Part shown: positions 1 to 64,000 of the stretch, in pieces
Numbering within the stretch: position 1 is the stretch's first letter
Layout of the letters: each line of letters begins with the position of its first letter
Source of the DNA: Isoetes taiwanensis
Taxonomy: Eukaryota > Streptophyta > Lycopodiopsida > Isoetales > Isoetaceae
DNA length: 64,000 nucleotides
Reading direction: 5' to 3'
NCBI GenBank assembly: GCA_021234155.1
Contig: JAJEKV010000002.1
Span: 22,099,726-22,163,725, forward strand
The notes under the pieces: generated by a model
Databases searched by the model: none
The model's input: the letters and a program-made list of their open reading frames with translations, nothing else
Told to the model about the DNA's origin: nothing
Program-made: the position numbers and the translations under genes

Positions 1-118
1 TAGGTCCACATACATCCGAATGCACTAGGGCTAATTTTTCATTTACTCGTTCACCCTTCATATGAAAAGGCTTTCTACTTTGCTTGCCCAACATACATCC
101 ATGACATAGAGTGTTTTC
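1..118 (-). pseudogene. Ty1/copia pre-integrase/integrase fragment
   Basis: Read on the minus strand, the first ~118 bases encode a continuous peptide containing CHGCMLGKQ, then PFHM, then ALVHSDVCGP. This is the GAG-pre-integrase zinc motif leading into the integrase core of copia polyproteins. It runs off the left edge of the window. The neighbouring copia reverse-transcriptase piece is on the opposite strand, so the two are not one collinear element. A rearrangement or two insertions must lie near position 118. Confidence 0.75.
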
Positions 119-159
119 CTCACTATTATCTATAAAGACCAAACCATCCAATAACTTGT

Positions 160-1060
160 GTTTATGCAAGCAGATGCTAAAGGTCAAATTTAAAATGACT
201 GGTCTAGGGGAGTTAAGGAGATTTCTGGGCATTGAAGTTAGAAGGGACATATTGAATAAAACAATGGTATTAACCCAAACAGCAAATATACAAGGGATGC
301 TTCATATATTTGGCATGATTAATTGTTAGGATGATGGATCGCCTTTGGTTCCAGGGCACAAAATATCAGCAGACATGTCACCAAATACTGAGGAAGAAAT
401 AATTGAGATGTCAAACACACCATACAGGGAATTAATTGGTTGTCTACTCTATGTTACAAATTGCACACAACCACACATAGCATTTCCTGTAAGTCTACTC
501 AGTAGGTATGTAAATAATCCAGGAAAGTCTCATTGGATTGCAGAGTTTTAAGGTTTTTGAAAGGGACACAAGAGCAACGAATCAGCTTCATAAATGATGA
601 TCTCAAACTTAGAGCTTATTGTGATGCAGACTGGGCCTCAGACCTAGACCACAAAAAATCAACCTCAGGCTTCACATTAATGTTAGGAGGAGGTTCTGTC
701 ATTTGGAATTTAAGAAGCAAAACAAAGTACTGCCATGTCATCTGCTGAGGCAGAATATGCTGTTGCAACTTGGTAGGGAAATAAATAGTTTGGGCAAGAA
801 GGTTGCTAAGCGAGATTGGAATTTGTCAAGAAGGATCTACTGTATTACTAAGTGAGTCTGAGTTGCATAGCTATCATTAAAAATCAATATTGCATTAGAG
901 AACAAAATACATAGAGATTCATATGCACTTCATTTGAGAACTTGTGGCAAAAGGATATGTTATTGTGGAATATATACATAATAGAAGAACAAGTGGTAGA
1001 TGTTCTTACAAAAGCTTTATCAAAGGTCAAATTTGCTAAATTCAAGCAGTTGTTAGGAGT
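160..1060 (+). pseudogene. Ty1/copia reverse transcriptase-RNase H remnant
   Basis: Three adjacent reading frames carry copia pol landmarks in order. First comes the RT thumb stretch with GLGELRRFLGIEV (about 205-245). Next is YRELIGCLLYVTNCTQPHIAF (about 423-485). Then comes the RNase H-like stretch YCDADWASDLDHKKSTSGF (about 617-675), followed by SSAEAEYAVAT near 740. Near 905-1060 the copia tail (HIEIHMHFI, VEYIH, then DVLTKALSKVKFAK in a shifted frame) is readable. Stops at 327, 549 and 746 and further frameshifts show it cannot make a polyprotein. It is collinear with the LTR-like sequence that follows. Confidence 0.85.
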
Positions 1061-1202
1061 GCAAGATTCGCTATATCTTCTTTATTCAAATAGTATCTCA
1101 GAGTGAGTAATTGAATTATTATTGCACAAGTTAATTGTCACATAATTTGCATAGAGAATCAATATCAGGAGCTGCTTGTAAAGAATTGGCATGAAGGGAG
1201 AA

Positions 1203-1701
1203 TGTTGTAATATCATGCCAAGTCTCTTTACTTGAACTTATCATGTTCAATGAGGGGACGCATTAAAAAAATTAGAAAGTGAGGCTCTTTGGAAAAGCCA
1301 TAAGTACTACTTATTTTGTGTAAACAGGTTGGCCCAATTGTTTGGAGCCAAAGACTTTTTGAATCCCTTCGGTTTGCCTCCACTGACGGATTAATCTGTA
1401 TATATCTGTCTATAATGCAATGGGTCGTGAGGGCAATTGTTGGACCAACAATCTTCAAGAAGTCTGCATTTTAGTTTCTTTATAGTTAGAAATGGATGAG
1501 GCCGATGCATGAATTGAGAAATCTTTGTGCTTATTTTTTAACTGTTCTTAAGTGCTATAGTGGAATACAAAGTGCAATGGTTGTATGCCTTATCTTTATC
1601 TAATGAGTAGTATGAGTTTTGCTATGGCTATTAAAGGATATATATTGAATCTTGTAAGTTTGTGATCTAATAAAGTAAATTCTGTAACTTCAATTTGAAC
1701 A
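1203..1701 (+). repeat. Candidate 3' LTR of the copia remnant
   Basis: About 140 bp after the end of copia pol, a purine-rich stretch (GAAGGGAGAA, 1193-1202) resembles a polypurine tract. It is followed by TGTTGTAATATC. The sequence ends at 1701 with TTTGAACA, so the ends TGTT...AACA are inverted complements, as expected for an LTR of about 0.5 kb. An AATAAAG signal lies near 1670. No second LTR is in the window, so the boundaries rest only on the termini and position. Confidence 0.5.
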
Positions 1702-1734
1702 CCTATAGAGGTGTGATTTATCCGGTGGTTCTTG

Positions 1735-1900
1735 GTTCTTATGATGAAGTGAATGAAGATAGTACGCTACTGCCAGTTGTTCGTCGCCAACCAGGGCGTC
1801 CAAAGAAGAGATGCATTTGCACTGAGGATGGTGGCTCACAAAAGAGGCCATTACGATAAGAGTCGGGCATAATCGTCGTAGTAGTCGTGCACCACTAGCG
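1735..1900 (+). pseudogene. MULE (Mutator-like) transposase C-terminal remnant
   Basis: The plus strand reads DEVNEDSTLLPVVRRQPGRPKK and, one frame on, VGHNRRSSRAP. MuDR-type transposases end with a Pro-rich RRPPGRPKK linker followed by a zinc knuckle finishing in GHNRRSC. Here the knuckle cysteines are lost and there is a stop and frameshift near 1857. Only ~55 residues are recognisable. The 3' flank (2040-2110) carries MULE-like subterminal sequence, consistent with the 3' end of a decayed element. Confidence 0.5.
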
Positions 1901-2029
1901 TGAGACTTTATAGGGAACGTTTCTAAAAGGATGCACTTTCATCGGTTCAAATTGTTTGTTATAGTAATCAAATCTTAAATGGACACCTTGTATCAAAGTT
2001 TTGTTAATATGTCCATTTCTATGAAGCTG

Positions 2030-2115
2030 GAGCATTGTGGTAAATTTTATGATACTTTAGGGGCACTTTAGAAATTTCATAAATAATTGGGGGACATTTA
2101 GGTAAATACGCTATA
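2030..2115. mobile_element. MULE-like terminal/subterminal sequence
   Basis: The stretch contains GGGGCACTTTAGAAATTTC and GGGGGACATTTAGGTAAATA. Its reverse complement (TTTACCTAAATGTCCCC) has the same form as the terminal repeats of the element at 16428-17082 and a single end near 8133. It lies just downstream of the transposase remnant. No partner repeat was identified on the left side. Confidence 0.35.
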
Positions 2116-2217
2116 ATATAGTGGTACTTTGTTGACCACGGGCATTTAGGAAAATGATTGAAATACAATGGCTATTTTGATAATAGAATAGAATATACAA
2201 AGTATAGTGGCAATATG

Positions 2218-2644
2218 TAGCAAAATAACAGGGGGTTCCAGGGGGATTTGATATAGATATAATTCTTGAAATCATAGACCATATCCCTAAAACAATTCAA
2301 TGGGTTATTATAAAAAAAAAAACATAGATTTAAGATAAAAAATAGTCACATTAGCTCACTGGTTAGATTGGTTAAAGTAGTCTTATTAGGACATTGAGTT
2401 ATTTTGGTAGAGGTTCGAATCCCCGTATTTCATATTCTAAAAGCTTAAGCGAAACCGTATAGAGGCTCGATATACCATCAAAACCTTAGGCAAACTCGTA
2501 TTCGACATCTTAAAATCATAGGCGTCCCCAATCATAATTGAGCATAATCGAAACGAGAGGTGTCCAGAGGCTCCAACATACAGTTTGGGCCGTCGGATTG
2601 ACAGATCCGACGACTGTGGTAGTCCAGGGTGCACCTCGTTTAGA
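2218..2644 (+). repeat. Dispersed repeat with tRNA-like pol III boxes, copy 1
   Basis: This 427-bp stretch is repeated in the same orientation at 56130-56561, with similarity along its whole length and small indels. Inside it are a perfect A box (TAGCTCACTGG, 2352-2362) and a perfect B box (GGTTCGAATCC, 2412-2422), the promoter elements of tRNA genes and tRNA-derived SINEs. No cloverleaf can be folded with confidence. The similarity extends ~130 bp upstream of the A box, so the tRNA-like head is not at the 5' end of the shared unit. Confidence 0.7.
2352..2422 (+). promoter_or_regulatory. Internal pol III A and B boxes
   Basis: A box TAGCTCACTGG at 2352-2362 and B box GGTTCGAATCC at 2412-2422, ~50 bp apart. 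Both are preserved in the copy at 56270-56340 (B box GGTTCGAGCCC). Confidence 0.6.
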
Positions 2645-3414
2645 TAATTTTTCCTTAAACATATCGAATTGGTCCAGCTCAAAAATAATGTATATGGTAG
2701 AGATACCAAATTGTATGGCACGCTAAATACACTTCCATAATTATATGAAAACCTAGTAAAAGGTAATACAAGTATATAGATGCCACAAAGCTCCATGTGA
2801 GTAGTTTTTATTATGCTTCTTGATTAAAATCACTCTGGACATGTAGTTTCCTATTTTGATGGTGTATGTAGGAGCCAAGTCATTCTCACGCAAGGTTCTC
2901 AACATTTATGACTGAAGGGTTTGATGGTTTCATTGCTTAAAAGCCTACCTGATCACACGATAAATGCCTTGGAGATGAAATGGCTACTGTCAAATTATGC
3001 TTCAGGTGGGAGTCAAATCTAAAGTAACTACTTCTATATTTATCTCATTATTGGTTTTGCAAAAGAACTGAACTAAATGCGCATTTATATAGTTGGAATG
3101 CTTGAATACAATTCTCCAAATGTATTCTACAATCCAGGAAGTTAACAAATCTATAAAAGATTTTTGTTGGAATAAGTGCTTGGGTTGCTAGGAGAGTCGA
3201 AACATAATATGGGTCATAACCATAGGTCAAATAAAAAAAGGAGAACTGCAAGACAAAAAAGAAAGCAGAACTTAAAGTTAAGAAACCACTAGATTCAATA
3301 TTTCTTGCTCCTTCTCTATTATTTAGCAACTTCGACCTTTTCTACCACTATCACAAGAACATCCATTCAGTTGTCTTTGGAAAGCTAGATACAACTCTTG
3401 GAGCTAGTGCTTGA
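2645..3414. other. Intergenic, no supported gene
   Basis: AT-rich sequence. The open frames are short and have no recognisable motif or conserved partner elsewhere in the window. Confidence 0.5.
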
Positions 3415-4213
3415 GTCAGCAAGTAACATTAGTGTGCCACCACAAGTGTCTTTCACAATGTACACATGTGGACAGTGTAGACATGTCCACACATACTTCA
3501 ACTAGGGAATTGTTGCGCACTGAAAAGGCAGATACTCCCATTTCTGAGACAGGTAGGCCACCAGGGGGTGATCAACACATACTGGCCTTGAGTCTGCATA
3601 TTGTCGGTATTGAAGAGATGAATGGTTGTCTTGCTATAGATGAGGTAGAGCATTTTTGTGATTGAGGTGATGCACATACAGGCAGATGGCATTATCTCAG
3701 CACATCGTAAAGGAATAGCATGGCTTGACCGTCCTCGTCATCTTCTAGCCCATTTAAGAGATGCTACTTCCAGGCTGCATATGCTGAGGCATGGCAATCA
3801 TCTGAAAGTGACCACCTTTTCTGTCCAAGCGGATCTAACTCCAACATAGCTCTACAGAGGGAAAGAAGAATTATGTCGGGTATGAGAAGCTCGCCTGCAA
3901 ACGGAAGTGGGCAATATAGAGGAGGTAAGACTATTATTACAGAACAGTGGCCTTCTAATCCATGCCCAATTTTTGCATAACCATGTTCTTCATTATGTTG
4001 TTATTTTTATTTGTTCTTGTGTTTTATGATGGTACATAAAGCTTGATTTGATTGTCTGGCCTAAGGGCCAAGCCATAGTTTCATCTGGGTTTTGCCCAAG
4101 CTTTGTGATGTCCCCATTATATTTGGTGATGTTTTGGGTTGTTTACCCCATTGTATGGGTCCCATGGTCTATTGGTCTCTATGGACTTTAAAGAATCTAT
4201 TCTATTCTATTCC
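3415..4213 (+). repeat. LINE-tailed repeat of unknown coding content, copy 1
   Basis: Closely similar to 19033-19816 in the same orientation. Both copies keep a readable but broken protein frame: first a stretch ending LHIVGIEE-AIDE, later AYAEAWQSSE-DHLF, then IMSGMRSSPA. No known domain was recognised. The 3' end reads GGGTCCCATGGTCTATTGG, then GTCTCTATGGACTTTAAAG, followed by an (ATTCT)n tail, and resembles the tails of the LINE copies at 6285, 11281 and 40213. It is best read as a retroposed sequence mobilised by that LINE machinery, or the 3' part of a divergent LINE. Confidence 0.6.
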
Positions 4214-5649
4214 TTTGTAGTAAAATAAAATATAATTTTATCTTATTTGGTTATTTTGAACTACCAGTTGAAAGCACTTGTGTATTGTGTAGACTGAATT
4301 TGTATGTTATGGCAATATCGTATTGGTCTTTATATAACATTAGATTCATTACCAAGGGTCAAAATTCATATCATGGTGTGAGGATCAATTGTGTTATTGC
4401 ATCAACAACATAGGCTCCACATATCCAATCGAGCTGTACATTTTGATTGAAGAAAGTTTAGCGATTGAAGACATGAATAGTAGAAAATTGTATGTGAGTT
4501 GGTTAGTATATTGGCTATCTATTTACATATAAAAATCTACTGGTAATGGGCTCAGAAAATTAAATTGTTCAAGGCGGTGATAATAAATTTCTTGTAATAA
4601 TTTAAGTTTGTTGCGTACGAGCTATACGGGAATCTATTCAAACGTTTACATGCATACATCTATATGTAATACTAAAACCAAAATAATATAATAGTTTGTG
4701 CGCAATCTTGTCCATTGATTTTGTTGTGTTTCACAACTTTTATTATAATCCATTAGATTAAAAACAGTTTGAAAGGGTGCATGTCAGTTTATTGGGCGTT
4801 TTGAGGCGCAGCGTGGTTTTCCCAAAATCTTTCGGCATACACCAAGATCTTGATATTTGTGTACAATTTTCTCTTTGTGCGATGAATTCTGACTACTGTT
4901 CCTCGATCCATCCATGTATTCAAACTCCCTCAACCTGTGCTAGCAAAGACATAAAAAATAGATGCGAAAGGCAAATAAGACAAGATTATTCAGGGCTTAG
5001 ACACTTGCGATCACTTGATCGCCACCGTCGTACCTTATTCTTGAACTAAAGTATCATCTATTTTGTGCTTATTACGACAGCTCTAAGGCATCCAAACACT
5101 GCCAGAGTTTCGAGCATCTGGCTATGCAACAACATCATATGCCAATGACACAGATACGGAAGCTTTATGAAATACTTTATTTATGATGCATTCCATATCA
5201 TGTCGTATACTAATATTCACTAGCTTTGTAGTGTAAGTGAAGGATCCACGTCATTTCCAGCCAGATAAGCATGGATGCTTGAAAATGCAAAGGAACTTCA
5301 GAGGACTGAAGCCGGATGGAACTGCATGCAGGCCACGAAATCGGCTAGATAAGCTTTTCATTTTGTGCTCATCATCTTAATCAGTTGACCCTATTGTTTT
5401 ATGTAGCTCGAACAGATAAGCTCCTGAGCCCATTTCAACACTGCCTTGAACTAAATAGATATCATCTCATGAAGCTAAGGCGATGTGCTTTTCCAGCATT
5501 ATCTGTCTACAACTATTTGTTCAAAGGCAGGAGAAGTGGACGACATGCATAACTGAAAATAAAGCAATCTCTCCCCTTATAACTTTTGCACGGTTAACCT
5601 TACTTTGCTAACGATAATGTTTTACCTCGAGATTATGCAAAGACAGTGA
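4214..5649. other. Intergenic, no supported gene
   Basis: AT-rich sequence. An open frame at 4777-5049 shows no recognisable motif. The last few hundred bases may belong to the 5' side of the PPR pseudogene but carry no readable PPR motif. Confidence 0.45.
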
Positions 5650-6284
5650 TTTACATGCCTTGAAATTATACAGGCTCATGAACCTAGCAACAGGAAGCCC
5701 TAATAGATTCACTTTCATTAGCATCTTGAATGCTTTTGATGGACCTGAATTCCAAGCAGAAGGAAAATGCATCCATGCCCATGTTATTGATTATGAGCTT
5801 CAAATGGACCTTGTGACTGTTAATTTCCTTATAAGCATGTATGGAAAGTGTAAGAGTGTAGAGTATGTCTGGAGGCTATTTGATAATCTCCCATATAGAG
5901 ACATTATATCTTGGAATGCAATGATTGCTGCTTATGCCCAGAATGAAGATTCTGTTATGAGCTTTGGTCTTTTTAGACAATTATACCTGGAGGGAGAAGA
6001 TCTAGATTCAGCTACGTTTTCCAGTATTCTTAATACTTGCTGCAGCCCAGATGCCTTTTTGTGTCCTTCATAGGCATATTGAGTCTGATACTGTTGTTGG
6101 CACAACACTTGTGGATATAGAAATTGTGGTAGTGTGGAGATGTTTAATAAAATGCTAAAGAGGAATGTTGTTTCATGAAATGCAGTCAGTACAATGTTTG
6201 TTCAACATGGGAACAATAAGGAAGCACTACTTCCATCAAATGCAACCATAGAAGGCAAAGTCCCAAACAAAATAACACTTCTTT
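5650..6284 (+). pseudogene. PPR (PLS/E class) pseudogene, 5' part
   Basis: A plus-strand frame encodes PPR motifs: NRFTFISILNAFDGPEFQAE, then a motif with MYGKCKSVEYVWRLFDNLP, then RDIISWNAMIAAYAQ, then DSATFSSILNTCC. After a stop at 6071-6073 the same family continues with frame changes (MLKRNVVS, then FVQHGNNKEALL, then VPNKITLLS) to about 6283. A foreign LINE sequence starts there and the PPR sequence resumes at about 6836. Intact members bind organellar RNA. This copy has several stops and frameshifts plus the insertion and is a dead gene. Confidence 0.85.
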
Positions 6285-6833
6285 CTCGCCCACACACTAC
6301 CTGCGCACCCATCTACCCATGAAAAAGCGCAGGATGATTGCTTCCATTCGCACAGGTGCACACCACCTCCGCATTGAGACAGGGAGATGGATTTGGGAGC
6401 CGCGTGAGGACAGAGTCTGTCAGTGCTGTCAACAGGGCACCATTGAGGATGAAAGTCATGCCCTCCAGGCCTGTCCGGCGTACGAGCATATCCGGGCTCG
6501 GTATGCTCGGTTAGTTGTGCCCCATCAGGCCCTGCATAGGCTACTGAGCACGGCCTCTGTAGGCTTGTTGGTAATGGATACGCGGACTCAGTTATGCCCC
6601 CCTGTCCGACATTAACCTCAGCTGTACTTGTGATTATGTATATAACTGTGCAGTATGTCAGCATCCTTATTGCTACTAAGGTTTTTCCCCCGAAAACCCT
6701 TCGGGGCGGGGGGTTTTTAATCCTGGTAGTAATACGCATGCTGCTCTCTCTTTGTACTTAGGTCCCATAGGCCAGTTGGTCTCCGTGGACGATAAAATCA
6801 TATTCTATTCTATTCTATTCTATTCTATTCTCT
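6285..6833 (+). mobile_element. 5'-truncated LINE, copy A (inserted in PPR pseudogene)
   Basis: The frame at 6319-6615 encodes the C-terminal zinc-binding domain found after plant LINE reverse transcriptases: MKKRRMIASIRTGAHHLRIE, then CQCCQQGTIEDESHALQACP (Cys-His cluster), then YEHIRARYARL. A G-rich 3' UTR follows (ACCCTTCGGGGCGGGGGG), then the family hairpin GTCC...GGAC at 6762-6790, then an ATTCT microsatellite tail to about 6832. Only the last ~0.55 kb of the element is present, as expected for 5' truncation during target-primed reverse transcription. No clean target-site duplication could be read. Confidence 0.85.
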
Positions 6834-6835
6834 TT

Positions 6836-7602
6836 TGAATACATGGAAAACATGGCTGCATTAACAGATGGGATGCAAGGAGAATGGATATGAAATAGAT
6901 GTTCTTGTGGAAATGCTTTCATAAATATGTACAACGGATGTGGGGACTTACAGAATGCACAAGGTGTATTTAATAAAATGCCTATTAGAGACATGATATC
7001 ATGGAATGTCTTAATTGGAGGATATTGACAACATGCATATACAAATGAAGCTATTGAACTATTTGGAACAATGTGCTGTCAACATATTAAAGCAGATAGA
7101 ACAACACTTATCAGCATCATTACCGTCTCTATCTATGCTGGATTACTCGATACCATAGCTTGCTGTTGCAATCTGATGGCACTTCAGGAGAATGTTGATC
7201 ACTATGCATACTTGGTTGACCTTCTTGGACGTTGTGGTCAATTTGATAGCCAAAATGCCATTCTAACCAGGCAAGTATGTGTGGATGCCTTTACTTGGAG
7301 CATGCAGAATTCATAGAAATGTGGATAGAGGAAAGCATGTTGGACATTGTATTCTTGAGCTGAATCCAAAAAATGCTGGGGCCTACATACTTATGTCAAA
7401 AATATATGCTGATGTTGGCAGATGGCATGATCTGAAAAAGATAAAGAGATTAATGCAATCTATGGGACTGTGGAAGGAGCCTGAGCTTATTGTGGTTGGA
7501 TCTAATGGCAAGAATCACAGGTTTTCTGTTGAAAATACATTATGGGAATTGAAGCATGGGGATGAACTTATACAACCATTTGTGGTAGAAGAGCATATTT
7601 AA
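6836..7602 (+). pseudogene. PPR (E class) pseudogene, 3' part
   Basis: PPR sequence resumes after the LINE: INMYNGCGDLQNAQ-like motif, then PIRDMISWNVLIGGY followed by a stop at 7027-7029, then AYLVDLLGRCGQFD. A second frame from 7279 reads MWMPLLGACRIHRNVDRGKH, then AGAYILMSKIYADVGRWHDL, ending at 7602. The last part is the E domain typical of RNA-editing PPR proteins. No DYW deaminase domain follows. At least two frame changes are needed to join the motifs, confirming decay. Confidence 0.85.
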
Positions 7603-7907
7603 CTGAAGGTATCAGCAGAAACGATATAATGGTTAGAAAACATTTGTTAGCTTTGCAGCTAATCTGAGCAAAAACATAACTGGTTGTATGCACTCTTAGT
7701 CTTGAGGCCCCTTTTGAAGGGCTGAGTTCTTCTGGTAAAACTCTATGGAAGGCATGACTGCTAAGCAAAAGATAAGGATAACATGGATTATACATAGGTA
7801 AGAATCGTGCCTGTATATGTCTCAATATGAGGATGTTCTATGAGGGCAAAAACAACAAAACTGAGCAACTGATTTAACTGCTCTAAGCATCTGATGTTTG
7901 TTGTAGC

Positions 7908-8033
7908 TATGAAACTGAACTATACTTTTAACAGACAAAAGTTACAATCAATTTCTAAGTTGATAGTCTTTATGAAAGTGAACTGTACTTCTAACAGACA
8001 AAAGTTACAACCAATTTCTAAGTTGATAGTCTT
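7908..8033 (+). repeat. 63-bp tandem duplication
   Basis: Two adjacent 63-bp units (7908-7970 and 7971-8033) share TTAACAGACAAAAGTTACAA-type sequence with few differences. The period is a multiple of three, so it keeps a short open frame, but nothing indicates a gene. Confidence 0.85.
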
Positions 8034-9147
8034 TCTGGACTTCACTTGTTTAGTTCAGCATTCCAGGAAGAGAGTTGATCGCAAAGCATCAGCATTTTCA
8101 TACCTAACAGACCTTTATATAAAAAATGTTAAGGCAAATTACTAAAATACCTCTAATTTTTGCTAGAAGTTATTAGAACGTCCCCCCAAAATGGATATTT
8201 ATAAATTAGTGATTGAATAAAAAAAACTTATTAATTTGTGATAGAAGCTTAACCAAGTTGCTATGGAAAGAATTGTAGCTTTTTATTCTAACCTTTTGTT
8301 TTTGCCACGATGCAAACTTTAGAAATCTAAAAACTATTACATGTGAGCCATAGGCACTTATTGTGTCATGTTCTAAATAAGACCAAGCATAAAAGAGTAT
8401 AATGCTGACCATGGAGATCCTATGAATTTGTTACAAAATTTGAACCTATGAACAATTCTCTATAGATGTTTTCAACTCCGTTTTATCTGGTCTATAACTT
8501 TTATATTCCAATCCCTTGAGAACCTTTAGCATTTAAGATCACACAAACTAATATGGACACTAGCGAGGATCATACAACCTATCAATAATCATGAGATTTA
8601 AAAAGATATTGTACAATGAATTTGCCTAAATTTGACAAACTAAGAAACTACTAGCATTGTAAATTTGACAAACAATAATAAATGCTTTTTTAACTTAAGA
8701 TACTAGCAACAATCTTTGCCCTTTACATTTTTCAACTTACGCACCATCTTTATGAGTTCTGGACCTATGCCTGATAAAAAGCCCAGCAGCACTGGGTACT
8801 TTTTCTAGTTACATATAGAGGCATTTTAGCGATTTTAAAATTTATGGTAATACCAAATATATAGTAGATTTTCCCGACAAAAAGTAACCCTAACAACATA
8901 CATAAGGACAACATATGCTCAATTCCATCCTCAGAGCCAATCGCGCCCGTCACGTGGTGTACTTTATTTTCTAGGATTGTACCATGCATTTTTCTTTTCC
9001 ACACATTGCTTTTTTCCATTCCGTTCCTGCATTTTCACCTGATTTTCCAACCAGTTTGCCTTATATTTTGCCCTCTTTACCTGACATTCAGCAAATTTCA
9101 CCGACATTCTAGACATAGAATTGGCCTACCTTGTCTCCTTACACAGG
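8034..9147. other. Intergenic; single MULE-like end near 8133
   Basis: AT-rich sequence without a supported gene. GGCAAATTACTAAAATACCT near 8133 resembles the terminal repeat of the element at 16428-17082, but no partner end was found. Confidence 0.4.
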
Positions 9148-9254
9148 AATGATCTCTTTGTAATGATTTCGTGGAGTCAACAAGGACCTTCGCCTACGAC
9201 ACCGTTAGGCAAAGGCCCCTGTTGACTCCAGGAAATCATTACAAAGAGATCATT
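9148..9254. repeat. Foldback element (long hairpin)
   Basis: The left arm starts AATGATCTCTTTGTAATGAT at 9148. The right arm ends with its exact complement at 9254. Pairing continues through GGAGTCAACA/TGTTGACTCC to near the centre at 9201, with a loop of about nine bases (about 9197-9205) and few mismatches. A transcript would make a strong stem of about 49 bp. It may be a small foldback MITE or a hairpin-RNA locus. Confidence 0.85.
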
Positions 9255-10806
9255 GGTGCAAGGTGAATGCAGGTAAAGACAAATTCTGACCAGGAATTTT
9301 ACAGAATTGAAGGTAAAATCATCAGAATGCGAGGTGAAATTCGAGACTTGGAGGTGAAACAACAAGAATGATGCGTAAAGATTTGTACGTCAACCAGAAA
9401 CCTACTTTCATTCCTTAAAAGAAATAGTGCCACATGGAACAACCTGAGTGGTTCACTTGGTAGAATTTGTCTTAACCTGCATTTACGTTATAATAATTGC
9501 AGTTTACTATGCATTCCCAGGGATCATTACAATAATTGCAGTTTGCTATACATTCCCTGGAGTCATCCCTGCCTCCGCGTTCCAAGGGATTCCTCTCCGG
9601 AAATGCGCAAATGCACAGTAAACTCCAATTTTTATATAAGGAAAAAGAAAATTCTCTAGCCATTTTTCAGAATATTTGACGGGAATTCTTGTCTACACAT
9701 ATATAATTGAGTTTGGTTAAGGAATCTTTGAGGTATCACCGCCACGTGAGTTGTTTCGGAAAAATAGGAGGGTTCAATTTTAATTTGTTGAAAAAGCATA
9801 GAGTGACACGTTTTAAGCAATTGTTTTGAGCACAAGAAACCATGTTTTAAGCAATTGCTTCGAGCACAAAAAACCATATGTGTGGTGTTAGACTAGGCTA
9901 ATTGCTTCGAGAGGAAGGAAACATGTGTGGTGTGGAGAAAAATGAAGGTCACAGACATGGCGGATCTATGAGGAGGTGCCTCCAGCAAGATCGGGTGGAG
10001 GCGGCAGAAGAAGCTTGCAGAAGCATATTCTTACAAGCCATGGCTGGAATCTTGACATCTTGATGTCGCAGTTATGGCTATCATGGATGGTGATGTAGGT
10101 CGCATGCCATCTCAAGAAAAAATGGATACAACTGCATTAAATTATTCGCTTTGGATCTTCACAAGGGTTATACAGCTGGATTAGGTTGAGGCTTGCGGCA
10201 ATTTAGTGGAAATGAGTCTGAAAGAATGTGGTTGGGCAAAGAGCGGTAGCCATTAATCAAAATCCTGGATAGATATGGTGCATTCACCTCCAGGGGCTTC
10301 AGAAGGTGCAACGATTAGGAATTTTGAGGCTATGGGCAGCAGCATGCCAATACTCCCGGCTTCTGCCAGGGATGTTATGCTTAAAACATGTTAGTAAATT
10401 ATGTGAATGAGAACATTATGTCATGGGGATATTAACCCAACTTCAAAAATCAATTGGAACAAATTACCTATCTCTAGATGTACGCATTAGTACATCAATT
10501 GAAATACAGCACAAAATCATAGCAAAACCTTAGTGAAAAGCGTACAAAAATACAAAAGTAACCCCCTGTTATTATGCTACACATTCCTTACTAGCATATA
10601 ATGTATTGGGACATCCATGGTGTGGTGACGTACTCATGACTTAGACAGGTACTATATGTTACGTGTATCTATACAAGATGTATACAAGATGGGAACGTCA
10701 CATTCTCCCCACCTTAAAAATGATATTGTCCTCAGAATTAAGACTACTCTACAGGGTTGTGGGTTGTGGGGACACATGACATGCTAGCATGCAAACTCTC
10801 CCCTTC
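9255..10806. other. Intergenic, no supported gene
   Basis: No convincing gene. At 10558-10581 the minus strand reads TGTAGCATAATAACAGGGGG, matching the first bases of the dispersed repeat at 2218 and 56130, but the similarity stops after ~22 bp. Confidence 0.4.
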
Positions 10807-10872
10807 TTAGATAGATAGATAGATAGAAAGATAGATAGATAGATAGATATAGATAGGTAGGTAGGTAGGTAG
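10807..10872. repeat. (GATA)n/(GGTA)n microsatellite
   Basis: Uninterrupted and slightly varied GATA units, passing into GGTA units. Confidence 0.95.
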
Positions 10873-10930
10873 AAAATTTTAACGTTTGCACTTGCAAACT
10901 GCAGCTTCTGAAACTCAAGGGGTGCACAGA

Positions 10931-10952
10931 GCGCCGGCTTCGCCGGCGCCAA
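10931..10952. repeat. GC-rich UUCG-loop hairpin
   Basis: GCGCCGGC-TTC-GCCGGCGC is a near-perfect short stem in otherwise AT-rich DNA. Function unknown. Confidence 0.6.
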
Positions 10953-11279
10953 ATTCTTGTTTATAGGTAAAATTTTACAAATCCCAATAGCACATGGACA
11001 CCCTCCTGAACAAGTTTGAAAATGGGGTAGCTGCAAAGCCCTTTTACAATAAGGCATGTAGATGACTTTATATGGTGGTAGGTAGCTTGATGAATGTTTT
11101 CCAACTAACATGTGAAGGGAAACATCACCCTCAAACACACCCTTAAACTTTCTCAGCTTATCTATGAGAACGTGCAGAAGTTGTGAGCCCGTAAGGATAT
11201 GCACCTTCGCCTAGAGTAAAAGAGTTATGTCTCTGTTTTGCTATAGCATGCAACTATTCCAGTTGTTTATAGGACATAG

Positions 11280-12690
11280 GAAGGAAGGAAGGAAGGAAGG
11301 TACTTTTATCGTCCACGGAGACCAATCGGTCTATGGGACCCAATACAAAACGCAAACAAAGCGGATTCATCGCCCGGATTAAAAACCCCGCCCGGAAGGG
11401 TTTTCGAGGAAAAACGTGGCGACAATCAGCCCGGACGACAAACTAACATACAAAATGCGAAACACCCAAATATATACAAGTCATGCACCGCACGCGGTGC
11501 CTAATCGTGGCGGCCAGGCGGGGGGCAAAAGGTGACCTCGCAGTCCAAGATACCTCCCCGAATAAACGACCCCGTGGCACGATCGGCCGGTGTGTTCATC
11601 AACAAATGTAAGGGCAAGTCCGGCCGCATACTAAGGGAGCGATGTCGACCCGGACCGACCGAACGCCGGGCAACTCGGAAAGTGTGAGACTCATCCTCAA
11701 TGACACCCGCTTGACAAAGACTGCAGAGCCCCTCCTGGCGGGGCTCCCCAACCCACCCGCCTGCCTCGATCGCGAAGATGGTGGGCACTGTATGCGAATG
11801 GAGGCAATGAGTCTGCGCTTTTTGGGGCCGGGAACGCAGTAGATAGAGCTGTGGGCCCCGGGCTAACACGGGGTTGATGTGCTCCTTGTAATGGGCGTTT
11901 TGACTGCTCTAGAGCGTAGGGGTCCCGAGCTTGCCAAGGAAACAAGCGTCTAGGTACTCCGCGGTATCCGCGATCGGCCGATGTGGCCCAAGACGCGCAT
12001 CGTGCTCTGCATGTTCCATCTGGCGAACCAGCGATCTCTCTTACCCCTCCAACGGGCCCTAAAGCATTGCGGACTCATTGCCCACGGTGTAAGCCCGGTG
12101 CGGGAGCCGAGCATTACCCATAGTAACCACTTTACGAAAATAGGCGATGTGTCTATCAAGGGCTGCCCGTGAAGCGGCAAGAATCCGATTTTCTGCGGCG
12201 AGAATCGATGGGGCGAAGGTTTCACCCCAAGTTCCGTGCCAAAAATGCCTACGCACTTTGCTCCAAGTCATTCCATGTCGCCAAAGAGAGGCGGCCAGGG
12301 CCCCAAACCTCGACCCGTCTGGAGGGCCAATTTCGACCGGTGCGAACAGATGTGACCGATGGCCCCAATCATAGAGCTCGCACGGTGACTGTTGTTGCGC
12401 ATGGCATAAAGCGCTTTCCGGCCTCTTTGTCACCCCATAGCGGATAGACGCCTCCCGCCCAGAAGCGAGGAGGGGAACTCCACCCCTAGATACTTGTAGG
12501 TGGGCGTGACGGTCCACAGGCTGTCCCCGATATGTGAGTGCAGGAGGCATGGGGTGACGTGAAGAGGATATGAGAACCACCCTGGTCTTGGCCAGATCCA
12601 CGCGCATGTCTGTAGCCTGACAAAATGTGTCTAGGGCATCCAGGTGAGACTGCATAGCTTCTGGGGTGTGGGCCAGCAGGCCAACATGGA
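11280..12690 (-). mobile_element. 5'-truncated GC-rich LINE, copy B
   Basis: On the minus strand the sequence begins just after the RT YADD box (GLLAHTPEAMQSHLDALDTF). It continues with DMRVDLAKTRVVLISSS, typical of the RT thumb region of LINE ORF2. It then reaches the C-terminal zinc domain with CSLCQAGVIEDESHTFR near 11730, the family 3' hairpin at 11311-11339 and a (TTCC)n tail. Several frameshifts break ORF2. It is strongly GC- and CpG-rich compared with its AT-rich flanks, which marks the element borders sharply. Confidence 0.85.
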
Positions 12691-13018
12691 ATATGGATGC
12701 AATTCTTCATGTGGTTTCCAAGTAGAGTCCAAAATGCCTTTCGAAAACTAATTGAATGGAAATGTTGCATATGGATCAAGATGAATAAGATTTCAAAAGA
12801 ACTTGCAGATAAGCGAATCTTGCTGGATATGTGCGAATACATGTGCAAAAGACTCCTGAAGCAATGTTTTTTGACATGCCATGATATGTTAGGAGCAAAA
12901 AAGGACTAGATATTAACTTCCAGTGAAGGTCTCTTCTTCTTTTTCTGCATTTGGGGATTTGGAGTTCTAGAACTCTTACTTGATTCTATAATGGCTGATT
13001 GCAGAAGAAGCGGAGGAT
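12691..13018. other. Intergenic, no supported gene
   Basis: AT-rich. An open frame at 12697-12909 has no recognisable motif. Confidence 0.45.
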
Positions 13019-13108
13019 AACCCTCCTCTTGAGATGATTATGACAGATAACCCTCGAGGCCGGCAGGCCAAGAGGGTTGTCTGCCATAATCATCGAGAGG
13101 GGAGGGTT
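13019..13108. repeat. Imperfect inverted repeat (hairpin)
   Basis: The arms at 13019-13055 and 13072-13108 are complementary over ~37 bp with a few mismatches (AACCCTCCTCTTGAGATGAT paired with its near-complement). The loop is ~16 bp, itself GGCC-rich. It lies ~500 bp upstream of the CENP-C start, followed by several GATAATC motifs. Confidence 0.8.
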
Positions 13109-13612
13109 GGCCTCCCTTAAATATCTGGTGGAGGCGATTATCATCATGGATCTGATAATCTCCTCAATCTCAGCCGTGGACTTGATAATCACTCAAGAGC
13201 AATGGATTATCAGAAATAACCTCCCCTACCAAGATGCTGATTTAACGGTGGAAATTGCTGCGATCAGATAATCGCTCGACACTAGATGTTTAAAGAGTAC
13301 GCTTGAAGTTGCAATCTTGAGGCTATAGGCAACAACCCCTTTTCTGTTAAAATCATAATGGCTTCATAAGGCTCCTTTCGGATAACCAGACTTCCCAAAA
13401 TTGGGCAAGGCTTTGCTTTACTATCTGAAAACTCTTACAAGAAGCCTTCTAGACAGTCATTGTCTATTGAAAAATTTTCATCTTGAAATAGTCTCGTAAA
13501 CGAGATTACTTTGGGTTCTAACTGACAAAGGAATGTTCGCGGCCGCCGTGGTAAATTTTTTGTTTTATCTTAAAAGATTTTGCGTTTAACAAAAAGTGCT
13601 TTTTGAAAGTTA

Positions 13613-16229
13613 ATGGGTTCTCACCGGCAAAGCGATCCCAGAGGGCATAACTTTTTTCAAAAACATAGCGGGAGTGTGGCTATGGCCAAGCACCTCTCTA
13701 GCAACAACGTCGACGACTATGCGGATGACGATGAAAAGTTAATGGATCTGATGCCGGCCGCCTTTACCCTTTTTCGTCAAGATCTGGAAGGGGTGATGCA
13801 TCCCAATCTTGGTCGGCAGCATTTTGAACCAGTAAGTAATCCCTTCCCAAGAACTGGCTCTAGATCAGCACGCATCTGTTTCCTAAATCATCCTTTAATG
13901 CAATCGGCACATTTACCCCGTCACCATACTTACCACTCGTGACCATCTGTCTTTGCATATTTGAAACTTTGATGCTTGGTTTTCATTTATCGTATCCTCA
14001 TCTTTGCAACATATTTGCATGAAGTTTCATAGCATTTCTTCTACAAGAACCGTGACCTGTTTTGTTCTTTTTTGGATAAATCCACGATTAAACCTTTGGG
14101 TTACAATTTCTGGTATAAATTCTTGCGGGAGTTGTTTTGCGTGTCCGATTGATCTTAATCCTAACAAACAGCCTTGGCAGAGTGAGCAGTCCCATAAAAG
14201 GAAGTCTGGAGACTTGGATAATCGAAATATTGACAAAGAGAACAAAGGGAACACAAATGCCTATGATCGGAAGAAGAAGAAGCGTCAATCAAGAGGAAGT
14301 GGTCGCTTTGTAAAGCCTCTCCATTTTCAAGTTAGGTATGCATTGTTTGTTATTCTCCCTTTTCTTTAACCGTCGACATGATTCATCATGAAGAGAACTG
14401 GAAGTTAGGAGTGGCAAACTTTCTTGCATATACAGATTTTGAGGCTTCATTGAATCACAGCTAGCCAATGCTAATTTTGCAGCAATAAAGTGCTGAACTC
14501 AAATAATAAAAACAAACCCGGGAAACCTACGAGTGTTGAGCACTTTTGGGTCAATGAAGAGAAAAAGAACTGTAAGCTCTACCATCTTTACATTGGATAT
14601 ATAGCACTTGCTAAAGAATTTTTAGATATGGGCATGCATGCTATGCAGATGCAGAAAAGTTTATACGTAGGTTATCCAGCGATATTGGCAGTCAAATGTG
14701 CACCCAAGAAAGCACTACTCTTGGAGGAAAACGCCATGGAAGCTAAATCATTTTATGAACTCTATTTTCATTCTATCATAAATGTAACAACATGATTATG
14801 GTAGAAAATGTTGCTACTTAATAGTCTTTCTCTTTTTGTTCCTTCAGTCGTAAGGTTCTAGAGAAAGTGAATGTCGAGTTCACTGATATTGACACGGAGA
14901 CATTAATTGAAGAAGAGGAACCATCATTAATATCACACTCAAATTCAGGGAAGGGCATTTCTTTTGAAAATCAGGCATTGAAATTCCAAGAAGATGCATG
15001 CAGAAACCCCATACAGAGTTCAGAAAGCAACCTTAGATTGAGGATTGCAGAAGTTCAGAATACTGCTTCATTGCCCCTTCATGGTGCAGAAGTTCTTGTT
15101 CTAGGATGTTCATCGAAATCCAATGTGCTTTATGACAATGGAAGTGACATGGAAGTGTCCGAAAATGACTCACCAATGGCACCAGATCAGGCCAAAGGTA
15201 TATTGGAGTCTCAAGCAATTGCAGAATCATCACAGCCTGTAAGTTACCAGATTTTCCAGTTGTATGCCTTTTTAGAATTCACTTCCAGTTTAAAACCATC
15301 AAAATCAATAACTAAGGTGTTAAAAAGATCCGTATGTGCGTGAGTGCTGGTTCAATAGACAAGTTGGCATTTACAAATAACAAATCTGGAGATGAAGCTG
15401 GAGTCTTAATAAGATATTGGTGAAGTCTTAATCTGAAGGAATCTTAAGTTGCACTTGTAGACATGCCAACGTCAGTAACCTGAATTCCTTTGTCAGGCTC
15501 CATTGTGTCTGTCTATTTGGCTAGATGAGTTTGCTGCACTGGCCTTGAGTAAAAATTTCAAGGCCAGAAATTTTTTCCTTGTGATTTTTTTGACGAGTTC
15601 TGCTTGTTGCTGAGATCTGTAGTATGCCTCGAAGGATATTTTGGTACCCCCAAAGGAAAGGGAAAACAATGCAGAAGAATTGAAAATTTTGAAGCATCAG
15701 AAAAGGGGTAGGCAACGAGAAGTGGAGGAGGATCCTGGGCTCCAAGGTGGAATTTTCTTTCTCTCTCTTATATGAGGATGCTTTATTGGAAATATCACAT
15801 GTGGCTATAAATTCGATTCTCAGCAAAGATTTAATTTGCAGGAAGTCTAGTTGGCGCTAAGTATTAGAGCACAATTATAATGTCACATAATGTTACTTTT
15901 GAACATCCAGGTGCAGGCATGACATGGGAAAATGGTACAAGACGCAGTACTAGAATGAAATATAAGCCTTTGGACTATTGGAGAGGTGAACGGTTGATCT
16001 ACGGGCGAATACATAAAAGTAAGCACTTAGTGGTCTGATTTCTAATTCACTCAATTCATCTTCCTCTGCTTTCTAAGCTGAGTTTTGGACAGGTGTATGT
16101 ACATTGATTGCTGTAAAGTACACATCTCCCGTTAATGTTTGGGCAAAGGCAAGAGGCTGTTGGAAAAAGTTCAAAATAGAGTCACTTGTTTCAGATGAAT
16201 ATCAGGCTATGGTGGATATCCTTGCATGA
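13613..16229 (+). CDS. CENP-C: Centromere protein C (CENP-C) homologue, multi-exon
   Basis: CENP-C is the inner-kinetochore protein that binds centromeric nucleosomes. The key evidence is near the 3' end. The exon 15911-16018 encodes [20 protein letters not shown] followed by [12 protein letters not shown], the conserved CENP-C motif (R-R-S-R, PL-YW, YGRIH). The last exon 16093-16229 encodes [13 protein letters not shown]-stop, matching the conserved plant CENP-C C-terminus. Upstream exons read in phase: 13613-13831 (or from the ATG at 13682; contains [17 protein letters not shown]), 14181-14335 (very basic, [11 protein letters not shown]), 14483 to about 14571, 14848-15238 (acidic) and about 15622-15746. 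Junctions between 14571 and 15911 are not all resolved. The donors CCA/GTAAGT at 13832 and CCT/GTAAGT at 15239 are good. The middle is low-complexity, as usual for this fast-evolving protein. Confidence 0.82.
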
Positions 16230-16427
16230 TACTGCAAAGACTACGTTGTTTTGTATACTTTTGTGAATATTTGAATACCGCGTTTTGCTTCTATATAGTG
16301 GCGAACATGTTGGCGAAGTGAATAAAAATTTGAGTATCATATCTTCTAATTCACTCTTTTGCCCAACTTAAGGTCTATAATCTGTGCTTGAAGAAGATGG
16401 GCGGGTTTAATGTTAACAGAAAATAAA

Positions 16428-17082
16428 GGAAAATTACTAGAATGTCCCTACAAAGCTTTGATATTACTGCCAGAATGTCCCTAAATAGGTTGTATACAAC
16501 GAACAAATTCCCTTACACACCAACTTAGTTACTTCCTGCCCTTCCTTACATGCCAAACTTAATTACCAAAATTCTCTTGCACAATCATTCTAATATGAAA
16601 TTAGTTCAGGTAAATAGATAAATATTATTGTAATGTTGTGGAGACCACATAGGGCCATGGGAAGGAATTATCCACAGTGCAACTCTAAATGGTATCGAAC
16701 TTGAGACTCTGGATAGTGGAGTGGTTTCATGTTATTAAGTGATCAAAACCCTTACAAGACCACACAGGGCCATGGGACAGAATTATCCATAGTGGAACTC
16801 TAAGTGGTATCGAACTTGAGCTCTGGAGAGTGGAGTGATTTCGTGTTATTAATCGATCAAAACCCTTACAATAGGCAAAACCACATTTATGTTCAATGCC
16901 TTAGACCCTAATTACTAAAGATTAGAAATCCTAATTATTGCCACCTTCTATCACATTGACAAGTCTAAATAAGGGAATTTATTCATACATCATTTGTCCA
17001 CAATGTATTTAGGGTCATTTTGGTGATTTTGATACTAACATCGTAATTATCAAAATTGCAGAGGTATTTTGGTAGTTTTTCC
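16428..17082. mobile_element. MULE-like non-autonomous element
   Basis: Terminal inverted repeats of ~95 bp, imperfect. The left end is GGAAAATTACTAGAATGTCC; the right end, reverse-complemented, is GGAAAAACTACCAAAATACC. The arms continue to align down to AAATTCCC. The flanks carry a candidate 9-bp target duplication (GAAAATAAA at 16419-16427, TAAAATAAG at 17083-17091; seven of nine identical), the size used by Mutator elements. The interior has no transposase but holds a ~114-bp tandem duplication. It lies 200 bp downstream of the CENP-C stop. Confidence 0.7.
16642..16869. repeat. 114-bp tandem duplication inside the MULE-like element
   Basis: Units 16642-16755 and 16757-16869 both start AGACCACA-AGGGCCATGGG, contain GGTATCGAACTTGAG and end GATCAAAACCCTTAC. 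They differ at scattered positions. The reverse complement of GGTATCGAACTT resembles a pol III B box, but no A box was found. Confidence 0.85.
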
Positions 17083-17091
17083 TAAAATAAG

Positions 17092-19032
17092 AGCTATGAT
17101 ATCAACATGGAGCACTATATCTACATTATAACACTCAATGATGAACACTATATTTATGCATAATGAAGCATGATATCCCTCCTGGCTTTTGAATGCTCAC
17201 TTCTAAGCAATTATAAAGACGTTCTTTGTAACTTTGATTTGGAAGTATAATTTTTAAAACACTTCGAATAGTTTCTCATGCCCTAATGGCATTCCTTTGG
17301 CACATGAAAAATGTCCAAGTGTCACAAATGTGATATCTTATAATTGCTTTTTTTAAGGACGCCAAACTTTATTAAAAGTCTAAGCAAAAAGACAGATACA
17401 ACTGCACAGGTGGATTAAAATCTCAGAGGATAATCATGATCTATTGAGTAGGACCATCAGCCTATACACAAGACAACATCTCCAAATATTTCTCAAAGAT
17501 CAACTATCTCTTGGTAGGAGCAGGTGATGTCTTATAATTAATGACAAGTTCACGTTGAAAATTCCGAATTCTACGCCTTCGTTGGCTTCAAATCCTGGAG
17601 TGAAACCTGCAAAGTCTCTAATCATGACAAACCATGGAACACAAGCATACTCACATATCCAATCCCACCTCCCACCTCAAAATAAACATGTAGAAGGGAA
17701 CAACCACTTGGCACAAGGGTCACCATAATAGCACAAGGCCTATTACTTGGCACAAGGGCCATCCATTCTTGACATAAGGACCATCCCCACACAAATCCAA
17801 GATATGCTTGGTCCAGTACAAAGGGGGGTTTCATTCGTCGGCTTTTGTCTATGGTGGACTTGTGTAATCTGTAAGAGGTGAAAATATCGCTGGAGATTTT
17901 TTCTCTGCACATCTGTTGCATTTCCCATTCCTCACCTCTTTTTAGGTTCCTGGTATGAATGAAAGGTTCATGCCTAGCTTCTTCCATGTTGATTTTGTCT
18001 CTCTAAAACATTTTTGCAAATTGATTCTTGGAGTTATCATCTTTTTATAGTCTTCCCATAGACTGATATCAAGCTTATGGATCTTGTGGATCTTCATTAG
18101 AGAATGGCACTTTTGTTTCTATTCTTGCTTTTTATATCACAGAATCATTATGAAAATATACAATCCTATAAAATGCCTCTTTTTTATATTTGGGGCACTG
18201 CATCCAGTTTCACATTAGGCTTGCTCAATCTAAAGTACAAAATACTTGGCATGAGGGCCACCATAACAAACATTAGGGACATGGGGTTACCAAAAAAAGG
18301 GGGGCCACAAAACAAAATCCTACTCAAACGCCTCAAAATCCTTGTGGGGGAAAAACAATTAAACCAAGAAACCTTGAATAGGGAAGACGTGCCTCAAAAC
18401 TAGCAAAAGTATCAGAGTAAAGAATTAAAGCCACTAGCAGAGACCAAACATGAGAAGACTCACAAAAGGATTTAAAACAAAAAAGAAAAAGGAAAACCAT
18501 GGTGAAAAACAAGACCAAAAAAAAAACACACAAGACAAAGCTTACTCGAAAAGCATAGTATAGGTGAAATATATACTGCAGATAAACATCGCACTTCTAG
18601 AGCCTAGTTGTAACAGAAATGAAGACAATCCAACAACCATGCTGAAAAATAGGCAAAAAACATATAGATAGATATTACTTTTTATTTCATACTACTATAT
18701 GACAATGACGTCAATATTTTTTATAATGGGATACAACGTCTCACTAAACATACAAGCTTGACAACGTCTTAGCGTATCTCTAACATAGCTCACAAGAATG
18801 AAAAAAGGGTGCAAAGAGAGTTGGAAGATAAGACCCCATGAACTAATAAAAGTTTTTCTTTTTGAAGAAAAACGAAGTTTGATGACATGCAAACAACAAA
18901 TCAATTATCTCAACCAATAAAAAGAAGAGAAATATCAACACACCAAGGAGAAAATTAACACATGCGCATCTTACCAATACGAGAATTGACAAATCCCTAA
19001 AAGGGTGCAACTCTAACATTTCAAATTCACAC
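17092..19032. other. Intergenic, no supported gene
   Basis: AT-rich. The short phrase ACTTGGCA-AGGG-CA recurs at about 17705, 17746 and 18243, hinting at decayed repeats. Open frames here show no recognisable protein family. Confidence 0.4.
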
Positions 19033-19816
19033 AGTCAGCAGGTAACACTAGTGTGCCACTACCAGTGCTTGTCAGAGTGCTTACGCATGTGGACAGGGTA
19101 GACATTTCCACGCAGACTTCGATTGAGGAATTCTCGCACAGTGGACATGCGGATGAGACAGGTAGGTCACTAGAGGACGGTCAGCACACATTGGTCCTGA
19201 ACTTGCATATCGTCGGTATTGAAGAAACGAGTGACTATCTTGCTATAGATGAGGCAAAGCATTTTTTTATGGAGGTAATGCACATACAAGCAGATGGCAT
19301 TACCTCAACACATGGGGTAGAAACAACACGACTCGACCATCCTCACATCTCCTAGTCCATTTTAGAGATTCTATTTTCCTGGTTGCATATACTGAGGCAT
19401 GGCAATCATCTGAATGGGACCACCTTTTCTATCCAGGAGGGTCTAACTCCAGCACAGCTCTGCAGACGAAAAGAGGAATTATGTCGGGAATGAGAAGCTC
19501 GCCTGCAATGCAAGTGGGCAGTGTACAGAGGTCAAGCTATCATTAAAGATCAATGGCCATCTGATCCATGGACAATTTTGTATAGCCCTGCTCTTCTTTA
19601 TGTTGTTATTTCTATTCGTTATTGTGTTTTGTGATGGGACTTAGTCCCCAAGTTTCATTTGGGATCTTGCTCTTTTTGTTGTTTTTTGAGGCTTTCATGC
19701 CTCCTTTTGTTGTTTGGATCCCATGGCGAATTTGGTTTCCGTGAGGACGTTAAAAAACGTATCTATCTATCTATCTATCTATCCATCCATCCATCCATCC
19801 ATCCATCCATCCATCA
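19033..19816 (+). repeat. LINE-tailed repeat of unknown coding content, copy 2
   Basis: Second copy of the repeat at 3415-4213, same orientation, similar over most of its length. The open frame 19053-19355 covers LNLHIVGIEETSDYLAIDE; a later frame reads YTEAWQSSEWDHLFYPGGSN. The 3' end (GGATCCCATGGCGAATTTGG, then TTTCCGTGAGGACGTTAAAA) is followed by (TATC)n(CATC)n, a different microsatellite from copy 1. Conservation of the readable peptide between copies suggests that the parent encoded a protein. Confidence 0.6.
19764..19816. repeat. (ATCT)n(ATCC)n microsatellite tail
   Basis: Tetranucleotide runs directly abut the 3' end of the repeat at 19033. Confidence 0.95.
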
Positions 19817-22663
19817 TTAAGGTGTCACAATTATTTACTTCTCTACATAAAATATAAAACCACATCTCTATAGTCACTTACCCAAATGCTTGGAACTAAC
19901 TAGAATTGTGATTAATTAAAGTTGCATTCAGTTATTCTAATGAGATGATGGTGATGATGCATTATTTCTTTCAAGATTGTTTGTTTTAGAACTCTGAGGT
20001 TCATTTTTAGTATCATTGGTGGACAAAACAATCTTCAACTCAAACCATCCATGTTTAATATTTCTCTTGGTTGATGCACGGCTTTGGTTGCCACTTGCGC
20101 TATATCCAACATTAGGTATCACCATTAGTACATTCATTGCCAACATCCACTCACGTACAAATATGATCTCAAAAGTTAAGCAAAGAAAAGAAAAAGCTAG
20201 AATAATAAAGTAAGAATAGAAACCAACATACTTGAACAAGGTGCTGCGCACGGAGGGTTGCCCTCCATGGCCGGAGAGTGAAGTGGCTTAAGTTGTAGTT
20301 GTAGACAATAGAGTGTTTGAATCGAAATTGCTATTTTAAAACATTCACATTTTGTGAAGGTGATGGTTCGCATTTGCATTACTAAGTTCTGCTTAGGTGT
20401 TGAGGTGTTGTTGGAGTAGGATGCAGTTGGACATATAGGGTAGAATTACCCTATATTTCCAAAAATTATCCCAAGAAGCCTCTAGATTCTCCAAGATTCT
20501 ATGTGATTTTATGAGACTTAGCAAGATTCCATGAAGGCTTCCCCGAATTCCCTTAGGTTCTCCAAGATATTATGTATATTCCCATAGATTACTTAGATTC
20601 TCTTAAATTTTATGAGATACCTTTAGGTTCGCTTACATTCTTTTAGATTTTGTAAGATTTTCTTAGATTTTATGAAGGTTGTAAGAATTTGTGCATTAGA
20701 ATGAAGTTATAGTTGTTGCATGTTGATGTGGTAGTTACAATTGTTGCATGTTGATGTGTGAGTTACGATTGTTGCATGTCGATGTGGGAAGGGCTACGAT
20801 TAGTTTTATATGAAATTTATCCATGGAATTCAAGCACCATTGGGTTGATGCACATGTGAGAGACCATGTGAGAAGAGTTCATGGTTTATTAAGTATATTT
20901 GTTCTATCTATAATAATGTGTGAGAATAGTGGGGTGGGTGGTTGTTTGTCTATCATTAATGTTTCTTCAAGTTTCATGATGCAAATAGAAGAAAGGAAGG
21001 AAGAAATGTAAGTGGGCCACAAGAGTGTACATTAAGATGTTTTTTATGGTTCATGGTTATAGTGAAGGTTGTTTATTGTTTAAAGCAGTATTAAATAACC
21101 TAAGGTGACTATTCATGGCTGTAAAAATTCCACGATTATACTCAGAAAACCCAAGGTAATTATTTATGATCCTAGAAATTCGATCATTGAGTAAATAGGT
21201 GGGTCGCCGCTAGGAGATCTAGTTGTTGTATAGGGTTTATTATTCGGAATTATATTGTTCTTGTGATGCAAGTGCAAGTAACGATCCAAAGAGATTTATT
21301 TTAGATGTAACGGGGCATAAGTTGCAGAATATGCAATGCTCAGCAGCATCTCTCCATGTGTGGGATTTATGTGGGTCTGATGTCTATACAGGTTTTATGT
21401 GCACTCTGATGGTAGGATATAACTCCAACACAGCTGCTCTGGTGCATCAACGTTGGTTTATAAAAACTTAAGTAAAGCTTAAGGTTCACAAAAAGAAATC
21501 TAGCTCATTCACTCAAATCGACCATGCCATTTAACTAAAGCTTATGGTTTACAAAAAGAAATCTCGATCATTCATTCAAATCAACCATCTGATGGCATGG
21601 ATGACGGAGGCAGTTTATCCGATGGTTTGGCATTGCTGGTGGAAGTTATTTATATTGAGAAGCTATAGAAAATAATTGAACAATGAACTATTCAAGAATT
21701 TCTATTGTGTTATTTTTAAATGCACAATTCATTTACCTAGGTATAGAAGCTGGATTGCTATTGTTCATTGCCATTTGTTTATATGACATCAAAATGTTGC
21801 TTTGTGATGCATTGGGGCTTGGGTGAATTAAGGTTCGTTAAGCTTATGTATATCATAAATTTTGCTTTGTGGTGCATTTCGGCTTGAGTAAATTTAATGA
21901 CCTATGTGTATTCGTTTGTACTATGCTTATATGACATCAAACTATTTTTTATGGTGCATTGTTGCTCTAACACTTGAATGAAGGAAGTTAACGCATTAGC
22001 ACTTTGAGAGGACTCTCATCGCTTGTTCTTGTACAATATGCCAACACATTCTCTATCTAGTAAACTTGCTTTGACACTTAAAAACAATGAAACCTGCTTC
22101 ATATTTCATATGTAAGGATAGTGTTAGTCAGGTTCAATGGCATAGTGACATTCCTTGGATCGTTTATTTGATTCGTTACATAAGGATAAACGAATTTCCA
22201 GAGATGAGAGAGAGAAAGAAAGAAAGTGATCTGTATTTATCAAATGAAGTACAGCTCTTTAACACAATCGAAAAATCTTTCTCCCAACCACGAATTAAGT
22301 TCCAAAGGACTCCGATGCCATTTTTCCTCAAGAAGATGATGTTAGACAGCTTATTAAAATCTTGGTGTTAGTAAGAAAGTAAAGTAAAATATTCAAAAAT
22401 TCAAATGATAGAGATGCATGGCTTCTTTCGCAATTTATCCCCCTCTTTTTTTTAATCTGCAACCCTGAGATGGTCCATTACCCGTTCAATTTGCGAATCC
22501 ACTGAATGTAACTGTGAAACCTTAGATTTTAATATAGCATTGGATTGGATGCTTGAAGGCTGCAATATTTAGCAAAAGCATGAGGTTGGGGAAATGAAAG
22601 CATCCACTATCATCAATGATAAGCAAAGACGTTTTTGGAACAAAACAGATGCAAGATCAATGG
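19817..22663. other. Intergenic with small tandem repeats
   Basis: No supported gene. A minus-strand frame ending at 19937 could be a last exon, with an acceptor CTTTTGAG near 20170, but no family is recognisable. Three 28-bp units (AGTTACAATTGTTGCATGTT type) lie at 20705-20788. A 63-bp period duplication (TAAAGCTTAAGGTTCACAAA) lies at 21473-21595. The stretch 20460-20700 is built of degenerate AGATTCTCCAAGATT-like phrases. Confidence 0.45.
20705..20788. repeat. 28-bp tandem repeat, three units
   Basis: Units start at 20705, 20733 and 20761, each of the form AGTTA-(C/T)-(A/G)-(A/G)-TTGTTGCATGT-(T/C)-GATGTG. Confidence 0.9.
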
Positions 22664-25531
22664 TCAATAAAGAGATAGAGCTCCGGTTATGCCACTTGTC
22701 TTGTTACGGCTAATCACAAATATATCTGGTGCTTTGTTGTCAAGCAGAACAAAGAATTGTAGCAGAGCATCTCCATAGCAAGCATCAATAACAGGGTTCT
22801 GAAACTCTAGTTGTAGCAAAAATGGCAGTGTTTCTAAACTCACTATTTTGCTCAAATGATAATAGGCTACTGATATTGCATACCACTTATCTTCAAAGAG
22901 GGTAGTTCCTGACTTATGCAAGTAAAATACAAAATAGCTTCCCTTATGATCTAGGCTAAGCTCTCTGCAATATACATCGTTCTATCTTAAAGTTGTTTGA
23001 TACAATAGTTTGCCGAAAGCTTGAGTTCTGCAGAAATAGAAACATAGGTACAAAAAAACCAAAAGCCCTATAGAAAATAGATATGATGTTAGAAACTAAT
23101 TACTCCATCAGAAAATCTGAGAAGACAATGCACACAGGAGAATAAAAAGCAACTGATGTAATTCAAATGCACAGCAAGGAGCTACAGTAATCGTTCAATC
23201 AATGCCACATCTTTAATAGGATGCTGTTGGAAGATCCTTGATCCATAAGTCAAGAGGCTTGCCAATGTAGTAAACAATGAAACCAATGTGTGATAGCCTA
23301 TGAACATTGAGCCAAATTTCGACTTGCAGGCATTATCATTTATGTTCTTGAAATCCAGAGTCCTAAGCTCATTCTATTTAGTAAGCACAACAAATCCCAT
23401 GAGCATTCATAACCACTTCAATAGCTCTGTGTGGAGCTGCAATAGAACTACAAAACCTCAGGCAAAGTAAATATAGAAATGGATGCAATTGGCACAGACA
23501 TCTCTGGAGCATACTTCTCTGAAAATGGGTGCCTTCATACTCAGATGTAAGGCTACTCCCAGAATGAAAGGGTAAATTAGAAATATTAAAAATAAGCCCA
23601 AAGTAATGGATCTAAAAAAACCTTGATTTACCTGATTATTGACAGTAATTTGCTATGTATTTCCACCATCCAGACATACGGCATTTGATCACCTCATATA
23701 TGGCTTCTTGCATGTGCTATTTGTTGTCATAGAGCATCATGAAGAAAGAACAGTAGGAAATACAAAGCATATCCCCTTTGCACTATTTCTAATATTCAGA
23801 AGCAAATAAGACTGATATACCATTTCTAGATACAGAAGATAGCCGTGCGAGCTCGCTTGACAACTAAGTTACCTATTCCTTGTTGTTCTTCAATGTTTTC
23901 CAAGTTTTTTTACTCGATTCCAATCTTCTTGGCAGCCTTTATTCACTGGGCATGTTAGCAAAAAGCCACAAAGCATGCCAGCAACATGGCAGATCCGGAA
24001 GTAAACTCGGTACAGGCTCTAAAAACATAGGCACTGAAAATAACTTAGACCGGAAGAATGTGCCTCTGTTCTTAACCGGAAAAATATAGGCTTTAAAATA
24101 TTGTTCATCTACTGCGCTATCTGCAAGGCCTTAAAGCATGCCAGCAACATCGCAGATCCAGAAGCAAATTCGGTCAACTTCAAATCGACATAGCAAATAG
24201 CAGATCCGGCTATCAGACTCCGGCACAGCACCATGTTCGTGGACCCTAAAACCATAAAGAAGCATACATGATTCTAGCAAGCTTGCAATACCTTGACAGG
24301 GAAGAATTCGTGCACGAAAAAAAAGACCTCTCCGGTTAGCCGATTTCGAGAGCGGCTGCCCACCAACAGAAGTGACCGAGAGTTTACAGCCAATCATAAG
24401 TTTGAAGCAGTCATCAGCATATCCTAAGAATATTCTAGCATATATCTAGGATATGCCAAAAGCCGACATAAACAAGGGTTTGCCCCCCTAGGGGCAACCC
24501 AAAAATGTATTGACCCCATTATTAGATTAAAATCGGGGCTAAGGTTGTGTGTGTGTGTGGGGGGGGGGGTTGGTTTAGAATAATGAATAATAACACAAAT
24601 AACTTATTGTAAGAGGTTAACAAGCACAACATGCTCCACAAACATCATCCAAAACAAGCATATTTAGCATATGCATGTCGACTCATTTCCTATCTTCTTA
24701 TCTTATGGGCTCTCTTTAAATCCCACGGCCCTTCTGAACACCAAATATGTGCAATTGATGACACTTAATCAGCCTTTGAATGTCATAATTGTAAGGATGG
24801 CCTTGCATTCTGCATATCACCTACCTATGTGTGTTCGTGTGCTCTGGCATTCTACATATCACCTATCTATGCGAGTTCGTATGTTCAACAGTCTGAACCT
24901 CAACGAATCCTAAATGATAAAACACCTTAACGTCCTTGGCCTCTGCATTTGGCCGTAGGATTGAATCTCAGCCGTCGATCTTTAAGTGTTACATCCAATA
25001 ACAATTTGTTATGTCCATAACACGAATGTTATGTCCATAACATTTCTTATGCTGCCACGTGATCTTTTTTTACTGTTTTTGCTCTCCCCCATAGCCGGAT
25101 AGCCGTGGTCGAATCCATGCGCCATAGCCGCCTTAGCCAGGCCTCCAGGTAAGTTCTAGGGGGTTTCAAGCCGGCTTTCAATCGGGCTTACCACGAATCC
25201 GGTTCCAAATCCGACTTATCAGATTGGGGCTGCTCAGATCCGGCTTATCAGATTGGGGCATCTCTGTTTTAAAACAGGACTTCTGCATCAAGCAACCACC
25301 GTAGCTGGAGCATCTAACAAGGACGAAATGCCCAGAATGGAAGGAATTTTTCTTCCATTTCAAAATCCGTGTTGCGTGTGTTTGATCCTTCAAATCCTAC
25401 TGTTGTTGCTGTGGAAGCTATCCAAGGCTGATTCTATGAAGCTTAACTGCGTCAAACTGGGCCGAAGCTAAGCCAAGCTTTTGACTATGGCGGCCACTGT
25501 GCCAAAAGCCTCGGCCAAAGACGTTAAGGCC
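22664..25531. other. Intergenic, no supported gene
   Basis: A minus-strand open frame at 22664-22921 (85 residues) is not recognised and has no clear exon partners. A ~45-bp phrase (AAAGCATGCCAGCAACAT, then GCAGATCC-GAAG) is duplicated at about 23970 and 24133. A (GT)n(G)n run lies at about 24549-24569. The segment 25070-25260 has short duplicated phrases (GATCCGGCTTATCAGATTGG). Confidence 0.4.
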
Positions 25532-25680
25532 GATAACGTCCTCCCATCGGCGTTATGGCCCAGGAAATGGCCTCGTGGCCATGTGGCCAGGAAATTCCTC
25601 TGGACGGCCTCGAATTTCACGGCCACATGGGTTACGAGGCCATTTCCTGGGCCCGGAACGCCTCGGGAGAGGACGTTATC
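25532..25680. repeat. Long imperfect inverted repeat
   Basis: The arms at 25532-25588 and 25621-25680 begin and end with GATAACGTCCTC / GAGGACGTTATC. They share GGCCCAGGAAATGGCCTCGT with its complement, and are separated by ~32 bp that contains AGGAAATTCCT. GC-rich relative to the surroundings. Probably a foldback MITE. Confidence 0.8.
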
Positions 25681-26936
25681 TAGCCCATGAAATCGTAACT
25701 TTTGACCTCACTTCACCAACAAATAAAATCAGCACCCAGCACTCACGGTAGAAAGTCAACAAAACAGTTTATAGGGCAACCCACAATCCGCTAGCAGCTT
25801 ATTTTACTTGATTAGCCTTTTCAGTGGTGTTTCAATGGAATCGCGATGTATGGATCTGTCTGCATATGGCCTTCTAGAAAAAGCCCAACCATGACAGCAA
25901 ACCATTGCTTGCTATGGATGATAGCATCAGCGGCATGTAATCTCTGAGGTATGGCAGGGATTCAGGCCCTCTGGAGGTCAGGGCTGTAGCAAAGAGTGAT
26001 TGATTAAAAACTCATGCATTCATCTACTTTAATTTAATTGAATTGAAATAGCATGAAATCCAGTTCCGGACAACATTTTTGGACATTGTAAGTCTTGCAA
26101 ATAGTATTCTTTTGGCAATTTTGGCAATTTTGGCTCATATGCAATTCCACTTTCATTGTGATTCCAACCTATGAAGATAAACTAGCAGATCACAAAGAAA
26201 TTCCCTTATTCTGACATCTATAACCACATTTCAATCGATAACTGGATTTGAAGATGCGCGCAAGAAGTTTGGAGAGGCAATCTCTGAAGTCAGACTGCAA
26301 TTGCATTTTCATTCATTCTAGTAAAGGGAGGAAGAAAATCCAAAAACCTGCTCTAAGGAAACCCGGCTGGTAAAAAAAACTAATTATCAACTGCTCCACT
26401 AAGAATTCAGCTTGTTTGTTGTAAATGCTTCAATATGAAAGAAAAAGGTACAAACCAGAAAGCATTTACCTCACTCTTCCTTGAGACCAGATTACCTTTC
26501 CTTTCTTCCAAGATGCTATATTTTTTTCACATAAAATTATCCTTCGGAAATTTAGAATAAACGATTCCCTTGTCCATAATCTCAATCCCAGATATTACAC
26601 TGCTGATAATACACCTAGCCACCTTTGTTATTATCATTGTACTCCTGGAAGTAATGCCTACCCTATGCCAGGATGGGCTGCTGCTACAGCTGATAACTTC
26701 CAACTCGTCGTTTCTGTCAGGAGTGGAGGAAGACAAATCACTTGGGCCATAAAAAATGTGAGAATGCGATTGTTAATTGAGGCTGTTCTTGGCGCTAAAT
26801 CACAGGACTTGCAAATCCCTTGCTCAAGCTGTTACTCAATGCTAGTATCCTTATCGTCTGCAATATTACCGCAACTTATTTGACAAACCGGCAATTCTTC
26901 TTCTTGTACAAAAGTCCAGCCTGCTGTCTTCAATGG

Positions 26937-29900
26937 TCACCCTAGACGGAATGGAACATTTACATTATCCATCAATGTATCATGTTTTCTTTTCTTTGAT
27001 GAATTTGAGCCCGCATGCTGATCGTCAACAAATTGCAAAGCTGTTCGGGCCCGGAGCTCTTCTATTGTTTCATTTTCTTTTGCACGTTCTAAAACCTTCA
27101 AGAACAAAGAAAAAATGTGTCAAAAAAAAGCCATTTAGGATTGCACACTCCCTTTTTTTTCTTTTTTTTTTTTTTTGGGGGTTTAAAAGAGAGAGACCAA
27201 ATGCCGCCCATATAAATGAGTGTCCTTTAGAGCATCGTATGCATTCTGCGCTTCTTGCTTTGTTAAGAACTCGATAAAGGCAAAGCCGCGATGATTTCCA
27301 TCAAACTTCTTCGGTAACCTCAAGCTTTTGATCTGAAACACAATATGTCTTATTATCTAGATTATTGAATTAGAAAGCGATTTCTCCCATGCAATTAAAG
27401 ATATTATACCTGGCCAAATGGATTAAACAGCTGTCTCAAATCCTTTTTGGTTGCTTCAAAGGCCACATTCCTAATAATCATCTTAGTAGAGCTTTCATTT
27501 TTATCTTCTTTCCTGTGCCCTGCTGGTTTAGTTTCCTTCTTATTTCCATAGCTAAGTTGCAAACTTAGTGCATGTCCTTCGAGAATAGTCCCCTGAAATG
27601 TAAATAGAAAAATGAACACTGTCCTTTCTATAATCATTAGGGCTGAGAAGTCAACTCACCTGAAGTTCCTTGCATGTTTCCTTTGCTGTCTCGAAGCTGT
27701 CGAATTCTATAAAGCCAAAACCCTTTGAGAGGATCTTTCCTGACTTCGACTTCTCTTTTTTGATCTAAAAGTATAAAATTTGGGTCAACTCTCAAGCCAC
27801 ATAAAAACACATGCTCAACGATCTGTATGACATACCGTAACCTTGCGAACTGAACCTTTCTTCAATTGATTTTCAAAGTGCTTTTGAAGCAAAGCCTCAG
27901 TTGTTTTAAAGTTCAAGTTTTTAACAAATATGGCTCTTATCTGTATTAACCAAAAGAAAGCTCATTATGCAAATAACCTTAATTTCTATACAAGCTTAAT
28001 TACTTGAAATTTGCTTAAATGATTAAACGCATCATGCAAGACAAAATTGCCAACCCAAAATACAATGAATGGCCCTTCTTTTTATTTAGCCTTTCTATAT
28101 TTCTTCGTTTCCTATATATATAATTATAAAGATAACCTTTGCCGGTTCAAGTTCATCTTCATCTGGGGCATGTTCTTGCATGATTGTGCTCCTAATCTGT
28201 CCTTTTCCAAGTGGCTTATCTTCATCCATCTTCGGCGCCTTTGCAGATAGAAGATTATGCGGAGCCCACTCAAGATATAATGGGACATGCCTGCCGAATG
28301 GGCGCACATATTGATAAAGATATACAAGCCAAGAAACACTTTGTCATCAACATACAGTGTTTCAACTGACATAAAGACGATGTGTACATACTTGAAACGT
28401 CTGTAAGCCAGACCCCTGAAAGCTGCACGTGCCTCTGCTGCTTCCAAAAACTCCACCTACATAAACGGCAAAGTCTCAGAAAATCAACCAGTGCGCATGA
28501 TGTGTGTTTAATAACTACTATACAACTAGGTTATTTGGTTTATGAAGTATCGAGACAAACTAGGTTTCACCAATGCTCTACCCGCCTCGAATGTCTACTT
28601 ACAATTGGTAACATTGAAAAAGATTTGTTCAACATTAGCGATGTGACAGGATGCTGAAGGCCTACAAAGACACAGATTAAGTATCTATTTGTTTCTGACT
28701 TAGAGAGAGATTACTTGGATGATCAAGCATAGAAAGCAGCTACATAAAATGGCCTTGCTAGAATATTATATCTATGCCTTTCCCTTTGTTTGTACTGCAA
28801 GACAAACTCATTGGAGAATCAAACATTAAAGAAGCTACCCACAATGGCAATTGCTTTTGTTGGAGGCAGGATGATTCTGCCTATGCTCCCATAACTGCCA
28901 AACATCTTAAGCAACTCATCCTCTTCTGTCGTAAATGGCAAATTCTTTACAAGAATGATAACATTACTCCGAGCTCCTTGTCTATGTTTTCCGGACGCAA
29001 CATCTTCCAAAACGTCCGTATTCACCCCCTCCTTGCTTAAAGCCTCCTTTGTTTGAGCAATGATGTGGGTCTCTCCAAGGGCTAACCGAACTGCAAGGTC
29101 CTCTGCTCCCGGATCTAGAAATTCACTTTTTGATACTCCATATTGCTTGGCAGCAACCTCCGCTACCTAAAACAGAACGTAAACATCAGTCAGAAATATA
29201 ATACAATTCTTTGACTGGAATGGTAAACCCTTATTTAGCAACAAGGACAAATTCATTCTAGAGGCAACCAGTTGACGGCCTGGCATGGAAGTAAAAATAT
29301 TGATATACCGTGTCTGGACGCATGTATAGAGAATTCCAAGCACGATCATCCCCGCTAGCCTCAGCTGCCTTCTTCTGAGCTTCTCTATCCTGTTTAAACT
29401 TCGAATCACCGGTATGGACACCATTTCTGGCATTTACACAATACTAGTGTAAATAAATTCACTTCTGATTTCGACACTACGAACATACGTATCAAACATT
29501 GAGAACTATGGAGGGAACCATGGAAAATGAAAATATATTCCTCACAGTTGTTTCTTTTCTGTGACAACGGGTAGCCGTCTAGCTGGCAAAATGTGTAATA
29601 GCCTCCCCTGAAATATAGACTTATCAAGTTCTTCTAAAGCTCTGCACAGAAAGTGCTAAATATAAGAAGGGAATAAATAATAAGAAGAACGTGTCTAGCT
29701 ATACCTTTTTGCATCTTCTGGCACCATAAAAAGAACATAACCAAAACCTTTAGAGCGTTTTGTCTCCTTGTCAAGGACCAAATGAACTTGAGAAACCTCA
29801 CCATATCTTCCGAACAATTCTGCTAAGTCCTCTTCACTTCAGTAAAGACAGTTCTTTTAGTCGACAAGGCCTTAAAGAAAAGATCAGAAATACAAGGGAA

Positions 29901-31237
29901 GACTCCTTTCACCTTGCAGTGTAAGGAAGATTACGAACAAAGATTCGCCCAGTTTCTGAAACACTTTCAAGATCCTCAGCTGTTAGAGTGTCTGCTCCAC
30001 TTCTTTTAAAAACATGACATGTAGCTTCATTGATTTCAGCATTGTTTTCCATCTCAAGCTCGACGTCAGGACACTGTTCATCAATTCTTTCATCTTCACC
30101 ATCTTTGCCAGCTTCTACCTCCCTTATTTGTTTCATATCTCTTGTCTTGTGTTCAGCTTGATCTCCGTCTTCGTCTTCATACTCATCTTCATTTTCCTCC
30201 CAGTCTTTTGTCATTCTACTCCTTAAGTAGTCAACATCTGACATATTATTCAATGAAAGCAATGTCACGTCCTCTTTTTCCTTGATTGCTGCATTCTCTT
30301 CCATATTGTCACATTTGTCATTCTGGGAAGCTACACAATACTCTTGATCACTACTACTGTTCTCGTCATCGCTCTCTCCTTCAAAACGCACATGTAGACG
30401 AGCTAATTTCTCATTGGTTTTACCTTTTCCTATTGGTATACGTCTGTTAACTCCATCGACAATCTCCACCTCAACCTTTTTAATCTTGTTATTATCGTTT
30501 TCAGTCTGCTTTGTAATAATATTGGTAGCATTAGATGGACCTATAAGTGTGTCATTTGTCCAAAGTTTCGTTTTACTCCTTGGCTGCATCACTTGTAAGA
30601 ACTCGATAAGCTTTGGGTCTTCCCCAGGCATACTGTTTCCCTTACTATGCCTTTGCTGCATGGTTTTTGGCTTTGAACTGCTAATTTCACTTGTGGCCTC
30701 TATATTCCTGTTTGCCTTCTCGTATGCAGAACTTCCTTCCGAATGACGACTCCATGGCCTGGCAAGATTTGGGTCTCCAATTGGTTGTGCCAACTGCAAA
30801 AGAAAAATCAGACATTGCCTTCCAGAAACTTAACAACGAAAGTTAAATAAACTTTACTTCACATAACAAACGACTTGTGTCAAGGAACGATTTGTGGAAA
30901 TAACTGACAGCAGCTTGTGCCTGTTCTTGTGTTTTAAATCCAACAAACCCAAACTGCCGAGACTTCCCATCTCTGTAAATAAGACCACCGATAATTTAAT
31001 TCCGAAATAATTAGCCTGCGAAAGAATAAGAAATGCAATTACTGTGTTTTTAGGATCTTTGCATCAGTTACTTCTCCTTTGGCAGCGAAGTGTTCTCTCA
31101 GTCTATCTTCAGTTAAATATCTAGGCAAATTCTTCACACAAACTCTTGACCTGAAATGTATAGCAGAGGATCAGCAAATAAAGCAAAATAAATGAAAGAG
31201 CATAAGGTGAGAAGAAAGGAAAGAGATGGTACGTCAT
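26937..31237 (-). CDS. MRD1: MRD1/RBM19-type multiple RRM protein, rRNA processing
   Basis: Fifteen coding exons (minus strand): 31237-31233, 31150-31043, 30972-30858, 30793-29913, 29836-29705, 29641-29546, 29426-29309, 29166-28843, 28456-28392, 28290-28137, 27940-27836, 27764-27660, 27592-27410, 27332-27198, 27095-26937. All phases close, giving 894 residues. It has five RRMs. RRM1 starts [20 protein letters not shown] and includes [12 protein letters not shown]2 is [11 protein letters not shown]...[12 protein letters not shown]3 is [20 protein letters not shown]...IAIVEF. RRM4 is [16 protein letters not shown]...GFGFIEF. RRM5 is [19 protein letters not shown]...[16 protein letters not shown] after RRM3 and [14 protein letters not shown] after RRM1 are family hallmarks. 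Yeast Mrd1 and animal RBM19 act in nucleolar 18S rRNA maturation. A long acidic linker lies in exon 4. Confidence 0.93.
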
Positions 31238-31273
31238 TGCTCGAATCGATTGAAGCTGTCCGCCAGACTGCTC

Positions 31274-31286
31274 AAACCCTAAACCC
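31274..31286 (-). promoter_or_regulatory. Telo-box upstream of MRD1
   Basis: AAACCCTAAACCC lies ~37 bp upstream of the MRD1 start codon. Telo-boxes combined with site II motifs are typical of plant ribosome-biogenesis promoters. A site II-like TGGGCT (minus strand, 31502-31497) lies farther upstream. Function is inferred. Confidence 0.65.
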
Positions 31287-31338
31287 GCAGCAATCCTGAC
31301 GTGGCTTTTGCCTTAACCCGCAGCAATCCTGACGTGGC
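31282..31338 (-). promoter_or_regulatory. Duplicated 24-bp ACGT element in MRD1 promoter
   Basis: The 24-bp block AACCCGCAGCAATCCTGACG+TGGC occurs perfectly at 31282-31305 and 31315-31338. Each carries TGACGTGG, a bZIP-type ACGT core. A third TGACGTGG is at 31403-31410. Confidence 0.6.
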
Positions 31339-32210
31339 ACCCAATAGTGGCTCACACAAAAAAAATGGATCACTTTCCCTTTTATTTGTCTGCCGTACAT
31401 TCTGACGTGGACCTTCAAATTCTTATGTTTCATCTGAGCCGTCTATTTTTAGGGATGGTATCTGAGCTGTAAATTTAATAAAGGTACATGAACCCTAGCC
31501 CATTCTTCTGTGTTGTTCAATCTTGCGGCATTCTCCAGCGCCAGGGAAGGACAGCAGAAGGCCGGGGATTCACGGCTAAGTCTGGCACCAATCAAGGATG
31601 CTTCAGAGATCGGAAACCAACAGGCAAAGTTGCGTTTTTTTTTTTTCTAGTTAATCAAAGTTTCACAAAATCTTCTGTTTCATACAGATGCAGGAAGCAG
31701 CTTTGTTTGAGGTCGAAATGCTAGATTCAAGCATTTCACAGAAAAAACAAATGGATTGATGCTGCCCTGCAAGCTTTCTTCTTCTTCTACCCGTTCACAT
31801 AGACCTTCGAGACTGGTGCATTATACAACCCCCCTTCCATGGAGGGCGCTATCGTAGGCCTCTATTTCAAGCATCGACGATCTGATATCAGCCACGTAGG
31901 GGAGGGGGCTGTATAATGCATTCTACCGAGACCTTCTTTCTGGCATTTTTTGTGGAAAACACATCCCCGTTGATATATCCAGATCAATCAAAATATTGTC
32001 CTCAATATGTAGACTCCCAAGTTTTAGGTTCCCTCTTCGATGGCATTTCTTGCTTGTTTCGGACTCTGTTGAGCTACTCTTTGCAAGGGCTTTGGTTCAG
32101 GATCCAAAATTGGAGGTGGACAATGCAAATTCATGTATGTGCATTATTTGTTCTAGATAGAAAGGAAACTCATCAGCTGGCTGAAAATTGTTGTATCATT
32201 CAACACAGCT
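31339..32210. other. MRD1 upstream region and MITE
   Basis: The plus-strand frames near 31488 and 31916 have no recognisable motif. The foldback at 31817-31920 lies within this stretch. Confidence 0.4.
31817..31920. mobile_element. Small foldback MITE
   Basis: Terminal inverted repeats: left TGCATTATACAACCCCCCTT, right complement TGCATTATACAGCCCCCTCC. Total 104 bp, no coding capacity. Confidence 0.65.
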
Positions 32211-34620
32211 TTAAAGGTTTTTTTGATAAATGGTAATAGGCAACGTTGGATTCCAGTTTTTTTCATAGGCAAACGGGTGGTTCAGCACTCTGAGTGGAAA
32301 AGAAGAAGGGCTATTGAGTTGGGTCAAGTAAAGCTTCATGACAGCAGCGACATCAACAATGTCTTTAGGTATGTCAACATCCGGATGGATGTCAACATGC
32401 TGAATGAGATTGCAATGCGTGAGATAAGGATCAAGCAAGTGTAACAGCATGGTCTGTATCTAGACTCATATTGCCCCAATGAGCAATATATTCACGATAG
32501 GCTGACAAAGGCAAGACGGCTGCCAGAGCTTGGACCTGATAAGTGTTTTGAAGATTCTCAGAGTCACTATCAAATAGCGATGATTCAGCATGTTCAACAA
32601 AGATAAGTTTTCCAGTTTCAAGATCCATAGTGGCAATCAATTGTCCATCAGTAATGATAAGTTGATCAGTGACCCAATAGTGAATGCTTTTAGCTTGGGG
32701 GAGGAAAGGTCGTCCAACCAGCATCTCATAATCACTAGGATCCTCCCCAGTTTTTCAAACACCAAATTCTAAGGGGAATTTTAGTTCACCAATGCTGATT
32801 TGAAGAATAGGAGTGACGCCTTAAGGGCGCGTGATGTGACCATTGGCCAACTTGATGTCATAAAGAGCAGGATATAGTTGAGTGATGCCAAGTTGTTTCC
32901 TTATCCGTGATGAGGTTGACAGTATTGCCTCTATCAATCTGGACATGATTAATCCGCTGATTCCCAACAGTTGCATGAATCATGGGTGTGGAATTTGGCA
33001 ACAGCTCCAACAAGCACAGTGGATAACGGCAATTGTTCCCTGAGAGTAGGACATAACTTGAGAATGGTGGAGAGGCCGAGGGAAATTTTGATCTTGGCGA
33101 GCTCCTCTTGCAGCTCCAAGGGAACATGGGCTAAAGGATCTGTATGATCCAATGGTGCGGGTGCCTGGAGCATCGAGGCTGAAACTTCCTTGAGGAGTTC
33201 AACTTCAGTAGCAATATTGGGATATGGCTGAGCAGTAAGCCAGGCGTGGACGCGGAGGGCGCCTCCTGGCGTTGTTGAGCACGAGTGGTGGCATGAACAT
33301 TGGCTAAGAGCTTTATAATACTTTGACAGACTTTGAGCATAACATGAGGCGTGAGTTCGTCTAGATCAGGGGCAAAATGTACCATCCTATGTTCCTCATG
33401 AGGAACAATGTCCACCGCAAAAGCGGGCTGTGTGTCTTGAGGCGTGAGCGTCAAAGGTCGAGTACCCAGCTGTGAAACCAGACCAACCTAGTTAGATGGT
33501 TGTATGGTAGGGTTGAGAGCTTGATAGATCTCTTTTTGAGCTTGTTGGTCCAAGATAGCGGGTGGAGGAGCTTGTTGGGTCTTCTACTGTTGAGGCGCGG
33601 GAGGTGGTTTTTTAATGTGAGGCGGGGGCTTTGTTTCCCATTGACTACCCAGAGTTGATAAGCTGTGAGACGCACCGAGGCAGTTTGGTTAGTGCCTAAA
33701 AGTTGCACTTAAACTTAAGGAAGCTGTGGGCACGCCATGGTGGTGTGGCCCCATTCTTGGCAGTGATAACATTGAGCTTTTGCAGGATCAAATGGTGTAC
33801 GTGAGCTTTGGCCTCGAGATGGCTGAGATCGTGGATAGTGCTGTTGTTGTGGATATTGCTGAGGCTGTTGATATTGTTGAGGTGTCATCTAAACTTGAAA
33901 GACCATTTTCTGTCGAAAAGGTTCAGTAGCATGATTGCACATATTGCAACGTTTGCAGTGAGGAGGACCATGAGTAGAATTGCATTCATTGGCTAGATAG
34001 CCCTGATACTTACAAAGGTGGCACCAAATTTGACTTCGTTTTAGTGGAGCGGATTGATGAAGTTGAATCGTGTTTTGTGGAACCATAACAGGAAGAATGA
34101 AAGAGAGATCTGTGAGGGGAACACCACGGAAAGACACATTGACATAATGATTGACCAGTTCGATGGCGTGTTCCATTGTCTTGGGTCGCAAGTATTCAGT
34201 CATAAGATGAATGAGGCCCTGCATAAACCAATCTAAAATCTGACTCTGTCGTGGGATACTCCTTCAGCTTGCAACCAAGATATGCAGACGATCAGCAAAG
34301 TCACGGGCAGACTCCGTGGGTTGTTGTTGAAGGTCATTGAGTTGCTTGAGAAGTTATTGATCATCATCGGTGGTACCATAATGTGACAGAAAAGCTGTCT
34401 TTATTTCTTGCCAGTTTTGTTTCCAATGGCTTTTATTGGCTATGAGCCACTGATGAGGTGCTCCACGCAGCATGGTTGAGAAAATGTGAAACTTGAGCTG
34501 AGGCTGAGAGTGGCCATTTAAGATACTCAGAGCTTCGAATTCTTCCATGTGTGTCTGAGCACTCTGATCGAGGATGGGTTTTCTTTTTGCATTCCCAAAA
34601 ACCGGTTAGGTAGGTTTGAG
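32211..34620 (-). pseudogene. Ty3/gypsy gag-protease remnant
   Basis: Minus-strand frames follow gypsy order. The gag core is at 34354-34548 (MLRGAPHQWLIANKSHWKQN, then WQEIKTAFLSHYG). More gag lies at 33889-34224 with a zinc knuckle CHLCKYQGYLANEC in which the usual His is Tyr. A Pro/Gln-rich spacer follows. A protease-like IDRGNTVNLI near 33030 stands in place of D-[ST]-G-[AS]. A protease C-terminal region has MLVGRPFLPQAK (32695-32724). Several stops and frameshifts separate the parts. No RT, RNase H or integrase follows on this strand, so the element is truncated as well as broken. Confidence 0.75.
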
Positions 34621-37189
34621 GTTGTAAGCAGTTGATGCAGGACGGGTATAATTGTTCAAACTTTGGAGAATTTGGCAGTTTTTACAGCACTCTAAAACTG
34701 CATTCTTCAATTTTCTAGCATAAAAGTGTCCAAAGCTTGCTAAATTTGAAATGAATTGATATATTATGATAAAACATATCAATTTGCATGTTTCCATATT
34801 TGGCCGCTATCATTTAATATCAATCGAAGTTGCCAAACCCTATTTTGGTTAAAAATGCTGCATGAGATTCAAGAATTATTACTCTTATTATTACAAGTTT
34901 TGACTTAATTTTTGTGACAATGAGTCCTTAACTAGAACAGCTACAGTCGAAGGAATTTTTTATATGTTTATATGTTTTATTAGTATCGTTATCAACTAAA
35001 GAAATTATTGTACATAATTCAAAATAAAAGAATGGGTTAAAGTGCTTCAATAAACCCCATCTATAAGTCTCATAAGTATAGTAAATGATGCATTCTAATT
35101 AACTCTATATAGGAAATTACTTTATCAACATAAATATAGTATAATTAGGGTATAACCATGCATTATCTAGATCTAAACAAGATCTAATATAACAGGATGA
35201 ACACAAAGAAAAGGTTCCAAAGTGCATTGATTATACTTTTATAGGTCTAAAACTCAACAATGATGTAGATAGTGATGGTTATTAATGAATAGAGGACAAT
35301 ATCACGAAGTTTAGCCATGACTATAACTAAATAGATCAAAAGATTTTTCGTACCTGTTTTTCTAGTTCATCTAAAATAATAACTTATTGCACTACATTTC
35401 TCCCATAAGCCTTTTAAATGGCTCAACATATGATAACAAAGGGATGTTGAGGTCCTTGGTGTGGTCTTGGTAGAAAAAAAAAATGAAGAAAGCTACGTAC
35501 TTTCCACTATTATAAAGTTAGACAATGTGTGGCTGCTCCAAAGTGTTGTAGTCTAAGTAGGACCATAGTACATGTAGACAAACTTTTATGATAGCCTATA
35601 ATTTTTGTAAATTTGAACCTTTGTTGGCAATATATATCTCAAATTTCATGTTAGAATAATATATTATATACAAGATATAAATAAGCATGGACTATTTATA
35701 GGTCCAGGATTAAACCAACTGGATTGAGAAAATTTCTCTATTTATTTGCGTTAGCTCTATTTATTTTGTCCCCTACAATGATATTATGATTTCTCGTCGT
35801 CTATTAGATAATCTTTGAAAGGTGTGAGTGGACTTTCTCATACATTCAAAGTAGCCCTTAACTACTTAATTTTTGTGCTTCGATATCATCTTTTAGATAG
35901 ACAATTCTCCCTAGTCAACTAATATTATCATATATAATGTGGTATAAACTATATTCTAAAGAATTGATTAAGATGATGATGTTCTTGACTTTTTAAATGA
36001 GAGGTCATGAGGACCAATAATTGGCATCGACATAGCAGTCTATCTTAATCTTCTCTCGTTATACCTTTTCATATTTTTCCGTGGTTCATCTTGCATTGTC
36101 ATCTTAACTTTGGGAAGCTTTGAAATATGGTGTTTGAAGTTCATTTTCAAGGCACAAATCTAGAGATCAAATATGGAAAACATTTGATGATAACTTGGAA
36201 CTCATACTAAAAGTTTTAGCCCAAACCTCGCAATAGCTATTTTTTATTGATAGAGGATCTCATGAAATACTAATATTCCAAAATTCATTTTGAGATCGAA
36301 TAAGGTAAGGAAGTTATTGATTTAAAATTAACATGTGGACCAGTAATGGTCTTAGGTACAGAAAACCTTTATTGATTTATCATGATCGTGCCTTTTGCTC
36401 TTTTTCTTTACTTGTTTTTTATTAGTTTCATATCCATACAAGCATTCATATATGATTTTTTCAATGACATACTATTTCAAGAAATTTCCTTCAAATATAA
36501 CAAAATAAACATCAATTAAAAGTCACTTAAAATTGTTACTATAAGTCAAAGCTGAAGCTTCAAATTACAGGCCAACAAATATTTTTTACGCATAAAGCAA
36601 TTAGTCAACTACTTATATACCAAATTTGAAGTAAAGAATCGTTTTCATGCAAAAGTTATAGGATTTTAATTGAAACAGCCTTCTGGGAACCATTATTGGT
36701 CCACAGAAGACAGAAAACAGTTTTGACTCTGTCATGTTTGACTGACTATATCTTCCTTTCTAGACTTCAGATTGGAACAAGGTTTTTTGTGTATTCATCT
36801 TTATCTCGTATAGAAAAATACCGTTATAATGAAAAAAATCAAAAAAATCCTTTTGTTGAGACAGTTTTACATTATGTAAACATGAAGCAAACTGGACTTG
36901 ACCCCCCTTGATCCACCTAAGCATAACTTTCAATTTTAGGGGTATATGCATTTTTAACTATTTTTCCTGTGCAACATGACTGTCACACATTAATGTATAG
37001 AAAGGGTTTAAATAAATTTTATACCATTGATTTTATATGAATTTTAAAGCGAACTGTACAAATGAACCATTTATGGTCCATCAAGGGACAACTCTAGTGT
37101 TAATCTCTTAGTCTCACTGGGTTTTGACAAAGTCAAGGCTAGCAAGCATCCAGAGCATTGTCCATATGATTGTTGATTTGCAGACCGAG
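34621..37189. other. Long AT-rich intergenic stretch
   Basis: No gene supported. The sequence is very AT-rich. Two open frames at 36696-36951 overlap on opposite strands and have no recognisable motif. It could hold decayed LTR sequence of the flanking gypsy remnants, but no repeat pair was found. Confidence 0.4.
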
Positions 37190-37975
37190 GCGATGCCATT
37201 ATATAGTCTATATAAGGTCTATTTCCCACTAAGTTGGAGTTTTTGCAAGCTTATATTAAGGAGAATCTAGCTACTGGCTTTATTTGGCATTCTTCGTCCC
37301 TTGCTGGTGTGTCGATATTTGTTGTCTTCTCTGCGCCTAGTTGATTATCGTGGTCTCAATAAAATCACAACACCAAACTGATATCCGCTTCCTCTGATTC
37401 TAGAGTTATTAGAGCGACTCCAATGTGGGGGCTATTTTAAAAAGGTTGATCTTCATGATGTCTACAATCTTATCCGGGTCCATCTCCATGGGGATGATGA
37501 AGTAGAAGACGGCATTTCATACGTAGTATGATCAATTTAAGCACAAAGTTACTTACCAATCCTCTAGAAATGTTTTAACATGTCTTTTGGAAGTTCTTCA
37601 TCATCTATCTCGATGATATTCTTAGTTATTCTAAGACACTTGAAGAAAACGAGAGGCATGTTCGACAAGTCCTCTAGAAGCTTCTTGAGCATGGGCTATA
37701 TGCCATGGATTAGCAAATAGCTTCTTCAATTTGAAATATTTAGTGTTTGTTATTTATTTGCCAACTTCTATTAGTGTTTTCTCCAGGATTATTCAAAATT
37801 TTTCTTTCCTTTGACACGTCTCACGGCAAAGGATGTGCCATTTGAATGGATGTAGAAGCAGAAACTGCTTTCCTTGTCTTGAAGCATGCTTTTAGCGCTG
37901 CACTAGTTCTTGTCCATGCAGGTCCTTCGCGCCCATATATTGTCGATTGCAACATCACCAACAAGCCCAGAGTTG
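37190..37975 (+). pseudogene. Ty3/gypsy RT-RNase H remnant
   Basis: The plus strand shows decayed gypsy RT in order: YNLSPTKLEFLQAYIKENLA, TGFIWHSSS, then LVDYRGLNKITTPN followed by a stop, YPLPLILELLERLQ, FKKVDLHDVYNLIRV. It continues with the region of the YLDD box (ISMIFLVIL in a shifted frame; the nucleotides still resemble FVVVYLDDILIYS), then LTRLTAKDVPFEW and KHAFSAALVLVHA from the RNase H connection. Stops and frame changes are numerous. It is on the opposite strand from the gag-protease remnant 2.6 kb away. Confidence 0.8.
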
Positions 37976-40204
37976 TATGCATGCAATAAGAAGTAACATG
38001 CTATTATATTTATAATGCAAAAGGCTAAATATGCTACTCATGCTCAATAGGTAATATGTATCTTATCTATTACACTAGATATGGCAATCTCCCAAGATAC
38101 CAATATGCAACAAGGTGCACAAAAGAATCAAGCAAAGCTCAAACATACTTTAGAGAAGATGCTAGGTCAGAAATATCTAAGATAGACAAAGCTATACAGT
38201 CAGGCCATGCTACAATGATAGAAATTTAAAGCGAGATAAGTACTACATGCATAGAACAGTTCCAGCCAGAATTCAAACATTTTTTTGAGGGCATAGCCAG
38301 ATGCTACTGACAACTCGCATAGGCATCATCATTATAATTTTAGATCCTCTTATCGTTTCTTTATCTGAAAGATTTTTCAAGGTAATATATTTCAAGCCAT
38401 CTCTGATCCAGGATGTCAAGACTCAACCATCATCTTCACTTATCTCAACTCCAGCATAGATATTTAATAATGACATTATGCTCCAATATTTCAGAAGTCT
38501 AGCTCAAACAGATATGCAACCTATGTTGCTCTTGCAACATCACCATGTGAGACCCAACGATCCAAGCAAGCTCGATCATGACATGCCATGACATCAGCTT
38601 CAAACAACATTGTCCGAAAAACATTTGTCTCTAGTGTCCTATTCATGCACCAGAGATATAATGCTTGAATTGGGTGAAATGATAGAGTCTTATACTACAA
38701 TCAGCATAACAGGTATTAGAGACAAAGTCTGTTTATACATGATATCATCAAGCAGTAATGCAATTCAAGAACTCGAAGATTCTAAAAGACATAAAAATAA
38801 GGTAGGTTGGTGCCTAATCATGTTAGCATCAAGCAAAAGCCTCCTAAAAAATGAAATGAATAGACCTATGACAAATAAAGAGAGCACTCAAAACCTAAAT
38901 CTGCAATAAACAAGCAAGCGCCATGTCTTGTTGTAAAACTTATATAGTAAATACTATATGTAGATTTAAAATTTGAGACAGGAGCCCAATTTTTATCTTC
39001 AAACATTCAAAATCCTCAACACTTAGAAATGGACGGTATAAGCTCATAGGTTGCTTGTTCTAGACAAGACTTGGTAGATAGATAAACTACAAATTGTAAG
39101 GATATATCCATTACCATATCAAAAACCTAAAGGTAGCACCATTTCTTATTGCTGAAACTTTTGCTGTATACTTTAAAATCCAATGGTGCAATTGTTTGAA
39201 ATTCCTGTCCTTGATTTACTTGCATTTTCGACATGAGAATGGCACAATATTTTAAAGTTTAACCAATGGATTATAAACCATTGAATTGAAACAATAAAGA
39301 CATGAATTGAATTGAAAATGCACAAATACATGCAGGAGTTACTGGTTCGACAAAACCAGAGCTTCAGGCTGCTGAGCTCCGGTGAAACCGCTGCATGTAG
39401 AAAGCCTCTACGGACCATTTGTATAGAAATCTGTGACTGTTAGGCTAGTTCAAAAAATAAAGAACCGTTTTAGAATGACCGTGCAAAAAATTCCTCCTAA
39501 AGTAATCAAGATCTGTTTCAAGAATAAAAATGCCAAAAGTTCGTCATAAAGCACGACTATGGCCCTGCAACTGATCTACTGGCAGGGGAGTTGAACTCCG
39601 ACGAAACCAAACCAGTATCAACAAACACAAAACATTGAAGCATCTAATTTTTCTAGTTTGAAACTGCCAAAACCTACAAAGAACAAATTCCCTCCCATCG
39701 CTCCTCTTCTACAAGTTCGCTGCCATTGCCCCTCTTGAACAAAACCCTCTCCAGCCATGAAATCCATGTTGCCGCCATCGCTCTTCAAGAAAATTAGGTT
39801 CGGCCGAAAAAGGAAGCCCACGTGACACGCATGGATACTCTAAAAATAAACCTTTGAAACTACACCAAACAAAGCCCAGAATCTTAAAAAGCCTCGCCAA
39901 CCTTCTAAAAAAAGCGTGCAAAGTGTATAGTGGGAAACTTATGGTGTGGGAGCGAAGAAGACTAAAGTTAATCATAAGCCCACTATTTGGGTTTATTTAT
40001 TTCTTAACTTGAATGTTGGGCATGGATTCAGACTCGTTTTCAGTAGCATCTCAACAGTCATCAAATTCTCTTTGGTTCACTCCTTGGACGTTGGCCAAGA
40101 CTTAAGAAACTAGCGTTCCATATTACAGGAGACCATTTGGAATAGCCATTTGGAAAAGACGGTGCCCTGGTATTCAAAAATGTTTCCCCTACTCCAGATC
40201 GGAT
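37976..40204. other. Intergenic, no supported gene
   Basis: AT-rich. Short open frames at 38610-38909 and 39618-39975 lack recognisable motifs. Confidence 0.4.
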
Positions 40205-40212
40205 ACTTAGAG

Positions 40213-40880
40213 TGAAAGAAAGAATGAATGATTGTTATCGTCCACTGAGACCAATCGGCCTATGGGACCCAGAAGGAGCGCAACAAACTTATTACTATCC
40301 GGGTTAAAAGACCCCCGCCCCAAAGGGTTTTCGAGGGAAAAACCGTGGCAGTAATAAGAATGTTGTCAAACTGTACAAGCATACATCATCATGAAATAAA
40401 TGTATATATACATGTCAAGTGTGTGCCCGAGGACATAGCTGATCTCGCATGTCCATAACCTCCTGAACGTATGATCCCACCACCCGTACGGAAGCCGTGC
40501 TCAATGTCACATGTAGTGGCTGGCCAGGCCTGACCAACTCAGCATAGCGCGTCCGGATTTGATCATATGCTGGGCAACTTTGAAGGGTATGAGATTCATC
40601 CCCAATGACTCCCATTTGGCAGTAATGACAGAGCCTGTCCTGGTGTGGCTCACCAATCCATCTGCCCGTCTCAATTCGAAGATGGTGTGCTCCTGTGCGA
40701 ATGGAGGCAATGAGTCTGCGCCTTTTCATGGGCAAGTAGGTCGTTCCAATATGGGATTTATGTGGCGCTGGTAGTGTGCTATCTTGACTTGTTCAAGGGC
40801 ACTGGCATCCCAAAGCTTGCTGAGGAAGCAAGCGTCAAGATACTGCCTCAAGCTATGCCGATCTGCCTCTGTTTGCACAT
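40213..40880 (-). mobile_element. 5'-truncated LINE, copy C
   Basis: The minus strand reads YLDACFLSKLWDASALEQVK, then the zinc domain at 40415-40735: RRLIASIRTGAHHLRIETGR, CHYCQMGVIGDESHTLQSCP, YDQIRTRYAEL. Downstream are the 3' UTR G-rich block, the family hairpin GTCC...GGAC at 40240-40268 and an impure (ATTC/TTTC)n tail at about 40213-40233. It is closely related to copies A and B. Only the end of ORF2 is present. Confidence 0.85.
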
Positions 40881-41090
40881 ATATGCACCTGTGCTCCTGA
40901 GATTAAGGATAGATTGTAGGATCAGTATTTTGTGTCCACATTATTTGATGGCAGAAGAAGATGAGATTTGGGGATCTGATCTCGTCTGTCTAAATGGTAA
41001 CTTTTTTGAGTTTTAAATAAGGTTTTACGTCCTTTGAAAAAGAAACAATTGTTTGGAAATGCAAATTTTCTGGTTTGCTAGATCGACAAG

Positions 41091-42706
41091 ATGGCGATGG
41101 CGATGGCGCCAGTCTCTTTTTTCCGTCCACTTCTTCCTATTCCAACCATGGCCATCTCCAAAACCAATGTCTTCTCTCGCCGACCACTTTTGCTTGCTCC
41201 ACTCACTCTTTCCCCTTTGTTTCCCCATTCCATTGCCAGAGCTTCTCCTTCAGAGGACGAAGAAGAAGAAAGAGTGGTTCGCTTGTTTGAGGTTAGAAAT
41301 AAGTCTTACCATTCTTGCCCTTCAAATTGCTAATTGATGTATGGGGTGCAGAATGCTACTGCTTCTGTGGTTTCCATACAGGATTTAGAGATTCCTGGAC
41401 CTTCAGGTCCAACACAAGAGGATGCTCGGCTTGAGGGCACTGGTTCTGGATTTGTATGGGGCAAGTTTGGACACATTGTGAGTTCTCGCCCTTTTACCCA
41501 ACTTAAGCTTTTGATTGTAAGGTTTGCAACCCAAAAGTCTTGCTGCTTGAATTGTGGCCCTTTGATGATTTATTTCTTGAATGCCAATCTAAAATTCTGC
41601 TTACATTGCAAGGCCTTTGCTTCTGCAATGCAAAACTTAGATTTTTCTCACACTGTGTAGGATTTCTTCTGCGACATATAAACGCATAAGCTCTGAATGT
41701 TTGATTGGTAATTCATTTTTGGAACTTAAAACTCTAAAACGTCTGCGTCTCCAATACCAATCCTTGCATCCATTTTCTGAACTGGTTCCTCCTATTTATA
41801 TATAGGTAACCAATTATCATGTTGTGGCGAAGTTGGCCACTGATACTACTGGAAGACAACAGTCCAAGGTAACTTCATATATGGGGCAATCTCCACTTTG
41901 CTATTAGTTTGGTATGTATAATACTTAAATGCTTCTACATAGTTGACGCTGTTGGGAACGGATGGAAGATTTACAACTTATGATGCACGAATTATTGGAA
42001 TTGATCCATCTCATGATCTTGCAGTTCTCAAGGTACCAGCACATTATATAGCATTCTTAAAATCTACATGCAATAAGTAATCTTATTTATATTTCGATCT
42101 TGAGATTGATGTCCTTGCAGATCTCATACAGCCTGCTACTTTGGGCACTTCCAAAGATCTGCGAGTTGGACAAAGCTGCTATGCCATTGGCAATCCATAT
42201 GGATACGAACATACACTAACCACTGGGGTAACATTAAAGTTTTGAATTATTCTAGGAACTGAGCTCATATAGTTGAAAGTTAAATTGAATATTCATCCTA
42301 TATCCTGAAGGTGATAAGCGGTCTTAATAGACAAATTCCATCTCCAACACAATCTTACATATTGGGAGCTATTCAAACAGATGCAGCAATCAATGCAGGT
42401 ATATATCTTCAAATAGTTCATACTGGCCTTCTAAATATGTAACGGGCATCTTCATATAGGGAATTCTGGCGGTCCTCTTCTTGATAGTTTTGGGCGTGTG
42501 ATTGGAGTGAACACTGCAACTTTCACGAGGCGTGGTACATATTCATAGTTTGTGCATTCGTAATTTATAGATTGTATCTTTAATCCCTCTTCCATGCAGG
42601 TTCGGGCATGTCTTCTGGAGTCAATTTTGCATTACCAATTGACCTTGTCTATCGAATTATCCCACGTCTCATCATTGATGGGATAATTTCACCTCAATTC
42701 TCTTGA
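41091..42706 (+). CDS. DEG5: DEG5-type plastid serine protease
   Basis: Eight exons (41091-41291, 41352-41477, 41806-41868, 41943-42032, 42105-42227, 42311-42398, 42460-42534, 42600-42706) join in phase to 290 residues. The N-terminus is rich in Ser, Pro, Leu and Arg, like a chloroplast transit peptide. The trypsin-like fold is complete: oxyanion-side GTGSGFVW, His in VTNYHVV, Asp in DPSHDLAVLK, catalytic Ser in GNSGGPLLDSFGRVIGVNTA, and GSGMSSGVNFALPID. There is no PDZ domain and the protein ends shortly after the protease domain. This is the layout of DEG5, which works with DEG8 in the thylakoid lumen on damaged photosystem II D1 protein. The start at 41091 is the first ATG of the M-A-M-A run. 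Confidence 0.93.
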
Positions 42707-43602
42707 GCCCTAAACATCATTACAGTTTCAATACCAGATGAATGTAAATACTTACTAAATGCCTTACCAGTCCTTGGAAGGGATCAACAGAAGGTTTTCT
42801 GCCTTTGTACATTGTTCTTTTGAGGGTGAAACATGAAACCAAACACCTAACTTAGCACATGCTGTGTGGTTGCTGATCAACAAGTAGCCAGTCCAAGGAT
42901 TGATGAATGAAACAGTTGCAACTCCGTTTAAGAAATAACACGAATATGCCAAAATTCTGTAGTAAAAGTAAAAATTTAACCAAGTAACTCAATGCTTCAA
43001 TCAAAGCAACGAAAATGATGAAAACAACAACTGTTTAGATTAAGTTATTGCATGCATAGAAGATGGATCCAAAACTTCTGGTGTATATCGGACTATTTTA
43101 GGGATTATTCTAGTAAAATTCCATTCAAAATCAAAAGTGTGGCATGTAAAATATTGGAGTGGGACCGGAATTGCAGTTTGAAGCAGGAAATGGAATGCAA
43201 CGTGGGTTCAATTGTTGCTTCTTGTGACGTTAAAAATACTGTTCTATTGTATTAATTGATGCTGCTACTCTCCATGTCAAGGAAGACATTCTTTTTAGAG
43301 GCCATCTATATTGAACGTAGAAGCTCGTCACAATGCAATGTGTATGGAACTTCAAATTGTCGCCAAATTTTTGGGTCATGAATGGCTCGTAAGCTTTATG
43401 TCGCATTTCAATGAACTGGAAGCTTCTTAGAACGCTGTAAGATCATTGTTGTTGGGCAGTTTGTCTTTTTACCTGCTAGAATAAGTGCTTTGTGTTTATG
43501 GTCATTGTAAAGAACTTGCAAAACAGACTCTTTCTGTTCATGTGTATGCCTGTGTGCCTAGCTCGGCAATTCCCTCAGGGCTATTGATGATCTGAGCCAG
43601 AT
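42707..43602. other. Intergenic between DEG5 and PPR gene
   Basis: DEG5 3' region and the upstream region of the PPR gene. No additional gene is supported. Confidence 0.5.
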
Positions 43603-45414
43603 ATGGCGGGGTATACCACATCGTGGGATTCAGTAACTAGAGACGATGCATACAGACTTTTGCAGGCGTGTGAGAAAAGTAAAGATCTGAAATCTGGAAG
43701 GCAAGTGCAATTACTTATGGCTTATAGTGGATTAAGTATGGTTTCTGTTTTGGGCGACCATCTCATTCGCCTCTTTTCTTCCCACGGAAATTTACTAGAA
43801 GCTAATCAAGCCTTTCAGAACATTGCCGAACCGACTGTACATACATGGGCTGCAATAATTTCTGCAAATAGTAAACTTGGGCAAGGTCAAGCTATGCTTG
43901 AATTGTATCCCACACTACAATCGGGCATTAGAGATGACAGGTACGTTTATATTGCTTTACTTAAAGCATGCGCAATGACAAGATCAATTTCACGTGGAAG
44001 AATAATAGATGATCTGATCAAAATAAATGACCTGTCATTTGATGTTGTTTTAAAGAATACCCTGCTCGACATGTATGCCAAGTCTGGGAGCATCGAGGAG
44101 GCATGCAAAGTCTTCTATGAAATGTCAAGTCGAAATGTGGTCTCTTGGAATGCAATAATTGCAGCTTATGCTCAACACGGAGAAATAATCTTAGCTTTAG
44201 AGTGCTTTGGAAAGATGCAACAGGATGGCATAAAAGCAGATGTTGCATCATGGAGTACAGTAGTAGCAGGTTGCATCCAATGTGACAGAGGAGTTCAAGC
44301 TGTAGATATTTTTACAAGTATGGACCAGGAAGGAGTTATGCCAAACAAGATGACTTTTTCAAGTGCTTTGAAAGCATGTTGTAACATTCAAGCACTCAAC
44401 CATGGCAGGCTTTTCCATGAACAGATCATTGAGAATGAAGTTTATTGTGATAGTGTCTTAGGCAGCAGTTTAATTGATATGTACGCAAAATGTGGAAGCC
44501 TAGTGGAGGCAGATAAGATACTTCACAAAGTTTCAAAACCAAATGTGGAATTGTGGAATTCAATGATTTCAGGATATGCACAGCAGGGTGAATCTCTTCG
44601 GGCTTTAGAGTTGTTTGATAAGATGCAAACATCCGGCATAAGGCCAGATGTGATATCTTGGAATGCACTTATTGCAGGATATATTCAGGAGGGAAAATGT
44701 CTTTTAGCTTTAGACTGTTTTGCAGAAATGCAAGAGAAAGGCATGAAGCCTGATGAAGTGACACTTTCAAGTATGCTGAAGGCATGCTCTGGAAGAGAGG
44801 CTGTTGAACAAGGCAGGTTTTTTCATGAGCATATCATAAATTGTGGACTTGGATTAGATGTTGTTGTGGGGAATACCCTGGTTGATATGTATGTCAAATG
44901 TGGTAGCTTAGAGGAAGCATGTCTAGTTTTCAATCAACTACACCATCAAGATGCCATATCTTGGGGTTCAATGGTAACAGGATTTGCCAAGCAGGGGGAT
45001 AGCTATACAGCTTTAGAGTTATTTGAAAAGATGCAAAGAACAGGGATAAAACCAGATGAGGTTTTGTTTACAAATATTCTTACTGCATGTAGTCGCGGCG
45101 GCTTTTTGGATGAAGGCCGCTGGTATTTCAAATCTATGACAGAGTTCAATGGTATTATACCAACGGTCTCCCATTATGTTTGCATGGTTGATCTTCTAGG
45201 ACGGGTAGGCCACACTCATGAGGCAGAAGACTTGGTCTGTGCCACCACAGCGACGAATGTTGTAGGGTGGATTAGTCTTCTTAATTCTTGCAGGATGCAT
45301 AAAAATCTAAAGGGAGGAAAAGACTGCTTTGATCATAGCATCTCTCTTGGTTTCCAGTCTGCTGCTGGGTATGTGCTCATGTCTAATATCTGTGCAGATA
45401 CTGCAAGTGGGTGA
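43603..45414 (+). CDS. Pentatricopeptide repeat protein, PLS class, single exon
   Basis: An uninterrupted 603-residue frame carries tandem ~31-36 residue PPR motifs from about residue 45 to 560. Examples are NVVSWNAIIAAYAQHGEIIL, PDVISWNALIAGYIQEGKCL and DEVTLSSMLKACSGREAVEQ. The recurrent LIDMYAKCGSLVEA-type S motifs show PLS organisation. The C-terminus begins an E domain (HYVCMVDLLGRVGH, then SLLNSCRMHKNLKGGKD, then GYVLMSNICADTASG) and stops early, without E+ or DYW. Such proteins bind organellar transcripts and often act in C-to-U editing or processing, with a separate deaminase when DYW is missing. The target is unknown. Codons at positions 5 and last of each motif could be used to predict the RNA site. 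Confidence 0.9.
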   Translation: MAGYTTSWDSVTRDDAYRLLQACEKSKDLKSGRQVQLLMAYSGLSMVSVLGDHLIRLFSSHGNLLEANQAFQNIAEPTVHTWAAIISANSKLGQGQAMLELYPTLQSGIRDDRYVYIALLKACAMTRSISRGRIIDDLIKINDLSFDVVLKNTLLDMYAKSGSIEEACKVFYEMSSRNVVSWNAIIAAYAQHGEIILALECFGKMQQDGIKADVASWSTVVAGCIQCDRGVQAVDIFTSMDQEGVMPNKMTFSSALKACCNIQALNHGRLFHEQIIENEVYCDSVLGSSLIDMYAKCGSLVEADKILHKVSKPNVELWNSMISGYAQQGESLRALELFDKMQTSGIRPDVISWNALIAGYIQEGKCLLALDCFAEMQEKGMKPDEVTLSSMLKACSGREAVEQGRFFHEHIINCGLGLDVVVGNTLVDMYVKCGSLEEACLVFNQLHHQDAISWGSMVTGFAKQGDSYTALELFEKMQRTGIKPDEVLFTNILTACSRGGFLDEGRWYFKSMTEFNGIIPTVSHYVCMVDLLGRVGHTHEAEDLVCATTATNVVGWISLLNSCRMHKNLKGGKDCFDHSISLGFQSAAGYVLMSNICADTASG

Positions 45415-46943
45415 CGCTATTAGAAATGAATTTGGGAATTTAGAACTGCTTTAAGTCGGGAAGCATAGTGGGGGAAACAGGACAGGAACTAATGCTTCAA
45501 GGTGCAATCTGCCCCATAAAATCTCAATCCCAGCAGTAAGTGAGCTTTTTTTTCTCCCTGATTTTTCAGGGCCAATTCTTGCTCTACCAGATAATTAGAC
45601 ACATTACTGTGGTAGTGTGGTGGCAAATTATATGCAATTGGAGCAATAATGCTGAAGAAAAGCATATTACTGGCCCAACCTAAACTTTTCTCTCATGAGC
45701 CATTCAATGCTATTTATCTCCAAAACTTCTTTGGCTTTCGAAGACATGACCTAGATTGAAATGAAGTAAGTATTATTAGTGCGTGCTCCGTGTTGCCACG
45801 CATAAAGCAGTGGCGTGAGTTTCTTTCTATGATCACCCAAAGGTGCTATGATTACGCGGTACATTACTGCGCTCCCTATGATTATGGGTTTCACCACCAA
45901 GGGGGATTGCCCATATGGAAAATAGTTATTTTTCAATTTAGCAGTGCCACCTCAAGTTATGAGGTGTCAAAATGGTAGGGGTACTAGGCTTGGCCACATG
46001 ACAAAGTTTCTTGGCAGCCACCTTTAGACACGATTCTAATACGAGAGAGGCCTGTGCATCCAATCTTGACGAGGACCCCCGAGATAACAGCAGGTGAGAA
46101 ACTACTATTCAATCTTCTTCTTCCTCTCCACTGCTCTTCTTCCTCTCCACTGCTGTCTCTTAACAACAGTTAACTAGCCTGTTAAGAATGGCACTCAAGG
46201 CACCCAAAAAAAGGGTACACTGAAAATCAACCTCCGCACAAAAATGGGGGCCTCTACCTCCGAAATAGAGGGTGAGCTCGCCTAAAGTGATGCATGTGGC
46301 CATGCCTACTAGTACCACTAGGGCTGAGGTGGCGGCAACCTAGGATACCCATTGAAGGCTGCCATGATGGGCCATACAAAAACTTGAAAAAATAAACACT
46401 TTTTTTTATGAACAATCATAATCACATATGTTAAACAATCGCTTTAACAATGTTTGAAGTTATCAATTGAGCCTTAAATTTATCAAAATTGACTTATGCA
46501 GAGTTACATGTTTATGAAAACTAAAATTGAAACGAACAATGAATCTGCCATTGATTTGCAAAATAGACATATATGCCATACACACAACTATATTACCATA
46601 ACAAAAAATTGAAACAATAAATAAATGCAATAAAACTGAAGCACACTTACTAGAAATGATTTGATGCAGCTACTTGCCCTTCAACAACATAAATCTCCTC
46701 TTTCATATGCAGTTGTGTTCATATGGAGTTACCATTTACCAACTCTGTAAGCTCAACAGTGATTTTATCATCTATCTATGTGCATGATTTCATGCTATGA
46801 AAGTAGCAATCCCTTATAATCTAGTTTTAGCCTCTGTGTACATGCGGGCAGAGCCTTGTATAGTAGCCTATAATCAGTAGCAAAATATTTAATACCCAAA
46901 GGATCCTGGCATGTTCAATTACTTATATAGAAACAAGTTCCCA
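45415..46943. other. Intergenic, no supported gene
   Basis: The E domain may have continued into 45415-45500 before truncation, but no clear motif remains. A CTTCTTCCTCTCCACTGCT unit is doubled near 46120-46155. The rest is AT-rich. Confidence 0.4.
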
Positions 46944-47027
46944 TTAATAATAATAATAATAATGTATTGAATCATGCCCTTTTTGGACCTTAAGGTCATG
47001 GGGCAGCAAATGTACAATGTAAAAACT

Positions 47028-50000
47028 TCATAAATTTGAAAGAAAAGAATGATGGGAATCTATATCCTTGATAAATCTACCAAGAGTATATGGTTCCATC
47101 TCAAAAATCAAGTGAAATCGCGCAATGTCTACACCATATTTCATCCTGATATGTGCATAAGCAAAACATTCCAGCAAAACATGTTTTTCATCCTCAATAC
47201 TTCCATGTGTGCAGAATGAGCATAACCTGTTTTCCTTCGGTACCCCTGACCATCTGCCCGTTTCTGACCTCAGGTGATGGGAACTCATCCTGTACCTTGC
47301 CACCATATGTTTCAAATATCTCGGTATGTTTGAATTGGATAATCGTGTTCTTTGTAAATAACCATCGATTTATTTCATCCGGATATTCTTTGCATTCTAC
47401 TTCCCTTCATTTGCCATAATCTAGAAAGCGCAAGTTTCACGCACCAAATCCCGCACCCCCTGACTCGAGTCCGGCCAATTTTTCTTACGTTATACCCCAA
47501 CTTCGCCGCCCACTTCATCAAATCTTGCCCCAACCCGATGCCTAGGATTGCTCATAAGCAATTTTTGAAGGTCTATGAGCGGGCTGCAGCTTGACCCTGT
47601 TAGCAAAATTTATGGCTTGACACAGAGCTTCAACTTCCAACGGAAGCATAGCCGCTTCCGCAAGCATAATGGCAAATGGTGTCTGAGATTTCACACCCAA
47701 TTCTTCTACCAGAAACACTTTCAAAACGGACTCAATCCGCTTCCATTGTCTCGCAGATAGGCTAGGTCCCCAAATCGGAGAACCATACAGTACCACTGTT
47801 TGAACAAGAGTCTTGAATAGAGTCTTCCTCAGTGGCCAACTAGACAAATTTGCGCTCCAACATCTATTCATCATAGCGTACAGGGCTTTCTTCCCTCCTG
47901 ATACCCGTTTGTCAACATATATGTTCCATGAATATCTTGCATCAAATTCCAAGCCTAAATATTTATAACTGTTTACATTTTCCAGGGGCTGATCCTTATA
48001 GAAGAAAAAAGAGGGCGGTCCCACGGTCCCAACGACCATCACTTTTGTCTTGGTTAAGTTTCATCGACATTGCCTTCTCACTTTGCAAAATTGCTCTAAA
48101 TGGTGTAACATCTCCCCGAGGCCACATCTAGATGTAGATACCAAAATGACATCATCTCAAGCAGCACAAGAGCATTTGCGGCGGTGTAGACTCCCATATC
48201 CGTACCAAACAAGCATCTCTGCTGCATCCATGTATCCAATTCATCGATATAAATGCCAAAGAGTGTCGGAGACAAAGGACACCCCTGTCTCACGCCTATG
48301 GTGCTGTGAATATCAATGTCTGCATGTTTGGATAATTTGACAACAACTTCTGAATAAAGTTCTGCCACGGCAGCCCTCAAATTTTGAGGGACCCCAATTT
48401 GTTCCATTCTCTTTCCCAAATTCTGCCTTGGCACTGTGTCGAATGCCTTGGAAAAATCTATGAATGCCACGAACAGTGTGTGTCTCGGACGCTTAGCATG
48501 CTCACAGAGAACTCTCAGCACTAACGCATGGTCCAATGTGCAATGGTCTTTCCGGAAACCAGCCTGTACAATACTCCGTTTGTCATTCATCTCAGCCCAA
48601 TGGCTTAATCTTTGTTCTAACAAAGTAGCCATAATCTTAGTGAAAGTATTGCCTATCAAAATCGTCCGATAGTTTGCAATCTGATGAGCATCACCACTCT
48701 TCAGGATCGGATGCACTCTATTTTCTCTCCATTCCCTTGGAAGTCCCTGCATTAAAGACGCATTCAAGAGACGGGTCAGCATGCTGATAGCTCTATATCC
48801 AGACCACTTGAAGAGTTCAACTCCCAAAACCCTCGCATGTCCAAGGCCTTGTCATTTGCCATTTTTGCAAAGTTTAATTTAACATCCGCATATGTGAAAA
48901 GTTCTTCATTAAGCCCGAGCTGCTCCATTGGTTCGTGGTATTTCATATAAGTTCCTAATATATTGACAAGTTGGGCTTGATCTAATTTAGCGGGGGGTTA
49001 CTCTTCGGTTGAAGAATTTTCCAGAATGATTTCGGGCTTTGGTGCAATTTCTGCTGTAACCAGTCTTGCCTTCTATTCATATATGCCCTCTTCTTCCTCT
49101 TCTGAGCAATTCTTTGTACCATTTTGGCTTATGTCTTGTCCCTTTTGGGATTTGTTTTCTAGCCTGCTTGCATTCAGAGTCATACCAGCTATTCCCCCTA
49201 CGCATTGTTGTGGAAGTTTTCCCAAACGTGGCCTTTGCAGCATCCTCAACTATCTGTGAAAAGGCTTCAATATCTGCCTTTAAATAGCCTGACCAATAAA
49301 AGCCATCAAGCAAATCCTCTAAAGTATTTTTATAGATAGAATGCTTTTCATATGCTAACTTTAGCTTTGTTTTCAACGTGTCTTATGCCCCCGTTCTTTT
49401 TGCGGATATAGCATCACATGCGATGTCAAAGAAGAGAGGAGCATGATCGATTCCAAAGTACTTCGCCCCATCGTAAATCCTCGATCAGGTCCGGATTTGT
49501 TTTGCTAAAACAAAATCAATTGCGCTTGCCCCGTTGTGTGTGATGCAGGTGTAACCACCAGAGTGAGGAAACATGTCAATCCCATTCAGTATCTTCAAGT
49601 CACAGGCGGTTCCAAATTCTAAAAACAGTCTGCCCATTGTGTTAGAGTCTTGATTAGCAGACTTCCTGGCATACCTCGTGATCTTCCACTTCCTCTAATG
49701 TGACATTCATTGGTCGCAAGATATGCTAAAGTCCGGTCTGATCCAATCCTCGCATTAAAATCACCAACCACCATTACCTGCGCATGCTCATGAAAAGCCA
49801 CCACTTCTTTGGACAAATCATGAAACGGATTTGTTTTATCGAATTCCCTGCCTTCATACAATTTCATTTGCAAGGGAGCATAATAACATATTGCAATCAT
49901 GAGAGTCTTATTTTTCAAACTGATTTCTATCCAGAGATGTTGATTCCGAATGTGTTTATGTTTCAGCTTTACCAAATGTGATACCTTGTCCTTGACATAA

Positions 50001-50203
50001 ACTGCTATGCCACCATGCCCTCGACCCATTTGTTTTGATTTCTCATTCCAAACATTTCCCACTAATTGGTATCCGAACAACATAGGCAAAGCTCTTGCCT
50101 GATGTTGCCATGTTTCTGTCACGAAAACCATATCCATATCACTCCAAACATCATGAACTGCCTCCATTTTTGCTTGGTTTGCTCCATGTGCATTCCAAGC
50201 CAT
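47028..50203 (-). pseudogene. LINE ORF2: endonuclease-RT-zinc domain, broken
   Basis: The endonuclease frame is 50203-49619: MAWNAHGANQAKMEAVHDVW, VFVTETWQ, GHGGIAVYVKDKV, VMVVGDFNARIG. A frameshift in a T-run near 49625 precedes the continuing EFGTACDLKILNGIDMFPHS and a later IDHAPLFFDI, the endonuclease end. The linker is 49376-49077. The RT frame 48827-48096 has QAGFRKDHCTLDHAL, FIDFSKAFDTVPR and GVRQGCPLSPTLFGIYIDEL. The expected YADD box reads AANA near 48170-48186. The RT tail is 48042-47542 (YKYLGLEFDARYSW, LYGSPIWGPSLSARQW). The zinc domain is 47315-47028 (CSFCTHGSIEDEKHVLLEC). At least four breaks prevent one polypeptide. Confidence 0.88.
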
Positions 50204-50224
50204 GCACCTTAAGGCCCGAAGTTC

Positions 50225-50935
50225 CTATGTCCGCTTCCTGCTGGTAATCACCGCCTTGCCATTCCTGTCAAGATATGCAATTACACCATTTTCCCTTGCC
50301 TCCTTCACCTTGGCCCACTCCTTCTTCTTGATTTCATTCTGAGCTTGCGTTAAATCAGGATCTAACCATAGTTTATGGCCCTTTAGCGCAGCCCTGTTGG
50401 CCATTATCCTGTCCCTATCTTCCACCTTGTCAAATTTGACAAGAATAGGCCGATGGGAGCTTCCTATCTTTCCTAACCTTCTACAGTGCACAAACCCTGG
50501 ATTGTGCAGATGCATAATTTCTTTGAAAAAATGACCAATTACCTCTGTTGTATTCTCATTTTCGGCTTCCTGGAGACCGCTGATTTTCAGATTTTTTGCT
50601 CTAAACTGCTGCTCACTTTGCTCTGCCGAGGTTTTCTCTAGGTTATCCCTAGTTGTGTCTGCCACTACATGCATAAGTTCTTGCTTAATTTCGTCCATAC
50701 GAAATTCTTTATGCCTTCCAATCATGCCGACCAGTTCTTGATTTTGAGCCTTGAGCTCCTGATTTTGCTTGGATAAATCTGTGTTTTGTGTAACCAGGAC
50801 CTGGACGGTTTGCTGTAAGGCATCCATTTGCTGCTTCAACTCTTGTAACAGAGCTATGATTTGCCCGCTGTCACCATCGTATTCGACCAGATCACCCTTG
50901 CCAGGTGATCCGATGCCCTTCTTCTTAGGAGGCAT
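50225..50935 (-). CDS. LINE ORF1 protein, intact frame
   Basis: 236 residues from ATG at 50935. The basic N-terminus (MPPKKKGIGSPGKGDL) is followed by a heptad-rich coiled coil (residues ~25-80: LLQELKQQMDALQQTVQVLV, then NQELKAQNQELVGMI). Next is an RRM-like or L1-ORF1-like region (KNLKISGLQEAENENTTEVI, VHCRRLGKI, RPILVKFDKVEDRDRIMANR). ORF1 proteins trimerise through the coiled coil and bind the element RNA. The frame is undamaged although ORF2 is decayed. The stop is UAG, in the same frame as the endonuclease ATG eight codons downstream. Confidence 0.85.
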   Translation of the reverse strand: MPPKKKGIGSPGKGDLVEYDGDSGQIIALLQELKQQMDALQQTVQVLVTQNTDLSKQNQELKAQNQELVGMIGRHKEFRMDEIKQELMHVVADTTRDNLEKTSAEQSEQQFRAKNLKISGLQEAENENTTEVIGHFFKEIMHLHNPGFVHCRRLGKIGSSHRPILVKFDKVEDRDRIMANRAALKGHKLWLDPDLTQAQNEIKKKEWAKVKEARENGVIAYLDRNGKAVITSRKRT

Positions 50936-50940
50936 ACCCT

Positions 50941-53038
50941 ATAATTAGATCCTTTGATTTTACAACCAACATTTATTCTTTCAGCCACTATTTCAGCCAT
51001 CAGTCAAGATCTGTAGAGAAGACTTTGTAATTCCAGTAGTGAGTCATGTTCATGTTCGAATGTTCCTATCTGCAAGGACATCAGTATTTTAGTAAATAGT
51101 TTCCGTCCTTCATTATGCTTGCTAGACATATTACTGATATTATGCTGATATTATGCCCGCCTCATATTGCATTGTTTGAAGATCTTCCATGCCGTTAATT
51201 GGAAAAGCATATGAAAATCTGTTTGGAGCACCATATAACTTCTGCATCTGTTTTATGTCAAATTTTGGCTTTCCTTCCACGAGGAGAGTATGAAAATCTA
51301 TATGAGTTAAGAATGCATCCGGATTGACGATCTTAAATAAAAAATTTATTTCATTTAAGAGAAAAGTTACTACTGCATTCTATTATCTTGTTTGTTATGG
51401 CGATGCATAAATAAAGATATGCTGGTTTTCTTATGTGCACAATATGCAACATTTATAATGGCAAGCGAAAGGAGATGCACATAGTATACATCTGAATCTT
51501 GTAGTAATTTTTCAGTGTCTTTTATGGTGTGATGACCAGATTGATTGGAGCATAAAACCAATTGACAAACCCTTGAAACTGAGGGGATCTACGAGACCAA
51601 AGTTACAAAGGTATACCTGAAATTATAAAGGTATACGTGAAGCCAAATTCAAGGGAAAAAAATATGAGAATTAAATATGAAGCCAATTTCTACGAGGCAT
51701 ATGTTTGAAGAAGAAAAAGAGCCCTTATATGAGATCGTGCATATCTCGAATTGTTATCGGGCATAAAAACAAATAAAAAATATGAGAGTTCAGATAGGCC
51801 GACATATGAATTCAAGAGGAATCTAGAAAGAACGGTACCTGGCATTGATGAATCATTGTGCAGACAACGAGGTTAAGCTGAATCCGGCTTGTAAACATAG
51901 ATAAGTCTTACTAATCTTACTGTGCTAAGAAGTGATCAAAAGGAAAAATCAAAATGGAAATGGGTCAAACAAGCTATAGTAACCGGTCAATCTCTTTGCT
52001 ACAGTAACCTAGCTGTAACATTCAATTATATTGAAACATTGCATAGCAAAAGCTGTAGAAAATACAACAGATTATGAGACCCATCGAGATATTTGCAGCA
52101 TGTTCCAAAACTTCAGCGGAAGAAAAATGCGGATAAGCCTTACTCTAGCAATACTTGATTACTAACTTAGAATGATAATGCTACCAATTACAATGAAACG
52201 TTACCTAGATCCTCACATGTGAATACTGCAGCTTCTAGCTAGGTTGCATGCAACCTTAGCTTTGACCTGACCTGAAAGCTTAGGACCCCTGAATGTTGCA
52301 CAGAACCAACTCCTCCTGTATGTACTAAAGAAAGAACACAACTCTTGCACTTGGTTCTTCCTGTACGGTTCTACAGATCTGATAGGAATACAACCTACAA
52401 TGCAATTAAAAGCTAACCAGATAATTGAAAATTATGGGGTCCTAAGAAGCACAGAACTTTCCTGTAGACTTGGTTAGATGTAAACTAGCTTTGCCTAACC
52501 TGATATTTTATGTTGCTCCTCTTCTTGAAGATCTTGCACAGAACCAAATCCTGCATCATATATAACAATAAAACTCTTGTATTTGGTGCTTCCTGCACAA
52601 TTCTACAGGTCTAATAGCAGGAAAACAACCTCCGCTTATATCATATAGTAAAATTCTAACAGACAACAGAAAATTATGTTGTTCTAAGAAGATATATATG
52701 GCAAAATTACAATCTATCTGGTAGCGAATCCTTTCATTGATTTGATATCGAAAATTTTCTGCTAACAAAGTCGCCAGCAAAAATACATAAAAAAAAAAAA
52801 AATCAGATTTGCCAATTTGATATACTCAATCAAGGCACCTTTTAAATAATCATGGGAGGTTAGCTTCAGCCATAATCTTGTAACAGCCCTTTGCTCTAAT
52901 GGCTTCTCTAACAGCCCATATTGGGCATACATACATGTGAATGACAAGTTTTTTCCTTTATATTATAGGAAGAAAAGTGGATGAAACAATTATAAACGGA
53001 AGGTGGAAGTGAAGGAATCAGAGTTTAGTTCACTTGTT
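50941..53038. other. Intergenic with a ~155-bp duplicated segment
   Basis: No gene supported. The segment at 52296-52449 is repeated in diverged form at 52534-52690 (TTGCACAGAACCAA-TCCT, ACAACTCTTG-A-TTGGT, TTCCTG-AC, GAAAATTATG). The period is ~238 bp. Confidence 0.5.
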
Positions 53039-53617
53039 TTATCTATAAGAACCGAGATGAATTCCGTGGCTTGAAGCATTGAAAGAACAATCAGGATTAT
53101 TTGGTACTACTATGGTAACACCACTACAAGTCTCCTCAATTTGAGAAAATGCCTCTATGATCTTTGTCCAGCAAGGCAATTTCAGCAAATTGAAGGAGAG
53201 GTTTGCCTCCACGAAACATCTCACCTCCATCTCCATTGCGTGCCCCATTCTTTGAATGGTTAAAACACTTCTCCCTTTGTTTAATTTTGCTTGAGCTCTC
53301 TTAGGCACTGGCGGCCGATCAGAGGATGTGGCATATGAGGATATGGCAGCAGGTGATGATTCAAGAAAAAGAGGTGAAGACAGATCTGTTCCAGCATACT
53401 CAATTGCATCAGAAGTATCAGAGACATTAGAATTCACATCACTAATTCTAGCTTCTGCCCTAGCTTCCATTTTATCATCATCAGGCACTTGTGGACATGC
53501 TGATCTACCCTTTCCGCCAATGCCACCTACATGTGCTATCATTCTCGTCTTTGTCCCTTTTCCTGGTTTCCCACAAAACTTACAATTCCATGTCCTATTG
53601 TCGTTGGTAATCTTCAC
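53039..53617 (-). pseudogene. hAT-like BED zinc-finger fragment
   Basis: A minus-strand frame of ~192 residues starts at a non-ATG codon. It contains a BED-type finger WNCKFCGKPGKGTKTRMIAH followed by VGGIGGKGRSACPQVP, the N-terminal domain of plant hAT transposases and their domesticated relatives. A Ser-rich linker follows. Near the end, CFVEANLSFNLLKLPCWTKI resembles the start of the transposase core (the stretch before DUF659). The frame then stops. No DDE/RNase H-like domain or dimerisation domain is nearby, so it is a truncated transposase gene or a short domesticated piece. Confidence 0.7.
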
Positions 53618-54149
53618 AACATTGACGCAAAATTAGTCCAAAGTGGTGACTCCTGGCGATGCATCTTGGCTTAAATATGCAAGTAAACATGTAATAGTTC
53701 AGCAAGCAAGTGTAAGCAAGTGAAAGAATACACATAAAAAATAACGAAATATGTTAAAGAATTCATGCATGCATGTGCATGAATGCAACTAAGGTTCTAT
53801 CAATCTATCAGCACGTACATTTAGAGAGCAATATAGATTCCTAATAATTGCATGTATGGCATACTGCATGCATATATAAACAGCATATGGAAACAATATA
53901 TGTAAACAAGCATGCTTCTACAATTCCTAGAGACAATGGAATTTAAGAATTCAAGGGTGACCAGTCAGAAGTTAAATTTTTCTAGCAGTAGATTCTCATT
54001 AGCAGCTCAACCTGGTTCACTCTTTAATTAAGCCAACAACCCTGGGTGACCTATAGCTATGAGGTAAAAAGAATCTTTTCATATTTACAATTCCAGAAGT
54101 TGGTTTAGCTATTCATTTCATCTAACCTATATGGTAAGCATATCTGAGG
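53618..54149. other. Intergenic, CATGCATG-rich
   Basis: No gene. Several GCATGCATG-type words. AT-rich. Confidence 0.4.
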
Positions 54150-54315
54150 TGCCAATTCATCCAATACCATGTTGGAGAAGGTAAACAAGTGATGACCTAA
54201 CACCCAAATAGTCGATGTAGAATGCTAGAACCACTACTCTAATGTCGATGCAGGCGAACTTCACAAGATTATTTATAAAGGGTCACTTACCTATGATTTT
54301 TATAATTTAATATAA
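54150..54315 (+). repeat. Direct repeat, left copy
   Basis: TGCCAATTCATCCAATACCA...TATAATTTAATATAA, ~166 bp. Repeated at 55005-55176 with a few substitutions and small indels. The segment between the copies is 689 bp. Confidence 0.85.
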
Positions 54316-54737
54316 CCAAGTACAAAACCATCATAAACAAAGCTCCGGGACAACGAGAAGCTCAGCCAGCCTATACAGGCCCTGTTAGTAGCATAATGCC
54401 CAGCCATCTCACATTCCAAGCCCTGTAGCGAGTGGTGGGGTGAACCTCGTATGCACATACCCTCTCAGCCCATGTCTGGCACTGGAGGACCTCTTACCAT
54501 AGGAGTTCACAAGAGTTTACTGACGTAGCATCCTCGTCAGGTGAACTACGTCCGGTGTCACAGAGCACAAATACAGAGAACATAGAACATGATTCATGTC
54601 GGAGCAATCCAGGCCACCGAACCTGGAAGCCCGACCCCGGAGGTTCCAAGAGACATCAAAGTACCAAAACAACAGTGGGACAATGCAAAGACCAAGACAT
54701 GTGATGTTCATTAGAATATTTACTATACATGTGCCAA

Positions 54738-54779
54738 GACATGGTAAGGTTGTATGGGCCCATACAACCTTACCATGTC
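54738..54779. repeat. Perfect 42-bp palindrome
   Basis: GACATGGTAAGGTTGTATGG-G is followed at once by its exact reverse complement with no loop (centre 54758/54759). Both strands therefore encode the same peptide RHGKVVWAHTTLPC here. Confidence 0.95.
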
Positions 54780-55004
54780 GAAGTAGCCTAGATTTCTGAT
54801 GAAGATTATAATCACAATTCAAAAATATCGATGAAGTCGCAAGCTTGTCATACTGATGTAGCTTTATACATTTCATTGAACAATAGAATTACTAGCATTC
54901 TCCCTTATGCAATGCTTACCATCACGAGCTCATTTCCCCCATAAGGAATGCTTCTATTAATTCCGTTAAGCATAACTTACCATACTTCCTACATGTAATT
55001 CCCT

Positions 55005-55176
55005 TGCCAATTCATCCAATACCATGTTGAAGAAGGTAAATAAGTGATGAAAACCTAACAACCCAAATAAGTCGATGTAGAATGCTAGAACCACTACTAT
55101 AATGTCGATGCAGGCGAACTTCACAAGATTATTTATAAAGGGTTACGTAGCTATGATTTTTTATAATTTAATATAA
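55005..55176 (+). repeat. Direct repeat, right copy
   Basis: Partner of 54150-54315. It begins TGCCAATTCATCCAATACCA. The two copies could be LTRs of a miniature retroelement or a local duplication. No primer-binding site or polypurine tract is convincing. Confidence 0.85.
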
Positions 55177-56129
55177 AAAAACCACTTCCTTAGATATGAA
55201 TTTATTGGCTCCATAATATGATTCTAGAAAACCTAGCACTTTCAATTCAAAAAATTCATAGGGTCTTATAACCACAACTGCTTATACCACCTGTCAAATG
55301 ATCCTACACTCAGGCTCCATCCTCGAGTGTCAAAAATACAATCAACTCATTAGCCTTGGAATTAATAACCTTATATTTCATAATTTCTTAGTTAATTATA
55401 TTCAACCATTAACAGCATGCATGTTCTTATTACTTGTGATTATACTACCCAACTCTTCATACTCTGATCTCCTTTGCTGCCTAAATTCTTCCATTCTGCA
55501 TAAGCTCAAATGCAATCCAAATCCATCCATAGGTACTTAGATTTATATTTAACATGCAAATAAAATGACTAAAAGTAATAAATTATCAAGTAAAAACAAA
55601 GACAAGAGAAAAGACATAAAACTAAAGCATAGACATGTCGTTGGAGTTCTACGCTCAAAGAAGTTCTTATCATCCAGCTTTGGTGTTGTTCTTCCAGCAG
55701 TTGCAAGAGACACTGTCTCATTCCTGTCCAAGCTATACCCTCATAATAAATTCTTAGCCAAATTTATATCCCAGATCATAAACCAATGATTAATTATGTA
55801 AAGCTTCAAGCAACCGTCAGCTTCATACATCTATTAGGATCCATATCTCTAGCAAGCATAAAAATCCCAGATGTAAATCCTAAAATCCCACTTGAGAGTT
55901 CTTCATGTATGGACCGCTGGCCCCCCTTGCAATTGTTTGCGCCTCAAAGGATTGGCTTCTAGCTCCAAGAACCAAACTGCAGAAGACTATACATAGTGCA
56001 GTCAATTCAGACTCAGCTTCACTCTTTTTGCTATATCTCCCTCATACAGATGAATTTCAGCCTCATCCGATCCAATCCGGAATGCTCATTCATGAATCTT
56101 TCCCACAAAAGAAAAATCAAGTAAATATA
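55177..56129. other. Intergenic, no supported gene
   Basis: AT-rich. The open frames at 55298-55540 and 55565-55789 have no recognisable motif. Confidence 0.4.
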
Positions 56130-56561
56130 TAGCAAAATCACAGGGGGTTCCAGGGAGATTTGATATGGATGTAAAAATAACAATTCCTGAAACCTAGACC
56201 ATATATCCTTAAAACAATTGAATGGGTTGTTATAAAAAAACATGGATTCAAGATAAAAAATAATCACATTAGCTCACTGGGTGCATTGGTTAAAGTAGTC
56301 TTATTGAGATATTGAGTTATTTTGGTAGAGGTTCGAGCCCCCGTATTTCATATTCTAAAATCTTAGGCAAAGTCGTATAGAGGTTCGATATTCCCTCAAA
56401 ACTATAGGCAAAATCGTATTTCATATTTCAAAATCATAGGCGCCTTCAATCATAAATGACTAAAAGTGAAACAAGAGGTGCCCAGAGGCCCCAGCATACG
56501 ATCTGGGTCGTAGGATCGATGAATCCGACGACTTTGGTAGTCCAAGTGCGCCTCGTTTAGA
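56130..56561 (+). repeat. Dispersed repeat with tRNA-like pol III boxes, copy 2
   Basis: Second copy of the repeat at 2218-2644. A box TAGCTCACTGG (56270-56280) and B box GGTTCGAGCCC (56330-56340) are retained. Copies begin at AGCAAAAT-ACAGGGGGTTCC and end at GCGCCTCGTTTAGA. No terminal inverted repeats were seen. Confidence 0.7.
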
Positions 56562-57655
56562 ACATGTAGTAAAAAGGATCTTTGTCGCTGAGATATGATC
56601 CTCTACAGTTCGACCACTAAAACTTCCCAGAGCTCCTTCTACCTTCATGTTCTGCAAAAGCTTTTTCAAAAAGGCAAAACCCTTGCTTGCTCTCCATGCT
56701 ACATGCATGTTCTATCATGCATGCATGTTCCATCTTCCATGCATGTCAAACATGCATATATGCACATGAGTACGTATACTGGCCCATCAAGTGGCCAGGA
56801 TCGTTACAGGAAGGTAATTTCAACCTGATTTTGCTATATTTGAGAAGATTTTGAGGCAGTTAGATTGCTTGAGAAGCTCTTCAAACACTGTCAAGACCTT
56901 TGATTCCTTCAAAACATCCCTTTAAACTCAATTTCAGCCCTCTCCTAAGTGGTTTCCACATGTCCTAGCCATGCCTAGTCCATGCCATAAGACATGTGCT
57001 CAGACTTTTTCTTCCTGATTAATCTCATCTTGGCTTTTCACATCCTTAGAACAATTCCAATCCTTTTTCCTGATGATCTTTCAAAAGCCCCCACCAATCC
57101 GATTGCTCCAGATATAGAGCCTCTCAATCAGCAAGTGCTAGTTCATGAGCATGATAATCAACAAACTCTTACCAATGTATACTTTATTCATAGTAGCATA
57201 TGCAAACCTCAAATTAACTAGGCAAAAACCCCCCTAAAAGAAGACATTGATGCAGATGAAATCACGAAGTTCTTGCATCCTCTCATGGAATTCGTCCCTG
57301 ATCTCCTCAGCCTTGGAAAAGCTCTTGAAAAATCTTTTTCCAAAGAGGCAAAACCTTGCTTATGTGCACTGCATGATGTATGCATGCCAAGGATGTGTAT
57401 GTACATACTTATATACATATACTAGATAGATCATTAAATACGTATGCTGGACCATCAAGTGGCCAAGTCCGTTACAACGGGGCAGAACATGCAAACACAC
57501 CCTCCGTGCGAAAAAACATGTAATCACACCCTTGCGGCACAAATATGCAAACACACCAGCATATTTAATGTCACACCAGCATCGGACACGTGGATGGCCA
57601 AATTTTTTAGAAAGGCTTGGGCTTTCCTTCGACCCTTATCCAGGTGATCAGAGCT
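56562..57655. other. Intergenic with a diverged duplication
   Basis: The stretch around 56650-56812 resembles 57318-57475: AAAGCTTTTTCAAAAAGGCA-type sequence, CATGCATG words, then TACGTAT-CTGG-CCATCAAG and TGGCCA-G-TCGTTACA. No gene supported. Confidence 0.4.
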
Positions 57656-58727
57656 ATGGCGATGGCTATGGCGAGCTCATCAACGTACCCGGTTGCACAT
57701 TGTCCATCCTCTTCCTTATCCAAGCAGCAGCTCCTTACCAAACTTCAATCTACTCGAGGTCAGACGAGCTCCTTTTCCTTTGCTTCACCACTGTAATAAG
57801 AATATGTATCTTTATCTCATTTTTTCCCATTAATATGTTCTTTATCTATTTTCTAATGCCACATGATCTGCTTCGATTACACCAATAATCTTGAGTAATG
57901 TAGGTTATGTTTTCCTCCGTGCACTGTTAGATTTATCATTGCCTAAATCTTAAGCAAAACCTTTTAACAGAATGCAATTGCCAAAGAAAACCTACTTCTG
58001 ACTACTCAGACCGGAAATTGATCAATTGTTCAAATGGTTGTTTGGTTGTCTAGCTCAATAGACTAATTATAAGCTTTCTGTGATCATTGCTGATGATAAT
58101 GCAGCTTTCCACTGGGAACCTATTTCAACAACTGTTAAGTTCCCTGTAGTCCATGACTTCTCACACGAGCAGAGACTACATCAAAAGCATAACATTGAAA
58201 GTACTAATGTATTTGCAGCCAGTAATGCCCAATAAAAACCTAATGTAGGGCTATGCAATTGTAGGATAGTAGATATCTGTAACTTTCAAGTTCCATGTGT
58301 TGTCACTTGATGATTTCTATATTCTTCTTCTTCTATATGCTTCTATGTTTTTCTCTGCGTAAGGATCTAAAAGCTACTATTATCAGGCTGCAGATTCGAT
58401 ACAAGGACCAGCGCCCTTTCGAGAAATGTGGAACTTAAATTTGGCACATCAGTCGCTTTGTTCAATTCAATGGAGGAGAAGTCTTCCATGAGAAGTATTC
58501 TGGTTGCTGCAGGTGATGATGTGATGGGAGAAAATGCCTCTCCAGAAGGACCATCAGTGAATGAATCCCCAGAGTCTGGAATATTGTCATTGAGATCAGA
58601 ATCAGAAATTTTAAAAAGAAAGAAAAAGAGAGAAGAACTTCGCAGGAAAAGACTTGTTCGGAAGAGGCATCTACGGAAAAAAGGCCGATGGCCGCCTTCA
58701 AAGGTTGCCAAGAACAAAAACATCTGA
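57656..58727 (+). CDS. PSRP5: Plastid-specific 50S ribosomal protein 5 (PSRP5/cL37), two exons
   Basis: Exon 1 (57656-57792) encodes MAMAMASSSTYPVAHCPSSS and a Ser/Gln/Thr-rich stretch typical of a chloroplast transit peptide. Exon 2 (58394-58727) joins in phase across a 601-bp intron (donor CACCACT/GTAATA, acceptor GGCTGCAG). Total 156 residues. The C-terminus is very basic and distinctive: KRKKKREELRRKRLVRKRHL followed by RKKGRWPPSKVAKNKNI. An Arg/Lys-rich stretch ending KKGRWPPSK is characteristic of the plastid-specific large-subunit protein PSRP5 as I recall it. The length also fits. The family call rests mainly on this tail. Confidence 0.65.
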
Positions 58728-59944
58728 AGTTGTCCTGATTGTACTACATTGTTGTGAGACGAGTTCCTTCTTTAGAACATGGAAATGAAAAGACAGCCAT
58801 ACGTGGTGTTTTAGGTGATGCTTGCAAGGCAAATTCACTAAGAAAAATATTTCATTGCTAAGATGAGGTTGGGCAAAAGGCATGATGATATTGCACACAA
58901 TGAGAGGCAAATGATGCCAAAATTATTTCAGGTGTGCAAGTTATATGTTGATGTTTGTGTTTGATGATTGGCTAGATAACAGCACATTCCTTTTTCCAAT
59001 CAGGAGGAAAATGGTAAAACATATTTTATTATTAAGCTAGACTAGATAGACATCTCATCATGCATATGTAATAAACACAAGGGATGAAAACATAGAGTGC
59101 AGTTGCAGTGAGAATTAAGACATAAATGGCAGTATTACTATTTATGATATTCTAGCATGGTCAATATATGCAGAAATAGTTGTTTTGAAGCAAGAACATA
59201 GACGTAATACAGAATTCAAGTATAAACTCTTGGAGCAAACCAATGTTAAAAGGATGGTAGGTTCCAAACTTAAACTGGCTTAATTTTAGGATATTCTGTG
59301 AGACCTGTGTTACAAATTAAAATTTGTGCGAGGCATCCTTAAACAAAATGATTATGGCATATCTTAGCAACAATGCTAAACCAGTTCGACATCTATATCA
59401 TAATGATCTGAAGGCCTCACATTGATGGCAAAATTGTACAAAACTAAATAATGGAGACTATGCCAGCGCGACAAAAATAGACATATAGAGGTTTAGCCAG
59501 GGAACGTAAAAATTGAAAAATTTATTTTTATCTACTTGCCTAACAGGTCGATCCACCTCAGGTAGCTATTCCTTATGATTAATAGAGATCAATTCTTTAA
59601 ATTTACTGCAAATACTAGGAACGGAATGATTTAAAACGTCCTATAAAAACTGAGGATGCAGAGCATTTATTTTCATCGAGAAGCTAGCTCAGAGCTTCTT
59701 TATTTCAATATAAACTGCACTTTCTTCCACATGGTGGAACAAGAACTGCAGGACTAAATGGTTATTAGCTCCTACTGACCATAGACGTAACAGAGCTTCC
59801 TACAGATCATAGTGGTGAGGTAACCCCTCATATGTTGTAATACAAATCTCTGTACTCAATGTTAGCAAAAACAGTACCAGGTCAGCTGAATACCAACATA
59901 GATTTGATGCTTAACCAGTGACCTCATCACTTTCTGTGATACCC
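58728..59944. other. Intergenic between PSRP5 and MYND gene
   Basis: 3' regions of two convergent genes. No further gene supported. Confidence 0.5.
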
Positions 59945-62345
59945 TCACAAATTAACACCGAAAATGAATCCATTGTTAAACCATGGCACATTTGTTGATG
60001 GCATTTGATTACGAACAGGTGAACGGAAAGGATTTGCAGTCAATGGATAGCCAATATGCAGTCCAGCTGCCCGAAGAACTTGTTTTGCATTTAAGCAACA
60101 AGGCTCTGCATAATCTGTAAAGAATGCAGGAACTGCTTGTGCTCTTATGATTTCTAATGCACCGACCCATAAGTTATCATTTTCCAATCCTGAATTCATG
60201 GCCACCACCAAATGCGGCAATGGCAAATCATTAACCACCTCTTGATAGAGCCCTTGTACAGAAGTCACTCTTACTCTGCGATTCAGAACAGTCGTTATAC
60301 CTGATAATGAAGGAGGAACTTCTGGACCAACCATCATAATGTGCAAACTACCCAATTCTCCCAAGAGATAAGCAATCTCTGTGAAAGCTGGCATCCAATC
60401 AAGTTCCCCTTCAGGACCTAGATAGTGCACAATCACCTCTCTGTTCTTTGCAAGCAGGTTTTTGGTTGAGATATTCAAGGATGTCATAATGTGATATAAA
60501 GAGAGTGGAAATGAAAGTATAGCAGCCACTGGACTGTCTGGAGGCAGTCCTCTCAAATTATAATATTCTACCCAACTTGACAAAACAACCATGCTCAAAA
60601 CTTCTTCCCCATTAACATAGTCAACAAGAGGGGCATCAAATGGATATTTACCATGTTCCACACCCCATGCTCCTGCAAGGCTACCTCCTTCTGGAGGAGG
60701 TAGCAGACCAAATGGGCATTGTTTAAAGCAACCACAAATTCTCCTCCACATGCCCTTTCCATGGAGTCCCATTGATTCCAGCCATTTACAAGCATGCTCT
60801 ACTAGACAAGGGAAGAGAAAGCCCTTTATTTCAAGTTCTTCTTCCCGTTCCATCATAGCCTTGTAGAGCTCACAGCTTCCCTTGTGAGCCTCCTTCCAGT
60901 GCTTCTTTTGACAATTATGGCTGCAGTATATCACTGCTTTGCATCGGCTACAACGTGGAGCTTTGTCAACTGGAACTTCTGTTTCACATACTACACATTG
61001 CCTTGGACTAGTCCATTGCAGTAAATCTTCCTGAAAATCAAGATGTTCTGCCAGGGTAGGGACTACATTACCAGGCTCTTCATGCTCATGCCGAGGCGGA
61101 TACATAACTTTTACAGCTGTAACTTCCCATTCTCTGGGATCTTCAGCTGGCCATTGAATATCAACAGTATGAGTAAAATCATCAAAACCAACTCCACCAG
61201 GCTTTTGAATCTGCTGCAAAACAGGAAGAACCTGACTTAGAGCCCTAAGACTTGCATATAGCCATCGTAGTTCCTCTATAGTAGGATTGTGAAATGAAGG
61301 AAACCCACTGCCTGCTGGATATACTATGTCTATAACAGGATAAGCATTTTTCTCTGCAACATCAAGTCCCAAAGTTTTAACCATTTTCTTATTTCTTGCT
61401 GAAAGTTCATCTTCTGGGCCAAAAGTAATTCTGAGAAAACCATCTTCTGGAACAGATCTCATGGTTGTCAGTCTCCTGGAGCCATTAATTCTCACTGCAT
61501 CTCCCTGAGACCTAAGAAAATTGAGACCAAGATCTCCCGTTCCTCCACCTCCAACAAACTGGACACATGTGAATGGTTGTCTTGAACTGGACCATTCTGC
61601 ATCCTTGCCTACCTTTATGCCAAGTATATGCTGAGGCTTAAGTTTTTTCCAAGGATTAGACCTGTAGAGGGACGCCAGTGCTCTGAAAACTGCCTTGAGG
61701 AAAGCCGTGCTTAGCCCTTCTATCTTCAAAAGGGAGGAGGTACCACAACCTGGACCTAAGCCTGGTCCAACACCAAACTGCTGTTGAAATTGACCAAACA
61801 ATTCTTTCAAATGGAAGTCCATTCTTCCAAGTACAACAGATTTTCTTCCAACTCTCAAATGTATGCTTGGTTGGAATTTATGGTCACTTATCTCAAGGTA
61901 ACATTGCAATTCCGAACAGATGTCTTTGTCAAAAATCTCAATAAAAGGGTATGTTTTGGAAAGGAACAATGTAACCAATTTTATGAAAGAACTTCAAAGA
62001 TCATGAACCAATCTTCCTAATTTATGATTTATAAAAGACTTCTCTGCCCAGCACTTAAGTGAAAAACAATCAAAACAATGTTACCATGTATTATTCGAAA
62101 CAAGAACGGACCTCTTTACTGCAGGGATAGAAGACAGCCACAGAAGATTTGTTCTCCAAAACGATGGAGCAGTAACCAAGTACACAGATATGCATATCAA
62201 AATGCAGATCCAAAAATGGGGAGGAGAATGAAATGAGCCATACAGACATTTGAATGCCGCTTGTTACGCCGGATCCAGGGCCAGCAATGGCCAGCTGTTG
62301 GACTGGGCAAATCTGCCAAGAATACACTGAGAAGAAGGTTGCCAT
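59945..62345 (-). CDS. MYND zinc-finger protein with MSS51-like C-terminal domain
   Basis: The main exon runs from about 61998 to 59945 (about 680 residues). A MYND finger sits near residues 330-370: CVVC, then CSRCKAVIYCSHNCQKKHW and H-x3-C, with all zinc ligands present. The C-terminal ~270 residues (VIVHYLGPEGELDWMPAFTE, LGELGSLHIMMVGPEVP, PHLVVAMNSGLENDN, PAFFTDYAEPCCLNAKQVLR) resemble the domain that follows the finger in MSS51/ZMYND15-type proteins. No SET domain. The main frame opens without an ATG after an acceptor-like TTTGAAG near 62000. A first exon from ATG 62345 (MATFFSVYSWQICPVQQLAI) is likely, but the junction was not resolved. The molecular role in plants is not known to me. 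Confidence 0.82.
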
Positions 62346-62461
62346 TCCGGGCAGGAAAGGACAGCATGTCCAAATGTTACACAGGTGGAATTTCGTTCAA
62401 TTCACATTCAGTTATCAACAATTAATCGAGTTTAACGATAAGGGTGTTTTTCGTATTTGGT

Positions 62462-62515
62462 AACGTGCCACCAAAAGGTGGTTTCCAGGTGGAAACCACC
62501 GATTGGTGGCACGTT
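62462..62515. repeat. Near-perfect 54-bp palindrome in divergent promoter
   Basis: The left arm AACGTGCCACCAA-AA-GGTGGTTTCCA pairs with the right arm TGGAAACCACC-GA-TTGGTGGCACGTT around a 2-base centre. Only the two AA/GA positions include a mismatch. It lies between the MYND gene (minus) and the recombinase-like gene (plus), each within a few hundred bases. Confidence 0.9.
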
Positions 62516-62957
62516 GCAAAACGTAAGCCATGCGTGCCCTATGATTTCCGGACACGTGGCAAAGTTTTCCACATCAGCATTTATATTTTCGAAGGTTCTT
62601 GAGTTTTCTGAGAAACACAGAGTAGCAGAGCAGCAGAGAGTTTTTTGCGGACGTTCCCGGAGGGCGCTCGTCGGCGCTTCAAGCCGATTGAGGCCGCCGA
62701 GGTCGTATTTGCCTGGATTACATTCTTTTCTTTAGTTTTTTTGGCATTTTTTATGTGCTAATGTCTTTCTTTTGTATTTGTAGGTGAATCTTCGTTTAGA
62801 GCAAGTCGGTGCGGTGTTTTGGCATACTAACCTGTTAAATCTCATTGTTCTCGAAGTTTCTTGTAAGAACTTTGTTGATTTTTTTTTGTTTCTTCAATCT
62901 TTTGTTAATTTCTGTATAATGTAACTAATCTTGGCGATTTTTTGCTTGCAGAGGAGT

Positions 62958-63011
62958 TCTAATCTCGGGTAATCTCGGCTAGTCTCGGTAATCTCGGCTA
63001 ATCTCGGTAAC
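62958..63011. repeat. Short TAATCTCGG tandem repeat
   Basis: About six units of TAATCTCGG/CTAGTCTCGG/TAATCTCGGC in the 5' leader of the downstream gene. Confidence 0.8.
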
Positions 63012-63137
63012 TTGCGGGTTCCAGGCGACTTCTTATACATTTTTGAGGTAATATCCTCTGATTTTTTGTTAAGTGTAATTCTTTCTCATGTTTCTGTACT
63101 CACATTTGTTTTCCTTGTGCTGCATGCAGGTTTCAAG

Positions 63138-64000
63138 ATGTCTATTGTTGCTGAAAGGTTTATTAATGTTCTACTTAGGTTGAGTTTAGTTTCTGGACAT
63201 GCAGTTTCTAACTGCTCTGCTAGTATCAGTCCTTCGTTTACACTCCTAAATGAAGAAGACTGTGAGCTTGTTGGATGCACGGATCCTGCTGCAGTCGAGT
63301 TGATGTTACAAGATCTTGGAAATGAGCCATGGTTTAAGGAGGGGACAGTGTACACTGATGATCTTAAGGCACCAAATGATGAAGAGTTTAAGGAGTTTTT
63401 GAAGCTTGATGAGAAGGCTGTCTCTGAAATCGAAAAGGGGGGCGAAGACAAGTCCAAGAAACTTACCAACTGGGCTAGACGTAAGTTTGATGGATGGAGA
63501 AGGTTTGAGAAACTTGATACAAGTCTTCCACTTGAAGATCTCAACATGCTCGAGTTGAATAAGATGCTTGTTAAATTTCTTTTACAAACTAGAAAGAAAG
63601 ATGGTACTCTATACCCTGCCTCCAGGTAAATTCTTTTATTCTTCATGTTTTGATTTCGTTTATTTCTATTTCTTGATTGTTTCTAATTTATTGTTTTCTG
63701 TTGTAGTCTGCATTGCTTACTGAAGTCAATAGGAAGGATTATCAGGAAAAAGCAAGAAGCAAGAATTAATGCTACTGGAGAAAGGGAGGCAAGATTTAAC
63801 ATTCTGAAAGATGATTTGTTTGGTACTACTAGATTGGCATTTGTTCACATGGCATCAAAAGCTAGAGCTTTAGGTATCGGTGTAAAGAAAAAGAAAGCAC
63901 AGCCAATTTCTTATAGCACAGAGCAGGATTTATTAGCTGATATAGATTATCAGATCACACATCCAAAAGGGATTCTGAAGCGACTGTGCTTTTATTTGGT
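63138..64000 (+). CDS. Crypton-derived/DUF3504 (KIAA1958-type) recombinase-like protein, 5' part
   Basis: Coding exon 1 begins after the acceptor TGCATGCAG with ATG at 63138 and ends at 63625 (CCAG/GTAAAT). Exon 2 starts at 63707 and runs off the window, joining in phase (AG+T). The readable protein has an acidic N-terminal part (LMLQDLGNEPWFKEGTVYTD). Then comes KLTNWARRKFDGWRRF, LNMLELNKMLVKFLLQTRKK, DGTLYPASSLHCLLKSIGRI, and KDDLFGTTRLAFVHMASKAR with GIGVKKKKAQPIS. This series (xxWAxxxFxxW, Lxxx-L-x-F-x-E/T-R-K-x-DG-x-YP, then a short DxxF helix and the linker before the catalytic half) matches the N-terminal core-binding part of Crypton-type tyrosine recombinases as found in KIAA1958, QRICH1 and ZMYM proteins. 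The catalytic R-H-R-Y half would lie beyond 64000. Upstream sequence (62600-63130) looks like an intron-containing 5' leader. Confidence 0.7.

Follow-up and report, generated by a model that had tools for sequence, protein, structure and literature searches.

Inactivated copy of a probable Crypton-type DNA transposon in the genome of the lycophyte Isoetes taiwanensis

The locus and its gene

We analysed a stretch of 64,000 nucleotides of Isoetes taiwanensis (contig JAJEKV010000002.1, positions 22,099,726 to 22,163,725 of the forward strand), hereafter the window, and read the sequence on its right 9 kb further (locus L003, where a position equals the window position minus 62974; positions beyond 64000 are given as window equivalents). 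The right edge of the window falls within a repeated element, in which an open reading frame on the + strand opens with an ATG exactly at 63138 and runs up to a GT donor at 63626. The features are as follows.

62453..65746, + strand: Crypton-type element of 3.29 kb, delimited by likeness to dispersed copies (window part 62453..64000; right end at L003 2772)
62460..62517, no strand: left-terminal palindrome (hairpin) of the element, common to most copies, enlarged or replaced in some
62522..62550, + strand: left arm of an inverted repeat, 29 bp, 69 bp inside the left end
62551..63137, + strand: leader upstream of the start codon, variable between copies
63138..63625, + strand: coding exon 1 of a tyrosine recombinase (YR), from the open reading frame and the copies
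63626..63706, + strand: intron 1, GT-AG, 81 bp, conserved in copies
63707..64290, + strand: coding exon 2 (window part to 64000; the frame runs on beyond 64000 in the genome)
64359-64552, + strand: exon 3, outside the window
64621 (start), + strand: exon 4, outside the window
65718-65746: right arm of the inverted repeat, at the right terminus, outside the window

The first intron reads GTAAATT...GTTGTAG, and its splice sites are kept in most related copies, which bears out the gene with a phase-compatible intron that the preliminary description had placed at 63138. In most of the aligned copies, all three coding introns keep their donor and acceptor sites, and it is on conserved splice sites only that the gene models are drawn. 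A C-terminal extension is encoded in further exons, up to a final stop codon TGA at 65408-65410. The leader carries a CTAATCTCGG repeat at 62959-63010, and introns within it, upstream of 63138, are plausible; the stretch differs among copies.

Directly left of the element lies a host-type gene encoding a MYND finger and an MSS51 C-terminal domain (59945-61993, - strand). Further left, the window contains a pentatricopeptide repeat (PPR) gene without introns (43591-45414, + strand) and a non-LTR retrotransposon remnant with a reverse transcriptase domain (48096-50938, - strand). On the other side, a tRNA-Phe (GAA) is predicted at L003 3105-3179 (window equivalent 66079-66153), 0.33 kb past the right end of the element.

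Ends and copies of the element

When the extended locus was compared by blast with the copies fetched from the genome, the likeness extended from 62445-62453 to about 65746-65749, with unrelated flanks. Separate DNA searches with each end gave about 40 places apiece, most of them ending at the same points. The two arms of the inverted repeat are identical at 24 of 29 positions (score 38, against 24 for the best of 500 shuffles), and the palindrome sits outside the left arm. Either end of the window copy has the heptamer ATAAGGG a few bases beyond it, which is not so in the one other copy readable at both ends. The left flank of the window copy is single-copy in the genome; when an empty site was sought by joining both flanks, no match spanned both. 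Between the ends of the window copy we found the YR gene only, and neither a reverse transcriptase nor any other gene.

A protein search of the same genome returned at least 212 matches (from 132 scored of 2049 candidates), this and the other genome counts given here being lower bounds. About 20 copies, spread over many scaffolds, share 82-99% protein identity, and hundreds of relatives at 45-70% identity are likewise dispersed over scaffolds, which supplies the paralogues whose count the preliminary description had left to be made. Eleven copies have paired ends at a distance of 3.2-3.7 kb and ten at one of 0.37-2.2 kb; the family therefore has internally deleted, non-autonomous derivatives, and the ten deleted copies keep both ends. 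Such dispersed copies with precise ends indicate that the family has been mobile, in the sense of past spread and not of present-day activity. Scans with two short peptide patterns each gave no relatives in IMG/VR contigs or in GTDB genomes.

Two groups of copies show shared structural changes. One and the same insertion, a few hundred bases long and with a GATAA-type repeat, interrupts exon 4 of both L026 (C912, at about 2.44 Mb) and L027 (C930, at about 2.60 Mb). The left flank is common to the two copies as well, so that they seem to stem from a single insertion that was duplicated along with its surroundings. L023 and L024 (C907, at 52.13 and 52.11 Mb) are neighbours with identical deletions in exon 1, the second being truncated, which suggests a local duplication.

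Identity of the recombinase

The intact-frame copies encode one spliced protein with the motifs SRFAIRGAQEL (containing the box I Arg), NKSGR (box II, Lys-x-x-Arg), TGHR, and TAYEKYDRS. In window equivalents, the catalytic residues are the box I Arg at 64017-64019, the box II Lys at 64449-64451 and Arg at 64458-64460, and the Tyr at 64622-64624, nine residues past the His of GHR, where the nucleophile of a tyrosine recombinase is expected. The two coding stretches of the window alone matched no Pfam family at E <= 1. The whole spliced protein matched DUF3504 (E 0.0068) and QRICH1 (E 0.023), in the correct order and both below the curated cut-offs; Pfam scans of its spliced YR part, ahead of the C-terminal exons, gave no GCR1_C or C48 peptidase domain. 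A search of the PDB by sequence gave no relative.

Two other places in the genome, on scaffolds C31 and C606, lie above the DUF3504 cut-off. With its exons joined, the C606 protein scores 35.7 bits against DUF3504 (cut-off 29.7, E 1.1e-8) and 24.9 bits against Phage_integrase (just under the cut-off of 27.1, E 2e-5), and thus scores the former above the general integrase profile. This lineage is related to the window family by tblastn (E 1.5e-8) and by hhalign (184 columns, probability 96.8, E 3.1e-10), with the catalytic positions in register. The match to DUF3504 claimed in the preliminary description thus held in part, the window family falling directly below the cut-off and the C606 lineage above it. 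Because the C606 lineage passes the cut-off and aligns with the window family, and not on account of the weak direct match, we assign the window gene as a predicted tyrosine recombinase of Crypton/DUF3504 type.

The lineage that passes the DUF3504 cut-off is deeply diverged (C606:42450-43200, or L005, and C31:90475-91017, or L004), with K-T-L-R in box II and Y-D-H-S as the Tyr motif; C606 holds a further partial copy at 38716-39217. With the catalytic exon of the window family as query, 150 of 1109 candidates were scored and gave at least 150 matches, the majority of them 48-70% identical. The C606 lineage as query gave at least 187 matches (150 scored of 907 candidates), including unspliced-looking relatives at 30-35% identity with open frames of up to 449 codons. 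Taken together, the two sets of matches show several deep YR lineages in this genome. There is a possible third one (e.g., C908:18087509-18088066 and C1041:12104787-12105326), about 30-35% identical over nearly the whole catalytic domain and unspliced-looking, many of its members having open frames of 300-449 codons.

Cryptons are described with a catalytic R-H-R-Y (PMC3212892). To the right of 64000, where the preliminary description had proposed to look for an Arg...His-x-x-Arg...Tyr set, both Arg, the GHR motif, and the Tyr are found; the box II His is replaced by Lys, so that one of the four positions is substituted, and this in both lineages examined. The pattern NKSGRVSAVTR occurs 20 times in the genome, in several subfamilies with other codons, and its His version zero times. 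Among recognisable copies of the second lineage, N-x-T-L-R...VTR is found about ten times with K; with His it is found once, which does not exceed the control. Type IB topoisomerases have a Lys at a comparable place, and it is therefore plausible, by this analogy, that a recombinase with Lys in box II would be active.

Decay and selection

In the window copy, the reading frame shifts by one base at 64106 and meets a stop codon at 64545-64547, just ahead of the catalytic Tyr; after 64698, 14 bp are deleted. All three lesions are private to it, being absent from the aligned copies that cover these points. Many aligned copies are damaged at other points, and in three the frame stays open past the catalytic Tyr. 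Between intact-frame copies, selection on the protein, a matter left to be tested by the preliminary description, is evident: dN/dS is 0.06 for C1072 against C1039, where 35 differences are synonymous and 9 nonsynonymous (Fisher p 4e-17), and 0.13 for C1031 against C1039 (Fisher p 3e-11). The window copy still gives 0.12-0.22 against its best-preserved relatives, so that its decay looks recent. The protein was under selection while the family spread, which agrees better with selection by way of transposition than with a host function at this locus.

Discussion

We consider it probable that the locus is an inactivated copy of an autonomous Crypton-type DNA transposon in a lycophyte genome. The Crypton-like tyrosine recombinase gene in a land plant, as first described, stands on the sister lineage that exceeds the DUF3504 cut-off and aligns with the window family, and on the WRKY and PPR genes of the host. 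Such an element would move in several steps: 1) the recombinase may bind the inverted repeats near the two ends; 2) it would cut and rejoin the DNA via a covalent phosphotyrosine; 3) the element would be released as a circle and inserted elsewhere without reverse transcription; and 4) the short derivatives would have moved in trans, presumably the only way left to the dead window copy.

A number of features count against the Crypton reading: the direct profile match lies below the cut-off, Lys stands for His, the ends have inverted repeats and a palindrome, and no terminal direct repeat is established. The weak DUF3504 score, the box II Lys in two lineages, the inverted-repeat ends with the left palindrome, and a host group that is not known for Cryptons would favour a separate superfamily of YR DNA transposons with inverted-repeat ends, Crypton-like in their working but not Cryptons by descent. 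We regard this as unlikely, since a sister lineage in the same genome passes the cut-off of DUF3504, a domain derived from animal Crypton YRs, prefers it to the integrase profile, and can be aligned with the window family along the entire catalytic domain.

It had been suggested at first that the gene resembles a host-expressed or domesticated one more than a fresh transposon, with its introns as a sign of this. A domesticated, host-expressed gene of Crypton origin would account for the splicing, the conserved introns, and the purifying selection among copies, but is very improbable here. First, the window copy is broken in three places. Second, it belongs to a multi-copy family with mobile, defined ends and deleted derivatives, and the introns are common to the transposon copies and thus a feature of the family itself. 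Third, the known domesticated DUF3504 genes have lost the catalytic Tyr and the second Arg, both of which the window family keeps. In place of an intact conserved gene without mobile ends, the locus has a damaged copy of a repeated element, and domestication is rejected for it.

It is equally improbable that the recombinase is left over from a YR retrotransposon (DIRS or Ngaro type) or an integrated virus, even though such elements encode tyrosine recombinases too and DIRS occur in green algae: between the constant ends there is no reverse transcriptase or other gene, and thus no reverse transcriptase with RNase H beside the YR as in DIRS and Ngaro; the other near-full-length copies have end-to-end spans (3.2-3.7 kb) similar to that of the window copy; and the limited pattern scan gave no relative in viral contigs. 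Contamination of the plant assembly by foreign DNA is the least probable explanation of all and is rejected for this locus: the culture of the published plants was non-axenic, with contaminants that needed removal (PMC8566536), but the copies lie within scaffolds of 7-53 Mb, and the PPR gene in the window, together with 93 matches to the WRKY domain in the genome, indicates a land-plant host.

That a Crypton in a land plant was unexpected, as the preliminary description had remarked, agrees with the literature. The survey of Kojima and Jurka (2011) reported Cryptons in animals, fungi, and stramenopiles (PMC3212892), a plant paper of 2024 describes them as not identified in plants (PMC11397423), and the word Crypton is absent from a 2022 review of land-plant transposons (PMC9033089). 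We found no literature that joins Cryptons and lycophytes in substance, in a search outside of which lay Repbase and most subscription papers, so that a record may have been missed or may stand in a database alone. If the Crypton-type reading is right, a lycophyte with a large and diverse family, intact frames included, would bring land plants into the range of Cryptons, and the question of whether these are old in eukaryotes or owe their spread to horizontal transfer could be put to a direct test. With the box II Lys, the active site of the recombinase would show natural variation, and the DNA needed by the recombinase at each end would be delimited by the many short derivatives. We propose further, and tentatively, that land plants may host a YR DNA transposon clade of their own, separate from the four Crypton groups recognised in 2011. 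Its marks would be a Lys-x-x-Arg active site, ends with inverted repeats and a palindrome, spliced genes, and an expansion to hundreds of copies in a lycophyte.

Comparison with known systems

Like CryptonA of animals (PMC3212892), the window family is made of DNA transposons with a single DUF3504-type YR gene, no reverse transcriptase, and non-autonomous derivatives. It differs from CryptonA in 1) its host, a land plant; 2) the Lys in place of His in box II; 3) its inverted-repeat and palindromic ends, whereas animal Cryptons are without terminal repeats; and 4) at least three coding introns and a C-terminal extension. Its copies number in the hundreds, whereas most known Crypton hosts, medaka excepted, have few. 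CryptonF and CryptonS, from fungi, oomycetes, and a diatom, are DNA transposons that likewise have a YR and no reverse transcriptase. Short direct repeats at the termini are common to CryptonS and are reported also as a general mark of Cryptons, whereas none is established in the window family. The window protein resembles the domesticated DUF3504 genes (KIAA1958, KCTD1, ZMYM2-4, QRICH1, and WOC) in its weak hits to the DUF3504 and QRICH1 profiles, which follow one another as they do in those genes. The latter are conserved in their hosts and have lost the catalytic Tyr and the second Arg, whereas the window family retains both and the locus itself is a broken transposon copy. We thus file the window family as Crypton-type by its predicted gene content and profile, with an active-site residue, ends, and a host that set it apart from the Cryptons described so far.
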